DNA of 64,000 nucleotides from Lysobacteraceae bacterium SCN 69-320. GTDB lineage: Bacteria; Pseudomonadota; Gammaproteobacteria; Xanthomonadales; Rhodanobacteraceae. Of the stretch, positions 1-64,000 are shown piece by piece. Under the pieces are notes generated by a model that searched no databases, was not told the origin of the DNA, and saw only the letters and a list, made by a program, of their open reading frames with translations. The translations under genes and the position numbers were made by a program. The stretch covers positions 434,001 to 498,000 of the forward strand of contig MEFP01000012.1 of assembly GCA_001725155.1 (NCBI GenBank), read 5' to 3'. Position 1 is the stretch's first letter. Every line of letters begins with the position of its first letter.

Positions 1-2031
1 GCAGGCCTCGGCCAGATTGGAGATCGCCGTGGTCTCGGTCAGCTCGAAGCACAGCAGCCCCGGCGGGATCGCGTGCTCGCGGATGTCGGCGATGACGCCG
101 GCGCGGAACTCCGGACTGCTGACCGACTGCGCCGAGACGTTGACATGGCACTGGGTGATACGGTCGAGCTGGTCGCGGCGCTGGACCAGGGCCGCCAGCA
201 GCTGGCGCACCACCTCGCGATCGACGGCGCTGACCAGCTCGTACTTTTCCGCCGCCGGAATGAACACGCCGGGCGCATGCAGGCGGCCGTTGCGGTCGAT
301 CAGGCGCACGAGCACCTCGAACTGCAGCTGCTGCGGCTCGTCCAGCGCGCAGATGCGCTGGGCGAACAGGTAGATGCGCTGCTCGGCGATGGCGAGGCGG
401 ATTTCCTGCACCCATTCGACATCGGCCCGCCGCCGCGCGACGACCTGGTCCGACTCGACGTAGACGCGGATGCGGTTGCGGCCCTGCTCCTTGGCCAGGT
501 TGCAGGCGGTCTGCGCGGCGCGGAACGCCCAGCTCGTGTCGGGGGCCGCGGCCCCCAGCTCGACGATGCCGGCGCAGGCGCTGAGCTCGAAACGGCGCGC
601 GTCGAAGCGGTAGCTGCTCTCGCGCACGGCCCGCAGCAGCGACTCGGCGATGGCCTGCGCCTCGGTCAGCGGCACATCCTCCAGCAACACGGCGAATTCG
701 TCTGCGCCCATGCGCGCGAGCACGTGACGGGAGCCCAGCCGCTGCACCAGGGTCGCCGCGGTGCGCCGCAGTACGTCGTCGCCGGCCGCCTGGCCGTAGG
801 CGTCGTTGATCAGGCCGAACTGGTCCAGATCGAGCACGACCAGGGTATGGAAGGAATGGTCGCGGCGGCAGCGCGCGAGGGTCTGCGCGATCAGCGAGCG
901 CATCTCGTGGCGGTTGATCAGTCCGGTCACCGCGTCGTGGCTCGCGACATAGGCCAGCTCGCGCGTGAGCCGGTGCGTCTCGGAGACGTCTTCGAGCAGC
1001 ACGATCCATTCCGAGGCCTCGTCGCCGCGCGCGGCCAGCGCGAACAGCTTGAGGCGGCAGTGCACCAGGCTGCCGTCGCGGCGGCGCAGGCTGCAGGACT
1101 CCAGCAGCGCCGTGCGCTCGGCCGGCACACGCCGGCCGAAGTCGATGCTGGCCGCGCCGTGCAGCTCGTCGACGTAGTCGTTCAGCGGATTGCCGCGCAG
1201 CGCGTCCTCGTCGCGGTCGAGCAGACGGCACAGGCGCGGATTGACGCGCCGGAAGCGGCCCTCGGCATCCAGCCGCGCGATGCCGATGTCGGCGCGTTCG
1301 AACACCGAATGGAAACTGTTCTCCGAATCGACGACGCGGCGCTGCACCGCGCGCAGCAGCAGGAACATGCAGAACGCCAGCAGCACGAAGCCGGCCGCGC
1401 CCAGCAGATTCATCAACGCGCCTAGCCGTTCCACACCGTCGGCCAGCATCTGCAGGAACTCCAGCTGCAGCGTGCGCAGCCGCTCGCCGGTGACGACGAC
1501 CTCGTGCCGCAGCGCGGCAATGGCCGCGGCATCGTCGAACGAGGTGGACTCGAAACGCCGCAGCAGTTCGTCCAGTTGCAGCACCCCCTCGTCGGAGGCG
1601 ACCCAGCGTTCCACCGCATCGCCGAAATACGGCGCATGGCGGAAGTAGCGAAACATCCAGATCAGGTATTCGGTGTTTTCCGCCGAATTCATGCCACGGA
1701 GAAAGCCCGCGCGCGCCGCGTCGAGATCCGGCGGCGACGCCTCCAAAGCGAGACGTGCGTCACGGTCTGCGAGCAGCACCTGCAAGCCGGCACGCGCTTC
1801 GTCGAGATTCTGCCGTTGACCTCCGTCGGCGTAGCGACGCAGACCGCCCTCGACGCGAGCCCGCGCCTTGGACCAGTAGCTTTCGCCGACGAGGTAGGCC
1901 GCAACGCCCGCATTGATCTGCGCGGTGAGCACGGCAGTGGCCTGCGCGGCGATCGCGCCGGCGGCCAACAGCACGGCGGCGGCGAACACGCGGCGCAGCG
2001 AATGCGAGGAGCGATCGCGCATTGCCCTCAT
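1..2031 (-). CDS. Membrane-bound PAS/GGDEF/EAL cyclic-di-GMP signalling protein (3' end missing)
   Basis: The first 677 residues are present; the C-terminus lies beyond the left edge. Two membrane helices near residues 10-30 and about 200-220 flank a periplasmic helical region, followed by a PAS-like domain, a GGDEF domain and an EAL domain. The GGDEF motif reads GADEF (residues 442-446) and there is no RxxD inhibitory site just before it, so cyclase activity is doubtful. The EAL motif reads EVL (E572); downstream an HVNVS stretch and an FELTET stretch keep the usual Asn and Glu metal ligands, so a c-di-GMP phosphodiesterase is likely. ATG at 2031 was chosen because GAGGGG lies 6 bases upstream; a second in-frame ATG is at 2022. 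It is divergent from the sensor kinase gene. Confidence 0.9.
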   Translation of the reverse strand, partial: MRAMRDRSSHSLRRVFAAAVLLAAGAIAAQATAVLTAQINAGVAAYLVGESYWSKARARVEGGLRRYADGGQRQNLDEARAGLQVLLADRDARLALEASPPDLDAARAGFLRGMNSAENTEYLIWMFRYFRHAPYFGDAVERWVASDEGVLQLDELLRRFESTSFDDAAAIAALRHEVVVTGERLRTLQLEFLQMLADGVERLGALMNLLGAAGFVLLAFCMFLLLRAVQRRVVDSENSFHSVFERADIGIARLDAEGRFRRVNPRLCRLLDRDEDALRGNPLNDYVDELHGAASIDFGRRVPAERTALLESCSLRRRDGSLVHCRLKLFALAARGDEASEWIVLLEDVSETHRLTRELAYVASHDAVTGLINRHEMRSLIAQTLARCRRDHSFHTLVVLDLDQFGLINDAYGQAAGDDVLRRTAATLVQRLGSRHVLARMGADEFAVLLEDVPLTEAQAIAESLLRAVRESSYRFDARRFELSACAGIVELGAAAPDTSWAFRAAQTACNLAKEQGRNRIRVYVESDQVVARRRADVEWVQEIRLAIAEQRIYLFAQRICALDEPQQLQFEVLVRLIDRNGRLHAPGVFIPAAEKYELVSAVDREVVRQLLAALVQRRDQLDRITQCHVNVSAQSVSSPEFRAGVIADIREHAIPPGLLCFELTETTAISNLAEAC

Positions 2032-2071
2032 AAGCTGCCCCTCGCGGTACTGGCCGGACGTCGGACGGGTG

Positions 2072-2127
2072 TTGACTTTGCGACGGAGGGTCTCTATCCA
2101 TCCGCACGAGCACTGTCTATCGTGCGG
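2072..2127 (+). promoter_or_regulatory. Probable sigma-70 promoter plus perfect inverted repeat upstream of the kinase gene
   Basis: TTGACT (2072-2077) and TATCCA (2095-2100) are 17 bases apart, a reasonable housekeeping promoter reading toward the histidine kinase. Directly after it, CCGCACGA (2102-2109) and TCGTGCGG (2120-2127) form a perfect 8-base inverted repeat with a 10-base loop. The repeat could be an operator for the co-encoded LuxR-type regulator or a 5'-leader hairpin. The hexamers are read by eye only. Confidence 0.45.
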
Positions 2128-2165
2128 GGGCGGCCTGCCGTGCGGCCAGGGTATCGGCGAAGGTC

Positions 2166-3881
2166 ATGCGAGACAAGAAGCCAGGGAAAGCGGCAACGTC
2201 GTACCCAGCCGTGCTGACGTTGTCGCCGGGACTGTTGGTGGGCGCCTTGCTGTGCGCACTTCCGGTGATAGCGCTGTTGCCGGCCGGCGGCACGCGCGAG
2301 CCACAGGCGTCTGCAACGCAGACGGCGTTTCTCAGCCTGCGGCTGGAGGAACTCAGCGAGCGCATCGAACGCGCCGAACGTCTGCCGCAACCACCGACCG
2401 AGACCACGGCCGCGGCGATGGAGCGCGACGTCGCCGAGCTGCTGACCCTGGCCGATACGCTCGCGGCGCAGATGCCGGCCAGCACGCGACTGATCCTGCA
2501 GCGGCTGACCCTCGAGCATCAGGCGCTGCGCCGCGCCGTGCACGACCCGCAGGCCGGCGACGCCGGCGCCGGCAACTTCGAGAGCCGTCGCCGCGAATCA
2601 CTGCTGCGTCTGGGCGCCGCGCGCGAAGATCTGCTGATCCAGCTCGAGCGCCAGTCCGCCTGGTCCGCCTCGCTGCGCGACATCAGCCGCAACTGGATGC
2701 TCTACGCCACCTTGGTGGCGGTCGCTGCTTCCCTGCTGCTCCTGCTGCGTCACCATCGGCGCGTACCGCCCGCTCCCGCCGCATCCGTCGGCCGCAGCGA
2801 ATCCGCCGGCGACGGACTCGGCGACACCGAAGTCAGCCGCCTGCTGCCGCATCTGGCCGACTGGATCCTGCTCTGCGATCCGCACGGCCGCGTCGAGCGC
2901 GTGCTGGCCGGCGACCTCGCGCGCGTGGGCCTGCATGCGGACGCCGCGATGCCGCGCACCTTGAGCCATCTGACATCCACCCTGAGCGCCGATGGCGCGA
3001 GCCTGCTGCCGCTGCCCGGCGAGCAGGTTGCCGTCACCCTGACCGAATTCGGCGCCGCTCCGGAAACTGCCGTGCCAGTGCGCCTGATCGTCGCGCGTCT
3101 GGGCCATTCGCCGCACTGCCCGCTGATCGCGATCGCGCGCGACCGCCGCGACGAAGTGCAGATCGAAGAGGAGATCCGCAGCAAGGTCAGCCAGCTCGCG
3201 CGCCTGCGCGCGGACTCCGACGCACTGCGCCGGCGCATCCTCGACATGGAGGAACAGGCGCAGACGCGCATAGGCCAGGAATTGCATGACGACGTCGGCC
3301 AGCAGCTCGCCGGCATCGCCTTCCTGGCCAAGGCGCTGGCCAACCGGCTGGAGCGCGAGGAAAACCGCCTGAGCCAGGACGCCAACTGGATCGCGCAGAT
3401 CGCCAACCGCTCGGTCGAGTCCTGCCGCAGCCTGTCGCACCAGCTGAGTTCACCGCACTTTTCCAACGGCGAGGTCGGCGACGCGCTGCGCCGGCTCTGC
3501 GCCGACACCAGCAGCCTGTTCGGCGTCGACTGCGTCTACTGCCCGGCGCGCGCCTGGCGCAATGTCGAGGCGATCGACGCGGACGTGAGCCGGCACATGC
3601 TGCGCGTGGTGCAGGAAGCGATCAACAATGCGATCCGCCACGGCCGCGCCGAACGCATACTCGTGCGCCTGGAACGCCGCTCCACGCGGCTGCGCCTGTC
3701 CATCGTCGACCGTGGCAGCGGCATGGGCAGCGGCAGCTTCACCCACCATGAAACCACCGGCCTGGGCTTCAGCAGCATGCAGGCCCGGGCGCGCCAGCTG
3801 CGCGGACGGCTGCGCGTGCGCAGCGGTGCGCGCGGCACCGTCGTCATGCTGACCGTGCCGCATGGCATCTATCCGGCCTGA
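2166..3881 (+). CDS. NarL-type sensor histidine kinase (HisKA_3)
   Basis: 571 residues. A membrane helix near residues 18-38 and another near 177-197 enclose a periplasmic, mostly helical sensor region without a recognisable ligand fold. A cytoplasmic PAS-like segment and a short coiled coil lead into the HisKA_3 box GQELHDDVGQQ with phosphoacceptor His374, then an HATPase domain with N box (QEAINNAIRHG) and glycine box (GLGFSSMQ). This is the DesK/NarX class that pairs with LuxR-type regulators, and such a regulator starts 35 bases downstream. The signal sensed is unknown. The start has GAAGG upstream. Confidence 0.9.
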   Translation: MRDKKPGKAATSYPAVLTLSPGLLVGALLCALPVIALLPAGGTREPQASATQTAFLSLRLEELSERIERAERLPQPPTETTAAAMERDVAELLTLADTLAAQMPASTRLILQRLTLEHQALRRAVHDPQAGDAGAGNFESRRRESLLRLGAAREDLLIQLERQSAWSASLRDISRNWMLYATLVAVAASLLLLLRHHRRVPPAPAASVGRSESAGDGLGDTEVSRLLPHLADWILLCDPHGRVERVLAGDLARVGLHADAAMPRTLSHLTSTLSADGASLLPLPGEQVAVTLTEFGAAPETAVPVRLIVARLGHSPHCPLIAIARDRRDEVQIEEEIRSKVSQLARLRADSDALRRRILDMEEQAQTRIGQELHDDVGQQLAGIAFLAKALANRLEREENRLSQDANWIAQIANRSVESCRSLSHQLSSPHFSNGEVGDALRRLCADTSSLFGVDCVYCPARAWRNVEAIDADVSRHMLRVVQEAINNAIRHGRAERILVRLERRSTRLRLSIVDRGSGMGSGSFTHHETTGLGFSSMQARARQLRGRLRVRSGARGTVVMLTVPHGIYPA

Positions 3882-3916
3882 AGCCACAGGCCGCCGACGT
3901 GAAAGAGAACCTACGA

Positions 3917-4564
3917 ATGCGAGTGCTGGTTGTCGACGATCATCCGATCATGCGTCTGGGCCTGCGCCAGCTGCTGCTGGCCGCGCCGGTCATCGCCAGC
4001 TGCAGCGAGGCCGGCAACGTGGCCGACGCACTGGCGCTCGCGCAGCGCGAGCGTCCGAACGCGATCGTCGTGGATCTGTCCCTGGGCAAGGAATCCGGGC
4101 TGGACCTGATCGCCCGACTGCGCACCCGCGGCGACACGACGCCGATCCTCGTGCTGTCGATGTTCGACGAGGCGCTGTATGCGCAGCGCGTGCTGCGCGC
4201 CGGCGCGCAGGGCTATCTGATGAAAGAAGCCTCGACCGACCATCTGATCGAGGCGGTACAGCGCATCGCGCGCGGCGAGACCGTCATCAGCGCGGCGATG
4301 AATGCGCGCTTCAACGACGCGGCGCCGGCCGGCGCGCCGAGCGGCGTCGACGCGCTGACGCCGCGCGAACTGGCCGTGCTGCGCCTGATCGCCCAGGGAC
4401 AGTCGCCGGCGTCGATCGCGCGCCTGCAATCGCGCAGCACCAAGACGATCGAAGCCCACCGCGAATCCATCAAGCGCAAGCTCGGCCTGCAGACGGCCAG
4501 CGAACTCACGCGCTTCGCCGCACTGTGGCTGGAGCGCCACGGCAAGGACGAGCGCTTCGCCTGA
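3917..4564 (+). CDS. NarL/FixJ-family response regulator
   Basis: 215 residues: a receiver domain beginning MRVLVVDDHP with acceptor Asp53 and a C-terminal LuxR-type helix-turn-helix (LTPRELAVLRLIAQG). The ATG at 3917 was preferred over an in-frame GTG at 3899 because the receiver fold starts immediately after it and a purine-rich AAAGAGAA lies upstream. It is almost certainly phosphorylated by the kinase encoded just upstream in the same operon. Targets are unknown; its own promoter with the inverted repeat near 2102-2127 is a candidate. Confidence 0.9.
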   Translation: MRVLVVDDHPIMRLGLRQLLLAAPVIASCSEAGNVADALALAQRERPNAIVVDLSLGKESGLDLIARLRTRGDTTPILVLSMFDEALYAQRVLRAGAQGYLMKEASTDHLIEAVQRIARGETVISAAMNARFNDAAPAGAPSGVDALTPRELAVLRLIAQGQSPASIARLQSRSTKTIEAHRESIKRKLGLQTASELTRFAALWLERHGKDERFA

Positions 4565-4738
4565 GACCGTGCGCCGTGGCCGCCCTGTCCCGCGGGACGC
4601 CGATGGCGTGGCTGCTACCTGGCGGCTGTCGAAAACGGTCGGCCTCGGCGGTCCGGGAACGGACCGTCCGCGCATCCGCCGCGCATGCGATGCCGTCGCG
4701 GAGGAACGGCACGGCCCGCACGGCGGCCGCCCGCCCTC

Positions 4739-4766
4739 AAACCGGCAAAAACCCGTTTTCCGGTTT
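4739..4766. terminator. Terminator-like hairpin between convergent genes
   Basis: AAACCGG (4739-4745) pairs with CCGGTTT (4760-4766), and the inner AAAA (4747-4750) pairs with TTTT (4756-4759) after a one-base bulge, leaving a 5-base loop. It sits where the response regulator and lrgB-type transcripts converge and overlaps the lrgB stop codon. A downstream U-run is short, so termination is plausible rather than certain. Confidence 0.4.
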
Positions 4767-5472
4767 ACAGCTGGCGCAGCAGCCAGGCCAGCAGCGGCAC
4801 GGCCAGCACGTTGAGCAGTCCGGTCAGCACCATGACCAGGCCGGCCACGGCGCCTTCGGTCGGGCCGACCTGATGCGCGCGCGCCGTGCCGGCAGCGTGG
4901 GCGCCGACGCCGAACAGCGCGCCGCGCGCCAGCGCCGAGGCCAGCCGCACGCGGGTCAGCATGAGGTCGCCGACGACGGTGCCGAGCACACCGGTCAGTA
5001 CGACGAAGACCGCCGTGAGCTCCGGCAGGCCGCCGATGTCGCCGGACACTTCCATCGCGAACGGTGTGCTGATCGAACGGGGCAACAGGCTCAGGCGCAG
5101 CGCCCCGTCGAGGCCGAGCAGGGTGGCCAGCGCCCAGCTCGTCAGCAGCGCCGTCGCGCTGCCGGCGCCCATGCCGAGCAGCAGCACGCGCCAGTGCCGG
5201 CGAATCAGCGCACGCTGTTCGTAGATCGGCACCGCGAAGGCCACCGTGGCCGGCCCGAGCAGCAGCACCAGCCAGTGCGTGCCCTGGCGGTAATCCCGAT
5301 AGCTCGCATGCAGCGCCAGCACGCAGGCGCCCAGCAGCGCCGGGGTCAGCGCCAGCGGCATCAGCCACCAGCGCGGCCAGCGCCGGTGGATGCGCCTGGC
5401 CGCCGCGTAACAGCCCAGGGTCAGTGCCGACCAGAACGCGGCCTGCAGCCAGGTCGCGAGTTCAGCGCGCAT
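4765..5472 (-). CDS. LrgB/CidB-family membrane protein
   Basis: 235 residues, almost entirely hydrophobic with about seven membrane segments, matching the LrgB/CidB/YohK family in length and in conserved stretches such as SISTPFAMEVS and the glycine-rich GVGAHAAGTARAHQ. These proteins act at the inner membrane with LrgA/CidA-type partners. In different bacteria they are linked to murein hydrolase control, programmed lysis or export of metabolites such as pyruvate or glycolate. The gene overlaps the 3' end of the cidA-like gene by 11 bases, so the two are translationally coupled. Confidence 0.9.
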   Translation of the reverse strand: MRAELATWLQAAFWSALTLGCYAAARRIHRRWPRWWLMPLALTPALLGACVLALHASYRDYRQGTHWLVLLLGPATVAFAVPIYEQRALIRRHWRVLLLGMGAGSATALLTSWALATLLGLDGALRLSLLPRSISTPFAMEVSGDIGGLPELTAVFVVLTGVLGTVVGDLMLTRVRLASALARGALFGVGAHAAGTARAHQVGPTEGAVAGLVMVLTGLLNVLAVPLLAWLLRQL

Positions 5473-5866
5473 CGTCGCGGCCGGCGCGCAGGCCGGCCTC
5501 CACGGCGAAGGCGGTCACCCGCATGACGGCCGCGGTGCTCAGCACGATCACGAGCAGGATCTTGAGCCCGGTCAGGCCGAACAGCTCGCGGTGGTCGAGC
5601 ACGCCCAGGACGGCCGGGACGAAGAACAGCAGCATCTCGGCCAGGAACCAGTCGGCGCCGCGCTTGAACAGACGCACGTCGAGCGTGTGCGTGGCCAGCA
5701 ATGCGAACAGCAGACCGAGTCCGAGCAGGCCGCCGGGCAGCGGCACGCCGGTCAGGCGCGCCAGCGCCTCGCCGGCCAGCCAGAACGCGAGCAGCAGCGC
5801 GATCTGCGGCAGGCCGTTGCGGCGTACGAAATCCCCGGGGTCCGGCCAGCGCCGCGCGATCGTCAT
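5462..5866 (-). CDS. CidA/LrgA-family holin-like protein
   Basis: 134 residues with four predicted membrane helices. The family-typical PLPGGLLGLGLLF and LFKRGADWFLAEMLLFFVPA segments identify CidA/LrgA. It forms a two-gene unit with the downstream lrgB-type gene and is divergent from a LysR regulator, the classic cid arrangement. ATG at 5866 was chosen; a TTG eight codons upstream (5890) is possible and neither has a strong ribosome-binding site. A TATACA -10 element lies at 5895-5900, so the TTG would sit too close to it. Confidence 0.85.
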   Translation of the reverse strand: MTIARRWPDPGDFVRRNGLPQIALLLAFWLAGEALARLTGVPLPGGLLGLGLLFALLATHTLDVRLFKRGADWFLAEMLLFFVPAVLGVLDHRELFGLTGLKILLVIVLSTAAVMRVTAFAVEAGLRAGRDDAR

Positions 5867-5894
5867 GGACGCCAATGTAGGGGGCGACAAAGCA

Positions 5895-5928
5895 TGTATA
5901 AAATGAATTGAATGACTGATTTTCAGTC
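5895..5928 (-). promoter_or_regulatory. Candidate LysR-regulated promoter of the cid-type operon
   Basis: Read on the minus strand, TATACA (complement of 5895-5900) is a good -10 element for the cidA-type gene without a recognisable -35. Centred about 24 bases upstream is the perfect dyad GACTGA-TTT-TCAGTC (5914-5928), a T-N11-A type LysR box. It lies just before the LysR gene on the other strand, fitting joint autorepression and activation. Confidence 0.5.
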
Positions 5929-5943
5929 GAAAACGGAATGACC

Positions 5944-6828
5944 ATGGAATTCCGACCGTTGCGCGTCTTCATCGAGGTCGTCCGTCAGGGCGGCTTTTCC
6001 CAGGCCGCCAAGGCCGTGTTCGCGACCCAGTCGACGGTCAGCAAGGCAGTCAAACAGCTCGAGGACGAGCTCGGCGTGAACGTGCTGGACCGGCTGGGCC
6101 ACCGCAGCGTGCTGACCGCCGCCGGTGAAGTCGTCTACCGGCGCGGTCTGAAGCTGCTGGCCGATCGCGACGATCTGCTGGCCGAAATCGCCGAGGTCCG
6201 CGGCCTGAAGCGAGGCCATCTGCGCCTGGGCCTGCCGCTGGTCGGCAGCAGCATCCTGTTCGCGCCGCTGTTCGCGATCTACCGCCAGCGCTATCCCGGC
6301 ATCGACATCCGTCTCGTCGAACACGGCAGCGACCAGCTCGAGGACGTGCTGCGTGCCGGCGAGGTCGACTTCGCCGGCGCACTGCTGCCGGTCGCGGCGG
6401 ATTTCGATCAGCTGCCGGTGCGCCACGAACCGCTGGTCGCGCTGCTCCCGGCCGGCCACGCGCTGAGCGGCCGTCGCTCGGTACGCCTGGCCGACCTGTC
6501 CGCCGAGCCGTTCATCCTGTTCCAAAGCGGCTTCTCGCTGCACCGCATGATTCTCGACGGCTGCCGCCGCGCCGGCTTCGAGCCGGTAGTGGCCGCCCGT
6601 ACGAGCCAGGTCGATTTCATGATCGGCCTGGTCGGTGCCGGCCTCGGCGTCGCGTTCCTGCCGCGCATGATCGCGGCCGAGCGCGAACATCCCGGCGTGC
6701 AGGCCGTGCCGCTCGACGAGCGCGACGCGGACTGGCGCATGGCCCTGGTCTGGCGCAAGGGCGCCTATCTGCCCGGCGCGGCCAGAGCCTGGCTCGATCT
6801 CGTCCAGGAGACGCTGACGCCCGGCTGA
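5944..6828 (+). CDS. LysR-family regulator (CidR-like)
   Basis: 294 residues: N-terminal winged helix-turn-helix (VFATQSTVSKAVKQLEDELG) followed by a LysR substrate-binding domain with the usual LRLGLPLVGSS and GLGVAFLPR stretches. Divergent transcription from a CidA/LrgB pair suggests it controls that pair, as CidR does in other bacteria; the effector is not visible. ATG at 5944 has GGA at a better distance than the in-frame ATG at 5938, which would add two residues. Confidence 0.9.
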   Translation: MEFRPLRVFIEVVRQGGFSQAAKAVFATQSTVSKAVKQLEDELGVNVLDRLGHRSVLTAAGEVVYRRGLKLLADRDDLLAEIAEVRGLKRGHLRLGLPLVGSSILFAPLFAIYRQRYPGIDIRLVEHGSDQLEDVLRAGEVDFAGALLPVAADFDQLPVRHEPLVALLPAGHALSGRRSVRLADLSAEPFILFQSGFSLHRMILDGCRRAGFEPVVAARTSQVDFMIGLVGAGLGVAFLPRMIAAEREHPGVQAVPLDERDADWRMALVWRKGAYLPGAARAWLDLVQETLTPG

Positions 6829-6843
6829 CGCCGCACCGGCGCA

Positions 6844-7019
6844 GGTTGCGGTGAGCGCAGCGAACCGCAGCGTCCGGGTTCTTGCGCTGCGAAGAACCGC
6901 CGCCAGGAATGATGCAGAAGACCGGCGCCCATCCTCGGGCGCCGGAATCGACGCGACTCGTTCGCGAGTTTCGCACTGCGGGCGTCTCGCCGTTGCGGTC
7001 CGCCGTGCTCACCGCAACC
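6844..7019. repeat. Structured intergenic element with 13-bp terminal inverted repeats
   Basis: GGTTGCGGTGAGC (6844-6856) is perfectly inverted as GCTCACCGCAACC (7007-7019). Between them lie three more perfect hairpins: GGTTCTT/AAGAACC (6877-6883 and 6892-6898), CCGGCGCCC/GGGCGCCGG (6922-6930 and 6937-6945) and ACTCG-TTCG-CGAGT (6956-6969). No credible gene is present. It occupies the convergent gap between the LysR and copper ATPase genes and could be a MITE/REP-type repeat or a compound terminator. Confidence 0.55.
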
Positions 7020-7030
7020 GGCCGCATCAC

Positions 7031-9804
<2,774 letters not shown>

Positions 9805-9808
<4 letters not shown>

Positions 9809-10209
9809 GCGGATTCCTCCTGCGTCAGGGCATTGAGGATCGGACAGGCCTCGGCGCGACCGTGGCCCGGGCAGGCGGCGATCAAGGTGTGCAGGCCGCC
9901 GCGTATGCGCTCCAGCTCGGCGATGCGCAGCTCGATGTCGGCGAGTTTGCGCTGGGCCGCGCGCTTGACCTCGGCCACGTCGCGCTCGTCGCTGAGCGCG
10001 AGCAGTGCGCGGATGTCGTCGAGCGAAAAGCCCAGCGCCTTGGCACGGCGGATGAAGCGCAGCCGCTTGAGCTCGGTCGTACCGTAGCGGCGGTAGCCCG
10101 AGGCCAGCCGGCCGGCCGGCGTCAGCAGGTCGTTGCGTTCGTAGTAGCGCACCGTGTCGATGGCCACTCCGGCCTGCTCGGCGAGCTGGCCTATGCTCAG
10201 GCTGGTCAT
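9805..10209 (-). CDS. MerR-family metal-responsive regulator (CueR-like)
   Basis: 134 residues: N-terminal MerR helix-turn-helix ([20 protein letters not shown]), dimerisation helix, and a C-terminal metal loop [13 protein letters not shown] with Cys113 and Cys122. The loop resembles CueR's (Cys-PGDDSAD-Cys-P) but has one extra residue between the cysteines and a His within it. Regulators of this type twist their promoter on metal binding to activate transcription. It is the first gene of an operon with copA, starts after AGAGGAGA, and has a MerR-type operator upstream. Cu(I) or Ag(I) is the likely inducer by context. Confidence 0.88.
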
Positions 10210-10380
10210 GTCCGATCTCCTCTAAACATGCCGAAAACGGGCCTCTGCCCGCTTCGGATCGAACGGCGCCAGCAGCGCTCGCGCACGTTCTGCGGGAATC
10301 CATCGCTGGCGCGATCGACTCTCGCGCGATCCCGGTCGGGATCGCCTGGCCGGCCGCTTCTCGACAACCTGCCAGACGCG

Positions 10381-10412
10381 AGTCTGCACCCTGGATCCAG
10401 GTCCAGAGTCAA
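10381..10412 (-). promoter_or_regulatory. MerR-type promoter/operator of the merR-copA operon
   Basis: On the minus strand a TTGACT -35 (complement of 10407-10412) and a CAGACT -10 (complement of 10381-10386) are separated by 20 bases. The spacer contains the perfect dyad CCTGGATCCAGG. Over-long 19-20 base spacers with a central dyad are the hallmark of MerR-activated promoters. The sequence resembles zinc/cadmium-type MerR operators more than the usual CueR site. Transcription would leave a leader of about 165 bases, including an 8-bp hairpin at 10326-10345. Confidence 0.65.
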
Positions 10413-10452
10413 GCCCTCGACCGCACGGCGCGCAGGTCCGCAATGCGCGACC

Positions 10453-10974
10453 TCAGTGATCGCCGCCGGCGCGCCGCGACGACCAGTGGATGTGCACGAT
10501 CTTCCAGCCCTGCGCGGTCTTGCGCAGCACCATGGTCTCGGTCGAATCAATGGCCAGTACGGTCTCGCCCTTCTTCGCATGAATCGCGCTCTCGCTGCCG
10601 ACCCAGGCCAGTTCGCCCGACGCCTGCGCCGTGCGGCGCCTGGGACTGACCTGCGCCTCTTTCAGGAACGCCGCGTCGGCCCTGGCATGCCCGGCCAGCA
10701 GGTATTCGTCGCGGCTGCGTTCCACGCCGCCGCTTTCGAGAATCAGTACGGCCGGATCGAGCTCGGCGGCGGCCTTGTCGACGTCGCCGGCCGCCAGCGC
10801 CGCGGAGAAGCGCTCGACCACGGCAACCGCGTCCGCCGCGGCCGGCGCGATCTGCTGCTCGGCGCGGCTGTCGTCGCGACCGGCGACGACGGCGGCATCG
10901 TGTTTCTCCTTGCCGTGCGACCAGGCCGGCGCGGCGATCAGGATCAGGCTCAGGGACAGCGTGTGCAGTTTCAT
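10453..10974 (-). CDS. Exported NTF2-like (DUF4440/SnoaL-type) protein
   Basis: 173 residues with a signal peptide ending near AAPAWSHG. The mature part carries an NTF2-like fold: VVERFSAALAAGDVDKAAAELDP at the start and a conserved GWKIVHIHWSS strand at the end, typical of YybH/DUF4440 proteins. No catalytic residues can be assigned. It lies just upstream of the merR-copA promoter on the same strand, and such proteins often accompany copper genes, but a metal role is inference. ATG at 10974 follows a GGAG; a GTG at 10983 is an alternative. Confidence 0.75.
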   Translation of the reverse strand: MKLHTLSLSLILIAAPAWSHGKEKHDAAVVAGRDDSRAEQQIAPAAADAVAVVERFSAALAAGDVDKAAAELDPAVLILESGGVERSRDEYLLAGHARADAAFLKEAQVSPRRRTAQASGELAWVGSESAIHAKKGETVLAIDSTETMVLRKTAQGWKIVHIHWSSRRAGGDH

Positions 10975-11023
10975 GCGGGTCACTCCGGGTCAGGAAAACG
11001 CTGGGGACAACAGGAAATCGGAT

Positions 11024-11537
11024 TCAGTGAGGATGCTCATCATCATGTTCGTGCGCCGGCGCGGCCATCGGATCGTCGACGGGCTCGAACGAGGACCGCG
11101 GCGCCGCGGCGGCGCCCGGATGCGCGCGCGGATCGCTTTCGCGACAGCCACGGCCGAATCGGCTGCGCATTCGCACCCGGCCCAGACCTGCAGTTCGGCC
11201 TGATCGTCCAGCCGCGCCGCGTCGATCTCCGCGACGTCCAGTTCCGGCAACGCCTGCAGCGCCTGCTGCGCGCCGGCCGGATACCAGCGCGCAAGTCCCA
11301 GGCACGCGGCACCGATCTCCGCTGCGCTGCGCGCGAGCGCGTTGTCGGCAGCTTGCCGAGATCCGGTGTGGCCGTGCTGCCGCGGCAATCGGCCGAATCC
11401 GCCGTATCGGCATCATCGCCGGCCAGGCCGTGACGACCGGCCTCGGCGACGGCCTTGTCGCCGGGGAAACCGTGACTCAGCCGCGCCGCCATCGCGCCCT
11501 GGCAGGCAACCAGGGCGAACAGGCACCGCCAGATCAC
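11024..11537 (-). pseudogene. Frameshifted exported protein with His-rich tail
   Basis: Good codon structure runs through this segment but switches frame twice. From a GTG at 11537 one frame encodes a signal-peptide-like start (MIWRCLFALVACQGAMAA). Near 11345 coding continues in a second frame (NALARSAAEIGAACLGLARW, later VWAGCECAADSAVAVA). Near 11110 a third frame gives the end, PAHEHDDEHPH and a TGA at 11024. Joined, it would be a roughly 165-residue periplasmic protein with a metal-binding-looking tail, fitting the copper context. It is either a decaying gene or carries two assembly indels. I do not recognise the family. The 248 bases between it and the riboswitch hold nothing convincing. 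Confidence 0.5.
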
Positions 11538-11786
11538 GAGCAGGCGGCGACGAGCATGAAAGCTTCCGGACGCAACCCGCGTAGCCTGGCGCGCCGCGGC
11601 GCAGAATGCGACCGGCACGGCCGCGCCAGGCTGCCGTCTGCGGCAGCGTGCCGCAGCGAAGTCCACGACAGGGCTACGCTCGAGCCGACGGCGTCGAAAG
11701 GCCAGGGCCGCGGCCGTCAGCGGAACGACCAAGGTCGCAGGCCGCACCGCTTGCATCGCGCGGCGCGAATCACTAGGCTGCGCGCC

Positions 11787-11951
11787 GTCACTGGGGAGTA
11801 GCCGCCTCCGCACAGGAGGAGCCGACGTCAACAGACTTGGTCCACGGACCATGGCGTCGGCGGCAGTAGCTGGGCGAGACCTTTGACTCTACGATCCAAA
11901 GCCGGGGCCGGCGATGGGTGGTCGAGTCATTGGTTCCTTCTCGCCGGCCCC
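11787..11951 (+). promoter_or_regulatory. yybP-ykoY manganese riboswitch with expression-platform hairpin
   Basis: The two conserved loops of the yybP-ykoY family are present: GGGGAGTAGC (11793-11802) and GCGAGACCTTTG (11875-11885 region), closed by GTCA (11787-11790) with TGAC (11884-11887). An 11-base perfect hairpin follows, GGGGCCGGCGA (11904-11914) with TCGCCGGCCCC (11941-11951). It ends one base before the AGGA ribosome-binding site, so control by masking or exposing translation is likely. The downstream gene is a GDT1-family manganese exporter, the usual target of this Mn2+ sensor. Confidence 0.85.
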
Positions 11952-11964
11952 AGGACAAATCCAC

Positions 11965-12543
11965 ATGGAAGCTCTGATCGCCTCGTTCGGCATGGTCGCC
12001 ATCGCCGAAATCGGGGACAAGACCCAACTGCTGTCGTTCGTCCTCGCCACGCGATTCCGGGGCAGGCACTGGGCCATCATTGCCGGCATCTTCGCCGCGA
12101 CCGTGTTCAACCATCTGTTCGCCGCGCTGGTCGGCGGCTGGGTCGCGCATTTCCTCGGCCCCGACCTGCTGCGCTGGATACTCGGCCTGGCCTTCCTCGG
12201 CTTTGCCGCCTGGGCGCTGATTCCCGACACGCTCGACGACAAGCCCGAACCGAGCCGCTACGGCCCGTTCCTGACCACCCTGGTGCTGTTCTTCCTGGCC
12301 GAGATGGGCGACAAGACGCAGCTCGCGACCGTCGCGCTCGGCGCGAAATACGCCAATCTGGCCCTCGTCACCCTCGGCACGACCCTCGGCATGATGGCCG
12401 CGAACGTGCCGGCCGTGCTGATCGGCGAAAAGCTCGCCCAGCGCTTCCGGCTGTCGACCATGCGCTTCGTCGCTGCCGCGCTGTTCGCCGTGTTCGGCCT
12501 GCTCATCCTGTTCAAGATCAACTTCGGATTGAACCTGGGCTGA
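11965..12543 (+). CDS. mneA: GDT1/TMEM165-family manganese exporter
   Basis: 192 residues with six predicted membrane helices and two copies of the family hallmark E-x-G-D-K-T (Glu15-Thr20 and from Glu113), one per inverted half. This UPF0016 family exports Mn2+ (or Ca2+) across the inner membrane; MneA in Vibrio and Xanthomonas relatives is the best-known bacterial case. ATG 11965 was chosen because AGGA precedes it and both halves then have the normal length. An in-frame ATG at 11914 lies inside the riboswitch hairpin. Expression should rise with manganese. Confidence 0.9.
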   Translation: MEALIASFGMVAIAEIGDKTQLLSFVLATRFRGRHWAIIAGIFAATVFNHLFAALVGGWVAHFLGPDLLRWILGLAFLGFAAWALIPDTLDDKPEPSRYGPFLTTLVLFFLAEMGDKTQLATVALGAKYANLALVTLGTTLGMMAANVPAVLIGEKLAQRFRLSTMRFVAAALFAVFGLLILFKINFGLNLG

Positions 12544-12755
12544 GGCGCGGCGTCACGGGCCGGTCCGCCTGCGGCGGGCACGGCCGCAACGGCGCATCCG
12601 GCGCTGCCGCCGCCGCGGCGGCGCCGGCCGCTTGATCCGCGTGGCTCGGCAACCGATGCTGAGCGGGACCGGCCCGGCGCCTGCGACGCGGGGCGTCCCA
12701 GCCGCGTCTGCGTCACCGGCGAAGCGCGTTCGCCAGCCACAGAGGAACTCTTGCC

Positions 12756-13169
12756 ATGCGATCCCGCCTTGCGACATCGACACTCGCCGCCGCCCTGCTC
12801 CTGACCGCTGCCGCGGCAGCCGCCGCGCGGCTCAGTCCCGAGGAACGGCTGGCCAAGGCCATCGAAGGCCGCAGCGCCGGCGAGCCGGTCAAATGCATAC
12901 AACTGCGCGACATCCGTTCGACCCGGATCATCGACAGGACCGCGATCATCTACGACACCCTCGGCGGCACGCTCTACGTGAACCACCCCAAGGCCGGCGC
13001 GGCGTTCCTGCACGACGACGTGGTGCTCGTCACCGACACGCATTCGTCGCAGCTGTGCAACATCGACATCGTCAAGCTCGTCGATCCGACGTCGAAGATG
13101 CTGACCGGCAGCGTCGGCCTCGGCGACTTCGTGCCGTATACCAGGCCCAAGCCCGAAGCCAAGCGCTGA
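12756..13169 (+). CDS. Small exported protein, probably DUF6491-like
   Basis: 137 residues with a long alanine-rich signal peptide (about residues 1-24). The mature part has Cys residues in CIQLRDIRST and LCNIDIVKLVD and a beta-rich middle, and ends GDFVPYTRPK. This resembles a family of uncharacterised periplasmic proteins of Xanthomonadales and sphingomonads that I know as DUF6491; the assignment is from memory of the pattern. GAGGA lies upstream of the ATG. Function unknown. Confidence 0.7.
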   Translation: MRSRLATSTLAAALLLTAAAAAAARLSPEERLAKAIEGRSAGEPVKCIQLRDIRSTRIIDRTAIIYDTLGGTLYVNHPKAGAAFLHDDVVLVTDTHSSQLCNIDIVKLVDPTSKMLTGSVGLGDFVPYTRPKPEAKR

Positions 13170-13574
13170 GTCGCCGCCGCAGCGCAGGTCAGCCGAAGAC
13201 GCTGCGCCGGATTCGGCCCGCTCTGCGACTGGCCGCTGCCGGGGCTGACCGTTCTCGCCGCCGTTGAAAAATGGCGTGATCCGTCAACGGCGCGAGGCGC
13301 CGGTCATCCTGTCGGCCGCACCGCTGCGCGCTCGCGCGGATCCGGCGCGGGCGAGTGCATTGCGGGATCTACGCCGCATCTCCCTGTCGAGCGCAACGAC
13401 GCTGCAACACGCCGCTGCCACACTGTGCCGGATCAGCAAGGCCGTTGCCGGCCTGCGACAGAAGCCCGCTGCGGTGGCCACCGATGCAGCCGTTCACGCG
13501 GGCACGCAATCCAGTCAACGGACAGCGGCGCCGCTGCGCGACCTCTGACCGGCTCGTCGTTCGGAGATGCACGC
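13170..13574. other. Intergenic region without a credible gene
   Basis: The one plus-strand reading frame here (13264-13548) has low-quality, Ala/Arg-rich translation and no ribosome-binding site. The only structure seen is a perfect 9-base inverted repeat, CGCCGTTGA (13259-13267) with TCAACGGCG (13284-13292), which could terminate the upstream transcript but has no U-tract. Confidence 0.5.
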
Positions 13575-13886
13575 ATGAAACGCTTCGCCCTGCTGTTGAT
13601 GTCCCTGCTGCCGCTCGCCGCGTCGGCCCAGAGCGTGCTGCTGGGCCGCACCCTGATCGGCAAGGGCGACGCCGCCACGGCAATCCGCGCTGCCGCCGGC
13701 GAACCCGCGCGACTGGACCGCATCGACGGCGACGATACGTCCCCGGCCATGGAAATCTGGACCTACCGTTTCGCCGACAAGGTGATCAGTCTCTGGATCG
13801 TCGAAGGCAAGGTCGTCCAGGCCAGCGAGGAACGCGTCGTGGCCGGCGGCAGCGGCACCGCCGCGCAGGTGCGCGAGGCGCGCTGA
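13575..13886 (+). CDS. Small exported protein, DUF2845/SmpA-like pattern
   Basis: 103 residues with a clean signal peptide (MKRFALLLMSLLPLAASAQS). The mature 84 residues follow a pattern seen in DUF2845- and SmpA/OmlA-like periplasmic proteins: GKGDAATAIRAAAGEPARLD, then MEIWTYRFADKVISLWIVEGKVV. This is a short alpha-beta unit with a conserved Gly-Glu-Pro and a W-x-Y strand. GGAG sits 9 bases before the ATG. No specific function can be given. Confidence 0.7.
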   Translation: MKRFALLLMSLLPLAASAQSVLLGRTLIGKGDAATAIRAAAGEPARLDRIDGDDTSPAMEIWTYRFADKVISLWIVEGKVVQASEERVVAGGSGTAAQVREAR

Positions 13887-14192
13887 GCGCCGTACCGGTC
13901 GGCGCATTCGCGCCGGCCGACGATGCCGTCCCGGCCCAGGCCGTCGCCCGACCTCACGGCCGCCGCACGACTTTCGCGAAATCGGCTGCAGCGCGTGCGC
14001 GAACATCACGTTGACGGGGACAGCCTGCAGCAAGCCGAACGCCTCAGCGCCTATTTCGGCTGGAACCGCTGCAGCAACCGTGCGCGGGCCGGTCCCGTCG
14101 TGCCGGCCTGCCGCGAAGGCGATGGCTATCTCAGCATCGGCAATGTCCGGCGCGTGGCCGGCACGGGGCGAGAAACCGCCGCCGCACGGCGC
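13887..14192. other. Convergent intergenic region, nothing recognisable
   Basis: About 300 bases between a plus-strand and a minus-strand gene end. No reading frame with convincing codon use, no strong hairpin with U-tract and no repeat was noticed. Confidence 0.5.
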
Positions 14193-14699
14193 TCAGGCCC
14201 GCTGCGGCGCGACCGTGCGCCGGCGACGACGCAGACGCAGCAGCTGCCCGAGGATGCCGATCACGAATACCGCGAAGGTCGCGCCGATCAGCGTCTGCAG
14301 CTTGGGATCATCGGGCCCGTTCGCGTACGGAGCGCCCGGCGGCAGCCGCGTCAGGGTCTCGGTGAAGCCCGGAATGAAGTGGAAGAAGAACGTCAGCGAA
14401 TAGGCTGCCGTGGCCAGGTAGACCGAGACACCACCGAACAGGCGCCGGCGCTCGGCCAGCGCAGCGACGCCGAGCACGCCGAGTGTCAGCAGCGCGAGCA
14501 CGTGCGGCGGGCCGAAGCCGCCGTGATGGAAGATGAAAAGCCCGGTGACGCAGCTGGCGACGGTCAGGCCGACGAAAGCGCGGCCCGGCGCCGTCGCCAG
14601 CGCGATGCCGCCGTAGCGCGCCAGCGCGACGACGGCCGCCGCCATCGCGAACAGACTGATCAGCGTATGCACCCAGCCGAATGCCGTGATGCCGTACAT
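14193..14699 (-). CDS. Small integral membrane protein of unknown function
   Basis: 168 residues with four predicted membrane helices (about residues 5-27, 42-64, 67-82 and 90-112) plus a fifth near 140-158 before a basic Arg-rich tail. A HHGGFGPPHVLA loop between helices carries two adjacent His residues. It resembles short DUF-type inner-membrane proteins, but I cannot name the family. GAGGAG lies upstream of ATG 14699. The hydrolase gene ends 35 bases further upstream on the same strand, so the two may be cotranscribed. Confidence 0.75.
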   Translation of the reverse strand: MYGITAFGWVHTLISLFAMAAAVVALARYGGIALATAPGRAFVGLTVASCVTGLFIFHHGGFGPPHVLALLTLGVLGVAALAERRRLFGGVSVYLATAAYSLTFFFHFIPGFTETLTRLPPGAPYANGPDDPKLQTLIGATFAVFVIGILGQLLRLRRRRRTVAPQRA

Positions 14700-14733
14700 G
14701 GCAGTTCTCCTCGCGGGCGGCGCGATGCCGCGG

Positions 14734-15714
14734 TCAGGACTTCAGAAAATCCAGCAGGTCGGCGTTGAGCTTGTCCTTGTGCGTGTCGGCCAGGCCGTGC
14801 GGCGCACCCGGATAGACGATCAGCTTCGCGTTCTTCACGAGCTTGGCCGAAGCTCGGCCGGCCGCATCGATCGGCACGATCTGATCGTCGTCGCCATGCA
14901 CGACCAGGGTCGGCACGTCGAATTTCTTCAGGTCTTCGGTGAAGTCGGTGGCCGAGAACGCCGCGATGCTGTCATAGGCATTCTTGTGCCCGGCCATCAT
15001 GCCCTGCATCCAGAACGTGTCGATGATGCCGGCGGAGGGCTTCGCGTTCGGGCGGTTGTAGCCGTAGAACGGGCCGCTCGCGATGTCGCGGTACAGCTGC
15101 GCGCGATTGGCGATGGAGCCGGCGCGCAGGCCGTCGAACACCTCGATCGGCAGGCCGCCGGGGTTCTTGTCGGTCTTGAGCATCAGCGGCGGCACGGCCG
15201 AGATCAGGCCGGCTTTCTTCACGCGCTTCGTGCCGTGGCGGCCGATGTAGCGCGCGACTTCGCCGCCGCCGGTGGAGAAGCCGAACAGGCTCGCGCCCTT
15301 GACGTCGAGCTGATCGAGCAGCGCGGCGAGATCGTCGGCGTAGTGATCCATGTCGTTGCCGTCCCAGGGCTGGCTGGAACGGCCGTGGCCGCGGCGGTCG
15401 TGGGCGATGCAGCGATAGCCCTTGTCGGCGAGGAAGAACATCTGCGCTTCCCAGCTGTCGGCGTTGAGCGGCCAGCCGTGGCTGAAGACGACGGGCTCGC
15501 CCTTGGCCGGCCCCCAGTCCTTGTAATAGATCTGCACGCCGTCTTTGGTCGTGATGGTACCCATGGTGCGTCCTCCGGTTCTGGAAAGTGGAGATGCGGG
15601 CGCGGCCGCGCCGGCCAGCAGCGGCGCGGCGGCCAGCGCAGTGCCGGCCACGGTGCCGGCGATCAGCAGCCGGCGGCGCGCTTCGTCGATCGGATCCGGT
15701 CCATCGTGCGGCAT
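14734..15714 (-). CDS. Tat-exported alpha/beta hydrolase (non-heme chloroperoxidase/arylesterase type)
   Basis: 326 residues. A twin-arginine-like leader ([11 protein letters not shown], then an Ala-rich core) precedes an alpha/beta-hydrolase domain starting at [18 protein letters not shown]. The triad is visible: Ser in GFSTGGG, Asp in [10 protein letters not shown] and His in [10 protein letters not shown]. Sequence type matches cofactor-free haloperoxidases/arylesterases, which hydrolyse esters or perhydrolyse carboxylic acids; the natural substrate is unknown. Most homologues are cytoplasmic and start at the internal ATG (15564), so the leader is notable. ATG 15714 was chosen because the leader reads in frame and GAGG precedes it. 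Confidence 0.85.
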
Positions 15715-15888
15715 GGCGGCCTCGTGTCCCCAAGGAAACTCGTGCGCACCGCGGCCGCGGCGTAACTCGCGGCGGCCGCGATGGCGGTGGGTGCAGCCTC
15801 GCATGAGGCCGGCCCGGCGCCTTGCAGGTTCGTGCTGTTCCGTACGGCGGCGCCGCGCCGCCGCCGCCGGATCATCGAGCCGGCGCCG

Positions 15889-16590
15889 TCAAGGCGCCGT
15901 ATCGACGAGCACGACCTCGGCATCGTCGAGCGCGACCACATGCAGCGACGTCTCGTTGCGGATCGCCAGACCGTCGCGCGCATCGACGCGCTGACCGTTG
16001 ACCTCGATCGCGCCCTTGGCCGGCACGAGATAGCCGCAGCGGTTCGCGGCAAACGCGTAGTCGGCGCTCTGCCCCGCCGCCAGGGTCAGGCCGAGCACGC
16101 GCGCATCGGCGCGGATCGGCAGCGCGTCGTCGTCGCCGGGCTGGCCGCTGGCCAGGGTCACGAAGCGGCCGGCGCGGTCGCCCTTCGGAAACGGCTTGGC
16201 GCCCCAGGTCGGCTTGCCGCCGCGGCTGTCGGGAATGATCCAGATCTGGAAGATCCGCGTCGTTTCCGACTCGCGGTTGTACTCGGCGTGCTGGATGCCG
16301 CTGCCGGCGCTCATGACCTGCACGTCGCCCGCTTCGGTGCGGCCGTGATTGCCGAGGTTGTCCTGGTGCGTGATCGCGCCGTCGCGGACATAGGTGATGA
16401 TTTCCATGTCCGAATGCGGATGCGGCGGAAAACCCGTGTTCGCGGCGATCGTGTCGTCGTTCCAGACGCGCAGCGCGCCCCAGCCCATGCGCTGCGCATC
16501 GTGGTAGCTCGCGAACGAGAAATGATGCTTGGCGTCGAGCCAGCCGTGGTTGGCTCCGCCGAGGCTGCTGAAAGGACGGCGTTCGATCAT
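15889..16590 (-). CDS. Pirin-family cupin protein (YhhW-like)
   Basis: 233 residues in two cupin halves. The N-terminal half carries the metal-site pattern HPHSDMEIITYVRDG, a following His (THQD) and GSGIQHAEYN, as in E. coli YhhW, which can cleave quercetin as a 2,3-dioxygenase. The full-length match begins MIERRPFSSLGG and GGAG lies upstream of the ATG. Bacterial pirins are cytoplasmic and their physiological substrates are poorly known. The gene is divergent from the phospholipase-D-like gene, with a 347-base gap. Confidence 0.9.
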   Translation of the reverse strand: MIERRPFSSLGGANHGWLDAKHHFSFASYHDAQRMGWGALRVWNDDTIAANTGFPPHPHSDMEIITYVRDGAITHQDNLGNHGRTEAGDVQVMSAGSGIQHAEYNRESETTRIFQIWIIPDSRGGKPTWGAKPFPKGDRAGRFVTLASGQPGDDDALPIRADARVLGLTLAAGQSADYAFAANRCGYLVPAKGAIEVNGQRVDARDGLAIRNETSLHVVALDDAEVVLVDTAP

Positions 16591-16937
16591 GTCGTTGCTC
16601 CGATGTGGATGAGGGGCGCTAACTTAGTCCCGGCGCGGTCGCTTTAAAACGGGGACAATCGAAACTGATCGTTTCCGGAATCGCTACACACAAGGTGGGT
16701 CGGCGCACCGGACGACACAGGCTCCGCCGGCGCCCCTTGCCGGTCAGGCAACCCGGCCCGCGCCGACGCACCGCCGGCACCTCGCCGACTCCCGTCCCCG
16801 ATCGGCTGCACGGCGCCGCCGACGGCTGCGAGGAACTGCACATCCGGCGCACTAGCTGGATCAGGCCGCCCCGATGCGGCCTCGCCAGCCGGAGTGACGA
16901 CTGACGAACCGATCAACCGCCCCGGCAGGAGGAGCGC
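16591..16937. other. Divergent intergenic region with a small dyad
   Basis: No gene is supported. The dyad GAAAC-TGATC-GTTTC (16661-16675) lies 71 bases upstream of the pirin start and may be an operator. No clear sigma-70 hexamer pair was found. A GGAGGA ribosome-binding site for the phospholipase-D-like gene ends the region. Confidence 0.4.
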
Positions 16938-18935
16938 ATGGCGAAGATCGTTCGCGCCACGGCATTTGCCAACAACGAAGTCGCGTTCATTGCCTGGGAA
17001 ACCGACCCGCCCTCGATACCCGGCTGTCTCGGTTTCCATATCGTCCGCGAATACCTCGACGCCGGCGGTAATACGACCGACGAGCGGCCGCTCGCGTCCT
17101 ATGTCGCCTTCGAGGGTCAGGACAATCCCGACTGGCAGCCGCAGAACACCAGCGTCTGGCCGGTGCAGAAATTCACCTGGCGCGACCTGACCCTGCGCCG
17201 CCGCCGCGATGCGGCCACCTTGCGCCCCGCCGGCGAGCGCGTGCGCTATCGCATTCGCGCAGTCGGCCGGTTCGAGCCCGGCATGGAAGCCGTGATCGTC
17301 GTGCCGGAAACGCACACGGACAGCCGGACCCGAAAAATCGTCGAGAACCGCTATGCCGGCACGCCGATCCCGCTGGGCTACCTGACGCCGGCCGAACACA
17401 CCAACATCGTGGAAGTGACCAGCAGCCGGCCGCCGTTCTTCACGACCTTCACCAACGGCATCCTGTCCACGCAGTTCCTCGTGCGCGTGCTCGAACGCGA
17501 CGGGAAGATCGAGCCCGGCGAGCTCGAAAGCCACCTCAGGCGACCCGGCGACTGGCTGCGCAACTACCTGGCCGGCGATACGCTGACGACGATACGCGGC
17601 TTCTTCGAACGGCCCGGCGGACGCTTCCATGCGGCGCTGTACGAGCTGGAAGACGCCGAACTGGAGCAACTGCTCGCCGACAACGCCGAACGGCTGGACC
17701 TGATCCTCTCCGACGCCGGCAGCGGCAAGGGCGACGAGGAGGATGAGGACGGCAAGACCCCGACCGTCTACGACACGCGCAACGCACCGGCACGCGCGCG
17801 GCTGCGCAAGCTTGCAAAGAAGAAGCCGACGGCGTTCGCGATGCAGGACCGGATGTTCAACGGCTCCGGGCATATCGGCCACAACAAGTTCGTCGTCCAC
17901 GTCGACGACGCCGGCCGTGCGACCTCCGTACTGACCGGCTCGACAAACTGGACCTGGTCCGGCGTGGCCGGACAGAGCAACAACTGCATACGCATCGACG
18001 ACGCCGACATCGCAGCGGGCTTCCTGGACTATTGGCAGCGCCTGCACGACGACGCGCAGCCCACACCCCGGCCGCTGTCCGCGCGCAATTCCGGCGCCGG
18101 CCAGAACGATGCGCTCAAGCAGGCCGGCCAGACGCCTGTCACGGCCACGCTGACGCCGCCGGCCAGCGTGGAAACCTGGTTTTCGCCGAACATGCCGGGC
18201 AAGAAGCAGCCGCCCGCCCCCAAGGCCGCCAGACCCGCACCGCCACCGCCGGACATGGCGCGGCTGTTCTCGCTGATGCGCAAGGCGCGGCGCTCGATCT
18301 TCTTCCTCGTCTTCATGCCCTCGCGCGGCGGAATCAATTCCATCGTGTCCGAGGCCGTGGCGCTGGGCCAGAAGGACAGCTCGCTGGAGGTCGTCGGCGC
18401 GATCTCCGATACCCAGGCCATGTGGGGCTACCGACCCGGCAGCACGGACGAAGCCGGCAACAAGGTCGCAGCATCGTCGCCGCACGTATTCGTCCAGGGC
18501 GGCGTGTCGGTGGTGCGCGCGACCGCGCTGACCGACCGGGAAATCGGCCGCCAGCTCGGCAACTTCCAGCTCGACGAAACCCTGACCACGGGCCGCGCCA
18601 TCATCCACGACAAGATTCTCGTGCTCGATCCCACCGATCCCGAGCACTGCACGGTCGCATTCGGCAGCCACAACCTCGGCTACAAGGCGTCCTACGCCAA
18701 CGACGAAAACCTCGTCATCGTGCGCGGCCACCGCGCGCTGGCGCTGGCCTATGCCGCACACGTGCTCGATGTGTACGACCACTACCGCTTCCGCGCCGCC
18801 GAGGCTGAACACGCGAAGAAGAAACGCGGCCGCGCGGCGGCCGGGCAGTTCAGCGGCTTTCTCGCTACCGCCGATGCCTGGCAGCAGCGCGCCTCGCGCC
18901 GTCTGTCGCGCTATTTCACCGAAACCCTGCTCTGA
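16938..18935 (+). CDS. Phospholipase-D-like protein with two HKD motifs
   Basis: 665 residues, no signal peptide. After an N-terminal beta-rich domain (about 1-150) come two PLD half-sites. The first reads GHNKFVVHVDD with TGSTNWTWSG downstream; the spacing is H-x-K-x5-D, one residue longer than canonical. The second is a canonical H-x-K-x4-D (IHDKILVLD) followed by FGSHNLG. The superfamily hydrolyses or transfers phosphodiester bonds in lipids or nucleic acids; which applies here is not visible. GGAGGA precedes the ATG. The 3' end overlaps the convergent AraC-type gene by 25 bases. Confidence 0.85.
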   Translation: MAKIVRATAFANNEVAFIAWETDPPSIPGCLGFHIVREYLDAGGNTTDERPLASYVAFEGQDNPDWQPQNTSVWPVQKFTWRDLTLRRRRDAATLRPAGERVRYRIRAVGRFEPGMEAVIVVPETHTDSRTRKIVENRYAGTPIPLGYLTPAEHTNIVEVTSSRPPFFTTFTNGILSTQFLVRVLERDGKIEPGELESHLRRPGDWLRNYLAGDTLTTIRGFFERPGGRFHAALYELEDAELEQLLADNAERLDLILSDAGSGKGDEEDEDGKTPTVYDTRNAPARARLRKLAKKKPTAFAMQDRMFNGSGHIGHNKFVVHVDDAGRATSVLTGSTNWTWSGVAGQSNNCIRIDDADIAAGFLDYWQRLHDDAQPTPRPLSARNSGAGQNDALKQAGQTPVTATLTPPASVETWFSPNMPGKKQPPAPKAARPAPPPPDMARLFSLMRKARRSIFFLVFMPSRGGINSIVSEAVALGQKDSSLEVVGAISDTQAMWGYRPGSTDEAGNKVAASSPHVFVQGGVSVVRATALTDREIGRQLGNFQLDETLTTGRAIIHDKILVLDPTDPEHCTVAFGSHNLGYKASYANDENLVIVRGHRALALAYAAHVLDVYDHYRFRAAEAEHAKKKRGRAAAGQFSGFLATADAWQQRASRRLSRYFTETLL

Positions 18936-19354
18936 GAAGGAACGATCATCGCCGGCGCCGCACGCGCGTTCACCTGCGTCCGCGCGTAATGCCCCGGCGA
19001 CTGGCCCGTCATGCGGCCGAACACGCGCGTGAAATGGCTCTGGTCGAAGAAACCCAGCGCCGCGGCGATACGCGACAGGTTCGGCGCGTCGCTGCGCGCG
19101 AGCAGGTATCGGGCCATGGCGATGCGTTCCAGGCGCACGTACTGCATCGGGCTCATGCCCATGCGCGCGCGGAACAGGCGCGCGAAATGGAAGCGGCTGA
19201 TGCAGGCCGCCTCCGCCAGCCGCCTCAGCGACAGGTTTTCGGCGAGATTGGCGCGGATGCAGTCGGTCACGCGCTGCAGCGCGCGGTCACTGAGGCCGCG
19301 GCCGCGCGACGGCGCGCGGCGCGGAACGTGAGTCGATGTCGAAGGCTGGCTCAT
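18911..19354 (-). CDS. Short AraC-family regulator (DNA-binding domain only)
   Basis: 147 residues made almost only of the two helix-turn-helix AraC DNA-binding domain: NLSLRRLAEAACISRFHFAR and SRIAAALGFFDQSHFTRVFG, followed by the family ending GQSPGHYAR. There is no N-terminal sensor domain. The ATG at 19354 overlaps the stop of the DoxX-like gene as ATGA, so the two are coupled. Stand-alone domains of this kind (SoxS/MarA type) are usually controlled by abundance rather than ligand. Confidence 0.85.
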   Translation of the reverse strand: MSQPSTSTHVPRRAPSRGRGLSDRALQRVTDCIRANLAENLSLRRLAEAACISRFHFARLFRARMGMSPMQYVRLERIAMARYLLARSDAPNLSRIAAALGFFDQSHFTRVFGRMTGQSPGHYARTQVNARAAPAMIVPSQSRVSVK

Positions 19355-19701
19355 GGGCGCGGAAACGTCAGTCGGCGGCGTCCGAACAGGCGCGCATCCA
19401 GGGAATAGGCGCCGGGACCGAGCAGACCCAGCGCCGCGGCATGGCAGACGGCGATCGCCGCCGGCAGCGGCGCGAGCGCGCCGAGCGCCGCCTGCAACAG
19501 GACCAGGGCGACGCCGAGAGCGGCGAACCACGGCGTCAGCAGACCGGCCAGCAACGCGGCGACGGGTAACAGCGCGGCCACACGCAGCGGCAGATCCAGA
19601 TCCGACGTCTGCTGCAGGACAGTGGCGGCGACGCCGATGCGCAGCAGGGCCAGGCCACAGCCCGGCAGTCCCTGCGGAAAGATGGAAAACAAGCGCTGCA
19701 T
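19351..19701 (-). CDS. DoxX-like four-helix membrane protein
   Basis: 116 residues, four hydrophobic helices with the DoxX/DUF417-like pattern (GLALLRIGVAATVLQ, LLAGLLTPWFAALGVAL, LGPGAYSLDARLFGRR). Such proteins are inner-membrane partners of oxidoreductases or of unknown role. It forms an operon with the overlapping short AraC regulator. The start has no strong ribosome-binding site. Confidence 0.75.
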   Translation of the reverse strand: MQRLFSIFPQGLPGCGLALLRIGVAATVLQQTSDLDLPLRVAALLPVAALLAGLLTPWFAALGVALVLLQAALGALAPLPAAIAVCHAAALGLLGPGAYSLDARLFGRRRLTFPRP

Positions 19702-19835
19702 CGTGTGAGGCTATGACCGCCGCCGCGCCGCGGCATCCCCGTTTCGCGGAGCCGCGCGCTCCCTCTTTCGAGGGATGCCGCGGCAGCATCGGCGTGTACA
19801 GTGATCGGTCCGGGCGCGGCCGCGCGGGAGGACAT

Positions 19836-22800
19836 GTGATCGCAGCCAGCTCCAGCACCGCGCCAGGCCGCTACGGCCTGCTGCTCTGCGCGCTGCTCGC
19901 TGCGATGCCGGCACCGGCGGCGGAGGCGGAGGCGCCGGACGATCCGCTGGCCGCGCCGCAATACCAGCACAGCGCCTGGAGCCTGCAGGACGGCGCGCCG
20001 CCGGACATCTGGGCGCTGGCCCAGCGCAGCGACGGTTATCTGTGGCTCGGCACCGGCAACGGCCTGTTCCGCTTCGACGGCATCAGCTTCGAGCGCTACG
20101 CGCCGCCGCCGTCGCAGCGGCTGGCCAACAGCAACGTGACCGCGCTGTATACGGCCGCCGACGACGCGCTGTGGATGGGCTTTCTGCCCGGCGGCATCAG
20201 CGTGCTGCGCGACGGGCGCTGGCAGCACTACGACGCCGCGGCCGGCGCGCCGGCGACGATGACCACCGGTTTCGCCGAGGATCGCAGCGGCGCGCTATGG
20301 GCCGCGGCCACGCGCGACGGCCTGCGGCGCTTCGACGGCACGCGCTGGCAGCCGGTCGGCGCCGACTGGGATTTTCCGGGCCATCGCGCCGACGCCGTGC
20401 TGACCGCTGCCGACGGCACGCTCTGGGTCGCCACCGACACCACGCTGGTCTATCTGCCGCCGGGCGAACACCGCTTCCGTTCCACCGGCGTCGCACTCGG
20501 CGGCGGCCATGCCTCGCTCGCGCAGGCGCCGGACGGACGTCTGTGGCTGTCCGACAAGAAGCTCGGCACGCGCGCGTTTGCCGGCGCCGCGGATGCGGTC
20601 GCGGCGACGCAGGAAAGCGCCGTGCCGCCGATCCATTTCGCGCAGATGCGCTTTGACCGCTACGGCGTGTTCTGGGGTACCGACCGCAACAATCACGGCG
20701 TGCGCCGCAGCTCGCGCCTGGCCGACATCGCGAACGGCCAGGGCCTGCGCGACCGTGATTTCGACGCGAGCACCGACGAACACAACGGACTGAGCTCGAA
20801 CAAGACCGTGCCGCTGCTCAGCGACCGCGAAGGCAATGTCTGGGCCGGCACCAACCTCGGCCTGCACCGCTTCCGCTACAACAACGTGCGCATGCTGCGC
20901 GACGCGCGGCTGGACGATCAGCTCGGCTATGCGATCGGCGCGAGCGAGCGCTACGGCCTGCTGATCGCCAACCGCGCAAGCGTGTACGCGCTGCACGACG
21001 GCCCGCTGCAGCGCCTGTTCACCGCGCCGGTGGACAACATCGCCGGACTGGCGACCGGCCGCGACGACACGATCTGGTTCACCAGCACGCCCGGCCTGTG
21101 GCGCTGGCAGGACGGCCGGCTCGCGTCGCTGCCGTCGCCCGACGGCACGGGATCGGCCAGCCTGATCGCCGGCGACGGCGCCGACGGCCTGTATGCGCTG
21201 TGGCAACCCGGCGGCCTGCAGCACCATGCGGACGGACGCTGGCAGCCGGCCGCACCGGCACTGGCCCCGCAAAGCCCATCGGTACTCCTGCGCGGCGCCG
21301 ACGACGCACTCTGGCTGGGCTATGCCGACAGCCGGCTGCTGCGCTGGCGCGACGGCGAGCAGCAGGTCTACACCGAAGCCGACGGCATGCCGGCCGGCAC
21401 GATCACCGCGCTGGCCCCCCTCGACGGCGCCCTGCTGGTGGCCGGCGAAAACGGCGTCGCGCTGCTGCAGGGCGAGCGCGCGCGGCCGGTCGCGACCGAA
21501 CCGCCGGAGCTGCTCAACGGTGTCAGCGGCATCGTCGTCGCGGCCGATGGCGCGGTCTGGTTCAACGGCCTGCACGGCATCGTCCAGGCCCTGCCGGCGG
21601 CACTGCGCGCGGCTGCCGCGACGGGCCGGCCGGCGGCGGTGCGCGTATTCGACAAGGAAGACGGCCTGCACGGCGTCGCGCTGCAGTTCCCGGCCTCGCC
21701 GTCGGCCGTGCGCGACGCTGCCGGCCGGCTCTGGTTCGCGACGAATCAGGGCATCGCACGCATAGCCCCGGCCCAGCTCTACAGCAATGCCGCCGCGCCG
21801 CCGGTCGCAATACGCGCGCTGCGCGCCGGCGGCTACGACTACGCGGTGCGCGATGGGCTTGCGCTGCTGCCGGGCACGCGCGATCTGCAGATCGACTACA
21901 CCGCGCTGAGCCTGGCCGTGCCGCGCCGCGTGCAGCTGCGCTACCGCCTCAGCGGCGTGGACGCCGACTGGCAGGACGCCGGCACGCGGCGGCGCGCGTT
22001 CTACGCCAACCTCGGCCCCGGCGCCTATCGCTTCGACGTGATCGCGGCCAACGACAGCGGCGTCTGGAACCGCACCGGCGCGACCCTGGATTTCCGCATC
22101 GAGCCGCGCTTCGTGGAAACCTGGATTTTCTACACCCTGTGCGCGCTGGCCGCGGCTGCGACCCTGTTCGCGCTGTACCTGCTGCGCCTGCGCCAGCTCG
22201 CCGCGCGCCTGCGCGCGCGGCTGGACGAACGCCATCGCGAGCGCGAACGCATCGCGCGCGAACTGCACGATACCCTGCTGCAGGGCGTGCAGGGGCTGAT
22301 CCTGCGTTTCCAGGCCATCGCCAACAAGGTGCCGCGGACCGAGCCGCTGCGCGACGCGCTGGAAACGACCCTGGACCGCGCCGAAGCGCTGGTCGTCCAG
22401 GCCCGCGACCGCGTGCAGGATCTGCGCGCCGGCCTCGGCGCCGACGCGCCGAGCCTGCCCGAGGCGCTCGCCCGCACCGGCGCGGAACTGGCGGAAGCCT
22501 ATCCGGCGGAATTCCGCGTCGTCGTCGAAGGCCGCCTGCCGGTACTGGATTCGCTGCGCCGCGACGAGATCTTCCGCATCGGCCGCGAAGCGCTGTACAA
22601 CGCATTCCGCCATGCCCGGGCCCGGCATATCGAGGTCGAGATCGTGGCCGAGCGCGAACGCCTGCGTCTGCGCGTGCGCGACGACGGCCAGGGCATTGCC
22701 GAGGACATCCTCGATGCCGGCGGCAAGGCCGGCCACTGGGGGCTGTCGGGCATGCGCGAGCGCGCCCTGGCGCTCGGCGCGCAGCTCAACATCTGGAGCC

Positions 22801-22898
22801 GCCGCGGCAGCGGCAGCGAAATCGAACTGCTGCTGCCGTTGCCGGACCACAGCCGCTGGCAGCGGCTGGTCCGGCTGCTGTCGGCCGGCAATCCCTGA
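19836..22898 (+). CDS. Hybrid-type periplasmic beta-propeller sensor histidine kinase
   Basis: 1,020 residues. A signal peptide or anchor (residues about 10-33) is followed by roughly 650 residues of repeated Reg_prop blades (GYLWLGTGNGLFRFDG, GNVWAGTNLGLHRF, GRLWFATNQGIARI) and a Y_Y_Y domain (LRYRLSGVDADWQDAG). A membrane helix near 765-785 leads to a HisKA_3 box (ARELHDTLLQGV, His811) and an HATPase domain. This architecture senses polymers or envelope cues in the periplasm. The GTG at 19836 was chosen because GGAGG precedes it and the preceding ATG runs straight into a stop. A LuxR-type regulator follows. Confidence 0.9.
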   Translation: MIAASSSTAPGRYGLLLCALLAAMPAPAAEAEAPDDPLAAPQYQHSAWSLQDGAPPDIWALAQRSDGYLWLGTGNGLFRFDGISFERYAPPPSQRLANSNVTALYTAADDALWMGFLPGGISVLRDGRWQHYDAAAGAPATMTTGFAEDRSGALWAAATRDGLRRFDGTRWQPVGADWDFPGHRADAVLTAADGTLWVATDTTLVYLPPGEHRFRSTGVALGGGHASLAQAPDGRLWLSDKKLGTRAFAGAADAVAATQESAVPPIHFAQMRFDRYGVFWGTDRNNHGVRRSSRLADIANGQGLRDRDFDASTDEHNGLSSNKTVPLLSDREGNVWAGTNLGLHRFRYNNVRMLRDARLDDQLGYAIGASERYGLLIANRASVYALHDGPLQRLFTAPVDNIAGLATGRDDTIWFTSTPGLWRWQDGRLASLPSPDGTGSASLIAGDGADGLYALWQPGGLQHHADGRWQPAAPALAPQSPSVLLRGADDALWLGYADSRLLRWRDGEQQVYTEADGMPAGTITALAPLDGALLVAGENGVALLQGERARPVATEPPELLNGVSGIVVAADGAVWFNGLHGIVQALPAALRAAAATGRPAAVRVFDKEDGLHGVALQFPASPSAVRDAAGRLWFATNQGIARIAPAQLYSNAAAPPVAIRALRAGGYDYAVRDGLALLPGTRDLQIDYTALSLAVPRRVQLRYRLSGVDADWQDAGTRRRAFYANLGPGAYRFDVIAANDSGVWNRTGATLDFRIEPRFVETWIFYTLCALAAAATLFALYLLRLRQLAARLRARLDERHRERERIARELHDTLLQGVQGLILRFQAIANKVPRTEPLRDALETTLDRAEALVVQARDRVQDLRAGLGADAPSLPEALARTGAELAEAYPAEFRVVVEGRLPVLDSLRRDEIFRIGREALYNAFRHARARHIEVEIVAERERLRLRVRDDGQGIAEDILDAGGKAGHWGLSGMRERALALGAQLNIWSRRGSGSEIELLLPLPDHSRWQRLVRLLSAGNP

Positions 22899-23001
22899 AA
22901 CGCTGAGCGAACGAGGTGTCCATGCCGCATCCCTGCCCTCTTGCGCCGCGGCGCTCGCCGCCCCACCGCAGCCGACGGCGGCGCGGGCCCGGAGCCCGCC
23001 G

Positions 23002-23628
23002 GTGAGCGGCGCACCGATACGCCTGCTCGTCGTCGACGATCATCCGCTGCTGCGCGAAGGCATCGCCGGCGTGCTCGAAGGCGAGGACGACCTGCAGCTC
23101 GTCGCCGAAGCCGCCGACGGCGACGAGGCCGTCGCCGCGTTCCGCGCGCACCGGCCCGACGTGACCCTGATGGACCTGCAGATGCCGCGCCGCAACGGCG
23201 TCGATGCCATCATCGCGATCCGCGCCGAATTTCCCGGCGCACGCATCATCGTGCTGACGACCTATGCCGGCGACGCGCAGGCGCTGCGCGCGCTGCAGGC
23301 CGGCGCGCAGGGCTATCTGCTCAAGAGTTCGCTGCGCAAGGAACTCGTCGACACGGTGCGCGGCGTCATGGCCGGCCGCCGGCGCATCGCTGCCGAGGTC
23401 GCCGGCGAGATCGCCGCACACGCCGGCGACACGCCGCTGAGTGCGCGCGAAATCGAAATACTGCGGGGCGTCGCGGCCGGCAATTCGAACAAGATCGTCG
23501 CCGCGCGCCTGGGCATCAGCGAGGAAACCGTCAAGGCTCACATGAAAAGCATTCTCGCCAAGCTGGGCGCGAACGACCGCACCCATGCCGTGACCATAGG
23601 CCTGCGCCGAGGAATACTCGATGTCTGA
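23002..23628 (+). CDS. NarL-family response regulator
   Basis: 208 residues: receiver beginning with RLLVVDDHPLLREG, acceptor Asp58 in LMDLQMP, and a LuxR-type helix-turn-helix (LSAREIEILRGVAAGNSNKI, then EETVKAHMKSILAKLG). GTG at 23002 has GGAG 7 bases upstream. It is the natural partner of the beta-propeller kinase encoded 103 bases upstream. Its stop overlaps the start of the MFS gene by 8 bases, so the exporter is in the same operon. Confidence 0.9.
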   Translation: MSGAPIRLLVVDDHPLLREGIAGVLEGEDDLQLVAEAADGDEAVAAFRAHRPDVTLMDLQMPRRNGVDAIIAIRAEFPGARIIVLTTYAGDAQALRALQAGAQGYLLKSSLRKELVDTVRGVMAGRRRIAAEVAGEIAAHAGDTPLSAREIEILRGVAAGNSNKIVAARLGISEETVKAHMKSILAKLGANDRTHAVTIGLRRGILDV

Positions 23629-25270
23629 ACACGATAGCGCCCCCCGTGAAGCCGGCGCCTGGGCGCCGCTGAGCCATCCGACCTTCCGTTCGCTGTGGCT
23701 GGCCGTGCTGGTCAGCAACATCGGCACCTGGATCCACGACGTGGCCGCGGCCTGGATCATGGCCGAGACCACGGGCTCGCCGCTGATGGTCGCCGCGGTG
23801 CAGTCGGCCACCACCCTGCCGGTGGTGCTGCTTGCGATCGTCGCCGGCACCCTGGCCGACATCGTCGACCGGCGCCGCTATCTCATCCTCGCCCAGCTGT
23901 GGATGTTTCTCGCCGCGGGCACCCTGGCCGTGCTGGCCCAGCTCGGCCAGCTCGGTCCCTGGTCGCTGGTGCTGCTGACCTTCGCGCTGGGCTGCGGCGC
24001 GGCCATGGCCATGCCGGCGCAACAGGCGACCACGCCCGAGCTCGTGCCCAAGCCGCTGCTCGGCAGCGCCGTCGCGCTGGGCTCGCTGAGCATGAACATC
24101 GCGCGCGCGACCGGTCCGGCGATCGGCGGTCTCATCGTCGCCCAGGCCGGCGCGGCCACGGCGTTCGCGATCAACGCGCTGACGTTTCTCGCCATCGTGT
24201 TCGCGCTGTGGCGCTGGAAACGCATGCCGGCCGAATCGGTGCTGCCGCCGGAATCCTTCGGCCTGGCCCTGCGCGCCGGCCTGCGCTACGCGAGCCAGGC
24301 CAGCGTGCTGCAGGCCGTGCTGGTCCGCACCGGCGCATTCTTCGCGTTCGCCAGCGCGCTGACCGCGCTGCTGCCGATCGTCGTGCGCCAGGAACTCAAG
24401 GCCAGCGCCGGCACCTACGGCCTGCTGCTGGGCTGCATCGGCATCGGCGCGATCAGCGGCGCCGTGCTGCTGCCGCTGCTGCGCCGGCGCTTGCATGCGG
24501 ACCACCTGTTCCTGCTGGCCAGCCTGGTCTACGCGGGCTGCATCGCCGGTGTCGCGCTGCTGCGCGACCTGCGCGCGCTGTATCCGATCTGTCTCGTCGC
24601 CGGCTTCGCCTGGATCAGCGTGCTGTCCTCGCTGCAGATCGCGGCGCAGACCGCGGTGCCAGCCTGGGTGCGCGCCCGCGCGCTGGCGCTGTACATCGTC
24701 GTGTTCTCGGCCGGCATGGCCGTCGGCAGCCTCGGCTGGGGCAGCCTGGCCCAGCATTACTCGGTGCTGGCGGCGCTGCTGGCCGCGGCCGTCGGCACGG
24801 CGCTCGCCGCGCTGCTGACCCAGCGCTGGCGCCTGCGCGACGCCGCGCAGGTCGACGTCACGCCGTCGGGCCACTGGGCGCTGCCCGTCGTCGCCGACCC
24901 GCTGGACTCCGACCGCGGCCCCGTGCTGATCACGATCGAATACCACGTCGTGCCGGCGCAGCGCGCCGCATTCCTGAGCGTGCTGCGCGAACTGGGCCGC
25001 AGCCGCCGGCGCGACGGCGCGATCACCTGGGGCATCGCCGAGGACACCGCCCTGCCCGGCAGCTTCCTCGAGTATTTCAGCGTGGCGTCGTGGCTGGAGC
25101 ATCTGCGCCAGCACGAACGCGTGACCAACGAGGAACGCCGGCTGCAGGAGTGCGTGCTGACGGCGCTGGAGCCCGGCACGCGGCCGCTGGTGCGGCATTT
25201 CGTCGGTGCGGCGGACGAAGGCCTGAAGACGCTGGCCAGGCCGCCCGACAGCGACGGCGTGCTGGGTTAG
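23621..25270 (+). CDS. MFS exporter of the EntS-like MFS_3 family with C-terminal ABM-like domain
   Basis: 549 residues: about twelve membrane helices (first near 29-49, with GTWIHDVAAAWIM and the loop DIVDRRRYL) and a cytoplasmic C-terminal domain of about 100 residues (ITIEYHVVPAQRAAFL through VRHFVGA) resembling an antibiotic-biosynthesis-monooxygenase ferredoxin-like fold. This two-part layout is typical of the MFS_3/transmembrane secretion effector family, relatives of the enterobactin exporter EntS. The exported compound is unknown. Overlap with the response regulator gene suggests it belongs to that sensory operon. Confidence 0.88.
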   Translation: MSEHDSAPREAGAWAPLSHPTFRSLWLAVLVSNIGTWIHDVAAAWIMAETTGSPLMVAAVQSATTLPVVLLAIVAGTLADIVDRRRYLILAQLWMFLAAGTLAVLAQLGQLGPWSLVLLTFALGCGAAMAMPAQQATTPELVPKPLLGSAVALGSLSMNIARATGPAIGGLIVAQAGAATAFAINALTFLAIVFALWRWKRMPAESVLPPESFGLALRAGLRYASQASVLQAVLVRTGAFFAFASALTALLPIVVRQELKASAGTYGLLLGCIGIGAISGAVLLPLLRRRLHADHLFLLASLVYAGCIAGVALLRDLRALYPICLVAGFAWISVLSSLQIAAQTAVPAWVRARALALYIVVFSAGMAVGSLGWGSLAQHYSVLAALLAAAVGTALAALLTQRWRLRDAAQVDVTPSGHWALPVVADPLDSDRGPVLITIEYHVVPAQRAAFLSVLRELGRSRRRDGAITWGIAEDTALPGSFLEYFSVASWLEHLRQHERVTNEERRLQECVLTALEPGTRPLVRHFVGAADEGLKTLARPPDSDGVLG

Positions 25271-25306
25271 GCGACGGCCCGGCTACCCGATGTGGTCAGG
25301 CGCGGC

Positions 25307-27238
25307 TCAGCCGCCCCAGCGGTCGCGCGGACAGCGCTGGTCGATGTCCCGTATGGCAGTGCGCGCCGCCGCGAAGTCGAAATCCTCGCCGCGCCTGATG
25401 CGCTCGATATCGGCCAGCAGCGCCGGGGCATAGCCGCCGGTGCGCAGCGCGACGCAGAACGCGTCGACCGCAAGCTGCCCGTAACCGGCGCGCGCGAAAG
25501 CCAGGCCGGTCGCCAGATAGCCGCCCGGCGCCTCGGGATCGAACGCAATCGCGTAGAACCCCGCCTGCAATGCCGCGCTGCCGTCGCCGAGCGCGACCAG
25601 AGCGAGCGCGTGGTTGCGGTGCGCCGGCGCGTCGCCGAAATTGCTCTGCAGGAAGCGCTCCGACAGGGCCACTGCGCGACGCAGTGCCGCGCGGTCGCCG
25701 GCGCGGTCCGCCTGCGCCACGAGCGCGCCGAGCTGCGCGTCGAAGGTCTCGCGTCGGCCGCGCAGCTGCGCGCCCGGCGCCGGCGTCGCCGGCACATTGG
25801 CGCGCAGCCATTGCAGGCGGCGCGCGAACGCGTTCCGGTCGTTCGGGCGCACCGTGTCGAGCAGCGCATGAATGGCGCTGTCATGTTCCTCGTAGACGAA
25901 TACCGACAGGTCTTCCAGGGTCGAGGCCGACGATCCCTGCGGCACGTTGATGGCCTGCATCGCGACGGCGGTCCTGTCTGCCTTTGGCCGCGACGGCGGC
26001 GTTGCTGCGGGTTCGGCCTGTTGCGGCGATACCGGCACGGAACTCGCGCCGGTGCCGATCCTCGCCGACCCGGCCGGGTCGATCGGCGCCGGAATCGGCG
26101 GCACCGTCTCTGTCGCAACGATCGGCGGCGATGACTCGACCGGCGCGGCTTCGCCCGGTTCCGCGCGCGCCGGCACCGACGGCGCCGGTGCTGCCGCCGG
26201 CGCCGGCCGCTCACTTTGCGGCACCGGCGGTGAAGGCGGCGGCGTGGGCAGTGCGGCCTTGTTCCGGCCCACCGGTGCCGGCTGCGCTGCCGGTGGACCG
26301 GCCGTTGGGGCGGACGACGGCTCCGGCACCCGCGCGCCGGGTAGCGGTGCCTCGGCCGCGGATTGCGGCCTGCGCCACCACCGTTCGGTGTAGCGGTCGA
26401 CGAGCCCGGCGACGGCGGCCAGCACGACGAGCAGCAGCAGGATCCGAAACCGTCGCGATGGTGCCGTCCGTTCGGCGGTCTCAGCTGGCGGAGTCTCGAC
26501 ATCGCGCCGCGGCCGATTCGCCGACGCCGGCGCAACAGCCGCTGCGGCCTGCGGCGGCGGACCTACCGGCTCCTTCGGCGCTGTCTCCGGCGAGGCGTTT
26601 TGCGCTGCCGTCGTCCCCGGGCGCGGCGGCTCGCGCCGCGGCGGGGCCGGCCACGTCGCGGTTTCCGGCGCGGCATCCTGGACATCGACGACGCGGTTCG
26701 CCTGCGCGGTCAATGCCTCGATATAGCGCGCGAGGTCGCCGCCGAACGGCACCGCCTCGGCCGTGCGGTCCGCGCGCCATTCCGCATCGGACCACAGCGG
26801 CTTCAGCGGCACGCCTTCGTCGCTGCAGGCCGTGCGCTGCAGCTCGGGCGCGCGCAGCGCGAGGCTCAGCCCCAGCCGCCGCGACAGCAGCTCGCCGCCC
26901 TGCGGCCGCAGCAGTACGAAGACGCGCTGCAAGGTGCCGGCCACCGGCGCGCGCAGCGCCGAGGGGTCGATGACGAAGGCCGACTTGCGCACCAGGCAAC
27001 GATCCAGTTCCGACTCGCTGCCGCGCTCCTGTTCCATGCGCGCGCGGTCTTCCTGCACACCGGGCAGATCCCTGAAATAGCCGTCCTCGCTGCGGAACGG
27101 CTGATAGACCAGCAGTTCGCCCGTGCGCGTGCCCCGGCTCTGGCGCACGTGGTAGACCAGCCCGTAGTGGACGGCATTCAGCGCAAAGGTGTCCGCCAGT
27201 CCGGCGGCGACGCAGAGTTCGACGCGTACGCTGCTCAT
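25307..27238 (-). CDS. Membrane-anchored Pro-rich protein of the tubulin/actin-like operon
   Basis: 643 residues. An N-terminal globular domain (1 to about 190) is followed by a Pro/Ala-rich linker, one membrane helix near 266-280 with an Arg-rich cytoplasmic flank, a very Pro-rich stretch of about 150 residues, and a helical C-terminal domain (about 450-643) with TPR-like repeats (ALSERFLQSNFGDAPAHRNH, YLATGLAFARAGYGQLAVDA). The topology suggests a cytoplasmic N-domain and a periplasmic helical domain. No known family recognised. It is the last gene of the operon, 17 bases after the VWA-like gene. Confidence 0.8.
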   Translation of the reverse strand: MSSVRVELCVAAGLADTFALNAVHYGLVYHVRQSRGTRTGELLVYQPFRSEDGYFRDLPGVQEDRARMEQERGSESELDRCLVRKSAFVIDPSALRAPVAGTLQRVFVLLRPQGGELLSRRLGLSLALRAPELQRTACSDEGVPLKPLWSDAEWRADRTAEAVPFGGDLARYIEALTAQANRVVDVQDAAPETATWPAPPRREPPRPGTTAAQNASPETAPKEPVGPPPQAAAAVAPASANRPRRDVETPPAETAERTAPSRRFRILLLLVVLAAVAGLVDRYTERWWRRPQSAAEAPLPGARVPEPSSAPTAGPPAAQPAPVGRNKAALPTPPPSPPVPQSERPAPAAAPAPSVPARAEPGEAAPVESSPPIVATETVPPIPAPIDPAGSARIGTGASSVPVSPQQAEPAATPPSRPKADRTAVAMQAINVPQGSSASTLEDLSVFVYEEHDSAIHALLDTVRPNDRNAFARRLQWLRANVPATPAPGAQLRGRRETFDAQLGALVAQADRAGDRAALRRAVALSERFLQSNFGDAPAHRNHALALVALGDGSAALQAGFYAIAFDPEAPGGYLATGLAFARAGYGQLAVDAFCVALRTGGYAPALLADIERIRRGEDFDFAAARTAIRDIDQRCPRDRWGG

Positions 27239-27255
27239 CGGCGATGCGTGGCCGC

Positions 27256-28920
27256 TCAGCGTTTGCGATCGGGATCGAACACGATCTGCAGCGCCGGCGA
27301 CTCGGCCTGGATGTGTTCACCACGTACGTCGCGGGCGCGCGCGACGAAAAGGCTGACGAGACCCGCATAGCCGTAGGTGCGGCGCTGCATCGTTCCGATG
27401 CAGGCGGCAATCTTCCGCGCGTTGCCCTCGGCCTGGCCGAGGCAGTCCTCGTCGCGCAGGTTCAGCGCCTCCAGCCGTTCGCTGTCCAGCGCCGCCGGCG
27501 CCACGGCAAGGCGCAGCGGCAAGGTGGTGCGCAGCGGCGTCGCGCGCGTCAGCGTCAGCTGCAGACTGCGATTGCGCTCGGTGGCCGACGGCTGCGCCAC
27601 CGTCTCCGGCTCAATGACGAAACCCGAGCGCGGATCCAGGTGCAGCTGCAGCTGCACCGCGTCGACCGAGGCATCGAGCAGCTCGCGATTGTCGCGGCAG
27701 CGGCGGTCGACGCGAACAGTGAGCTCGCCGGTATCGCTGCAGACCGGCGCCGCCACGCAACTGGCCAGCGACTCCGCATCGCGCCCGCTGCGCGGGGCAA
27801 TCACTTTCTGCTCATAGGAGGCAAACAGCGCCGTCGCGGCGGCGCCGCGGCGCTGCGGCGGCAGCCAGTCGGCCGGATCTTCGCTGTAGGTCGGTGCAAC
27901 CTGCAGACCGTAGAGCAGCCATTCCGGTCGCGGCGTGTCGAACAGGTGCAGTTTCGCGAGCAGTTCGCGGATCGTGCGCGCGTCGTCCGCATCGGCAGCG
28001 AACCAGACCAGGCTCAGCGGCCGGTCGTGGCGCGGCAGCGACGCAAGCACCGCCAGACCCGGGCTGCCCCGGCGCAAGGTGGCCGCGTAATAGTCGCCCG
28101 CGAACGGCAGCGCCACGGTCACGATGCCGGCGCTGACCGCCGCGCCGCGGGGCTGCTTGCGGTACCAGTCGCGGAAACGATCGACGAAGCCTCGCTGCGC
28201 GCCTTCGTTGAGCACCATGTCGGAGATCAGCAGCAGCGAGCGCGGCGGTGTCTTCGTCGCCGCGGGATCGAAGGCGATCTCGATGTCCGAACTGCCGGCG
28301 TCGAATGGCCCGCAGCTGCGATTCACATAGGCATCGCCGACGACGGCTTTCAGATTGGCCGGCGCATCCTGCAGGACCAGGCTCCTGCCGCCCTTGGTCC
28401 TTGCAGGCGCCTGGCGCAGCAGCAGCACGCGATGATTCTTGTCCGTATCCATCCACAGCATCAGCTCGCCGACGAGTTCGCGGAAACGTCGCGTCTCGTC
28501 GTCCACGCGCAGATAGCCGCACATGCTGCGGGAACCGTCGAGCACGACGTGCACGCCGCGCGGCACGTCCTCGGCCGGCGCCGGCGCCGGCGGCGACGGC
28601 GGCGCGCCGGCACAGGACGGCGGCAGCGCCGTCCCGGCCAGTGCCGCTCCGCCAGCGGGCGGGGACGGGGACGGCGGCGTGACCGGCGCCGAGGCGTCGG
28701 ACTGCTGCTGCACGGCGGCGTTCGGCGCGACGCGAGCCCGCTCCGCGGCAGCCCCGTTCTGGACGGCAGGACGCGGCGCAGGCGGTGGAGCAGCCGGCCT
28801 GCCGCGCAGCGCCAGGACAAGGAGACCGGCGACGAGCGCGGCGGCGCACAGCACGAGCACGAGCAGGCCACTGCTGCCGCGGCCCTGCTGCTGACGGACA
28901 GGACGAGGAAGGCGGTTCAT
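27256..28920 (-). CDS. Anchored VWA-like domain protein of the tubulin/actin-like operon
   Basis: 554 residues. An N-terminal signal-anchor helix (about 19-39) and a Pro/Ala-rich linker of about 80 residues precede a VWA-type domain with an intact D-x-S-x-S metal motif (LDGSRSMCGY, Asp128-Ser132) and a strand reading SLLLISDMVL. Several Cys residues and a beta-rich C-terminal region follow. VWA domains bind protein partners through a Mg2+ site, so an envelope adaptor role is plausible. Its ATG overlaps the stop of the lipoprotein gene (ATGA). The overall protein is not one I recognise. Confidence 0.8.
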   Translation of the reverse strand: MNRLPRPVRQQQGRGSSGLLVLVLCAAALVAGLLVLALRGRPAAPPPAPRPAVQNGAAAERARVAPNAAVQQQSDASAPVTPPSPSPPAGGAALAGTALPPSCAGAPPSPPAPAPAEDVPRGVHVVLDGSRSMCGYLRVDDETRRFRELVGELMLWMDTDKNHRVLLLRQAPARTKGGRSLVLQDAPANLKAVVGDAYVNRSCGPFDAGSSDIEIAFDPAATKTPPRSLLLISDMVLNEGAQRGFVDRFRDWYRKQPRGAAVSAGIVTVALPFAGDYYAATLRRGSPGLAVLASLPRHDRPLSLVWFAADADDARTIRELLAKLHLFDTPRPEWLLYGLQVAPTYSEDPADWLPPQRRGAAATALFASYEQKVIAPRSGRDAESLASCVAAPVCSDTGELTVRVDRRCRDNRELLDASVDAVQLQLHLDPRSGFVIEPETVAQPSATERNRSLQLTLTRATPLRTTLPLRLAVAPAALDSERLEALNLRDEDCLGQAEGNARKIAACIGTMQRRTYGYAGLVSLFVARARDVRGEHIQAESPALQIVFDPDRKR

Positions 28921-30200
28921 AGTTTTCCCAGGCAATGCTGCTGGACGGACACATAGCCAGCCGCGTCGACGGTGCAGTCGGCGGCCTGGCGGAAATTCGG
29001 CCATTGGCGGCCGTCGCCGCTGAACCAGCTGATGAAATTGTAGTTGTATACAACGCGCCGGTTTGGAATCAGCCAGCCGCGCCCGTCCGATTTCGTCACC
29101 GAGAGCACCTTGGGATTGCTGAAGTCCGGACCGGACGAGGCGCCGTGCGCGCCGACGCGCCAGCCCTGCGCGCGCAGCGCTCGTTCGTGCTCGGGAGTCA
29201 GCCGCGCGGCGATCTCCTGGGTCAGCGCCTCCACGTCACGCACCTTGCCTTCCGCGAGCACGATGTCGGCGGCCATCTGGATGCCGACGAGCAGGCGCTG
29301 CAGCGCCACCGCCGGATCCTGCTCGGCCGGCGCAGCCGCTTCGACCCGCGTCATCGCCGTCGTCGCGTAGTCCTGCGCCCTGGCATTGGCGGACAGGAAC
29401 GCGACGTCCGCCGGCTCGACTTCGCCGGGTCCGCGCGGCTGCGCCATTTCAGGCTGCCAATCCGGCGTCGTGCCGGGTCGCGCGTCGGCCGTGTTCGGCC
29501 GTGCCGAAACCGGATGCATCGCCGACCGCGATGACGGCGAGGTCGGCGGCACCGACGAGGTGCGCGCCGACGCCTCCCGGTTCCCACGTCCCTCCAGGAT
29601 CAGCACGCGCTGCTCCAGCGCCAGCAGGCGCTCGCCGAGGCCGGCCTTGTTCGGCACGGCGGCGACGCTGTCCGCGGGGCGCCCCTGCCGCGCGAACTGT
29701 TCGCGCAGCTCGCGCATCTGCTTCGGGAAGCTGCTCTCGAAGCGCGCCATCCAGGCCACCATCACGAGCAGCACCGCGCCGAACAGGCCCAGCGCGAAGA
29801 GAATCCCGCGATTGGATGCCTCGGCCGCCGCGGGCAAATCGGCGGCCGCCGTCGGCGCCGGACGTTCGGCAGCCGGCGCCGGCTGCCGGGACGTCCTGTC
29901 CATGGTTCCTGCCGGCCCATCCGCCGGTGCCGGCGGGGTTTCCCTGGGCGGCGCAGCGGCCGCCGGCACCGAGTCGATGCCCGGGGCCGCGGCGGACGGG
30001 TCGCCGCTCTGGGCCGCTTTTGCGGGCGTCGTCGTGACGGCCGCCTGCGGGACCTCCTTGCGCGTGGCGGCCGCGTCCCGCGCGGGCCCCGCTGCTGCGG
30101 CAGGCAGCGACACTTCCTGGGCGCAGGCCGACAGCAGCAGCGCCGCAGCGACGAATCCGGACCACAGGCCGGACCTGAGCGACCGTCGGTTCGCGCTCAT
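28917..30200 (-). CDS. Lipoprotein with second membrane helix, tubulin/actin-like operon
   Basis: 427 residues. A lipoprotein signal peptide ends at LLLSAC (Cys26), then a Pro/Ala-rich region, a strongly hydrophobic helix at about 132-152, a coiled-coil-like stretch (RELREQFARQ, LLALEQRVLILEG), and a C-terminal domain of about 120 residues ending in SWFSGDGRQWPNFRQ and two Cys residues. A lipid anchor plus an internal helix is unusual and needs a defined topology. The start overlaps the end of the giant fusion gene by 4 bases. Family not recognised. Confidence 0.8.
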   Translation of the reverse strand: MSANRRSLRSGLWSGFVAAALLLSACAQEVSLPAAAAGPARDAAATRKEVPQAAVTTTPAKAAQSGDPSAAAPGIDSVPAAAAPPRETPPAPADGPAGTMDRTSRQPAPAAERPAPTAAADLPAAAEASNRGILFALGLFGAVLLVMVAWMARFESSFPKQMRELREQFARQGRPADSVAAVPNKAGLGERLLALEQRVLILEGRGNREASARTSSVPPTSPSSRSAMHPVSARPNTADARPGTTPDWQPEMAQPRGPGEVEPADVAFLSANARAQDYATTAMTRVEAAAPAEQDPAVALQRLLVGIQMAADIVLAEGKVRDVEALTQEIAARLTPEHERALRAQGWRVGAHGASSGPDFSNPKVLSVTKSDGRGWLIPNRRVVYNYNFISWFSGDGRQWPNFRQAADCTVDAAGYVSVQQHCLGKL

Positions 30201-33200
30201 GCGGCGCTCCCGGCCTGCTGCGCCATCAGCCAGGCGAAACTGCGGCTGGCCGCCACCGACGGCACGCCGGTCAGATACAGCGCGCCGGGGTCGGCATAGA
30301 ACTCGGTGAATTCGCTGCCGTTCTGGAAGATGTTGTGCACATCCTCGTTGCGCAGCCGGCCGCTCCAGTACGGCGCGGTCAGCGGGAAGCGCGCATCCAG
30401 CTGGTCGTCGGACAGATCGAAGACCAGCCGCCGCTTCGAGCGCGACTCGCCCTTGCCGAGTCCCATCCACTGCTCGCGGAACTGCGCCGCGGTCATCAGC
30501 GTGGCCCGCTTCAGCGCTTCGCTGTCGCCGCCGGGGCCATGGGAAACCAGCCCCTCGGGCAGCAGCACGTACTGGTCGCGCCGGTCGTCGAGCAGATCCT
30601 CGCGTGCCGCATCGAGCCCACCGAACGTGATCAGCTTGCTCTTGCTCGAATCCACGAGGCGGAACTCCAGGCGTTCGGCGACGACCGCCGGCAGCAGGCC
30701 GGCCTTCACGAGGCGCTGCTTGATGGACTGGTTGTACCGCTCCAGGCTGTCGCCGCTGCCGGGCGCCTGGAACGCGTCGAACAGCTTGAAGCCGTTGCCG
30801 AGGAGCGCGACTTCGAGTTTCTGGCGCGGGTCGGCGGCGAACTGCTGCACCCACTCCGGATGCCACTGGATGAAGCGGTGGAACACGCCGAACGCGTATT
30901 CGTAGATCGCGTCGAAGAACATGTCCGCCAACAGCGCGGTGCGTTCGCTGCTGGCGCGCGCGCTGCCGTCCCGGCGCAGCTGCGACTTGAGCAGCGACTT
31001 GATCGCGTCGACGCTGTAAGTCTCGCCCGGGGCCGGGTTGAACGACGCGCGGACTTCCTTGAGCGCGGCCAGTGCCTCGAGCAGGCGGTTGCCGGCGAAC
31101 TGCGCGCTCGCCGTATAACTCGCCTCGCCGCGGCCGGAGCGGCCGAAGCGCAGGCAGACACCGACATCGGTCGTGCCGCCGCCGACGTCGATGGTCAGCA
31201 CGCTGGCCGGCAGCGCCGGATTGTTGAGCCCTATCATCCACAGCGCCGCGACCGTCTCGGACACGAAACGCACGGGCGGCTGGTCCGCCGGCGGCTTTTC
31301 CGGCGGCGCGAACATGCCGGTCTGGCGCCCGAGCTGCACGATGACCTGTTCCAGATCGCGCGCGAAGGTCTTGGCAAAATTGTTCTTGACCCGCGACAGT
31401 GCCTCGGGCTGGGTCGCCACGAAGGTCGAGAACGTCTGGTAGCCGCGCGAACGCAGCAGGGCCAGCGCCGCGACCAGCGTGTGCTCCAGATACAGCGCGC
31501 GCAGGCCGCGCGCCTTGCGATGGTCGTTGTCGTTGCCGCGCGGCCATTTGAGATCGCCGAACAGGCGCTCGTCGCCGTACTTGACCATGTCGCGCAGCCA
31601 GGACGACAGCGATTCGGCCCCAAGCCCATAGGGCTGCGGCGGCAATGGCGTCAGCAGCGGCGAGACCAGCGGATAGCCCTGGAGTTCCACCGGCCGCTCG
31701 TCGGCCAGCGGGTCGTGCAGCGGCATCGCCTCGCGCGCGTAGGTACGCAGCAGCAGCGGCTTCTGCTTGCTCGCGACGGTGGGCTCGTAGTCGAGCGCGA
31801 CCAGCAGCTCGCTCGGAACGGTGTGGCCTTCGTCGCTGACCACGGCGTTCTTGACGTGGAAGAAGGCCGCCGCCGAAGACAGGAAGTTCGCCTTCTCGTT
31901 CAGATCGCCCGAGGAGTCCAGGTAGTGGTACAGCACGTCGCTGCGGACGTCGTCGAACGTGCCGCCGGGCAGCAGCGGCACATTGCGCCGCGAGCCGGCG
32001 TCGCCGTCCTTCTCCTGGATCGCGACACAGGTATTGGAGGTACCGAAATCAATGCCGAGCATGTCGAAGCTGCGCCCGGGGTCCAGCCGCTGCAGGCCGA
32101 TCGGGCGCGAACCGAGCACTTCGTCGCCGACGACGACTTCGAGCACTTCGGGACGGCCGTAGATGCGCCGCGGCAGACCGTCGGTGATGCGGCCGAGCTC
32201 CTCCAGCGCGCCGCCGGCGTGGCGCCGCCCCTTGACCACGAGCGCGACGCGCAGCCCCTCGTTCATCCAGTCGAGGTCGACTTCCTTGGGCGCGCTCTTG
32301 CGCGAGTGCGGCGGCGTGTCCGGATCGCCCAGCCGCGAGGAGCCCGAGACGATGTAGTAGTTCCAGTCGTCGGCCTGGAAGTTCGGCCAGATGCCGAACG
32401 ACCAGGCCAGCTCCTGCTGCACCATCGTCAGCGGCTCGGCGCCAAACGGATATTCCTGATCGAAGCGGCCGAGACCGCTGACGTTGAGCTCGATCTTCTG
32501 CACGCGCCGCAGCGCGAGGCTGTGCGCGTCGAGCTTGCGCGAATGCGACGGTGCCAGCACCAGCCGGTTCTTCTCGCTGCCGCCTTCCAGCAGTTCCCAG
32601 GCATCGGCGCGGAACGGCAGCAGGCCGTTCGGGGCTCCGTTCTGATCGACGAAAACGACGCTGCGCCGGCAGCGCAGCGCATGGAAACCCGTCAGCATGC
32701 GGTGCGGCGCGACGCTGATCGACGCGGCGCCGGCGCCGTTGCGGCGCAGCCACAGATGCTGCGCGTCGCCGCGATGCGCATTGCTGCCTATCACCGACGG
32801 CAGATCCTCGAGGATGTCGCCCAGCACGAGGCGCAGGCTGGTCAGCGCCTTGCTGCCGCGGGTCAGATCGGCAGCGTCGATCTGCCCGACCACGGCGTGC
32901 AGTTCGCGTGCGAAATAGCGGTCCAGCGTCTTGGTCAGCGTTTCGTTGGGCTGCTCCAGCCGGGTCAGCGGATTGTCGTTGCGGTAGCAGCGCCGCACGC
33001 TCGGCAGCTCGCCGGTCAGCGCGGCGACGAAGCGCCGCGCCGCGCCGTTGGCCGCGACGTACCAGGTCGCGCCGTCCCAGAGCAGGATGGGCTTGCCCGC
33101 ATCGGGACTGCTCGCGGCGAAGACCAGCGCCGTCAGCGGATCGCCGTCGGCGAGTTCGAGCTCGCGGCGCAACAGGCGCGCGAATGCGCTGCCGCGATTC

Positions 33201-35497
33201 TGCGCGGTGAACAGGTCGTGCGCGACGCTCACGCGCGAGTCCGCCGACACGAGCAGCCAGAAACCCAGTTCGTTGACCCGCTGCGCCTGCAGATAGATGC
33301 CGGCCTCGGTCGCGCGCAGACGGCCTTCGTCGTCGCGCCAGGCCGGCGCGCGGCGCTCGGCCGCGGTACGCGGGCGGCAGTGTTCGAGCCGCCATTTCTG
33401 CACGAGCCGCGGCGCGGCGACGTTCGGGATGCCGCGCAGACCGTGCTCGGTCGGCACCGGCGCAGTCAGGTCGAGGCGGCCGCCGTTGCCGAGATTCGCG
33501 CCTGCGTACGGATCCAGATAGGCCAGCGAACGCGGATGGTCGGCGCCGAAGCGGTCGACGTTGCCGATGTCCTCGTCATCGAGCTTGATCTGCGCCAGGC
33601 GCGCGTCCTCGATCGGCGTCGCGGTCAGCGCGCTGAGGTTGAGCATCGGCAAGCCGCCGCCGGGCGCCGCCGCATCGGCGAGCTGGCGGTCGTCGCTGAC
33701 GCTGTCCTTGCGGCGCGCCTTGTCGCGCGCGTCGAACACGCGCCGGTGCAGGGCCCGCATCAGGGTGCGTGCAGCCACACGCGAGGCGGCCTCGCCGGGG
33801 TCGACCTCGCAGGCCTTGTGGAATTCGGCGATCAGCGCGTCGACCGGCGCGGCCGCGTTCTTGCGATTGCCGTCGGCGAACAGCTGCATCAGCAGCATGA
33901 TGGCCTGGCTGATCGGCTTGGCGCTGGCCATGGACTGGCCCTCGAAATTGCGCACGTCCAGGCGCAGATCCTCCCAGCGCTTGTCGGCGCCCTCGCCTTC
34001 GTCGAGGCTCGCGTCCTCCAGCGAGCGGAACAGATGCGCCGTGCTGTAGCCGACGACGCCGTTGGCCTGCGCCGCATCGGCGCCGGCCCGGTTGGCCGCG
34101 TGCGCGTCCAGCCAGAGCAGGGTCCGGCGCAGTTCCTGCGCCTGTGCGACGAGCTGGGCGCCGAGTTCGTGGAAGACATCGTCGGGCGCCGTCGTACGCC
34201 GCGACAGCCAGCCGCGCGTCACCTTGCCCTTGCGCAGCGCCTCCGACAGCGCGATCAGGAAGCGGTCGAGCTCCTCCTGGCTGCCGAGCCTGTCGACGTT
34301 CTTGAGCTTGAGCACGCCGTCCTCCGCCGCCTGCAGCAGACGGCCGCAGACGTCGAGCACATAGGCGACGGCTTCCGCGTCGGCGACGAGATCGCCGAGC
34401 TGGCGCGAATCGTCGCTGCCGGCGCGAAAGCGCAGATGCGGCGAGCGCGCGGCGTCGAAGCGGCCGCGCGCTTCGCCGGGTTCGCTGGTCTTGATGCCGT
34501 AGAGCTGACCGCTCGGCGCATTGCCGACGCCCAGACCGAGGAAGTTCTGTATCGCGCAGGCCTGCACGAGATTCAGGACATGCGGATTCTCGCGCTGGTC
34601 GTAGTTGCCGTCGTCGCCGCGCCGCTCGGTCTGCCAGTCCGCCATCGACTGGCTCAGTACATAGGCCGAGCGCAGCAGGCCTTCGCGCTGTCCGCCGCCG
34701 TGCAGGCCGTCGCCCTGCCGCGCGCCGCCGCGCAATTCGTCGAAATAGGTATGCAGCCCGAGCGAGGAATTGCGCGCCTTGGGATCCACGTCGCCGCGGC
34801 TGCGTGCGGCGCTGACCTGCCCCTGCCCGGCCTCGGCCTCGATCGTGAACCAGGGCAAGGTCAGGAACGCGCGTACCGCTTCGATCGGGTAGCCGTCGAG
34901 GCGGCGCACGAGCGCCGGAATGACGCCGGAACCCGTGCCGCCGAAATTCGAGCCGACGATGGCCACGCGCGTGTCCGGCCGCAGCACGTCGAACAGCCGG
35001 CCGAACTGCGCGCCGACCGCGCGCGCGGTCGAGCCGTCGCCGAGCACCTCGGCCTTGTGCGCCAGCGCCAGGGAGCCGACCTTGGGATTGGCCATCATGC
35101 CCTTGGCCAGTTCGATCGACCAGTCGTCGCCCCAGTCCGCATCGTCGGCGAGAAAGCCCTGGGCGAGCTGGCGCACCGCGTCGTTGCCGGTCACACCGAT
35201 CAGCTGTCCGAGTATCGGCGAGGCTGCCTCTTCGGTCGCGCCGACGCGGAACGGCCGGATGATCTCCAGCACCGCCGGCGTCGTGTCGCCGTGCATCAGC
35301 GCCGCCTGCAGACCGGCGATGTCGTCGACGAGACTGCTGCGTTTGCCGGGGCCGGCGCCGAGCCGCGCGTCGGCGTCGACGATGAAGATGTGCGGCACGC
35401 TCTCGGCCGGCGAGAAGGTCAGCGCGAGCAGGCGCAGATAGGCGTGGATGACGTGCTGGCCGGAGCCGCCCACGCCGATCAGGACAGGTCGTGTCAT
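30197..35497 (-). CDS. Giant fusion: tubulin/FtsZ-like GTPase domain plus actin/Hsp70-like ATPase domain
   Basis: 1,766 residues. The N-terminus has a Rossmann start with GVGGSGQH (residues 8-15), an acidic strand end IVDAD and the tubulin/FtsZ signature NFGGTGSG (Gly186-Gly191 core), as in bacterial Tubulin_2-type proteins. A middle region of about 700 residues is unassigned. From residue 1146 an actin/Hsp70 fold is clear: phosphate-1 MLGIDFGTSNTCVA, phosphate-2 TIDVGGGTTDVGV (Asp1437) and adenosine motif ALLGNGFKLFDAF (about 1560-1572). Both nucleotide sites look intact. No membrane helices. It is the second gene of a five-gene operon with envelope proteins. The nucleotide specificities and polymer formation are inference. 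Confidence 0.85.
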   Translation of the reverse strand: MTRPVLIGVGGSGQHVIHAYLRLLALTFSPAESVPHIFIVDADARLGAGPGKRSSLVDDIAGLQAALMHGDTTPAVLEIIRPFRVGATEEAASPILGQLIGVTGNDAVRQLAQGFLADDADWGDDWSIELAKGMMANPKVGSLALAHKAEVLGDGSTARAVGAQFGRLFDVLRPDTRVAIVGSNFGGTGSGVIPALVRRLDGYPIEAVRAFLTLPWFTIEAEAGQGQVSAARSRGDVDPKARNSSLGLHTYFDELRGGARQGDGLHGGGQREGLLRSAYVLSQSMADWQTERRGDDGNYDQRENPHVLNLVQACAIQNFLGLGVGNAPSGQLYGIKTSEPGEARGRFDAARSPHLRFRAGSDDSRQLGDLVADAEAVAYVLDVCGRLLQAAEDGVLKLKNVDRLGSQEELDRFLIALSEALRKGKVTRGWLSRRTTAPDDVFHELGAQLVAQAQELRRTLLWLDAHAANRAGADAAQANGVVGYSTAHLFRSLEDASLDEGEGADKRWEDLRLDVRNFEGQSMASAKPISQAIMLLMQLFADGNRKNAAAPVDALIAEFHKACEVDPGEAASRVAARTLMRALHRRVFDARDKARRKDSVSDDRQLADAAAPGGGLPMLNLSALTATPIEDARLAQIKLDDEDIGNVDRFGADHPRSLAYLDPYAGANLGNGGRLDLTAPVPTEHGLRGIPNVAAPRLVQKWRLEHCRPRTAAERRAPAWRDDEGRLRATEAGIYLQAQRVNELGFWLLVSADSRVSVAHDLFTAQNRGSAFARLLRRELELADGDPLTALVFAASSPDAGKPILLWDGATWYVAANGAARRFVAALTGELPSVRRCYRNDNPLTRLEQPNETLTKTLDRYFARELHAVVGQIDAADLTRGSKALTSLRLVLGDILEDLPSVIGSNAHRGDAQHLWLRRNGAGAASISVAPHRMLTGFHALRCRRSVVFVDQNGAPNGLLPFRADAWELLEGGSEKNRLVLAPSHSRKLDAHSLALRRVQKIELNVSGLGRFDQEYPFGAEPLTMVQQELAWSFGIWPNFQADDWNYYIVSGSSRLGDPDTPPHSRKSAPKEVDLDWMNEGLRVALVVKGRRHAGGALEELGRITDGLPRRIYGRPEVLEVVVGDEVLGSRPIGLQRLDPGRSFDMLGIDFGTSNTCVAIQEKDGDAGSRRNVPLLPGGTFDDVRSDVLYHYLDSSGDLNEKANFLSSAAAFFHVKNAVVSDEGHTVPSELLVALDYEPTVASKQKPLLLRTYAREAMPLHDPLADERPVELQGYPLVSPLLTPLPPQPYGLGAESLSSWLRDMVKYGDERLFGDLKWPRGNDNDHRKARGLRALYLEHTLVAALALLRSRGYQTFSTFVATQPEALSRVKNNFAKTFARDLEQVIVQLGRQTGMFAPPEKPPADQPPVRFVSETVAALWMIGLNNPALPASVLTIDVGGGTTDVGVCLRFGRSGRGEASYTASAQFAGNRLLEALAALKEVRASFNPAPGETYSVDAIKSLLKSQLRRDGSARASSERTALLADMFFDAIYEYAFGVFHRFIQWHPEWVQQFAADPRQKLEVALLGNGFKLFDAFQAPGSGDSLERYNQSIKQRLVKAGLLPAVVAERLEFRLVDSSKSKLITFGGLDAAREDLLDDRRDQYVLLPEGLVSHGPGGDSEALKRATLMTAAQFREQWMGLGKGESRSKRRLVFDLSDDQLDARFPLTAPYWSGRLRNEDVHNIFQNGSEFTEFYADPGALYLTGVPSVAASRSFAWLMAQQAGSAA

Positions 35498-35523
35498 GGT
35501 GTAGTCGCTCGTAGGGGGACGGT

Positions 35524-36153
35524 TCAGACGATGATGAACAGTCGCTGCAGCAGCGGCCGCAGCAGCAGGAAACCGAGCAAGGCGGCCAGCGCCGCGGAAA
35601 CCAGCGGCCAGCCGCGCGTCGCGGTCGGGCCCACCGGCAGGTCGCGCTGCCGCTCGTCCTCGATCCAGCGCGCGAGGCTGACCAGCCCGAGTGCATTGGC
35701 GGCGTGTTCGCGCGCTTCGGCGCAGTACAGGTCGTAGGCCTGGGCCGCCGCGCCGCTGCGCAGCGGCGCCTCGACGCAGCGATCGGCGTCGGCGGAGGAC
35801 AACGTGAAGGTCATGAGCCAGAGCGAGAACACGGCCGTCAGCACGGCGACGATCAGGCCCGCGGGCACGGAATGCCGCAGCAGCCGCTGCCGGCGATAGA
35901 GGAACAGGCCCAGTCCGGCGGCCAGGCCGAGCACGACGGCGACATAGACCAGCAGGCGCACGGTGTGGAACGCCGCGAGCAGCCCGCTGCCGTCATCGAC
36001 GGTCTGTGCGATCGCCGCGAACGGCATGCCGGCCAGTGCGGCCATGACTCCCGCGCGCCACGCACCGCTGCCGGACCGCGCACGAGCGGCGTTTCGCTGC
36101 ATGTCCGTGGCGGCCGGTGCCGCCGAAATCTGCCCTGCCCGCTGCTCCCGCAT
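35524..36153 (-). CDS. Multi-pass membrane protein, first gene of the tubulin/actin-like operon
   Basis: 209 residues with a hydrophobic signal-like segment (MAALAGMPFAAIAQ, about 37-50) and three further helices (about 64-85, 98-120 and 185-205). The loop between the last two helices, likely periplasmic, contains two Cys residues (ADRCVEAP and LYCAEAREH). ATG 36153 has GGGGAG upstream; an ATG at 36102 just before the hydrophobic segment is possible. 26 bases separate it from the fusion gene. No family recognised; it may anchor the cytoplasmic fusion protein. Confidence 0.7.
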   Translation of the reverse strand: MREQRAGQISAAPAATDMQRNAARARSGSGAWRAGVMAALAGMPFAAIAQTVDDGSGLLAAFHTVRLLVYVAVVLGLAAGLGLFLYRRQRLLRHSVPAGLIVAVLTAVFSLWLMTFTLSSADADRCVEAPLRSGAAAQAYDLYCAEAREHAANALGLVSLARWIEDERQRDLPVGPTATRGWPLVSAALAALLGFLLLRPLLQRLFIIV

Positions 36154-36402
36154 CGCTGCGCACTCCCCGTCTCGAAAGGCCCGGACGCCGGGACGGTCGT
36201 CCGTCGACAGCCTTCGATGCGGTGATCTGCCGCCAGCGGTCTGAACCTCTCAGCAGCGACGCTCGGCGTCGTGCGAAGCAGGCACTGTCCGTCCGGTTGC
36301 GCTGAACGCAACGCGCGCGACAACCGTCATGCAGGACAGGCGGCTGCCATGCGCGCTGTCGTGCAGCCGGCCGCCGCGCGGCGGTTGCGGGCAGCGGCAA
36401 TG

Positions 36403-36702
36403 CTACGGACGAGACTGCGACTTCTTGAGCTTCTTGTGCTCGTCCCATTCCTGGCGCGAGACCTTGCCGTCGCCGTTGCGATCGACTTCGGCAAAAGTCA
36501 CGTTCTCGGCCGTCGTGCCGCGCGCGAACTCGTCCTTGTCGAGCATGCCGTTGCCGTCGCTGTCGATCTGATCGAATACCGGGACGTGTTCGCCGGTCGG
36601 CGTCTGGTCGCGGCTGAGCCTGTCGTCGTTGGCAGCCGACAGCAGCGGCGCGGCGGCAAACGCGACGGCCAGGGCGGCGGCAACTGCGGAAGTCCTGGAC
36701 AT
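36403..36702 (-). CDS. Exported EF-hand calcium-binding protein
   Basis: 99 residues: signal peptide (about 1-23, ending LLSAAND) and two EF-hand loops, DSDGNGMLDKDE and DRNGDGKVSRQE, both with the expected acidic/Asn ligands at positions 1, 3, 5 and 12. A Lys-rich tail follows. It probably binds Ca2+ in the periplasm as a sensor or buffer. GAGGAG precedes ATG 36702. It is upstream of the tubulin/actin-like operon on the same strand but 249 bases away, so cotranscription is uncertain; that gap shows only a small dyad GTTGCG/CGCAAC (36296-36312). Confidence 0.85.
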   Translation of the reverse strand: MSRTSAVAAALAVAFAAAPLLSAANDDRLSRDQTPTGEHVPVFDQIDSDGNGMLDKDEFARGTTAENVTFAEVDRNGDGKVSRQEWDEHKKLKKSQSRP

Positions 36703-36985
36703 GGTTTTCTCCTCGATTCTCGAATGGCCGGAAGCGGCACGAGTACAGAGCAGGTTGCGTGCCGCCGCCGCGGACCCCGCAAATGCCTGTGTCTGCGTGG
36801 CCGGCGACGGCATTTCGCGCGGCGGCTGCGCTCGAACGTGCAAGCTGCAACGACGGCGCAGCGCGATGAAATTGCTACAGCGGCGCGGAAGGAGTTTCCG
36901 GCGCGGAACCGCGCCGACGGCCCACGCGGCGGTGCGAATCCGCGCCGCCGAAGGCCGCGGCGGAATGTATAAAAATATCCAAGCG

Positions 36986-37001
36986 TGGCACAGGTCTTGC
37001 T
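36986..37001 (+). promoter_or_regulatory. Sigma-54 promoter of the BON-protein gene
   Basis: TGGCAC-AGGTC-TTGCT matches the sigma-54 (RpoN) -24/-12 consensus TGGCAC-N5-TTGCW exactly. It lies 57 bases upstream of the BON-protein ATG on the same strand, giving a normal leader with a GAGGAGA ribosome-binding site. An activator must bind upstream; a sigma-54-dependent regulator is encoded 0.65 kb beyond the BON gene. The rest of the 355-base gap (36703-37057) has an AT-rich patch just upstream (36968-36979) but no other element I recognise. Confidence 0.85.
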
Positions 37002-37057
37002 CCTCCACAGCGGCCGCCGCGTCGGCGGCTGCACAGGAATTCCGAGGAGACAGACCC

Positions 37058-38164
37058 ATGCAACGCTACGATCGTGAGCGCGAATCGCGCCAAACGAGCA
37101 ACCGCGACCTCGAACGCCCCTACGCCGCACGCGGCGACTACCGCAGCGACTATCGCAGTGACGAGCGCGAGGAAAACCGGCGCGCCGGCTACGCCGCCCA
37201 GGACGACTGGCGCGACCCGTATCCCGGCTATGAGCCGGACGAAGGCTACCGCCCCGACTTCGCGCGTCAGCGCTACGGCCGCGGCAACGAGCCGCATTTC
37301 GGCCACCAGGACTACCAGGACGAACACAGCGGTCCGCGCGGTTACGGTGCGGACCGGTCCTACGCCGGCGCGAGCGGCTATCGCGGCAATCCCGACCATA
37401 CCGGCCGCCCGCAGCCGCCCTACGGTGCGGCTTCGCGCAGCGGCGACGACTATCGCCGCTACGGACCGACGGTCGCGCCGACCCACTACGCGCAGCAGCG
37501 CGGCGCACAGCCGTACGGCCACGCGCGTGAAGCCGTCGGCGACACCTACGGCCAGAGCCGGTCTTCCTGGCGCGACTACGACGACAGCGGCCAGGGCTAT
37601 GTCGGCGCCTACGGCAGCGATCTCGGTTATGGCAACCGCCCGGCGCAGGGCCGCGGCGGCTGGTACGGCGACGAGCGCGAAGACGTCTACGGCCGCTACG
37701 GCCAGAGCGGCTACGGTCAGGGCAACTACGGCCAGCCCTACCGCGGTCCGCAGGGCTATGGCGAAGGCTACGGCATGAGCGGCTACGGCCAGGGCCGCAG
37801 CGAAAACCCGGTCCAGAGCCTGCGCGGCCGCGGTCCGAAGAACTACCTGCGCTCCGACGAGCGGATCCGGGAAGACGTCAACGAGCGTCTCACCGACGAT
37901 CCGATGATCGACGCCAGCGACATCAACGTCGAGGTGAAGAATGGCACGGTCACCCTGACCGGCAGCGTCGATGCGCGCTACCTCAAGCACCGCGTCGAGG
38001 ACATCGCCGACGCGTGCGGCGGCGTCCGCGACGTGGAGAACCGGCTCACGGTGCGCAGCGCCGGCACCGGCCAGAACCTGTCGGGCACGTCCGGCGGCGG
38101 CAGCCTCAGTGCCGGCTCGCGCAGCGGCAGCAGCGCGACGGAAGAAGCACAGAAGAAGCATTGA
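37058..38164 (+). CDS. Tyr/Gly/Arg-rich protein with C-terminal BON domain
   Basis: 368 residues, no signal peptide. The first roughly 265 residues are low complexity, rich in Tyr, Gly, Arg, Asp and Gln, with repeated units such as RYGQSGYGQGNYGQ. The last part is a BON domain (about 275-340: DERIREDVNERLTDDP, VEVKNGTVTLTGSV, VRDVENRLTV) and a Ser/Gly tail. BON domains bind membranes or other macromolecules and are common in stress proteins. GAGGAGA precedes the ATG. The sigma-54 promoter implies strong, activator-dependent expression, perhaps under envelope or osmotic stress. Confidence 0.85.
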   Translation: MQRYDRERESRQTSNRDLERPYAARGDYRSDYRSDEREENRRAGYAAQDDWRDPYPGYEPDEGYRPDFARQRYGRGNEPHFGHQDYQDEHSGPRGYGADRSYAGASGYRGNPDHTGRPQPPYGAASRSGDDYRRYGPTVAPTHYAQQRGAQPYGHAREAVGDTYGQSRSSWRDYDDSGQGYVGAYGSDLGYGNRPAQGRGGWYGDEREDVYGRYGQSGYGQGNYGQPYRGPQGYGEGYGMSGYGQGRSENPVQSLRGRGPKNYLRSDERIREDVNERLTDDPMIDASDINVEVKNGTVTLTGSVDARYLKHRVEDIADACGGVRDVENRLTVRSAGTGQNLSGTSGGGSLSAGSRSGSSATEEAQKKH

Positions 38165-38270
38165 GCCTGCGGCAGCGGTTCCGCCGCGCCGGCGGCGGGA
38201 CCGTCGTGCCGGCCGACGCTGGGGCGTGTCGGCACCGTGCGGAACGATCGACGCCGCGTGCCGGCACGCC

Positions 38271-38819
38271 TCAGCGATGCGCCAGGCCGCCGACCAGCGC
38301 GACGAGCCGGTCGGCCTGACGCGCGCAGAGGCCGGCGAAGCGGCTGGCCTCGGCGGCGTCGCCGCGTTCGAGCAGCAGTTGCATGACGCCGACCTGCAGG
38401 CTCAACGCATGCACGGCGTTGTTGAGTTCGTGCAGCGGCTGCGGCGCGAGCACGGCGCCGCGCAGCGCCTGGGGCGCATCGGCGTGCAGCGCCAGCAGCA
38501 GGGCCAGCGGCTCGGCCAGCAGCGCGGCGATGCGGCCGCTGCTGCGCCAGAGCATCGCCGAACCGCGCAGCTCCAGCCGGCCCAGCTCGGCACCGGCATG
38601 CGCCAGCGGCACGCCGCGCCAGCTCGCCGCACCTCTGGCGCTGCGGCCCCAGCGGACTTCGCAGCCCAGAGTCGGCAGCCAGCAGCGCACCGGCGCGCCG
38701 CCGGCCGCCGCGCTGAGCAGCCGCGCCGTACGCAGCGCCGCATGACGCGGATCGGTCAGCGCGCGCAGGCTGCGCAGCGGCGCCAGACGCAGCGCCGCCA
38801 GACGCTCAGGCGGCAGCAT
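38271..38819 (-). CDS. Truncated histidine-kinase-like protein (dimerisation helices only)
   Basis: 182 residues. The N-terminal two thirds are Ala/Leu/Arg-rich and GAF- or PAS-like at most. The C-terminal 60 residues look like a kinase dimerisation domain: LHELNNAVHALSLQVGVMQL, where the H-E-L-N-N box resembles the phosphoacceptor site, followed by a second helix (FAGLCARQADRLVALVGGL). No ATP-binding domain follows; the gene stops. It overlaps the sigma-54 activator gene by 14 bases. It may be a phosphotransfer protein or regulator of that activator. Confidence 0.6.
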   Translation of the reverse strand: MLPPERLAALRLAPLRSLRALTDPRHAALRTARLLSAAAGGAPVRCWLPTLGCEVRWGRSARGAASWRGVPLAHAGAELGRLELRGSAMLWRSSGRIAALLAEPLALLLALHADAPQALRGAVLAPQPLHELNNAVHALSLQVGVMQLLLERGDAAEASRFAGLCARQADRLVALVGGLAHR

Positions 38820-40146
38820 CGTCGCCGTAGCGGGCGAGGTGGTTGTAGATGGTCTTGATGCTGACGCCGAGCGCTTCGGCCGTGCGCGCCTTGTCGCCGC
38901 CGAAATGCGCGAGCGTGCGCAGCAGCATTTCGCGCTGGATCAGGTCCAGGCGCGTGCCGACCGGAAACACCAGGCAGCCATCGAACTCGTCGCGATGGCG
39001 CGCCGTGTCGTGCAGCGGCGGCAGTTCGATCTCGGTGCCTTCGCTGAGGATGTAGGCGCGATGCACCACGTTGCGCAGCTCGCGTACGTTGCCGGGCCAC
39101 GAATAGCCGGCCACGGCGTTCCAGGTTCCGGCGGCAAAACGCCGGTCGGCGCCGTAGCGCCGGTTCAGGCCGGCGAGCAGCGACTCGCCGATCAGTTCCA
39201 GATCGCCGCCGCGCAGGCGCAGCGGCGGCAGCTGCAGCACGAATTCGCCGAGGCGGAAGAACAGGTCCTCGCGCAGGCGACCGTTGGCCATCGCGTCCTC
39301 CGGATCGCGGTTGGTCGCGGCGACGATGCGCACGTCCAGCGCCTGCTCGGTGTCGCCGCCGACGCGGATCAGGCTGCGCGTTTCCAGCACGCGCAGCAGA
39401 TGCGCCTGCAGCGGGGCCGGCATCTCGGTGATCTCGTCGAGCAGGATCGTGCCGCCCTGGGCCTGCTCGAAATAGCCGCGGTGCTGGCGCACCGCGCCGG
39501 TGAAACTGCCGCGCTCGTGGCCGAACAGGTGGCTGGCCAGCAGCTCCGGCGCGACCGCGCCGCAATTGACCGCGACGAACGGCCCGCCGCGGCCGCTGAG
39601 GTCATGGATCGCGCGCGCCGCAAGTTCCTTGCCGGTTCCGCTCTCGCCGACGAGCAGCACGTTGGCGGCAGTCGGCGCGATACGGCGCACCTGACGGTAA
39701 ACCGATTGCATGGCCGCCGAGGTGCCGACGAAGTCGCCGCAGGGCGCGGCGACGGCGGCCGACGGCTGCTGTGCCAGCCAGTGCGCCTGCGCGCGTTCGA
39801 GCAGCGCATCGAATCGCGCGCGCTCCAGCGGCTTGATCAGATAGTCGCTGACCGGCAGGCGCACGGCGCGCGCGGCGCTCGCGATCGAGGCATTGCCGGT
39901 CACGACCGCGACCGGGCTGTGCGGATATTCCATCTCTTCGACGAGGTCGAAGCCCGAGCCGTCCGGCAGATGCAGATCGACGAGCACCAGATCGAAGCGC
40001 CGCCGTCGCATCGCTGCCCGGGCGGCGCCGAGGCTCGGCGCGGCGCTCGATTCGAAATTGTGCAGCTGAGCCAGCGTTACGGCCGCCTCGACAAATCCCT
40101 CGTCATCATCGACCACGAGCAGGCTGGGCCGGCTTGATTCGTCCAT
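38806..40146 (-). CDS. NtrC-family sigma-54-dependent response regulator
   Basis: 446 residues: receiver domain with acceptor Asp57 (LVLVDLHLP), AAA+ domain with Walker A GESGTGKE, the sigma-54-contact loop as GSFTGA (canonical GAFTGA), Walker B TILLDE and WPGNVRELRN, and a Fis-type helix-turn-helix (ARTAEALGVSIKTIYNHLARYG). It activates RpoN promoters when phosphorylated. ATG 40146 follows AAAGGAA; a TTG at 40167 is less likely. The nearby BON gene has a perfect sigma-54 promoter and is the obvious candidate target. No full kinase is adjacent, only the truncated protein. Confidence 0.92.
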   Translation of the reverse strand: MDESSRPSLLVVDDDEGFVEAAVTLAQLHNFESSAAPSLGAARAAMRRRRFDLVLVDLHLPDGSGFDLVEEMEYPHSPVAVVTGNASIASAARAVRLPVSDYLIKPLERARFDALLERAQAHWLAQQPSAAVAAPCGDFVGTSAAMQSVYRQVRRIAPTAANVLLVGESGTGKELAARAIHDLSGRGGPFVAVNCGAVAPELLASHLFGHERGSFTGAVRQHRGYFEQAQGGTILLDEITEMPAPLQAHLLRVLETRSLIRVGGDTEQALDVRIVAATNRDPEDAMANGRLREDLFFRLGEFVLQLPPLRLRGGDLELIGESLLAGLNRRYGADRRFAAGTWNAVAGYSWPGNVRELRNVVHRAYILSEGTEIELPPLHDTARHRDEFDGCLVFPVGTRLDLIQREMLLRTLAHFGGDKARTAEALGVSIKTIYNHLARYGDDAAA

Positions 40147-40175
40147 CTGCCGTGTTCCTTTGTCCAAGCCGGCAG

Positions 40176-40212
40176 TGTCGGACAGACGCGATTAAAAGCG
40201 TGTCAAACACGC
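40176..40212. promoter_or_regulatory. Paired TGT-N3-ACA dyads upstream of the sigma-54 activator
   Basis: TGTCGGACA (40176-40184) and TGTCAAACA (40201-40209) share the form TGT-N3-ACA and lie about 30 and 55 bases upstream of the activator start. The second extends to the dyad GCGTGT-CAA-ACACGC (40198-40212). They look like binding sites for a dimeric regulator, possibly the activator itself. The longer dyad could instead act as a terminator for the gene ending at 40256. Confidence 0.35.
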
Positions 40213-40255
40213 GCTACTTTTCCGCGCAAGGCAGGCTCGGCGGTGACACCGGCGA

Positions 40256-41404
40256 TCAGCCCCAGATCTCGCCCATGACGCGCGCGAAGTTGCCGCCGAG
40301 GATCTTGGCGATGCGCGCATCGGAATGCCCACGCTGCGACAGCATCGCGGCGAGCACTTCGAAGCGGTTGGCCACGTTCAGATCCGGAATGAAGATGTAG
40401 AGATCCTCGGGACGCCCTTTCTCGAAGATGCCGTCCTCGACCATGCCCTTCATGAACTCGCGGTTCTGCTTCTCGAACTCGGGCGTGCGCTCGACGGGCG
40501 CGACGCCGCAGTCCGTGCCGATGCCGACGTGGTCCTCGCCGCAGACGTCGATCGCGTGCTCGATGTGGCGGATCACGTCGATCGCCATCGGCTGCGTGTC
40601 CTTGCGCAGGTAAGGCCAGAAGATGATGCCGGCCACGCCGCCGCGATCGGCCATCGCGCGCAGCTCGCTGTCGTGCACGTTGCGCGGCAGGTCCGACAGC
40701 GCACGGCAGCCCGTATGGCTGATCAGCATCGGCTTCCTGCAGGCCGCGATGCCTTCGCTGATCGTGCGTGCCGCGCCGTGGGCGAGATCGACGACGATCC
40801 TGTTCGCTTCGAGGGCCTCGACGACCTGATGGCCGTAGTTGCTGAGTCCCGCGTTGCCGGGCTCCATGCAGCCGTCGCCGACGAGGTTGCGGCGGTTGTG
40901 GGTCAGCTGCACGACGCGCAGGCCGAGTTCGCGGAACTGCGGGATGCGCGCGACGTCCTCGCCGAGCGATTCGGTGCCCTGGAAGCCGAGAATCACGCCG
41001 GTGCGCGAGCCGCGGGCCTTCAGGGTCAGATCGGCCGCGCTGCGCACGATGTACAGATGGTCCGGATGCTGCGCGGCAATCGCGTTCCAGCGCTCTATCG
41101 TCTTCCTGCTGCGCTCGTATGCTGCATCGTCGAGCCAGAAGCGGCCCTGCGGCGCCGCCGTCGTCAGTACCGCGCCTAGGCCGCAAGCGCGCTGCACGGC
41201 GAGTTCCTTGCGCACGGCCTCGGCCTCTTCGGTGTAGATGAAGTCGAAGCTCGCGGCGCCGTCGATCGAATAGGTTCCGGCATACGGCTTCCAGCGCGGT
41301 GCGGGCTGCGTCTTCTTGCCGCTGCGTGCGGCCGAGGCCACGCCGAAGGCTGCCGACAGTCCCGCCACGCCCGCTCCGATCAACACGTCCCGCCGACTGA
41401 CCAT
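40256..41404 (-). CDS. Tat-exported M19 membrane-dipeptidase-family protein
   Basis: 382 residues with a twin-arginine leader (SRRDVLIGAGVAGLSAAFG). The body matches peptidase family M19: VDLAHGAARTISEG and LISHTGCRAL keep two His metal ligands, and GEDHVGIGTDCG keeps the Asp. However, the N-terminal H-x-D ligand pair expected after the first strand is replaced (SIDGAASFDF), and the Glu ligand position reads GFQGTESL. Dipeptidase activity is therefore uncertain. GGAGAA lies upstream of ATG 41404. It sits alone, 88 bases upstream in sequence of the activator gene start. Confidence 0.8.
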   Translation of the reverse strand: MVSRRDVLIGAGVAGLSAAFGVASAARSGKKTQPAPRWKPYAGTYSIDGAASFDFIYTEEAEAVRKELAVQRACGLGAVLTTAAPQGRFWLDDAAYERSRKTIERWNAIAAQHPDHLYIVRSAADLTLKARGSRTGVILGFQGTESLGEDVARIPQFRELGLRVVQLTHNRRNLVGDGCMEPGNAGLSNYGHQVVEALEANRIVVDLAHGAARTISEGIAACRKPMLISHTGCRALSDLPRNVHDSELRAMADRGGVAGIIFWPYLRKDTQPMAIDVIRHIEHAIDVCGEDHVGIGTDCGVAPVERTPEFEKQNREFMKGMVEDGIFEKGRPEDLYIFIPDLNVANRFEVLAAMLSQRGHSDARIAKILGGNFARVMGEIWG

Positions 41405-41728
41405 GCTTCGTTCTCCGCTGACGGCGCCGCGCGACATCGCAGCCGGTCGGCCTGCCGGGTGATTGCTGGTATGGAGTCCCACCGCGACGATCGTCGCGCC
41501 GGCGATTCTGCCTCAGCGCCGAAAAATACGAAAGACAACGTACAACGATGGCGACGCTGCCGTCGATGCTGCACGGCAGCATGACGCACCGCGGTCGCTG
41601 CGCCGTCCGCGATGCCGTCGCGGCGTCGCCGATGGCCGTGCGAAAAAATTGCAGCAGCGTTCGTACGAAGAATTGCGTAGACAGGATGCGATTGCTACGC
41701 TCGCCGGGCCTTTCGCCGGAGTATCTTC
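41405..41728. other. Divergent intergenic region with a possible promoter for the M36 protease
   Basis: TTGCGT (41673-41678) and TACGCT (41696-41701), 17 bases apart and with TG one base before the -10, could form an extended -10 promoter reading into the protease gene. Short plus-strand frames in the region have no ribosome-binding site and poor codon structure. No repeat noticed. Confidence 0.35.
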
Positions 41729-44700
41729 GTGAACTACGTCTCATTGTGCTGGTTGGCTTTCGCCGGACTCTCGGTTTCTCCCCTGGCTCTCGCGCGCAGC
41801 GGCGCCGAACCGCCCGCGCTGCAGCAGCATCTGGATTGGCTCGATGCCTCGCCGGCGGCGGCCAAGCGCAGCGCCGACGCCACACCGCTGCTGCAGGGCC
41901 GCTATCCGCAGCTCGCCGGTCTGGAACTGCGCCGCAGCGCCGATCGGCGCAACCGCATCGAAATCTATCGGCCCCAGATCGCCGGCATCGAGATCTACGG
42001 CGCGCGACTGAGCCTGCTGCGCGACGCCCGCGGCGAAGCCCGCGCCAGCGGCGGCAGCCTGCCGGCCAAGCTCGACAACGCCGCGCTGCCGACCTTCGCG
42101 CTCGACGCGAAACAGGCGCTGCAGCAGGCGCTGCAAAGCCTCGATATTCCCGCCGTACCGGATGCGGGCGCGGCCAAGCGCAGCAACGGCGACTTTCTGC
42201 GCATCAGCCTGACCGGCAGCGGCGACTTCACGGCGCTGCGCCCGGCCCGCATCAAGCCGGTCTGGTATCCGACCGCAGACGGACTGACCGCCGCGTATTA
42301 CGCCGAAGTGCTCGGCAAGCGCACCGGCGAATCGCGTCCGCTGGCCCTGGCGCTGGTCGTGTCGGCCGAAGACGGCCGCGTGCTGCGCCGGCAGAGCCAG
42401 ATCCACGACCTGCAGGCATTCGACTATCGCGTGTTCGCCAATGCCCAGGGCCGCCCCTACGTCGATCCCTACGGCTACACCAACCCGCATCCGACCGGCC
42501 AGGCCAACGGCTACAAGCCGACCGTGGCAGCGCCGATGAACCTCGTGCATCTCAGCGACGCCGGCACCGGCGATCCCTGGCTCGCGGCCACGGCGGAAGA
42601 GACCCGCGGCAACAACGTCGATGCGTTCTTCAATGCCGACACGGTCGAGGAAGACTATTGCAGCGGCGAAGGCTGGGGGCCGGGCTTCAACGCCGCCGAA
42701 GGCGATTTCCGCGCACGCACCACGGCGCCGTTCCGCTTCGACTACGCCTACGACGTCGACACCACGCGCAACGACTACGACCAGTGCCGCGACGCGACGG
42801 CGCCGGTTCCGACCGGCGACATCGGGCTCAACGCGAAAATCGTGCAGGGCTTCTATGCGACGAACTGGTTGCATGACCTGTTCTACGCCGCCGGCTACGA
42901 CGAAGCCGCCGGCAACAGCCAGACCGACAACTACGGCCGCGGCGGCATCGCCGACGATCCGCTGCTCGTGCATGCGGCCTCGCTGACCACCTTCACCTAT
43001 GCACCGACCGACGGCGAAAGCCCGGCGCTGACCCTGGGCTACAACACCCAGAGCCGCAGCCATCGCGACGTCAGCGCGTTCGATCTCGGCGTGCTCGCCC
43101 ACGAATGGGCGCATACGATGTTCGGCCGCCTGACGACCTCGGACTACTACGGCCAGCCCGGCGCGCTCAACGAAGGCACGGCGGACTTCGTCGGCCTGTT
43201 CGTGACCGTGCGCGAGCAGGACCGCTGGGCCATGCCGGGCCAGCCGGCGTTCTCGGCCGCGTACGCGGTCGGCGCCTACATGAACCTCGACTACGACTTC
43301 AGCGGCGACGACCTGCCGATCGCCGGTTCGCCGACCAATCCCGACAACAGCTACTACCACGGCATACGCCGCTATCCGTATTCCAGCGACCTGCAGCGCA
43401 ATCCGCTGACCCTGCGCCACATCAGCCAGGACAATCCGGTGCCGGCCGGCAGCCAGCCCTACGACTGGAAGGCGCGCTCGCTCGTCAATGCGGAAATCCA
43501 TACCGCCGGCGAGGTCTGGACCACGGCCCTGTGGCAGTGCGCGCGCAACGTGCTCGCGGCCGCGCCGTCGGCGCAGTTCGAGACGCGCCAGCGTGACTTC
43601 CTGCGCTGGCTGGTCGGCGGCCTGCAGCTGTTCCCGACCGACGCGACCTACACCGAAGCGCGCAATGCGCTGCTGTTCGCGATCCGCGCCGACAGCGAAG
43701 CGGACTATCGCCGCTGCCGCAGCGGCTTCGCCGAACGCGGCTTCGGTTCCGGCGCGCTGTCGCCGCCGCGCAAGTCGTTCAGCCTGCGCGGCGTGGAGGA
43801 AAGCTTCCGCGACCTCGACCATGCGCTGAGCATCGTCGAGGTGAGCCTGCGCGAGAACGGCGGCGACGGTGACGGCGTGCTCGATCGCAACGAGAACGGC
43901 GACGTGCTGGTCACCCTGCGCAACAGCGGTTTCGCGCCGCTGAGCCGCGTCACCCTGACCGTGCCGCCGCTGCCGGGCCTGTACGACCTGCCCAACGGCA
44001 TCGTCGTGGACAACATCGCGCTGGCCCCCGAGCAGACCCGCGTGATCGCGTTGCCGGTGCGCGTGCGCAGCGGCTTCGGTCCGCTGACCCTGCCGGTACA
44101 GGCGTTCGCCTGGGATACGCAGCATCCGGAAGCGTTCGCGCTGACGGTGCGGCCGTTCGAGTTCAACGTCGACCTGCGCCGCGACCGCAACGTCGACAGC
44201 CTTGCGCATCCGGCGACGTTCGCGGCCGACTGGATTCGCGGCTTCGACGACTATCCGCACGGCTGCGCGCTGTATGTCTGCCTCGGCGCCGAGGGCGATG
44301 ACCTCGCCGAGGTGCTCGACTGGCAGCGCCGCCGCTACAACGGCAGCTGGGCCTATGTCATGAGCGATGCGCAGTTGGGCCTGAACACCTGGCTCGCGAC
44401 GCAGCCGTTCACGGTCTCGGCGACGACGCCGCTGGAGTTCGTGCTGCGCCACGACTTCGACTTCGACCGCTCGCCGGTTACCCCGGGCTACGGCCGCATC
44501 GAGATCCGCATCGACGGCGGCGACTGGCAGGACGCCGCACCGCTGCTGAGCGCCGGCAGCGCTTCGTTCAGCGGCCTCTCCGGCGGCTGGCGCGACGACA
44601 CCCTGCGCTTCGGTGCCAGCCTCGCCGGCCATCAGGTGCAGCTGCGCCTGCGCACGCGCGTGATCAGCACGTTCCGCCCGAACGACGCGCACTGGGCCAT

Positions 44701-44764
44701 CGCCCGCGCCGAAATCCGCGGCGCGACGCAGCCGGTGTTTTCGTCGGTGATCGCCGACCAGTAA
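41729..44764 (+). CDS. Secreted M36 (fungalysin-type) zinc metalloprotease
   Basis: 1,011 residues. Signal peptide (about 1-23), a propeptide region with the FTP-like pattern, then the M36 catalytic domain with the zinc motif HEWAH (His458-His462) and the third ligand Glu in NEGTADF. The C-terminal third includes an Asp/Asn-rich segment (GDGDGVLDRNENGDV) that may bind calcium and beta-sandwich domains likely used for substrate or surface binding. Such enzymes digest extracellular protein. GTG at 41729 was chosen because CGGAG precedes it and the signal peptide starts at once. Confidence 0.92.
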   Translation: MNYVSLCWLAFAGLSVSPLALARSGAEPPALQQHLDWLDASPAAAKRSADATPLLQGRYPQLAGLELRRSADRRNRIEIYRPQIAGIEIYGARLSLLRDARGEARASGGSLPAKLDNAALPTFALDAKQALQQALQSLDIPAVPDAGAAKRSNGDFLRISLTGSGDFTALRPARIKPVWYPTADGLTAAYYAEVLGKRTGESRPLALALVVSAEDGRVLRRQSQIHDLQAFDYRVFANAQGRPYVDPYGYTNPHPTGQANGYKPTVAAPMNLVHLSDAGTGDPWLAATAEETRGNNVDAFFNADTVEEDYCSGEGWGPGFNAAEGDFRARTTAPFRFDYAYDVDTTRNDYDQCRDATAPVPTGDIGLNAKIVQGFYATNWLHDLFYAAGYDEAAGNSQTDNYGRGGIADDPLLVHAASLTTFTYAPTDGESPALTLGYNTQSRSHRDVSAFDLGVLAHEWAHTMFGRLTTSDYYGQPGALNEGTADFVGLFVTVREQDRWAMPGQPAFSAAYAVGAYMNLDYDFSGDDLPIAGSPTNPDNSYYHGIRRYPYSSDLQRNPLTLRHISQDNPVPAGSQPYDWKARSLVNAEIHTAGEVWTTALWQCARNVLAAAPSAQFETRQRDFLRWLVGGLQLFPTDATYTEARNALLFAIRADSEADYRRCRSGFAERGFGSGALSPPRKSFSLRGVEESFRDLDHALSIVEVSLRENGGDGDGVLDRNENGDVLVTLRNSGFAPLSRVTLTVPPLPGLYDLPNGIVVDNIALAPEQTRVIALPVRVRSGFGPLTLPVQAFAWDTQHPEAFALTVRPFEFNVDLRRDRNVDSLAHPATFAADWIRGFDDYPHGCALYVCLGAEGDDLAEVLDWQRRRYNGSWAYVMSDAQLGLNTWLATQPFTVSATTPLEFVLRHDFDFDRSPVTPGYGRIEIRIDGGDWQDAAPLLSAGSASFSGLSGGWRDDTLRFGASLAGHQVQLRLRTRVISTFRPNDAHWAIARAEIRGATQPVFSSVIADQ

Positions 44765-44793
44765 CGGCGTCATCGGGTCGTCCGTGTTGCAAC

Positions 44794-44827
44794 GCCCTCT
44801 CCGTCGGCTGCGGCCGGCGGAGAGGGC
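44794..44827 (+). terminator. Strong GC-rich hairpin after the M36 protease gene
   Basis: GCCCTCTCCG (44794-44803) pairs with CGGAGAGGGC (44818-44827), and the stem continues through a G-U pair and CGGC/GCCG to a TGCG loop, about 15 pairs in all. It lies 29 bases after the protease stop. There is no U-tract, so it may protect the mRNA end or act as a weak terminator. Confidence 0.45.
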
Positions 44828-44868
44828 TCGTCGCTTCCCGGGTTCTGCGTTCCGTGGTCGACGACGAA

Positions 44869-45075
44869 GCAACCCCATCCCCACCCATGCCCTCCGGCCC
44901 GCTGGGCGTTAAAAGCCGTCAGAACCTGCGGTTCTGAGCGACGGCTTTTCACCCCCTTGAAGGGGAGGGTATTTTCCGGCCAGCCGCTGGGAAACTCGCT
45001 CGTTTCAGACAGGTCTTCGCCGACCGTCATAAACCCTCCCCTTCAAGGGGAGGGCATGGGTGGGGATGGGGTTGC
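44869..45075. repeat. MITE-like element with 27-bp perfect terminal inverted repeats
   Basis: The 27 bases at 44869-44895 (beginning GCAACCCCATCCCC) are the exact reverse complement of 45049-45075. Nested inside is an 18-base inverted pair (44953-44970 and 45033-45050, each containing CCCCTT-x-AAGGGG) and a hairpin with 16 paired bases, AAAAGCCGTC/GACGGCTTTT plus AGAACC/GGTTCT (44911-44949). There is no transposase or open frame. The 207-base element looks like a non-autonomous mobile or REP-type repeat of this lineage. Confidence 0.7.
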
Positions 45076-45409
45076 CGTTGCCGTGCAGAGATGGCCCGCG
45101 ACGCCACTGGCTTTGTTGAATTTATCGCGAAGAATTCAAAGCAATGTGCGACGGGATTCGCGCACATGCCCGCGGGTATGGCTGCACCCTTCTCCCGCAA
45201 CAGAGAAACCTGCCCCGACCGACCGCCCGCCGACCGAAGATCGCCGGCCTGCTGATCCCGCCCCATCCCCGTCCATCGACAGGTTGACGGCCTTTTGGAC
45301 CGCGCCCATGCTTGCGCGGTCGAACCGCCGTGCCGTCGCGGGTTCACTGTCCGCCCTGCTCGCCGCTCGTCTCTCCTAGCCACCTCTACCGGCAGCCTCA
45401 GGAGCTTCC
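45076..45409. other. Intergenic region upstream of the molybdoenzyme operon
   Basis: 334 bases with no convincing gene. The only notable point is an AGGAG ribosome-binding site directly before the ATG at 45410. I could not identify a convincing promoter hexamer pair. Confidence 0.4.
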
Positions 45410-45868
45410 ATGGTCAGCCTGACGATCAACGGCAAGACGCAGCAGTTCGACGTCCCCGACGACATGCCCCTGCTCTGGGTCATCCGCGACATGGCCGGGC
45501 TCACCGGCACCAAATTCGGCTGCGGCATGGCCCAGTGCGGCGCCTGCACCGTGCACGTCGACGGCGCGCCGCTGCGTGCCTGCGTGATGCCGGTCTCCGC
45601 GGTGGCCGGCAAATCGGTCACGACGATCGAAGGTCTGTCGGCCGACGCGAGCCATCCGGTGCAGCGCGCCTGGGCCGAGCTCGACGTCGTGCAGTGCGGC
45701 TATTGCCAGTCGGGCCAGATCATGTCGGCCGCGGCCTTGCTCAAGGCCAAGCCCGAACCCAGCGACGCCGACATCGACGCGGCCCTGAGCGGCAACCTCT
45801 GCCGCTGCGGCACCTATCAGCGCATCCGCGCCGCCGTGCATCGCGCGGCGGAACTCGCCAAGGGCTGA
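45410..45868 (+). CDS. iorA: [2Fe-2S] subunit of an isoquinoline 1-oxidoreductase-type molybdoenzyme
   Basis: 152 residues with the two iron-sulfur motifs of the xanthine oxidase family small subunit: plant-ferredoxin type [14 protein letters not shown] near residues 38-50 and CGYCQSG with [10 protein letters not shown] later. It carries electrons from the molybdenum subunit encoded next to it. It follows an AGGAG site. The length matches IorA and other stand-alone small subunits. There is no separate FAD subunit, as in isoquinoline 1-oxidoreductase and aldehyde dehydrogenases of this branch. The symbol denotes the family; the real substrate is unknown. Confidence 0.88.
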
Positions 45869-45899
45869 TCCACACTCTGCTTTCCGCTGCGAGGTTCGC

Positions 45900-48059
<2,160 letters not shown>

Positions 48060-48071
48060 AGGAGAAGGCCC

Positions 48072-48650
48072 ATGTTCCGTCTGTCGCGCATCGTTGCCGT
48101 CGTGGCCGCCGCCGTACTGGCCGGCTGTAACTCCGGGCCGGATCCGGCTCAGCGCCAGGCCGCCGTCGAGGCTTTCGCGACGGTGCAGAAGGTGTTCCAG
48201 CACCCGCGCTGCCAGAACTGTCACATACCCGGCGACCAGCCGCTGCAGTTCGACCAGGGCCTGCCGCATGCGATGGGCGTGGCGCGCGGACCGACCGGCC
48301 ACGGCGCCGAGGGCCTGCCCTGCTCGACCTGCCACGGCGAGGCCAACGCGCCGGACAGCTACGGCCCGCACGCGCCACCGGGCGCGCCGCACTGGGCATT
48401 GCCGCCGCCGCAACAGCGCATGGTCACGCTGGGTCTGAGCCCGCCGGAACTCTGCCGCATGATCCAGGACAGGAACGAGAACGGCGGCCGCGACTTCGCC
48501 GCGCTGCTCAAGCACGTCAGCGAGGACAAGCTCGTGCTCTGGGGCTGGAATCCCGGCGGCACGCGCGCGCCGGTATCCGTACCGCACGCGGAGTTCGTCG
48601 CGAAGTTCAGGACCTGGGCCGATGCGGGCGGTCCCTGCCCCACGGGCTGA
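48072..48650 (+). CDS. Diheme c-type cytochrome lipoprotein
   Basis: 192 residues. Lipobox AVLAGC at the start (Cys18) and two heme-attachment motifs, CQNCH and CSTCH. A GGAGAAGG site precedes the ATG, 12 bases after the molybdenum subunit. It is the likely electron acceptor of the Ior-type enzyme, passing electrons to the respiratory chain, because no FAD/NAD subunit is encoded. Distal Met or His ligands cannot be assigned with certainty. Confidence 0.85.
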   Translation: MFRLSRIVAVVAAAVLAGCNSGPDPAQRQAAVEAFATVQKVFQHPRCQNCHIPGDQPLQFDQGLPHAMGVARGPTGHGAEGLPCSTCHGEANAPDSYGPHAPPGAPHWALPPPQQRMVTLGLSPPELCRMIQDRNENGGRDFAALLKHVSEDKLVLWGWNPGGTRAPVSVPHAEFVAKFRTWADAGGPCPTG

Positions 48651-48788
48651 AGCACGCTTCCGTCACGCCGCGCAGATGCTTTTGCGCCGACGCCGCACCA
48701 CGACGCGGCGCGATGTGCATTCCGCGCGCGTTTTCGCGTATGAGTAACGCTGCCGCGGCGTCGCGGCCTTACTCCCGGAGACTCGTCC

Positions 48789-49865
48789 ATGCGGCTTCGC
48801 CTGCGCCGTTGGCTGCGCCTGTCGCTCTGCCTGCTTGCCATGCTGCTCGCCGGCAACGCGCCGTTGTCGCATGCCCAGCAGACCGTGATCGGCGGCAGCG
48901 GCACCGACTATCAGCCGGCCATCCTGCGCGCCGCCGACGGCAGCCTGCTGCTGGCATTCGAACGGCTGGACGCGAGCCTGTCCGGCGATCTGTGGATCGC
49001 GCGCTCGGCCGACGACGGCGCGAGCTGGTCCACGCCGACGCTCGCGGTCGCGAGCGCCGCGAACGAACGGCATCCGGCGCTGCTGCAGCTCGGCGACGGC
49101 TCGTTCGCGCTGTTCTATCTGAAGGGAACCGGCGCGAGTTCGAGCTTTCGGCTGTACCGGGCCACCTCCCCCGACGGCATCGCGTTCACTGAACAGGGCC
49201 AGCTGCAACTGGGCTGGCCCGGCGGCGGCGAGGTCAATCCGCACGTCATCCGCCATCCCGACGGCACCCTGACGATGAGCTACCAGCGCCTGAGCGGCGG
49301 CAGCTATCTGGCCCAGTCCAGCGACGGCGGCGCGAGCTGGGATCAGCTGCGCACGCTGATCGCGGCGAGCAGCCAGCTGCCGCGCGTTGCGTATCGCGCC
49401 GGCGATGGCCGCTATCTCGCGACGTACCAGGTCGGCAGCAGCTCGCTGGGCATCTACGCGCGCACCACGACCGACCCGCACGACTGGAGCGCGTCGGCGA
49501 TACCGCTGGCCGTCGCCGGCGACAACCACGATTCGCTGCCGGTACTGATGCCCGACGACGCCTTCGTCGTGTTCTACATCCACGCCAACGGCGCCCAGTA
49601 CGACATCCATTCGCGGCGCAGCGCCGACGCGGCGAACTTCGAGCCGGTCCTGGCGCAGCACGAAAGCGTCGAGGCCAGTGACGTGCAGCCGCATCCGCTG
49701 GTCGGCACCTCGACCAGCCAGGTGCAACTGTACTGGGGCCGCGAAGCACCGCTGGGCTCGGGCGACTACGACATCGTGCGACTGGCGGCCGCGACCGTGG
49801 CCGACCGGTTGTTCGGCCACGGCTTCGAGGCGCCGCCGGGATTTGCACACAATGCGATTAATTGA
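48789..49865 (+). CDS. Secreted BNR-repeat (sialidase-like) beta-propeller protein
   Basis: 358 residues with a signal peptide (about 1-29, ending SHAQQ). Six-blade sialidase-like repeats with Asp-box motifs are visible: SADDGASW, SSDGGASW and related RSADAANF. The catalytic Arg triad and Tyr of true sialidases cannot be confirmed. The C-terminus carries DRLFGHGFEAPP, similar to the ...F-x-x-GFE tails I know from many secreted proteins of Rhodanobacteraceae. It may be a surface or secreted carbohydrate-binding protein. GGAGA precedes the ATG. Confidence 0.8.
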   Translation: MRLRLRRWLRLSLCLLAMLLAGNAPLSHAQQTVIGGSGTDYQPAILRAADGSLLLAFERLDASLSGDLWIARSADDGASWSTPTLAVASAANERHPALLQLGDGSFALFYLKGTGASSSFRLYRATSPDGIAFTEQGQLQLGWPGGGEVNPHVIRHPDGTLTMSYQRLSGGSYLAQSSDGGASWDQLRTLIAASSQLPRVAYRAGDGRYLATYQVGSSSLGIYARTTTDPHDWSASAIPLAVAGDNHDSLPVLMPDDAFVVFYIHANGAQYDIHSRRSADAANFEPVLAQHESVEASDVQPHPLVGTSTSQVQLYWGREAPLGSGDYDIVRLAAATVADRLFGHGFEAPPGFAHNAIN

Positions 49866-49933
49866 TTCCGCCGCAGCCGGCCGCGCCTGCTGCATCGCGG
49901 CGAAAATGCGGGCTGCCGCGAACGCGAAGGCAT

Positions 49934-49942
49934 TGCTAGAAT
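49934..49942 (+). promoter_or_regulatory. Extended -10 promoter before the PAS/GGDEF gene
   Basis: TGCTAGAAT (core TAGAAT at 49937-49942) matches the extended -10 pattern TG-n-TATAAT with five of six core bases. No good -35 hexamer is present at 17 bases, as expected for this promoter class. It would start transcription about 40 bases before the ATG at 49991. Confidence 0.4.
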
Positions 49943-49990
49943 CGGACCGCTCCCGAAGGGGGCCCTGCGACCGCCACGCACGGAGCGTCG

Positions 49991-52402
49991 ATGAAAGCAG
50001 GCCACGACATCGGGTTGATCGGCAGCGAGGCCCTGATACGCGCCGTCGGCAGCCTCATGCCCACGACGGATCGCCTGCTGCCGCTGGGCGATATCGGCCA
50101 GGCGCTGCGCGCGCTGCCCGCCGCCGACTGCGACATCCTGCTCGTCGAAGCCGTTGACCCGGACTTTGCCGGTTACGCGCAGCTGGCCGAAGTCGCGCCG
50201 TCGGCGGCATGGATCGCGCTGGACGACGGCGACGACATTGCGCGCGGCCGGCGCTGGATAGAAGCCGGCGCCTCGGCCTGGCTGGCTCTGCCCACGCTCG
50301 ATGCGGCAACCCTGCATCGCGTGATCACGCAGACCCTGGCGCTGCGCGCCGGCGTCAACGCCATGCGCCTGCAGCGCGACGACCTGCAGGCCGTGTTCGA
50401 TTTCGCGCCGCTGCCGATGTGGGTCCACGACAGCGTCAGCCTGCGCTTTCTCGCCGTCAACGATGCGGCGCTGCGCGCCTACGGCTGGACGCGCGAGGAA
50501 TTCCTGCAACTGAACCTCTACGACATACGCCCGGCCGAGGAACACATCCGCCTCAGCGAGTCGCTGAGCCGGCCGCTGCCGAGCATGGCCGACGCGGAAA
50601 TCTGGCGCCATCGCGACGCGGCCGGGCGCAGCTTCCTGGTCGAGATCACCGCGCGCGAGCTGCGCTACGCCGGCCGGCCGGCGCGCCTGGTCATGGCGCG
50701 CGACGTCACCATCGAGCGTCAGGCCATAGGCCGCATCGAGGCCAGCGAGCGGCGCTTCCGCGACCTGTTCGAGCAGAGCCTCGGCCTGATCTGCACCCAC
50801 GATTTCGACGGCGTGCTGCTGTCGATCAATCCGGCGGCGGCCGGTGCGCTGGGCTATCGCGTGAACGAGCTCGTCGGCCGCCCCATGCTGGAAATGATTC
50901 CGCCGGCGCTGCACGCGCGGTTCCGCGACTACCTGCAGCGCATCGCCCGGCAGCAGGCCGACTCGGGCCTGCTGTTCGTGCAGCACAAGGACGGTTCGCC
51001 GCGGATCTGGGACTACAACAACCGTGTGCTCGACGACGCCGACGGCACGCCGTTCGTCATGGGCTATGCGCTGGACATCACCGAGCGCCGCCAGGCCGAA
51101 CAGCGTCTGCGCGAACAGCAGGCCGAGCTCGAGGCGGTCAACGACGGCTCGCCGCTGGGCCTGTTCCGCGCCGGTCTCGACGGTGCCTTCAGCTACGTCA
51201 ATCGCGCGTTCGAGCGCATGTCCGGGCTGCGCAGCGACGAGGCCCGCGACGGCGGCTGGCAACAGGCCGTGCATCCGGACGACCGCGAGCGCGTGGTACG
51301 CGGCTGGCGCACGGCGACGGCGGCGCTGAAGCGTTTCCAGGCGCGCCTGCGCCTGCGTCCGGATCACAGCCAGACGGTCTGGGTCGCCGTGCAGGCCGCG
51401 CCGCTGGTCGTCGAAGGCGAAGTCATCGGCTATGCCGGCAGCGTCGAGGACGTCACCGCCCAGCACATCGCCGAGGAAAAGCTGCGCCGCAACGAGCAGC
51501 GCCTGCGCACGATCGCCGATGCGATGCCGGCGATGATCGCCTACCTCGACGCGGCGCTGCGCTTCCAGTTCGCCAACGTCGCCTACGAGCTGCACTACGC
51601 CGGCGAACGCGGCCGTATCGTCGGCCAGCACGCGAGCAGCCTGCTCGGCGCGGCGGCCTATCGCCGCCGCGAGCCCTATCTGCGCCAGGCCCTGGCCGGC
51701 CAGCGCGTCGTGTTCGAGGACGAGGACGAGGACGAGGAACAGCACGACGACGGCTATACCTGTTTGGAAATCGTCTACATCCCGCAGTGGGACGACGAGC
51801 GACGCCAGGTGCTCGGCATCCACGTGATGGCCCAGGACGTGACCCACCGCAAGGTCGAGCAGCAGCGCTGGATCCAGGCGGCGGAGATGGACAGCCTGAC
51901 GGGCCTGGCCAACCGCGCCGGCTTCCTCGTCCGCCTGGAGCGCGCGCTTGCACGCAGCCGCGACCAGCGCTCCATGCTCGTCGTGATGTATCTCGACATC
52001 GACCGCTTCAAGCTGGTCAACGACACCTACGGCCATGCGGTCGGCGACGCCGTGCTGAAGACCTTCGCCCAGCGCCTCGCCGCCGTGCTGCGGCCGTCCG
52101 ACGTGATCGGCCGGCTCGGCGGCGACGAGTTCACCGTCATCATCGAAGGCATGCGCCGCTCGCAGTACGCCGCGGCGGCCGCGGCCAAGATCGTCGCCGC
52201 GATGCGCAAGCCGTTCCTGCTGCCCGAACACGGCCTGACCCTGCAGCTGAGCACCAGCGTCGGCGTCGCGGTCGTGCAGAGCGACGACACGCTGAGCGCA
52301 GCGGCCCTGCTCGAACGCGCCGACGCCGCGCTGTACGAGGCCAAGTCCGCCGGCCGCGACGGCTACCGCCTGCGCGCCGGCGAGAAGACCGCCGCATCGT
52401 GA
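49991..52402 (+). CDS. Multi-PAS diguanylate cyclase with degenerate receiver domain
   Basis: 803 residues, no membrane helix. Residues 1 to about 115 resemble a response-regulator receiver, but the acceptor position reads Glu (DILLVEAVDPD) and the conserved Lys is missing. Three to four PAS domains follow (VFDFAPLPMWVHD, LFEQSLGLICTHDFDG, AVNDGSPLGLFRAG, IADAMPAMIAYLD). The GGDEF domain is intact (GGDEF at 710-714) with an inhibitory RxxD site (RPSD, 701-704). It should make cyclic-di-GMP with product inhibition. CGGAG precedes the ATG. Confidence 0.92.
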   Translation: MKAGHDIGLIGSEALIRAVGSLMPTTDRLLPLGDIGQALRALPAADCDILLVEAVDPDFAGYAQLAEVAPSAAWIALDDGDDIARGRRWIEAGASAWLALPTLDAATLHRVITQTLALRAGVNAMRLQRDDLQAVFDFAPLPMWVHDSVSLRFLAVNDAALRAYGWTREEFLQLNLYDIRPAEEHIRLSESLSRPLPSMADAEIWRHRDAAGRSFLVEITARELRYAGRPARLVMARDVTIERQAIGRIEASERRFRDLFEQSLGLICTHDFDGVLLSINPAAAGALGYRVNELVGRPMLEMIPPALHARFRDYLQRIARQQADSGLLFVQHKDGSPRIWDYNNRVLDDADGTPFVMGYALDITERRQAEQRLREQQAELEAVNDGSPLGLFRAGLDGAFSYVNRAFERMSGLRSDEARDGGWQQAVHPDDRERVVRGWRTATAALKRFQARLRLRPDHSQTVWVAVQAAPLVVEGEVIGYAGSVEDVTAQHIAEEKLRRNEQRLRTIADAMPAMIAYLDAALRFQFANVAYELHYAGERGRIVGQHASSLLGAAAYRRREPYLRQALAGQRVVFEDEDEDEEQHDDGYTCLEIVYIPQWDDERRQVLGIHVMAQDVTHRKVEQQRWIQAAEMDSLTGLANRAGFLVRLERALARSRDQRSMLVVMYLDIDRFKLVNDTYGHAVGDAVLKTFAQRLAAVLRPSDVIGRLGGDEFTVIIEGMRRSQYAAAAAAKIVAAMRKPFLLPEHGLTLQLSTSVGVAVVQSDDTLSAAALLERADAALYEAKSAGRDGYRLRAGEKTAAS

Positions 52403-52617
52403 CGCCGCCATTCCGAACCGTCGCAGTGGCCCGGTGCCGGCGGCCGGGACGGCACACGGCCGGGCCTGAAGACTCCAATTCCTGCGGCCTTCGCCCCACA
52501 AATTGCGATGGATCGGCCACGCGGCGGCGGCGCCCCCCGCGCCGGCGCGCTCTCCGCCCTGCGGCAGCGACATGGCATGTCGCTTGCTGAAGCTCGCCGA
52601 CTGCCAAGGAAGCCCTC

Positions 52618-53307
52618 ATGCCTTCGACCGCTGCGCCCTGCTGGACCTTGCTCTGCGATTTCGACGGCACCATTTCCCACGACGATGCGACCGACCTGCT
52701 GCTGGAGCGCTTCGCGCGTCCGGGCTGGGAAGCGCTGGAAGCCGACTGGAAGGCCGGCCGCCTGGGCTCGCGCGCCTGCATGGCCGGGCAGATTGCGCTG
52801 CTCGACGTCGACGCCGCGGCGCTCGATGCGGCGATCGACGCGCTGCGCCTGGATCTGCATTTCGTGCCGTTCGTGCAGGCCGCACGGCGCGCCGGCCATG
52901 AACTGCTCGTGGTCAGTGACGGCATCGACCGCTGCATACGCCGCAGCCTCGCGCGGCTGGGCCTGAACGATCTGCCGGTATTCAGCAACCGCCTCGAAGG
53001 CCGGGGATCGCGCGACTGGCGCCTGGCCTTTCCGTACGCGGACCAATCCTGCCGCCGCGTCAGCGGCACCTGCAAATGCGCGGTTGCCGATGCGTCCCCG
53101 CCGCGCCGCCCGACCCTGCTGATCGGCGACGGCAGTTCGGACTTCTGCGTCGCCGGCGAAGCCGATCTGGTCTTCGCCAAGGGCCGTCTGATCGACTACT
53201 GCCGCAGCCACGGCATCCCTCACCGCCCCATCGCCGATTTCTCCGACGCGCTGCCCTTGCTGGCCGAGCTGGAGCACCACGCCGACGCCGTTTCCGTCCC
53301 TGCCTGA
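52618..53307 (+). CDS. HAD-family phosphatase (MtnX/SerB-like)
   Basis: 229 residues with HAD motif I DFDGTISHDD (about 14-23), motif II in VVSDG and motif III/IV GDGSSDFC. The sequence type matches MtnX-like phosphatases (methionine salvage, 2-hydroxy-3-keto-5-methylthiopentenyl-1-phosphate) and phosphoserine-phosphatase relatives; the substrate cannot be fixed from sequence. AAGGA precedes the ATG. It is followed after 8 bases by a class-III aminotransferase. The unusual region with Cys residues (SCRRVSGTCKCAVAD) resembles that of MtnX family members. Confidence 0.82.
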   Translation: MPSTAAPCWTLLCDFDGTISHDDATDLLLERFARPGWEALEADWKAGRLGSRACMAGQIALLDVDAAALDAAIDALRLDLHFVPFVQAARRAGHELLVVSDGIDRCIRRSLARLGLNDLPVFSNRLEGRGSRDWRLAFPYADQSCRRVSGTCKCAVADASPPRRPTLLIGDGSSDFCVAGEADLVFAKGRLIDYCRSHGIPHRPIADFSDALPLLAELEHHADAVSVPA

Positions 53308-53315
53308 AGCCCGCC

Positions 53316-54683
53316 ATGTCCATAGACCAGCTGCTGCACGACGAAGCCCGCTACTGCTCCTTCGGCGACACCGTCCACTACATCGAACCGCCGAAGATTT
53401 TCGACCGCTGCGAAGGCAGCTATCTCTTCGATGCGGCCGGCAGCCGCTATCTCGACCTGCAGATGTGGTACTCGGCGGTCAATTTCGGCTACGCCAATCC
53501 GCGTCTCAACGAGGCGGTCAAGCGCCAGCTCGACCGCCTGCCGCAGGTCGCCAGCCAGTACCTGCATGCCGAGAAGATCGAACTGGCCAAGCGCCTGTGC
53601 CTGCACAACCAGGACAAGTTCGGTCTCCAAGGCCGCGTGCATTTCAATGTCGGCGGCTCCCAGTCGATCGAGGATTCGCTGAAGCTCGTGCGCAACGCCA
53701 GCCAGGGCAAGAGCCTGGTGTTCGCGTTCGAAGGCGGCTACCACGGCCGCACGCTCGGCGCCTCGGCGATCACCTCCAGCTATCGCTACCGCCGCCGCTA
53801 CGGCCATTTCGATCGCGCCCAGTTCATCGAGTTTCCGTATCACTTCCGCGGACCGAAGGGCATGTCGAAAGAGGAATACGGCGACTACTGCGTGGCCAAG
53901 TTCGAGCGCCTGTTCGAGAGCGAATACAACGGCGTCTGGGATCCCAAGGCCGGCCAGTGCGAGTACGCCGCGTTCTACGTCGAGCCGATCCAGGGCACCG
54001 GCGGCTATGTGATTCCGCCGCGCAATTTCTTCACCGGCCTCAAGCGCGTGCTGGACAAGTACGGCATCCTGCTCGTCGTCGACGAGATCCAGATGGGTTT
54101 CTTCCGCACCGGCAAGCTCTGGTCGATCGAGCATTTCGGCGTCAAGCCCGATGTCGTCGTGTTCGGCAAGGCGCTGACCAACGGCCTCAACCCGCTGGCC
54201 GGCATCTGGGCGCGCGAGGAACTGATCAGTCCGAAGGTGTTCCCGCCGGGCTCCACGCATTCCACGTTCGCCTCCAATCCGCTCGGCACGGCCGTGGGCC
54301 TGGAGACGATGAAGATGCTGGCCGAGGAAGACTACGAGTCCATGGTCATGGCCAAGGGCGAGTATTTCCTCGACGCCTTGCGCGAGCTGCAGAAGCGCCA
54401 CAAGGTCATCGGCGACGTCGACGGCCTCGGCCTCGCGCTGCGTGCGGAGATCTGCCAGGAAGACGGCTATACGCCGAACCGCGCGCTGCTCGATCGCATG
54501 GTCGACATCGGCATGCAGGCCGACCTGCTCGTCGACGGCCAGCGCTACGGCCTCGTGCTCGACGTCGGCGGCTACCACAAGAACACCATCACCCTGGCGC
54601 CCGCGCTGACCATCAGCCACGAGGAAATCGACCTGGCCATGAAGCTGCTCGATCAACTGCTGACCCGCGCCGTGCGCGGCTGA
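53316..54683 (+). CDS. Class-III pyridoxal-phosphate aminotransferase
   Basis: 455 residues. PLP-site features: GGSQSIEDSLKLVRNA, EGGYHGRTLGASAIT, LVVDEIQMGFFRTGK and the Schiff-base Lys in VFGKALTNGL. This is the ornithine/acetylornithine/omega-aminotransferase fold; the substrate is not evident. It starts 8 bases after the HAD gene and is followed after 8 bases by a sensor kinase, so the four genes are one operon. No ribosome-binding site stands out, suggesting coupling with the upstream gene. Confidence 0.88.
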   Translation: MSIDQLLHDEARYCSFGDTVHYIEPPKIFDRCEGSYLFDAAGSRYLDLQMWYSAVNFGYANPRLNEAVKRQLDRLPQVASQYLHAEKIELAKRLCLHNQDKFGLQGRVHFNVGGSQSIEDSLKLVRNASQGKSLVFAFEGGYHGRTLGASAITSSYRYRRRYGHFDRAQFIEFPYHFRGPKGMSKEEYGDYCVAKFERLFESEYNGVWDPKAGQCEYAAFYVEPIQGTGGYVIPPRNFFTGLKRVLDKYGILLVVDEIQMGFFRTGKLWSIEHFGVKPDVVVFGKALTNGLNPLAGIWAREELISPKVFPPGSTHSTFASNPLGTAVGLETMKMLAEEDYESMVMAKGEYFLDALRELQKRHKVIGDVDGLGLALRAEICQEDGYTPNRALLDRMVDIGMQADLLVDGQRYGLVLDVGGYHKNTITLAPALTISHEEIDLAMKLLDQLLTRAVRG

Positions 54684-54691
54684 GCGGCGCC

Positions 54692-56448
54692 GTGGATGCG
54701 CCCAGCGCCGGCGCGCCGGCGCCGCGCCGGCGCGCGGCGCTGCAGGCGCGCCTGATCGGCGCGTTTCTCGCCGTGGCCGTGTTGCCGATGCTGGCTTCGA
54801 CCTGGTTCGCCGTGCGCGTGGTTTCGGGCACGTTCGACGCGAACGTACGCCACTGGCTCAGCGAGACGGGCACGTTGTTCCTCAACGTGATCCGCGAGGC
54901 GCAGACCGGCGCGGTCGCCACGGCCGCCTATCTCGTGGACGACGACGAAGTCGTCGACGGCCTGCTGCAGGGCCGCGCCGCGCTGCCGCCGAAATTCCAG
55001 CAGCTCGTCGGCCTGTTCGGCTACGACGTGCTGGCCGTGCTCGACGAGCAGGGCCAGCTGGTCTTCAGCAGCGAGCCGGCGGATGCCATCCTGCCGGCGA
55101 ACGGGCCGACCGATCACCTGCTCTACCCGCTCGTCTACGGCAAGCAGCAGCAGATGCTCGTGGCCGGCCAGCGCGCCTTCCAGCGCGGCGGCAGGACCTA
55201 CCGCCTCCTGCTCGGCGTGCGCCTGGACGAGAATTTCATTACCCACTCGCGCCTGTTCACGTCGCTGGATCTGCGCGTCTATTACCGCGACGGCGAACAT
55301 TTCCGCGAGTTCTATTCCTCGCTCGGCGCGCCGCCGCAACCCAGCGTGCTGCCTGCTGCCGCCGAGGCCGCATTGCAGCGCGGCGACAGCCAGCACTACG
55401 ACGCCGCGGCCGAGGACGGCCAGTACCGCACCCTGTATCTGCCGATACGCACCGACAGTGCCGCACTGGTCGGCGCGCTGTCGGTGGGCCTGCGCAACCG
55501 CGAGACCCTGGCCGGCCCGATGAACCAGACACGCCTGTTCCTCGGCGTCATGCTGATCGGTTCGCTGCTCGCGGTCGGCGCCGCCGTGCTCCTCGCCCGC
55601 CGCATCACCACGCCGCTGCGTGCACTGGCCCGGGCCGCCGAGGGCATCGCCCGCGGCGACTACCCGACCGTGCCGGATTCGTCCTCGCGCGACGAGCTCG
55701 GCCATCTGACACGCACCTTCAACCAGATGAGCGAACGCCTGGCCCACATGCAGGAGCTGGAGCAGCAGCTGCGCCGTCGCGACCGCCTGTCGGCGCTCGG
55801 CACGGTCGGCCTGGGCATCGCCCACGAAGTGCGCAATCCGCTCGGCATCATCCGCACGTCCACCGAGCTCGTGCAGGCCAATCCGGCGCTCGGCGACAAC
55901 GATGCGCGCCTGCTGCGCTATGTGATCGAGGAAACCGCGCGCATCGACCATCTGATCAGCGAATTTCTCGCCTTCGCCCGGCCGGCACCGCCGGAGCTGC
56001 ATCCGCTGCGCATGGCCGAGGTCGTCGAGCGCGTGCTTGCGGTCTGCGACGCGCAGCTGGCCAAATCGAACATCCGCGTGCAGCGGCGCCTGGAGGCGGC
56101 CGACGCACTCGTCGACGGTGACGAACGGCAGATCCATGCGGCGCTGCTGAACCTGATCCTCAACGCTGTCGATGCGATGCCCGAAGGCGGCGAGCTGATC
56201 CTGCGCCAGCAGGCCGATGCCGAGAACGTCGTGATCGAGGTCGAGGACAGCGGCCCGGGTGTGGCCGAGGCCGACGTCGAGCACCTGTTCAACCCGTTCT
56301 TCACGACCAAGGCGCGCGGCACGGGCCTGGGTCTGGCCAAGGCCTACAGCGTCATGGAAGGCCACGGCGGCCGCATCGGCTACGCAAGCGGCAGCGGCGG
56401 TGGCGCCCTGTTCCGTCTGACCTTTCCCCGCTGGCACGGAGCCGCCGC

Positions 56449-56452
<4 letters not shown>
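54692..56452 (+). CDS. NtrB/NtrY-type membrane sensor histidine kinase
   Basis: 586 residues: membrane helices near 18-40 and 285-310 flank a periplasmic Cache-like sensor region (VLAVLDEQGQLVFSSEPA), followed by HAMP (ARRITTPLRALARAAEG), HisKA (GLGIAHEVRNPLG) and HATPase domains (LLNLILNAVDAMPEGG, GTGLGLAKAYSVMEGHGG). It pairs with the NtrC-type regulator, whose start overlaps its stop (ATGA). The first two operon genes suggest that the signal concerns amino-acid or sulfur metabolites, which is inference. GTG 54692 was chosen from its close spacing. Confidence 0.88.
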
Positions 56453-57846
<1,394 letters not shown>

Positions 57847-57855
57847 AACGACCGC

Positions 57856-59079
57856 TCAGGCCGCGCGCAGGGCCAGCACCGCGTTGAGGCCGCCGAACGC
57901 GAACGAACTGGACAGCGCCGCGCGCACGCGCCGCTCGCGCGCGACGTTCGGCACGACGTCCAGATCGCATTGCGGATCCGCCTCGAGATGGTTCGCCGTC
58001 GGCGGCACGACGCCTTCGCGCAGCGCGCCGAGCACGGCGACGAGTTCCAGCGCGCCGGCCGCGCCGAGCGCATGGCCATGCACGCCTTTCGTCGACGACA
58101 CGGCCAGCGCCTGCGCATCCGCGCCGAAGACCAGGCGGATCGCCGCGCATTCGGTCGGGTCGTTGGCCGGCGTGCCGGTGCCGTGGGCGTTGATGTAGTC
58201 GATGTCGGCGGGGTCCAGCCGCGCATCGGCCAGCGCGCGCGTCATCGCCCGCGCCGCGCCGGCCGCCGACGGAGCGACGATGTCGCCCGCATCGGCGCTC
58301 ATGCCGGCGCCGGCGAATTCCGCCAGCACGGTCGCGCCGCGCGCCTGCGCATGTTCGAGGGTTTCCAGCACGAACATGCCGGCGCCTTCGCCGAGCACGA
58401 GACCGCGGCGCTGGCGCGAGAACGGCCGGCAGGTATCGTCGGCCAGCACGCGCATGGCTTCCCAGGCCTTGAACGTGGCAAAGCTCAGGCAGGCTTCGCT
58501 GCCGCCGGCCAGGGCCACGTCGGCCTGGCCGCTGCGCAGCAGGCCGAGCGCCTGGGCCAGCGCGTGATTGGCCGACGCGCAGGCGCTGCTGACGGCAAAG
58601 GTCGGGCCCGTTGCGCCGAACTCCATGCCGATCTGCGAGGCGGGCGCATTGGGCATCAGTCGCACGATGCTCATCGGGTGTATGCGCGGACTGCGGTCGT
58701 GATAGAGCTTCTGGCACTGCTCGTCGCGGCTGAGCTCGCCGCCGATGCCGGTGCCGACGATCACCGCCGTGCGCTCGCCGACGCCGTCGCGGGCGAAGTC
58801 GATGCCGGCCTGCGCAACCGCCTCGCGCGCGGCGAGCAGCGCGAACTGGCTGACCCGGTCGAGCAGGATCAGGCGGCGTTCGTCGAAGTGCGCCGCCGGG
58901 TCGAAATCGGCGAGGCTGGCCGCGAGCCGCGGTTTGGCCGGCGTCGGATCGTAGGCCACCGTATGCGCGGCGATCAGGCCGCGCGCATCGCGCATGGCCT
59001 GCCACAGCGCCGGCGCGCCGAGGCCGGCCGCGGACACCGCGCCCGCGCCGGTGATGACGACGCGCGGCACGGCGCTCAC
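57856..59079 (-). CDS. Beta-ketoacyl-ACP synthase, FabF/KAS-II type
   Basis: 407 residues with the catalytic triad of condensing enzymes: Cys in SSACASANHA, His in NAHGTGTPANDP and His in TKGVHGHALGAAG. It condenses malonyl-ACP with an acyl-ACP. The GTG start overlaps the stop of the ACP gene (GTGA), and the operon starts with an esterase. A dedicated small ACP next to it indicates a specialised acyl product rather than housekeeping fatty-acid synthesis. No ketoreductase or dehydratase lies in the window, so the reaction set is incomplete here. Confidence 0.9.
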   Translation of the reverse strand: MSAVPRVVITGAGAVSAAGLGAPALWQAMRDARGLIAAHTVAYDPTPAKPRLAASLADFDPAAHFDERRLILLDRVSQFALLAAREAVAQAGIDFARDGVGERTAVIVGTGIGGELSRDEQCQKLYHDRSPRIHPMSIVRLMPNAPASQIGMEFGATGPTFAVSSACASANHALAQALGLLRSGQADVALAGGSEACLSFATFKAWEAMRVLADDTCRPFSRQRRGLVLGEGAGMFVLETLEHAQARGATVLAEFAGAGMSADAGDIVAPSAAGAARAMTRALADARLDPADIDYINAHGTGTPANDPTECAAIRLVFGADAQALAVSSTKGVHGHALGAAGALELVAVLGALREGVVPPTANHLEADPQCDLDVVPNVARERRVRAALSSSFAFGGLNAVLALRAA

Positions 59080-59345
59080 GGCGCCGCGGCCGCCGCGCCG
59101 TTCTTGGCGGCGAGCGCCTGCTCGACCGCGTCGATGAGGCCGCCGACCGAATCGGTGTCGAAATTCGGATCGCGGTCCGGCAGGGTGATGTCGAAATGCT
59201 CTTCGAGCTTGAAGATGATCTCGATCGCGTCGAGCGACGGAATCTCCAGCTGCTTGAGCGTGGCCTCGCGCGTGATGCGTGCGGGATCGAGGTCCATTTC
59301 GGTGGCGATGATGCGACGAACGTCGTCTTCGATGGCGATAGTCAC
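59076..59345 (-). CDS. Acyl carrier protein
   Basis: 89 residues with the phosphopantetheine site PSLDAIEI (Ser in the position of the usual D-S-L), acidic helix II (IIFKLEEHFDITLPD) and an Ala-rich tail. It is larger than housekeeping AcpP and its site reads P-S-L-D instead of D-S-L-D. A GTG at 59345 follows GAGG. It is coupled to the ketosynthase gene and must be activated by a phosphopantetheinyl transferase encoded elsewhere. Confidence 0.88.
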   Translation of the reverse strand: MTIAIEDDVRRIIATEMDLDPARITREATLKQLEIPSLDAIEIIFKLEEHFDITLPDRDPNFDTDSVGGLIDAVEQALAAKNGAAAAAP

Positions 59346-59383
59346 GCGAAACCTCGTCGGTGGAGGGCGAATCGGCCGGCCGC

Positions 59384-60259
59384 TCAGGCGCCGGCCTCCA
59401 GGGGCGCGGCCAGCGGCGCGGCGGCGGCCCGTTCGGGAGCCGGCACGACGATGGCGCGGAAGAAATCGGCACTGCGCCGCGCGACGAGATCGCGCTCGGC
59501 GTCGACCGTCACCATGTGATAGCTGTTTTCCAGCACCAGCAGCTCGCTGGGCGCCGACACGCGGCTGGCGATCTCGCGCGCATTGCCGAGGCTGGCGATG
59601 TCGTCCTCGCGCGCATGCACGAGCAGGCTCGGCGCGCGCACCTGATGCAGCTGGCGCCGCACGCGCCAGGACAGGCGCTGGAACTGCGCCAGCGACGGCC
59701 AGGGATTGCCGGCCAGGCCGGCCGCGACGCTGTCGCCGGACAGCATGGCGCCGGCGATGCGCGCGCGGATGCGCTCGTCGCGGATGCCGTACGGAAACGT
59801 TTCCATCGTGCGGCGGTTGCGGCCCAGGCCCAGCGCGGTGACCAGCGGCAGCAGGAACGACAGCCGCGAAATGCGCGGCACGGCCCAGCCGTCGTAACGC
59901 AGGGTCGTGCCGTACAGCGCGAGCCCGGCCACCCGCTGCGGATGGTCGGCAGCGAGCTTCAGCGCGAGCAGCGCACCCATCGAAAGACCGCCGACGAAGA
60001 GGCGGTCCAGACCGGCGCCGAAGCGCTCGGCCGCTTCGCGCACGCTGGCATACCAGTCCTGCCAGCCGGTCGCAAGCAGATCCGCCTCGCTGCCGCAATG
60101 GCCGGCCAGCTGCATGCCGTAGACGCTGTAGCCGGCCTTGTGCAGGCCGCGGCCGACCTGGCGCATTTCGCTGGGCGTGCCGGTCAGGCCGTGGATCAGC
60201 AGCACGCCGCAGCGGCCGCCGCGGAATACGAATTCATTGGCCGTACGCGGCTCGATCAT
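59384..60259 (-). CDS. Alpha/beta hydrolase (carboxylesterase/thioesterase-like)
   Basis: 291 residues with Ser in GGLSMGALLAL, Asp in HAREDDIAS and His in NSYHMVTVD, and the opening GGRCGVLLIHGLTGTPSEM typical of EST30-like carboxylesterases. It could release or transfer acyl groups made by the ACP and ketosynthase encoded next, from which it is separated by 38 bases. No signal peptide is seen, so it is cytoplasmic. ATG at 60259. Confidence 0.85.
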   Translation of the reverse strand: MIEPRTANEFVFRGGRCGVLLIHGLTGTPSEMRQVGRGLHKAGYSVYGMQLAGHCGSEADLLATGWQDWYASVREAAERFGAGLDRLFVGGLSMGALLALKLAADHPQRVAGLALYGTTLRYDGWAVPRISRLSFLLPLVTALGLGRNRRTMETFPYGIRDERIRARIAGAMLSGDSVAAGLAGNPWPSLAQFQRLSWRVRRQLHQVRAPSLLVHAREDDIASLGNAREIASRVSAPSELLVLENSYHMVTVDAERDLVARRSADFFRAIVVPAPERAAAAPLAAPLEAGA

Positions 60260-60624
60260 GGTGCGGCGCAGCCGGGGACGGAGCGGGTGGCGGAACAGGA
60301 CGGCGCATTCGGCATGGCAGCACCGGAAAACGGGGACGTCACGCCTATGCAATCTGCTTGCCGCGCGCCGGCTTCGGAAAAAAACCTTGTCTTACAGCTG
60401 CCTGGAAAACCCCTGTGCACTCCGGGCTGCAGATATTGGAGCCGCCTCGACATGCCGGTGCCTGCAGTGTCGACCTCGATCCGTTTCACGGCATCGCTCT
60501 CCTGCCCTGCTGCTCGTCCCGTGTTCCCGCCGCAGGTCCGTTGTGCCGCGACGCGGGTGCGCCGGTCCCCGACGCAGTCTCCTGGGGCGCAGCCGCCACC
60601 GGTCTGCACGCGTTCACAGGTTAC
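60260..60624. other. Intergenic region with no recognised element
   Basis: 365 bases between the esterase start and the end of the exporter fusion gene. A minus-strand frame (60256-60609) is Gly/Arg/Cys-rich without a ribosome-binding site and is unlikely to be a gene. An A-run near 60379-60386 was noted. I found no good promoter pair for the esterase operon. Confidence 0.4.
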
Positions 60625-61524
60625 TCAGGTGCCGGCGATGAAGCGAACCAGTACGCGCTGGCCGACGCGCAGCGAGGCATCCTTGAGCACCAGCGTGCAT
60701 TCGAGCACGCGCACGTCCTGGCGCTCGTTCGGCGCATCGCTGCCGCTGCGGCGGCTGAATACCTCGGCCAGACGCTGCACCTTGGCCGCATAGACCTTGT
60801 CCGGCGCGACCTCGTCGACGATCTCCGCGCTCATGCCGGCATGCACGCGCTCGACGAAGTCCTGTTCGATCTCCGCGCGCACGACCAGCGGCTGGCGCGG
60901 CAGCAGCACGAACAGCTCGCCCGGCGGCTGCGTGAGCACGCTGCTGCCCAGCGTGACCAGGCGCCGCGCGACGGTCGCGTCCACCGGCGCGCGCACGCTG
61001 CGCTGCTCGCGCTCCCACTGCGCCGTCTTCAGATGCTGCCGGGCCAGCAGCAGCGCGGCCGCGGCGACGTCGCGCTCGGCGCGCTGGCCCTGCTGCAGCG
61101 CCTCGGCGTCGTCGGCGCTCTGCTCGGTGGCGAGGCCTTCGCGGCGCGCGGCACTCAGGCGCGCGGCGCGGCGCTGCGCCGGATCCAGCCGCACGTCCTG
61201 CGCAGCGAGCTGGGCCTGGGCCTGGGCGACCTCGGCCTGGGCCGTGGCCACGGCCAGATCGGTCGCGGCCGGGTCGATCTCGGCCAGCAGATCGCCGGCG
61301 CGCACGACGTCGCCTTCGCCGACCGGCACCGCGACGACGTGGCCGTCGCGCGGCGCATAGATCGTCAGCAGGCCGCCCTCGACATCGACCGTGCCGCGCG
61401 CCATCGCCGCGTAGCGGCCGGCCGCTGCGGGCGGCGCTTCGGCGGCCGGGCGGCCGCAACCGCCGAGCGCGGTGACGAGCAGCGCGAACGCGAACGTGCG
61501 ATGCAGTGCAGCGGAAGGCCTCAT
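60625..61524 (-). CDS. HlyD/DevB-type membrane-fusion lipoprotein
   Basis: 299 residues. Lipobox ALGGC (Cys23), then the membrane-fusion pattern: lipoyl-like half (GHVVAVPVGEGDVVRAGDLL), a long helical hairpin rich in Ala/Gln/Glu (about 100-180), and the second lipoyl half (VRAPVDATVARRLVTLGSSV). It bridges the inner-membrane ABC unit and the outer-membrane channel. The start overlaps the ATPase stop (ATGA) in a four-gene minus-strand operon. It is the DevB-like partner of the DevC/DevA proteins here. Confidence 0.88.
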   Translation of the reverse strand: MRPSAALHRTFAFALLVTALGGCGRPAAEAPPAAAGRYAAMARGTVDVEGGLLTIYAPRDGHVVAVPVGEGDVVRAGDLLAEIDPAATDLAVATAQAEVAQAQAQLAAQDVRLDPAQRRAARLSAARREGLATEQSADDAEALQQGQRAERDVAAAALLLARQHLKTAQWEREQRSVRAPVDATVARRLVTLGSSVLTQPPGELFVLLPRQPLVVRAEIEQDFVERVHAGMSAEIVDEVAPDKVYAAKVQRLAEVFSRRSGSDAPNERQDVRVLECTLVLKDASLRVGQRVLVRFIAGT

Positions 61525-62249
61525 GGACAACGCTCCGTAACAGCGGAAAGCAACGGCGCCGCATGGCGCTCGTCCGACAGCAGCATGCCATCTTCCATGC
61601 GCAGCACGCGGTCGGCATGACCGATCAGACGCGGGTCGTGGCTGACGCAGACCACGCAGGCGCCGTGCTGCCGCGCGGCGCGGTGCAGCAGGTCGATGAC
61701 GATCTGGCCGTTGGCCGCGTCCAGCGCGCTGGTCGGCTCGTCGGCAAACAGCAGCGCCGGATCCTTGGCCAGCGCGCGCGCGATCGCCACGCGCTGCTTT
61801 TCGCCGCCGGACAGTTCGGCCGGCCGCGCCCCGCGGCGCGCGGCCAGGCCGACCTCCTCGAGCGCCGCCGCCGCGCGCGCGAACGCCACGTCGGTGCTGC
61901 GGCCCAGATAGCCCAGCGGCAAGGCAACCTGTTCCAGCGCGGTCAATGCCGGGAACAGGTTGAAGCCCTGGAACACGAAGCCGGTGTGATCGAGCCGGAA
62001 CCGGTCCAGCGCCGCCGCGTCGAGGCGGCCGAGCTCGCGGCCCAGCGCGACCACGTTGCCCTGGTCAGGCTGCAGCAGCCCGCTCAACAACGCGAGAAGC
62101 GTGCTTTTTCCACAACCCGACGGCCCGACGACGAGGCACAGCTCGCCCGCGCGCAAGGTCAGCGACAGTCCGCGCAGCACCGGCGTGACGATGCGGCCGC
62201 TGCGATACGACTTGCTCAGGCCGCTGGCGACGATCGGGTCGGTGCTCAT
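61521..62249 (-). CDS. ABC transporter ATPase, DevA/MacB type
   Basis: 242 residues: Walker A GPSGCGKST, signature LSGGEKQR and Walker B LLFADEPTSALD with the following His in VSHDPR. The sequence type is that of the LolD/MacB/DevA group, which power export without substrate entering the cytoplasm. The start shares one base with the permease stop and the end overlaps the fusion protein start, so all are coupled. Confidence 0.92.
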   Translation of the reverse strand: MSTDPIVASGLSKSYRSGRIVTPVLRGLSLTLRAGELCLVVGPSGCGKSTLLALLSGLLQPDQGNVVALGRELGRLDAAALDRFRLDHTGFVFQGFNLFPALTALEQVALPLGYLGRSTDVAFARAAAALEEVGLAARRGARPAELSGGEKQRVAIARALAKDPALLFADEPTSALDAANGQIVIDLLHRAARQHGACVVCVSHDPRLIGHADRVLRMEDGMLLSDERHAAPLLSAVTERCP

Positions 62250-63376
62250 CAGCGCAGCAGCACGATGGGATCGGCCTGGCGCAGCGAGCGCATCGCCGCC
62301 AGCCCCGAGCCGATGGCGACCAGCAGCACGAGCAGGCCCACGACGACGGCGCCGAGCACGTCGATGGCTACCGGTACGGCTGCCGCCGCGGCGATGGCCA
62401 GCAGCACCGCGCCTATGCCGGCGGCCAGCAGCAGACCGCCGCAGCCGACCCACAGCGCCTGCTCCAGCACCACCCGGCGCAGCGCCGCCTGGCTGACGCC
62501 GAGCGCGCGCAGGGTCGCGTATTCACGCAGGTTGCCCGACACCGCGCCGACCAGCGACTGGCTCGTCACGACCGTGCCGACCAGCGCGACCAGCAGCGCG
62601 CCGAACACGAAGGCGAGGCCGGCGCCGGTATCGAACAGCCAGAAGCGCACGGCGCGCGTGGCGAACTCGTCGCGCGGCCACACCGCATAGCGCGGATTCG
62701 CCGTGCGCGGCTGCAGCCGCTGCGCGACCGCGGGCGCCTGCAGCGGATCGGCCAGCTTCAGCAGCAGATAGCTCGGCGTGGCGCCGCCGGCCGGATCCAG
62801 CACGCGCGCCGTGGCCAGCGAGACCAGCACGTTGATGCCGCCGAGCGCCCGCAGCCCGGCGACCGCATCGACCACGCGCACATGCCGGCCGTTGATTTCC
62901 GCCTGGCTGCCGACGCGGGCGCCGAGCTTGTCGAGATCGGCTGCGTCGACGATGACCGCGCCGGGCTCCTGCAGCGCCGTGCGCTGCGCCGGGCTCAGCA
63001 CGCGCGCGAAGGCGAGCCCGGCGCCGGCCGGGTCGATGCCGCTCAGATAGACCGACACGCCGCCGCGCGTCTGCGTGCCGCGCCAGTCGCCTTCGCCCCA
63101 GTACAGCGGCTCCACGCGCACGACGGCCGGGTCCAGCCGCGCCTGCAGTTCGGCCACCGCCGGGATCGGCCGGCCCATGTCCACGCTCTGCGTACCCGGG
63201 AAACCGATCCAGAGTTCGCCGGCGGAAGCGGTCACGTAGACGCTGGCGCCGGCGAACACGCCGAGCACGAGCGCGGCCTGCACGAGGATCAGCAGCGCGG
63301 AGAACGCCACGGCCAGCGCCGCCGGCAGATAGCGTCGCCACTCGTAGCGCAGGGTCTTGCGCGCCAGTCCCATCAT
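62249..63376 (-). CDS. ABC transporter permease, DevC/FtsX-like
   Basis: 375 residues: one N-terminal membrane helix (about 18-43), a periplasmic domain of about 200 residues (VTASAGELWIGFPGTQSVD), and three C-terminal helices (about 252-280, 303-330 and 335-360), ending ADPIVLLR. This is the MacB/FtsX fold in its DevC form, known for glycolipid export in heterocyst-forming cyanobacteria but widespread in proteobacteria with unknown cargo. It starts ATGATG at 63376, overlapping the end of the outer-membrane factor gene. Confidence 0.88.
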   Translation of the reverse strand: MMGLARKTLRYEWRRYLPAALAVAFSALLILVQAALVLGVFAGASVYVTASAGELWIGFPGTQSVDMGRPIPAVAELQARLDPAVVRVEPLYWGEGDWRGTQTRGGVSVYLSGIDPAGAGLAFARVLSPAQRTALQEPGAVIVDAADLDKLGARVGSQAEINGRHVRVVDAVAGLRALGGINVLVSLATARVLDPAGGATPSYLLLKLADPLQAPAVAQRLQPRTANPRYAVWPRDEFATRAVRFWLFDTGAGLAFVFGALLVALVGTVVTSQSLVGAVSGNLREYATLRALGVSQAALRRVVLEQALWVGCGGLLLAAGIGAVLLAIAAAAAVPVAIDVLGAVVVGLLVLLVAIGSGLAAMRSLRQADPIVLLR

Positions 63377-64000
63377 GGCGCGGCCTCCAGCGGCGGCGGC
63401 GCGCCGCCGAGCGCCTTGTACAGCGCAACCAGCGCCTGCAGCGCCGTGGCCTGGGCGTCGAGGCGCTCGGCGTCGAGTTCGATCTCGGCACGCTCGGCCT
63501 CCGCCAGCCCGCTCGCATCGGCCAGCCCCAGCGCCTGCAGCCGAGTGATGCGCGCGAGCCGTTGCGGCGCCTCGGCCACGCGCGCGGCCAATGCCGCATG
63601 GCGTTCGCGCGCGGTCTGCAGCGCGGCCAGGCTGTTCTGCACTTCGGCGGCGCCGTCGACGACGGCCGCGCGGTAGCGGATCACCGCCGCCGCCAGCAGT
63701 TCGCCGTGGGCCACGGCCGCAGCGCGGCGCATGCCCCAGTCCAGCAGCGGTATCGAAATCATCGGCCCGATGGAGACGATGCTGGTCGGCGGCAGCAGTT
63801 CGTCGCCGTCGAGCTTGCTCGCATAAGTCAGCGAGCCGCCGATGTTGAGCTGCGGCCACAGCTCGGCGCGGGCGATGCCGAGTTCGCCGGCGGCGCGCTC
63901 CACGGCCCATTCCGCCCGGCGAATCTCCGGTCGCGTGCGCAGCAGTTCGGCCGGCGCCGGCGCGGCCGCGGCGGCCGGCACGACCGGCAGCGGCGCCGGT
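63373..64000 (-). CDS. TolC/NodT-type outer-membrane efflux factor (5' end missing)
   Basis: About 208 C-terminal residues are present; the gene continues beyond the right edge (codons stay open to base 64000). The pattern PAELLRTRPEIRRAEWAVERAAGELGIARAELWPQL and the long amphipathic helices (AALQTARERHAALAARV, ADASGLAEAERAEIELD) are those of the NodT-type outer-membrane factor repeat. It completes a DevBCA-TolC tripartite exporter with the three genes downstream. A GTG at 63979-63981 is internal and not the start. Confidence 0.88.
   Translation of the reverse strand, partial: PAPLPVVPAAAAAPAPAELLRTRPEIRRAEWAVERAAGELGIARAELWPQLNIGGSLTYASKLDGDELLPPTSIVSIGPMISIPLLDWGMRRAAAVAHGELLAAAVIRYRAAVVDGAAEVQNSLAALQTARERHAALAARVAEAPQRLARITRLQALGLADASGLAEAERAEIELDAERLDAQATALQALVALYKALGGAPPPLEAAP

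Follow-up and report, generated by a model that had tools for sequence, protein, structure and literature searches.

The DNA analysed here, a stretch of 64,000 nucleotides from Lysobacteraceae bacterium SCN 69-320 (the window), carries an operon of five co-directional genes on the minus strand. They encode, in order, a small membrane protein, a fused tubulin-like/actin-like protein, a lipobox/TM protein, a vWA-like protein and a last protein with one TM segment. The first gene (35524-36153, minus) specifies 209 residues with three hydrophobic segments; it is the positional counterpart of a 4-5 TM protein encoded upstream in relatives, gave no profile match to those proteins, and matches a holin-like Pfam model below threshold (16.6 of 28.4 bits). 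The fusion gene (30197-35497, minus) encodes P0001, a protein of 1,766 residues that starts with ATG and is open throughout; its position and length are those given in a preliminary description of this DNA. Its stop overlaps the start of the gene for the 427-residue lipobox/TM protein (28917-30200, minus) in an ATGA, and a second ATGA joins the latter to the gene for P0004 (27256-28920, minus), a protein with an N-terminal TM segment and a MIDAS-like DGSRS motif. We call P0004 vWA-like because of this motif; neither it nor its scanned relatives has a Pfam vWA match. The last gene (25307-27238, minus) encodes 643 residues with no Pfam match at E <= 1. Among the Pfam matches of the five operon proteins there is no P-loop GTPase, nuclease or other effector, and none of the five matches DnaJ, GrpE or an Hsp70 substrate-binding domain at E <= 1 in Pfam, or any PADLOC model at E <= 0.1. 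Opposite the fusion gene lies a second long open frame (30335-35737, plus; 1,800 residues), which we take to be most likely a by-product of very high GC3 (0.90). Outside the operon, a neighbouring gene (41729-44764, plus) encodes an M36 fungalysin-type metallopeptidase (E 3e-42).

The first 320 residues of P0001 (34538-35497, minus) form a predicted tubulin/FtsZ-like nucleotide-binding domain, as indicated by profiles, a low-confidence model and conserved sites. In that model, a mostly helical extension follows the domain to about residue 500-560. To count conservation, rows with a profile E above 1e-10 and actin ORFs shorter than 780 residues were dropped beforehand, leaving 36 tubulin-part and 32 actin-part rows, P0001 among them. 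The T1 motif GVGGSGQH (residues 8-15; 35453-35476, minus) has G10, G11 and G13 in 36/36 rows, and the T4 signature NFGGTGSG (residues 184-191; 34925-34948, minus) likewise keeps G186, G187, T188 and G189 in every row. D41, D43, G182 and S183 are invariant too across these rows, which come from three phyla. The T7 loop could not be located and no T7 catalytic acid was identified; in the 36 rows, no acidic column beyond residue 320 is invariant. Three columns beyond that point are mostly acidic: 359 (31/36 rows, alanine in P0001), 362 (25/36, aspartate in P0001) and 506 (24/36, lysine in P0001).

With a cut-off of 27 bits, the Tubulin_2 family (PF13809) gives P0001 a score of 11.8 whole and 15.5 as a fragment. 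Relatives lie on both sides of this line: the fused proteins at L006 (45.7 bits) and L081 (38.4) and the stand-alone proteins at L061 (29.2) and L063 (28.6) exceed it, while P0022 (20.0), P0009 (22.1) and L062 (25.6) fall below, and L011, L074, L075 and L078 have no Tubulin_2 match at all. The tubulin-like part appears to be a divergent relative of Tubulin_2/FtsZl1.

Structure prediction, with an input of only six sequences, gave an N-terminal model of low confidence (mean pLDDT 50.5, pTM 0.56) with a tubulin-like strand-helix order, S1-H1-S2-H2-S3...S4-H4-S5-H5-S6. In a Foldseek search with this model, 45 of the 50 PDB matches listed (of 279 at E <= 10) are titled tubulin, microtubules or tubulin homologue; the other five listed (9w2m, 4x1i, 7sqc twice and 7som) we take to be tubulin-containing entries. 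The listed matches are distant, with a best E of 0.021, query TM-scores of 0.18-0.26 and 11-16% identity, and none of the 279 reaches E <= 0.001. Searching PDB sequences with the tubulin-part profile returned nothing significant (best E 1). The preliminary description had allowed that the N-terminus might prove to be some other Rossmann fold; no other Rossmann protein appears among the 50 listed matches of the low-confidence model, and since the fold search lists tubulins we set aside the reading as an ordinary Rossmann enzyme.

At the other end of the chain, residues about 1140-1640 (30578-32080, minus) form a predicted actin/Hsp70/MreB-like ATPase domain, again from profiles, Foldseek and conserved sites. 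Its phosphate-1, connect, phosphate-2 and adenosine motifs stand in the order of the superfamily in the actin-part alignment. Phosphate-1 reads GIDFGTSNT (residues 1148-1156; 32030-32056, minus), with D1150 in 30/32 rows and the other two gapped there. K1317-W1318 (31544-31549, minus), a pair containing a candidate catalytic lysine, is invariant in both positions in all 32 rows, as is E1414. Phosphate-2, TIDVGGGTTD (residues 1435-1444; 31166-31195, minus), has D1437, GGGT and D1444 in 32/32 rows, and the adenosine-type motif LGNGFKLFD (residues 1566-1574; 30776-30802, minus) has G1567 in 32/32. K1317, E1414 and D1437 would presumably correspond to the catalytic lysine, glutamate and aspartate of Hsp70. 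The five nucleotide-site motifs named for the two domains in the preliminary description were found where it placed them, and nucleotide-site residues are conserved across the 36 and 32 rows.

The actin-part profile matches MreB by sequence (E 1.3e-5). The C-terminal model is poor (mean pLDDT 36.9, pTM 0.32); its best Foldseek match is an Hsp70 (E 2.7e-4), with 21 rows at E <= 0.001, and the 50 matches listed, out of 988 in the PDB at E <= 10, are Hsp70, MreB, actin-related (Arp), ParM, CorM and Ppx/GppA chains or complexes containing them.

Between the two domains, the middle region (residues 561-1139; 32081-33817, minus) corresponds in position to the N-terminal portion of stand-alone actin-like proteins found in other bacteria (see below). 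For residues ~560-1010 this correspondence is positional only and comes from a forced global alignment, and the model is poor there. From about residue 1012 onwards, the sequence itself matches the region that precedes the actin core in the stand-alone proteins. Of the middle of the protein, which had been described as unexplained, it is this last portion alone that has a sequence match to those proteins.

Much of the evidence for the domains of P0001 comes from its relatives, P0001 itself being sub-threshold in Pfam: it falls below the cut-offs for Tubulin_2, Tubulin, HSP70 and MreB, and the HSP70 model matches residues 1409-1448 only. In NCBIfam, MreB matches at E 4e-4, far under its cut-off. 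We also searched the window with profiles built from cyanobacterial stand-alone proteins only, which kept the window, Psychrobacter and Acidobacteriota out of the training rows of both domain models. The tubulin-like profile matches P0001 at a whole-sequence E of 6.5e-8 over residues 6-230. The actin-like profile reaches a whole-sequence E of 8.3e-5 as the sum of three ordered, individually weak blocks, at residues 1012-1049, 1147-1165 and 1335-1480 (domain E 0.48, 1 and 0.063). At E <= 10 these profiles match P0001 alone out of 337 window ORFs and as many reversed sequences, so its domain matches are not due to chance.

Fused relatives occur in other genomes. Genome contigs scanned with aligned tubulin-like parts yielded six loci out of 129 stretches; P0001 alone as the query gave 14 stretches, none of them confirmed. 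Psychrobacter glacincola (L007) and a Psychrobacter metagenome-assembled genome (L006) carry single fused ORFs of 1,732 and 1,739 residues with about 28% identity; blastp aligns L006 with P0001 residues 5-1759 (E 1e-130) and L007 with residues 5-1576 (E 5e-128). Another fused ORF of 1,732 residues lies on a 3.33 Mb contig in a genome of the Psychrobacter family, and a more distant one (L078, 1,599 residues), with both domains, was found in an Acidobacteriota genome. In Psychrobacter sp. JCM 18903 (L008:1076-6272), a copy of the fusion gene is split over several ORFs by sequencing error or decay.

The window protein and the three Psychrobacter-family fusions cluster in both domain trees, which are midpoint-rooted only (99/96 and 100/100). 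L078 sits with the remaining fusions in the tree of tubulin parts, where its branch is very long (100/99), and with Acidobacteriota in that of the actin parts (87/66). When the fused set was compared with the cyanobacterial sets, profile against profile, the probabilities were 99.2% for the tubulin part and 99.0% for the actin core only, in single comparisons that had no unrelated control. The Psychrobacter loci have the same gene order by position; among the partner proteins, only the vWA-like one matches by sequence, with P0004 hitting three Psychrobacter-type genes at BLAST E 3e-9 to 3e-7 (profile E 0.0024). The preliminary description had proposed a single chain with tubulin-superfamily and actin/Hsp70-superfamily domains, to be checked by looking for homologues that hold both. 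Such homologues exist in the Psychrobacter family and in Acidobacteriota and, together with the conserved sites and profiles, they mark P0001 as a genuine fusion and rule out the artefact of assembly against which that description had warned. Judged from sequence, the fusion is real, because it has fused relatives, and is not recent, because these are divergent.

More often, the two units are encoded by separate neighbouring genes. On two Picosynechococcus plasmids, a search of plasmid proteins found 503- and 509-residue proteins that match P0001 residues 1-320 (E 2e-5 and 2e-3), and the next gene in each encodes a protein of 1,093 or 1,100 residues bearing actin-type motifs. This actin-like protein matches P0001 weakly in pairwise comparison (best E 0.002, in a set of 12 proteins), with profile support from about residue 1012. 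The tubulin-part profile was positive in 21/292 cyanobacterial and 8/199 Acidobacteriota genomes. The cyanobacterial hits fall in 23 places, of which one, the canonical Tubulin_2 protein at L082, was left out, giving 22 loci. An actin-like ORF lies within the stretch read at 18 of these 22, in one case (L065) about 4 kb away, and at all eight Acidobacteriota loci (seven split, one fused). It is absent from the stretch read at L056 and L073, where the contig ends, and at L059 and L072. The locus profiles were trained with the window, L003, L004, L006, L007, L009, L010 and L011, which match by construction; with the training loci removed, the counts are 16/20 for cyanobacteria (without the two seed genomes) and 7/7 for Acidobacteriota (without L011). 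The vWA profile matches at 18/22 cyanobacterial and 6/8 Acidobacteriota loci, and the small-membrane-protein profile at 15/22 and 0/8.

Several of these loci vary in arrangement. In two Acidobacteriota (L011:9812-14755 and L074:4130-8873) the gene boundary lies elsewhere, giving a tubulin-like protein of 753-757 residues and an actin-like protein of 826-838 residues; a profile match (E 0.0014, probability 18%) weakly suggests that the boundary may have moved and divided the middle region differently. Second, partial actin-like matches near the main pair in three cyanobacteria (L062:2-1879, L067:15943-17001 and L068:2542-2865) suggest tandem paralogues. One cyanobacterial genome (G1211) holds two tubulin-like loci, L056, near a contig end, and L059, where the stretch read lacks an actin-like match. 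In Snowella, a 187-residue ORF (L009:11519-12082) separates the tubulin-like and actin-like genes, and in genome G1363 the canonical Tubulin_2 protein (L082:8555-11938) coexists with an actin-linked pair (L071).

The distribution of the fusion is patchy. In the host's own family, the one convincing genome among 233 is the host's own, and the Psychrobacter family has two among 249. An own-phylum search with query A1 (residues 1-499) returned only the host genome out of 299, the phage collection gave no match, and none of the 95 stretches found by A1 in viral contigs was confirmed. Two further matches were taken as chance: one in G367 (E 2.9e-4, 151 residues, five internal stops), which is absent with the query of residues 1-499, and one in G1010 (41 residues, one stop). 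In the nearest same-genus genome, a draft of 680 contigs whose flanking MFS protein is 93% identical, the segment 25264-36414 is absent from the same site and 131 unaligned bases stand in its place, with edges located only to within tens of bases. No exact repeat of at least 10 bases is common to the two edge stretches, the sole tRNA of the window lies 2.4 kb from the edge, and G+C is in line with the surroundings. The host genome also has strong FtsZ-type and MreB-type matches outside this locus, which suggests that the operon is an accessory system.

What might such a protein do? The fused architecture, the homology, the conserved sites, the operon, the linkage in relatives and the patchy distribution are the observations to be explained. 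On balance, and with moderate confidence, we favour a natural fusion of a tubulin/FtsZ-like protein with a large actin/Hsp70-superfamily ATPase, elsewhere a linked pair, that most likely acts as a nucleotide switch with two heads, part of a complex associated with the membrane. Its partners would be the small membrane protein, the lipobox/TM protein and the vWA-like protein, which is predicted to be exported. The tubulin-like head may bind GTP and organise assembly at the membrane, while the actin-like head, cycling through ATP, may alternately open and close around the middle region or a partner protein, for example the vWA-like one. The complex, if it forms, could serve in envelope remodelling or in a conflict or stress response. 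Because the two units recur in relatives, at times in one chain and more commonly in neighbouring genes, the two classic cytoskeletal families probably function here as a single machine. Only tentatively do we go on to propose a conserved machine made of obligate 1:1 partners, one a tubulin-family GTPase and the other an actin-family ATPase, fused in at least one lineage, whose coupled GTP and ATP cycles would build a membrane-bound assembly.

A dedicated conflict system, anti-phage or stress-related, is an unlikely competitor to the switch. The pair would then assemble in response to a nucleotide and thereby damage or contain the cell, the vWA-like and membrane proteins serving as sensor or effector. 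The rarity of the fusion in its own family and in that of Psychrobacter, its presence and absence at one site in genomes of the same genus and the two plasmid-borne cyanobacterial copies would fit such a role, and conflict roles have been predicted for GTPase-centred systems in which tubulin and HSP70 proteins take part, as far as the accessible text of that work goes (Kaur et al. 2020, PMC7159879). Against it stand the lack of any PADLOC match for the five operon proteins and the absence of a GTPase, nuclease or other effector from their Pfam matches, the holin-like match of the small membrane protein being sub-threshold.

Somewhat less probable again is a dual cytomotive machine, in which GTP would drive polymerisation of the tubulin-like part and ATP polymerisation or capping by the actin-like part, giving mixed, membrane-tethered filaments. 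The strand-helix order of the model and the presence of MreB, ParM and Arp among the actin-side matches speak for it. However, no T7 acid was identified in the tubulin-like part, a difficulty also met at T6-H7 in the FtsZl1 family in the portion of its description available (PMC2875224), and two lattices with 1:1 subunits would presumably require matching repeats. Least credible of all is a chaperone-like ATPase in which the tubulin-like domain has lost GTP binding and is left as no more than a degenerate scaffold: P0001 is divergent and its T7 acid was not identified, but the core T1, D41/D43 and T4 positions are kept in 36/36 rows from three phyla, which argues for selection on nucleotide binding, and no operon protein matches DnaJ or GrpE in Pfam.

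Actin-like and tubulin-like proteins are regarded as separate cytoskeletal lineages. Linkage of the pair in cyanobacteria and Acidobacteriota, together with its fusion in Pseudomonadota, suggests that the two cooperate through direct physical contact. On the genomic evidence, this recurrent partnership is real and is fused here, and the functions put forward above are our interpretation of it. If a 1:1 machine coupling GTP and ATP cycles does exist, it would be the first system with both cytomotive superfamilies as a single unit. FtsZl1-like/vWA operons, so far unexplained, would gain a second nucleotide-driven component, and the coupling of the two cycles would become testable with one purified polypeptide.

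Literature searches, with subscription papers and supplements outside their reach, returned no recognised description of a tubulin-like/actin-like fusion or linked pair. With Hsp70/DnaK, MreB, FtsA and ParM, the actin-like part shares phosphate-1, phosphate-2 and adenosine motifs in order, along with profile and fold matches. It differs from members of that superfamily in the ~280 residues between phosphate-1 and phosphate-2, in the several hundred residues that precede it and in its fused or nearby tubulin-like partner; in MreB, the spacing of the two phosphate motifs is shorter. With FtsZ and tubulin, the tubulin-like part shares the strand-helix order through S6 (in the low-confidence model) and both the T1 and the T4 motif; after its fifth strand, an LP(Y/W)F motif resembles the PF motif of FtsZ. 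Unlike them, it has no identified T7 motif or recognisable tubulin C-terminal domain.

Among described systems, FtsZl1/Tubulin_2 operons with vWA proteins resemble ours in having a divergent FtsZ-like domain, a vWA-like partner and membrane proteins (Makarova and Koonin 2010, PMC2875224). In the portions of that article available to us, FtsZl1 has an FtsZ-like domain, then a coiled coil and a helical domain, and is partnered by P-loop GTPases; counterparts of T6-H7 were not confidently identified and no actin-like partner is named. By contrast with FtsZl1 as so described, the tubulin-like part here spans about 500 residues and is joined to, or lies near, an actin-like ATPase, in an operon where no P-loop GTPase was matched. 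For the canonical Tubulin_2 protein at L082 (1,127 residues, 366 bits), the 12 kb read, which stops just past the gene, contains no actin-like match.

Also comparable are the DO-GTPase systems of Kaur et al. (PMC7159879), one class of which unites TRAFAC GTPases, tubulin homologues and an HSP70 chaperone. In the accessible text of that article, the tubulin and HSP70 themes are non-overlapping and no fusion of the two is described; the systems centre on DO-GTPases and GAP1, whereas the operon here has no GTPase match in Pfam, which may lack those models. What these systems share with the operon is the combination of tubulin-family, HSP70-family, vWA and membrane proteins, and that class, as far as this source allows us to judge, tempers the full novelty of the tubulin/actin pairing.
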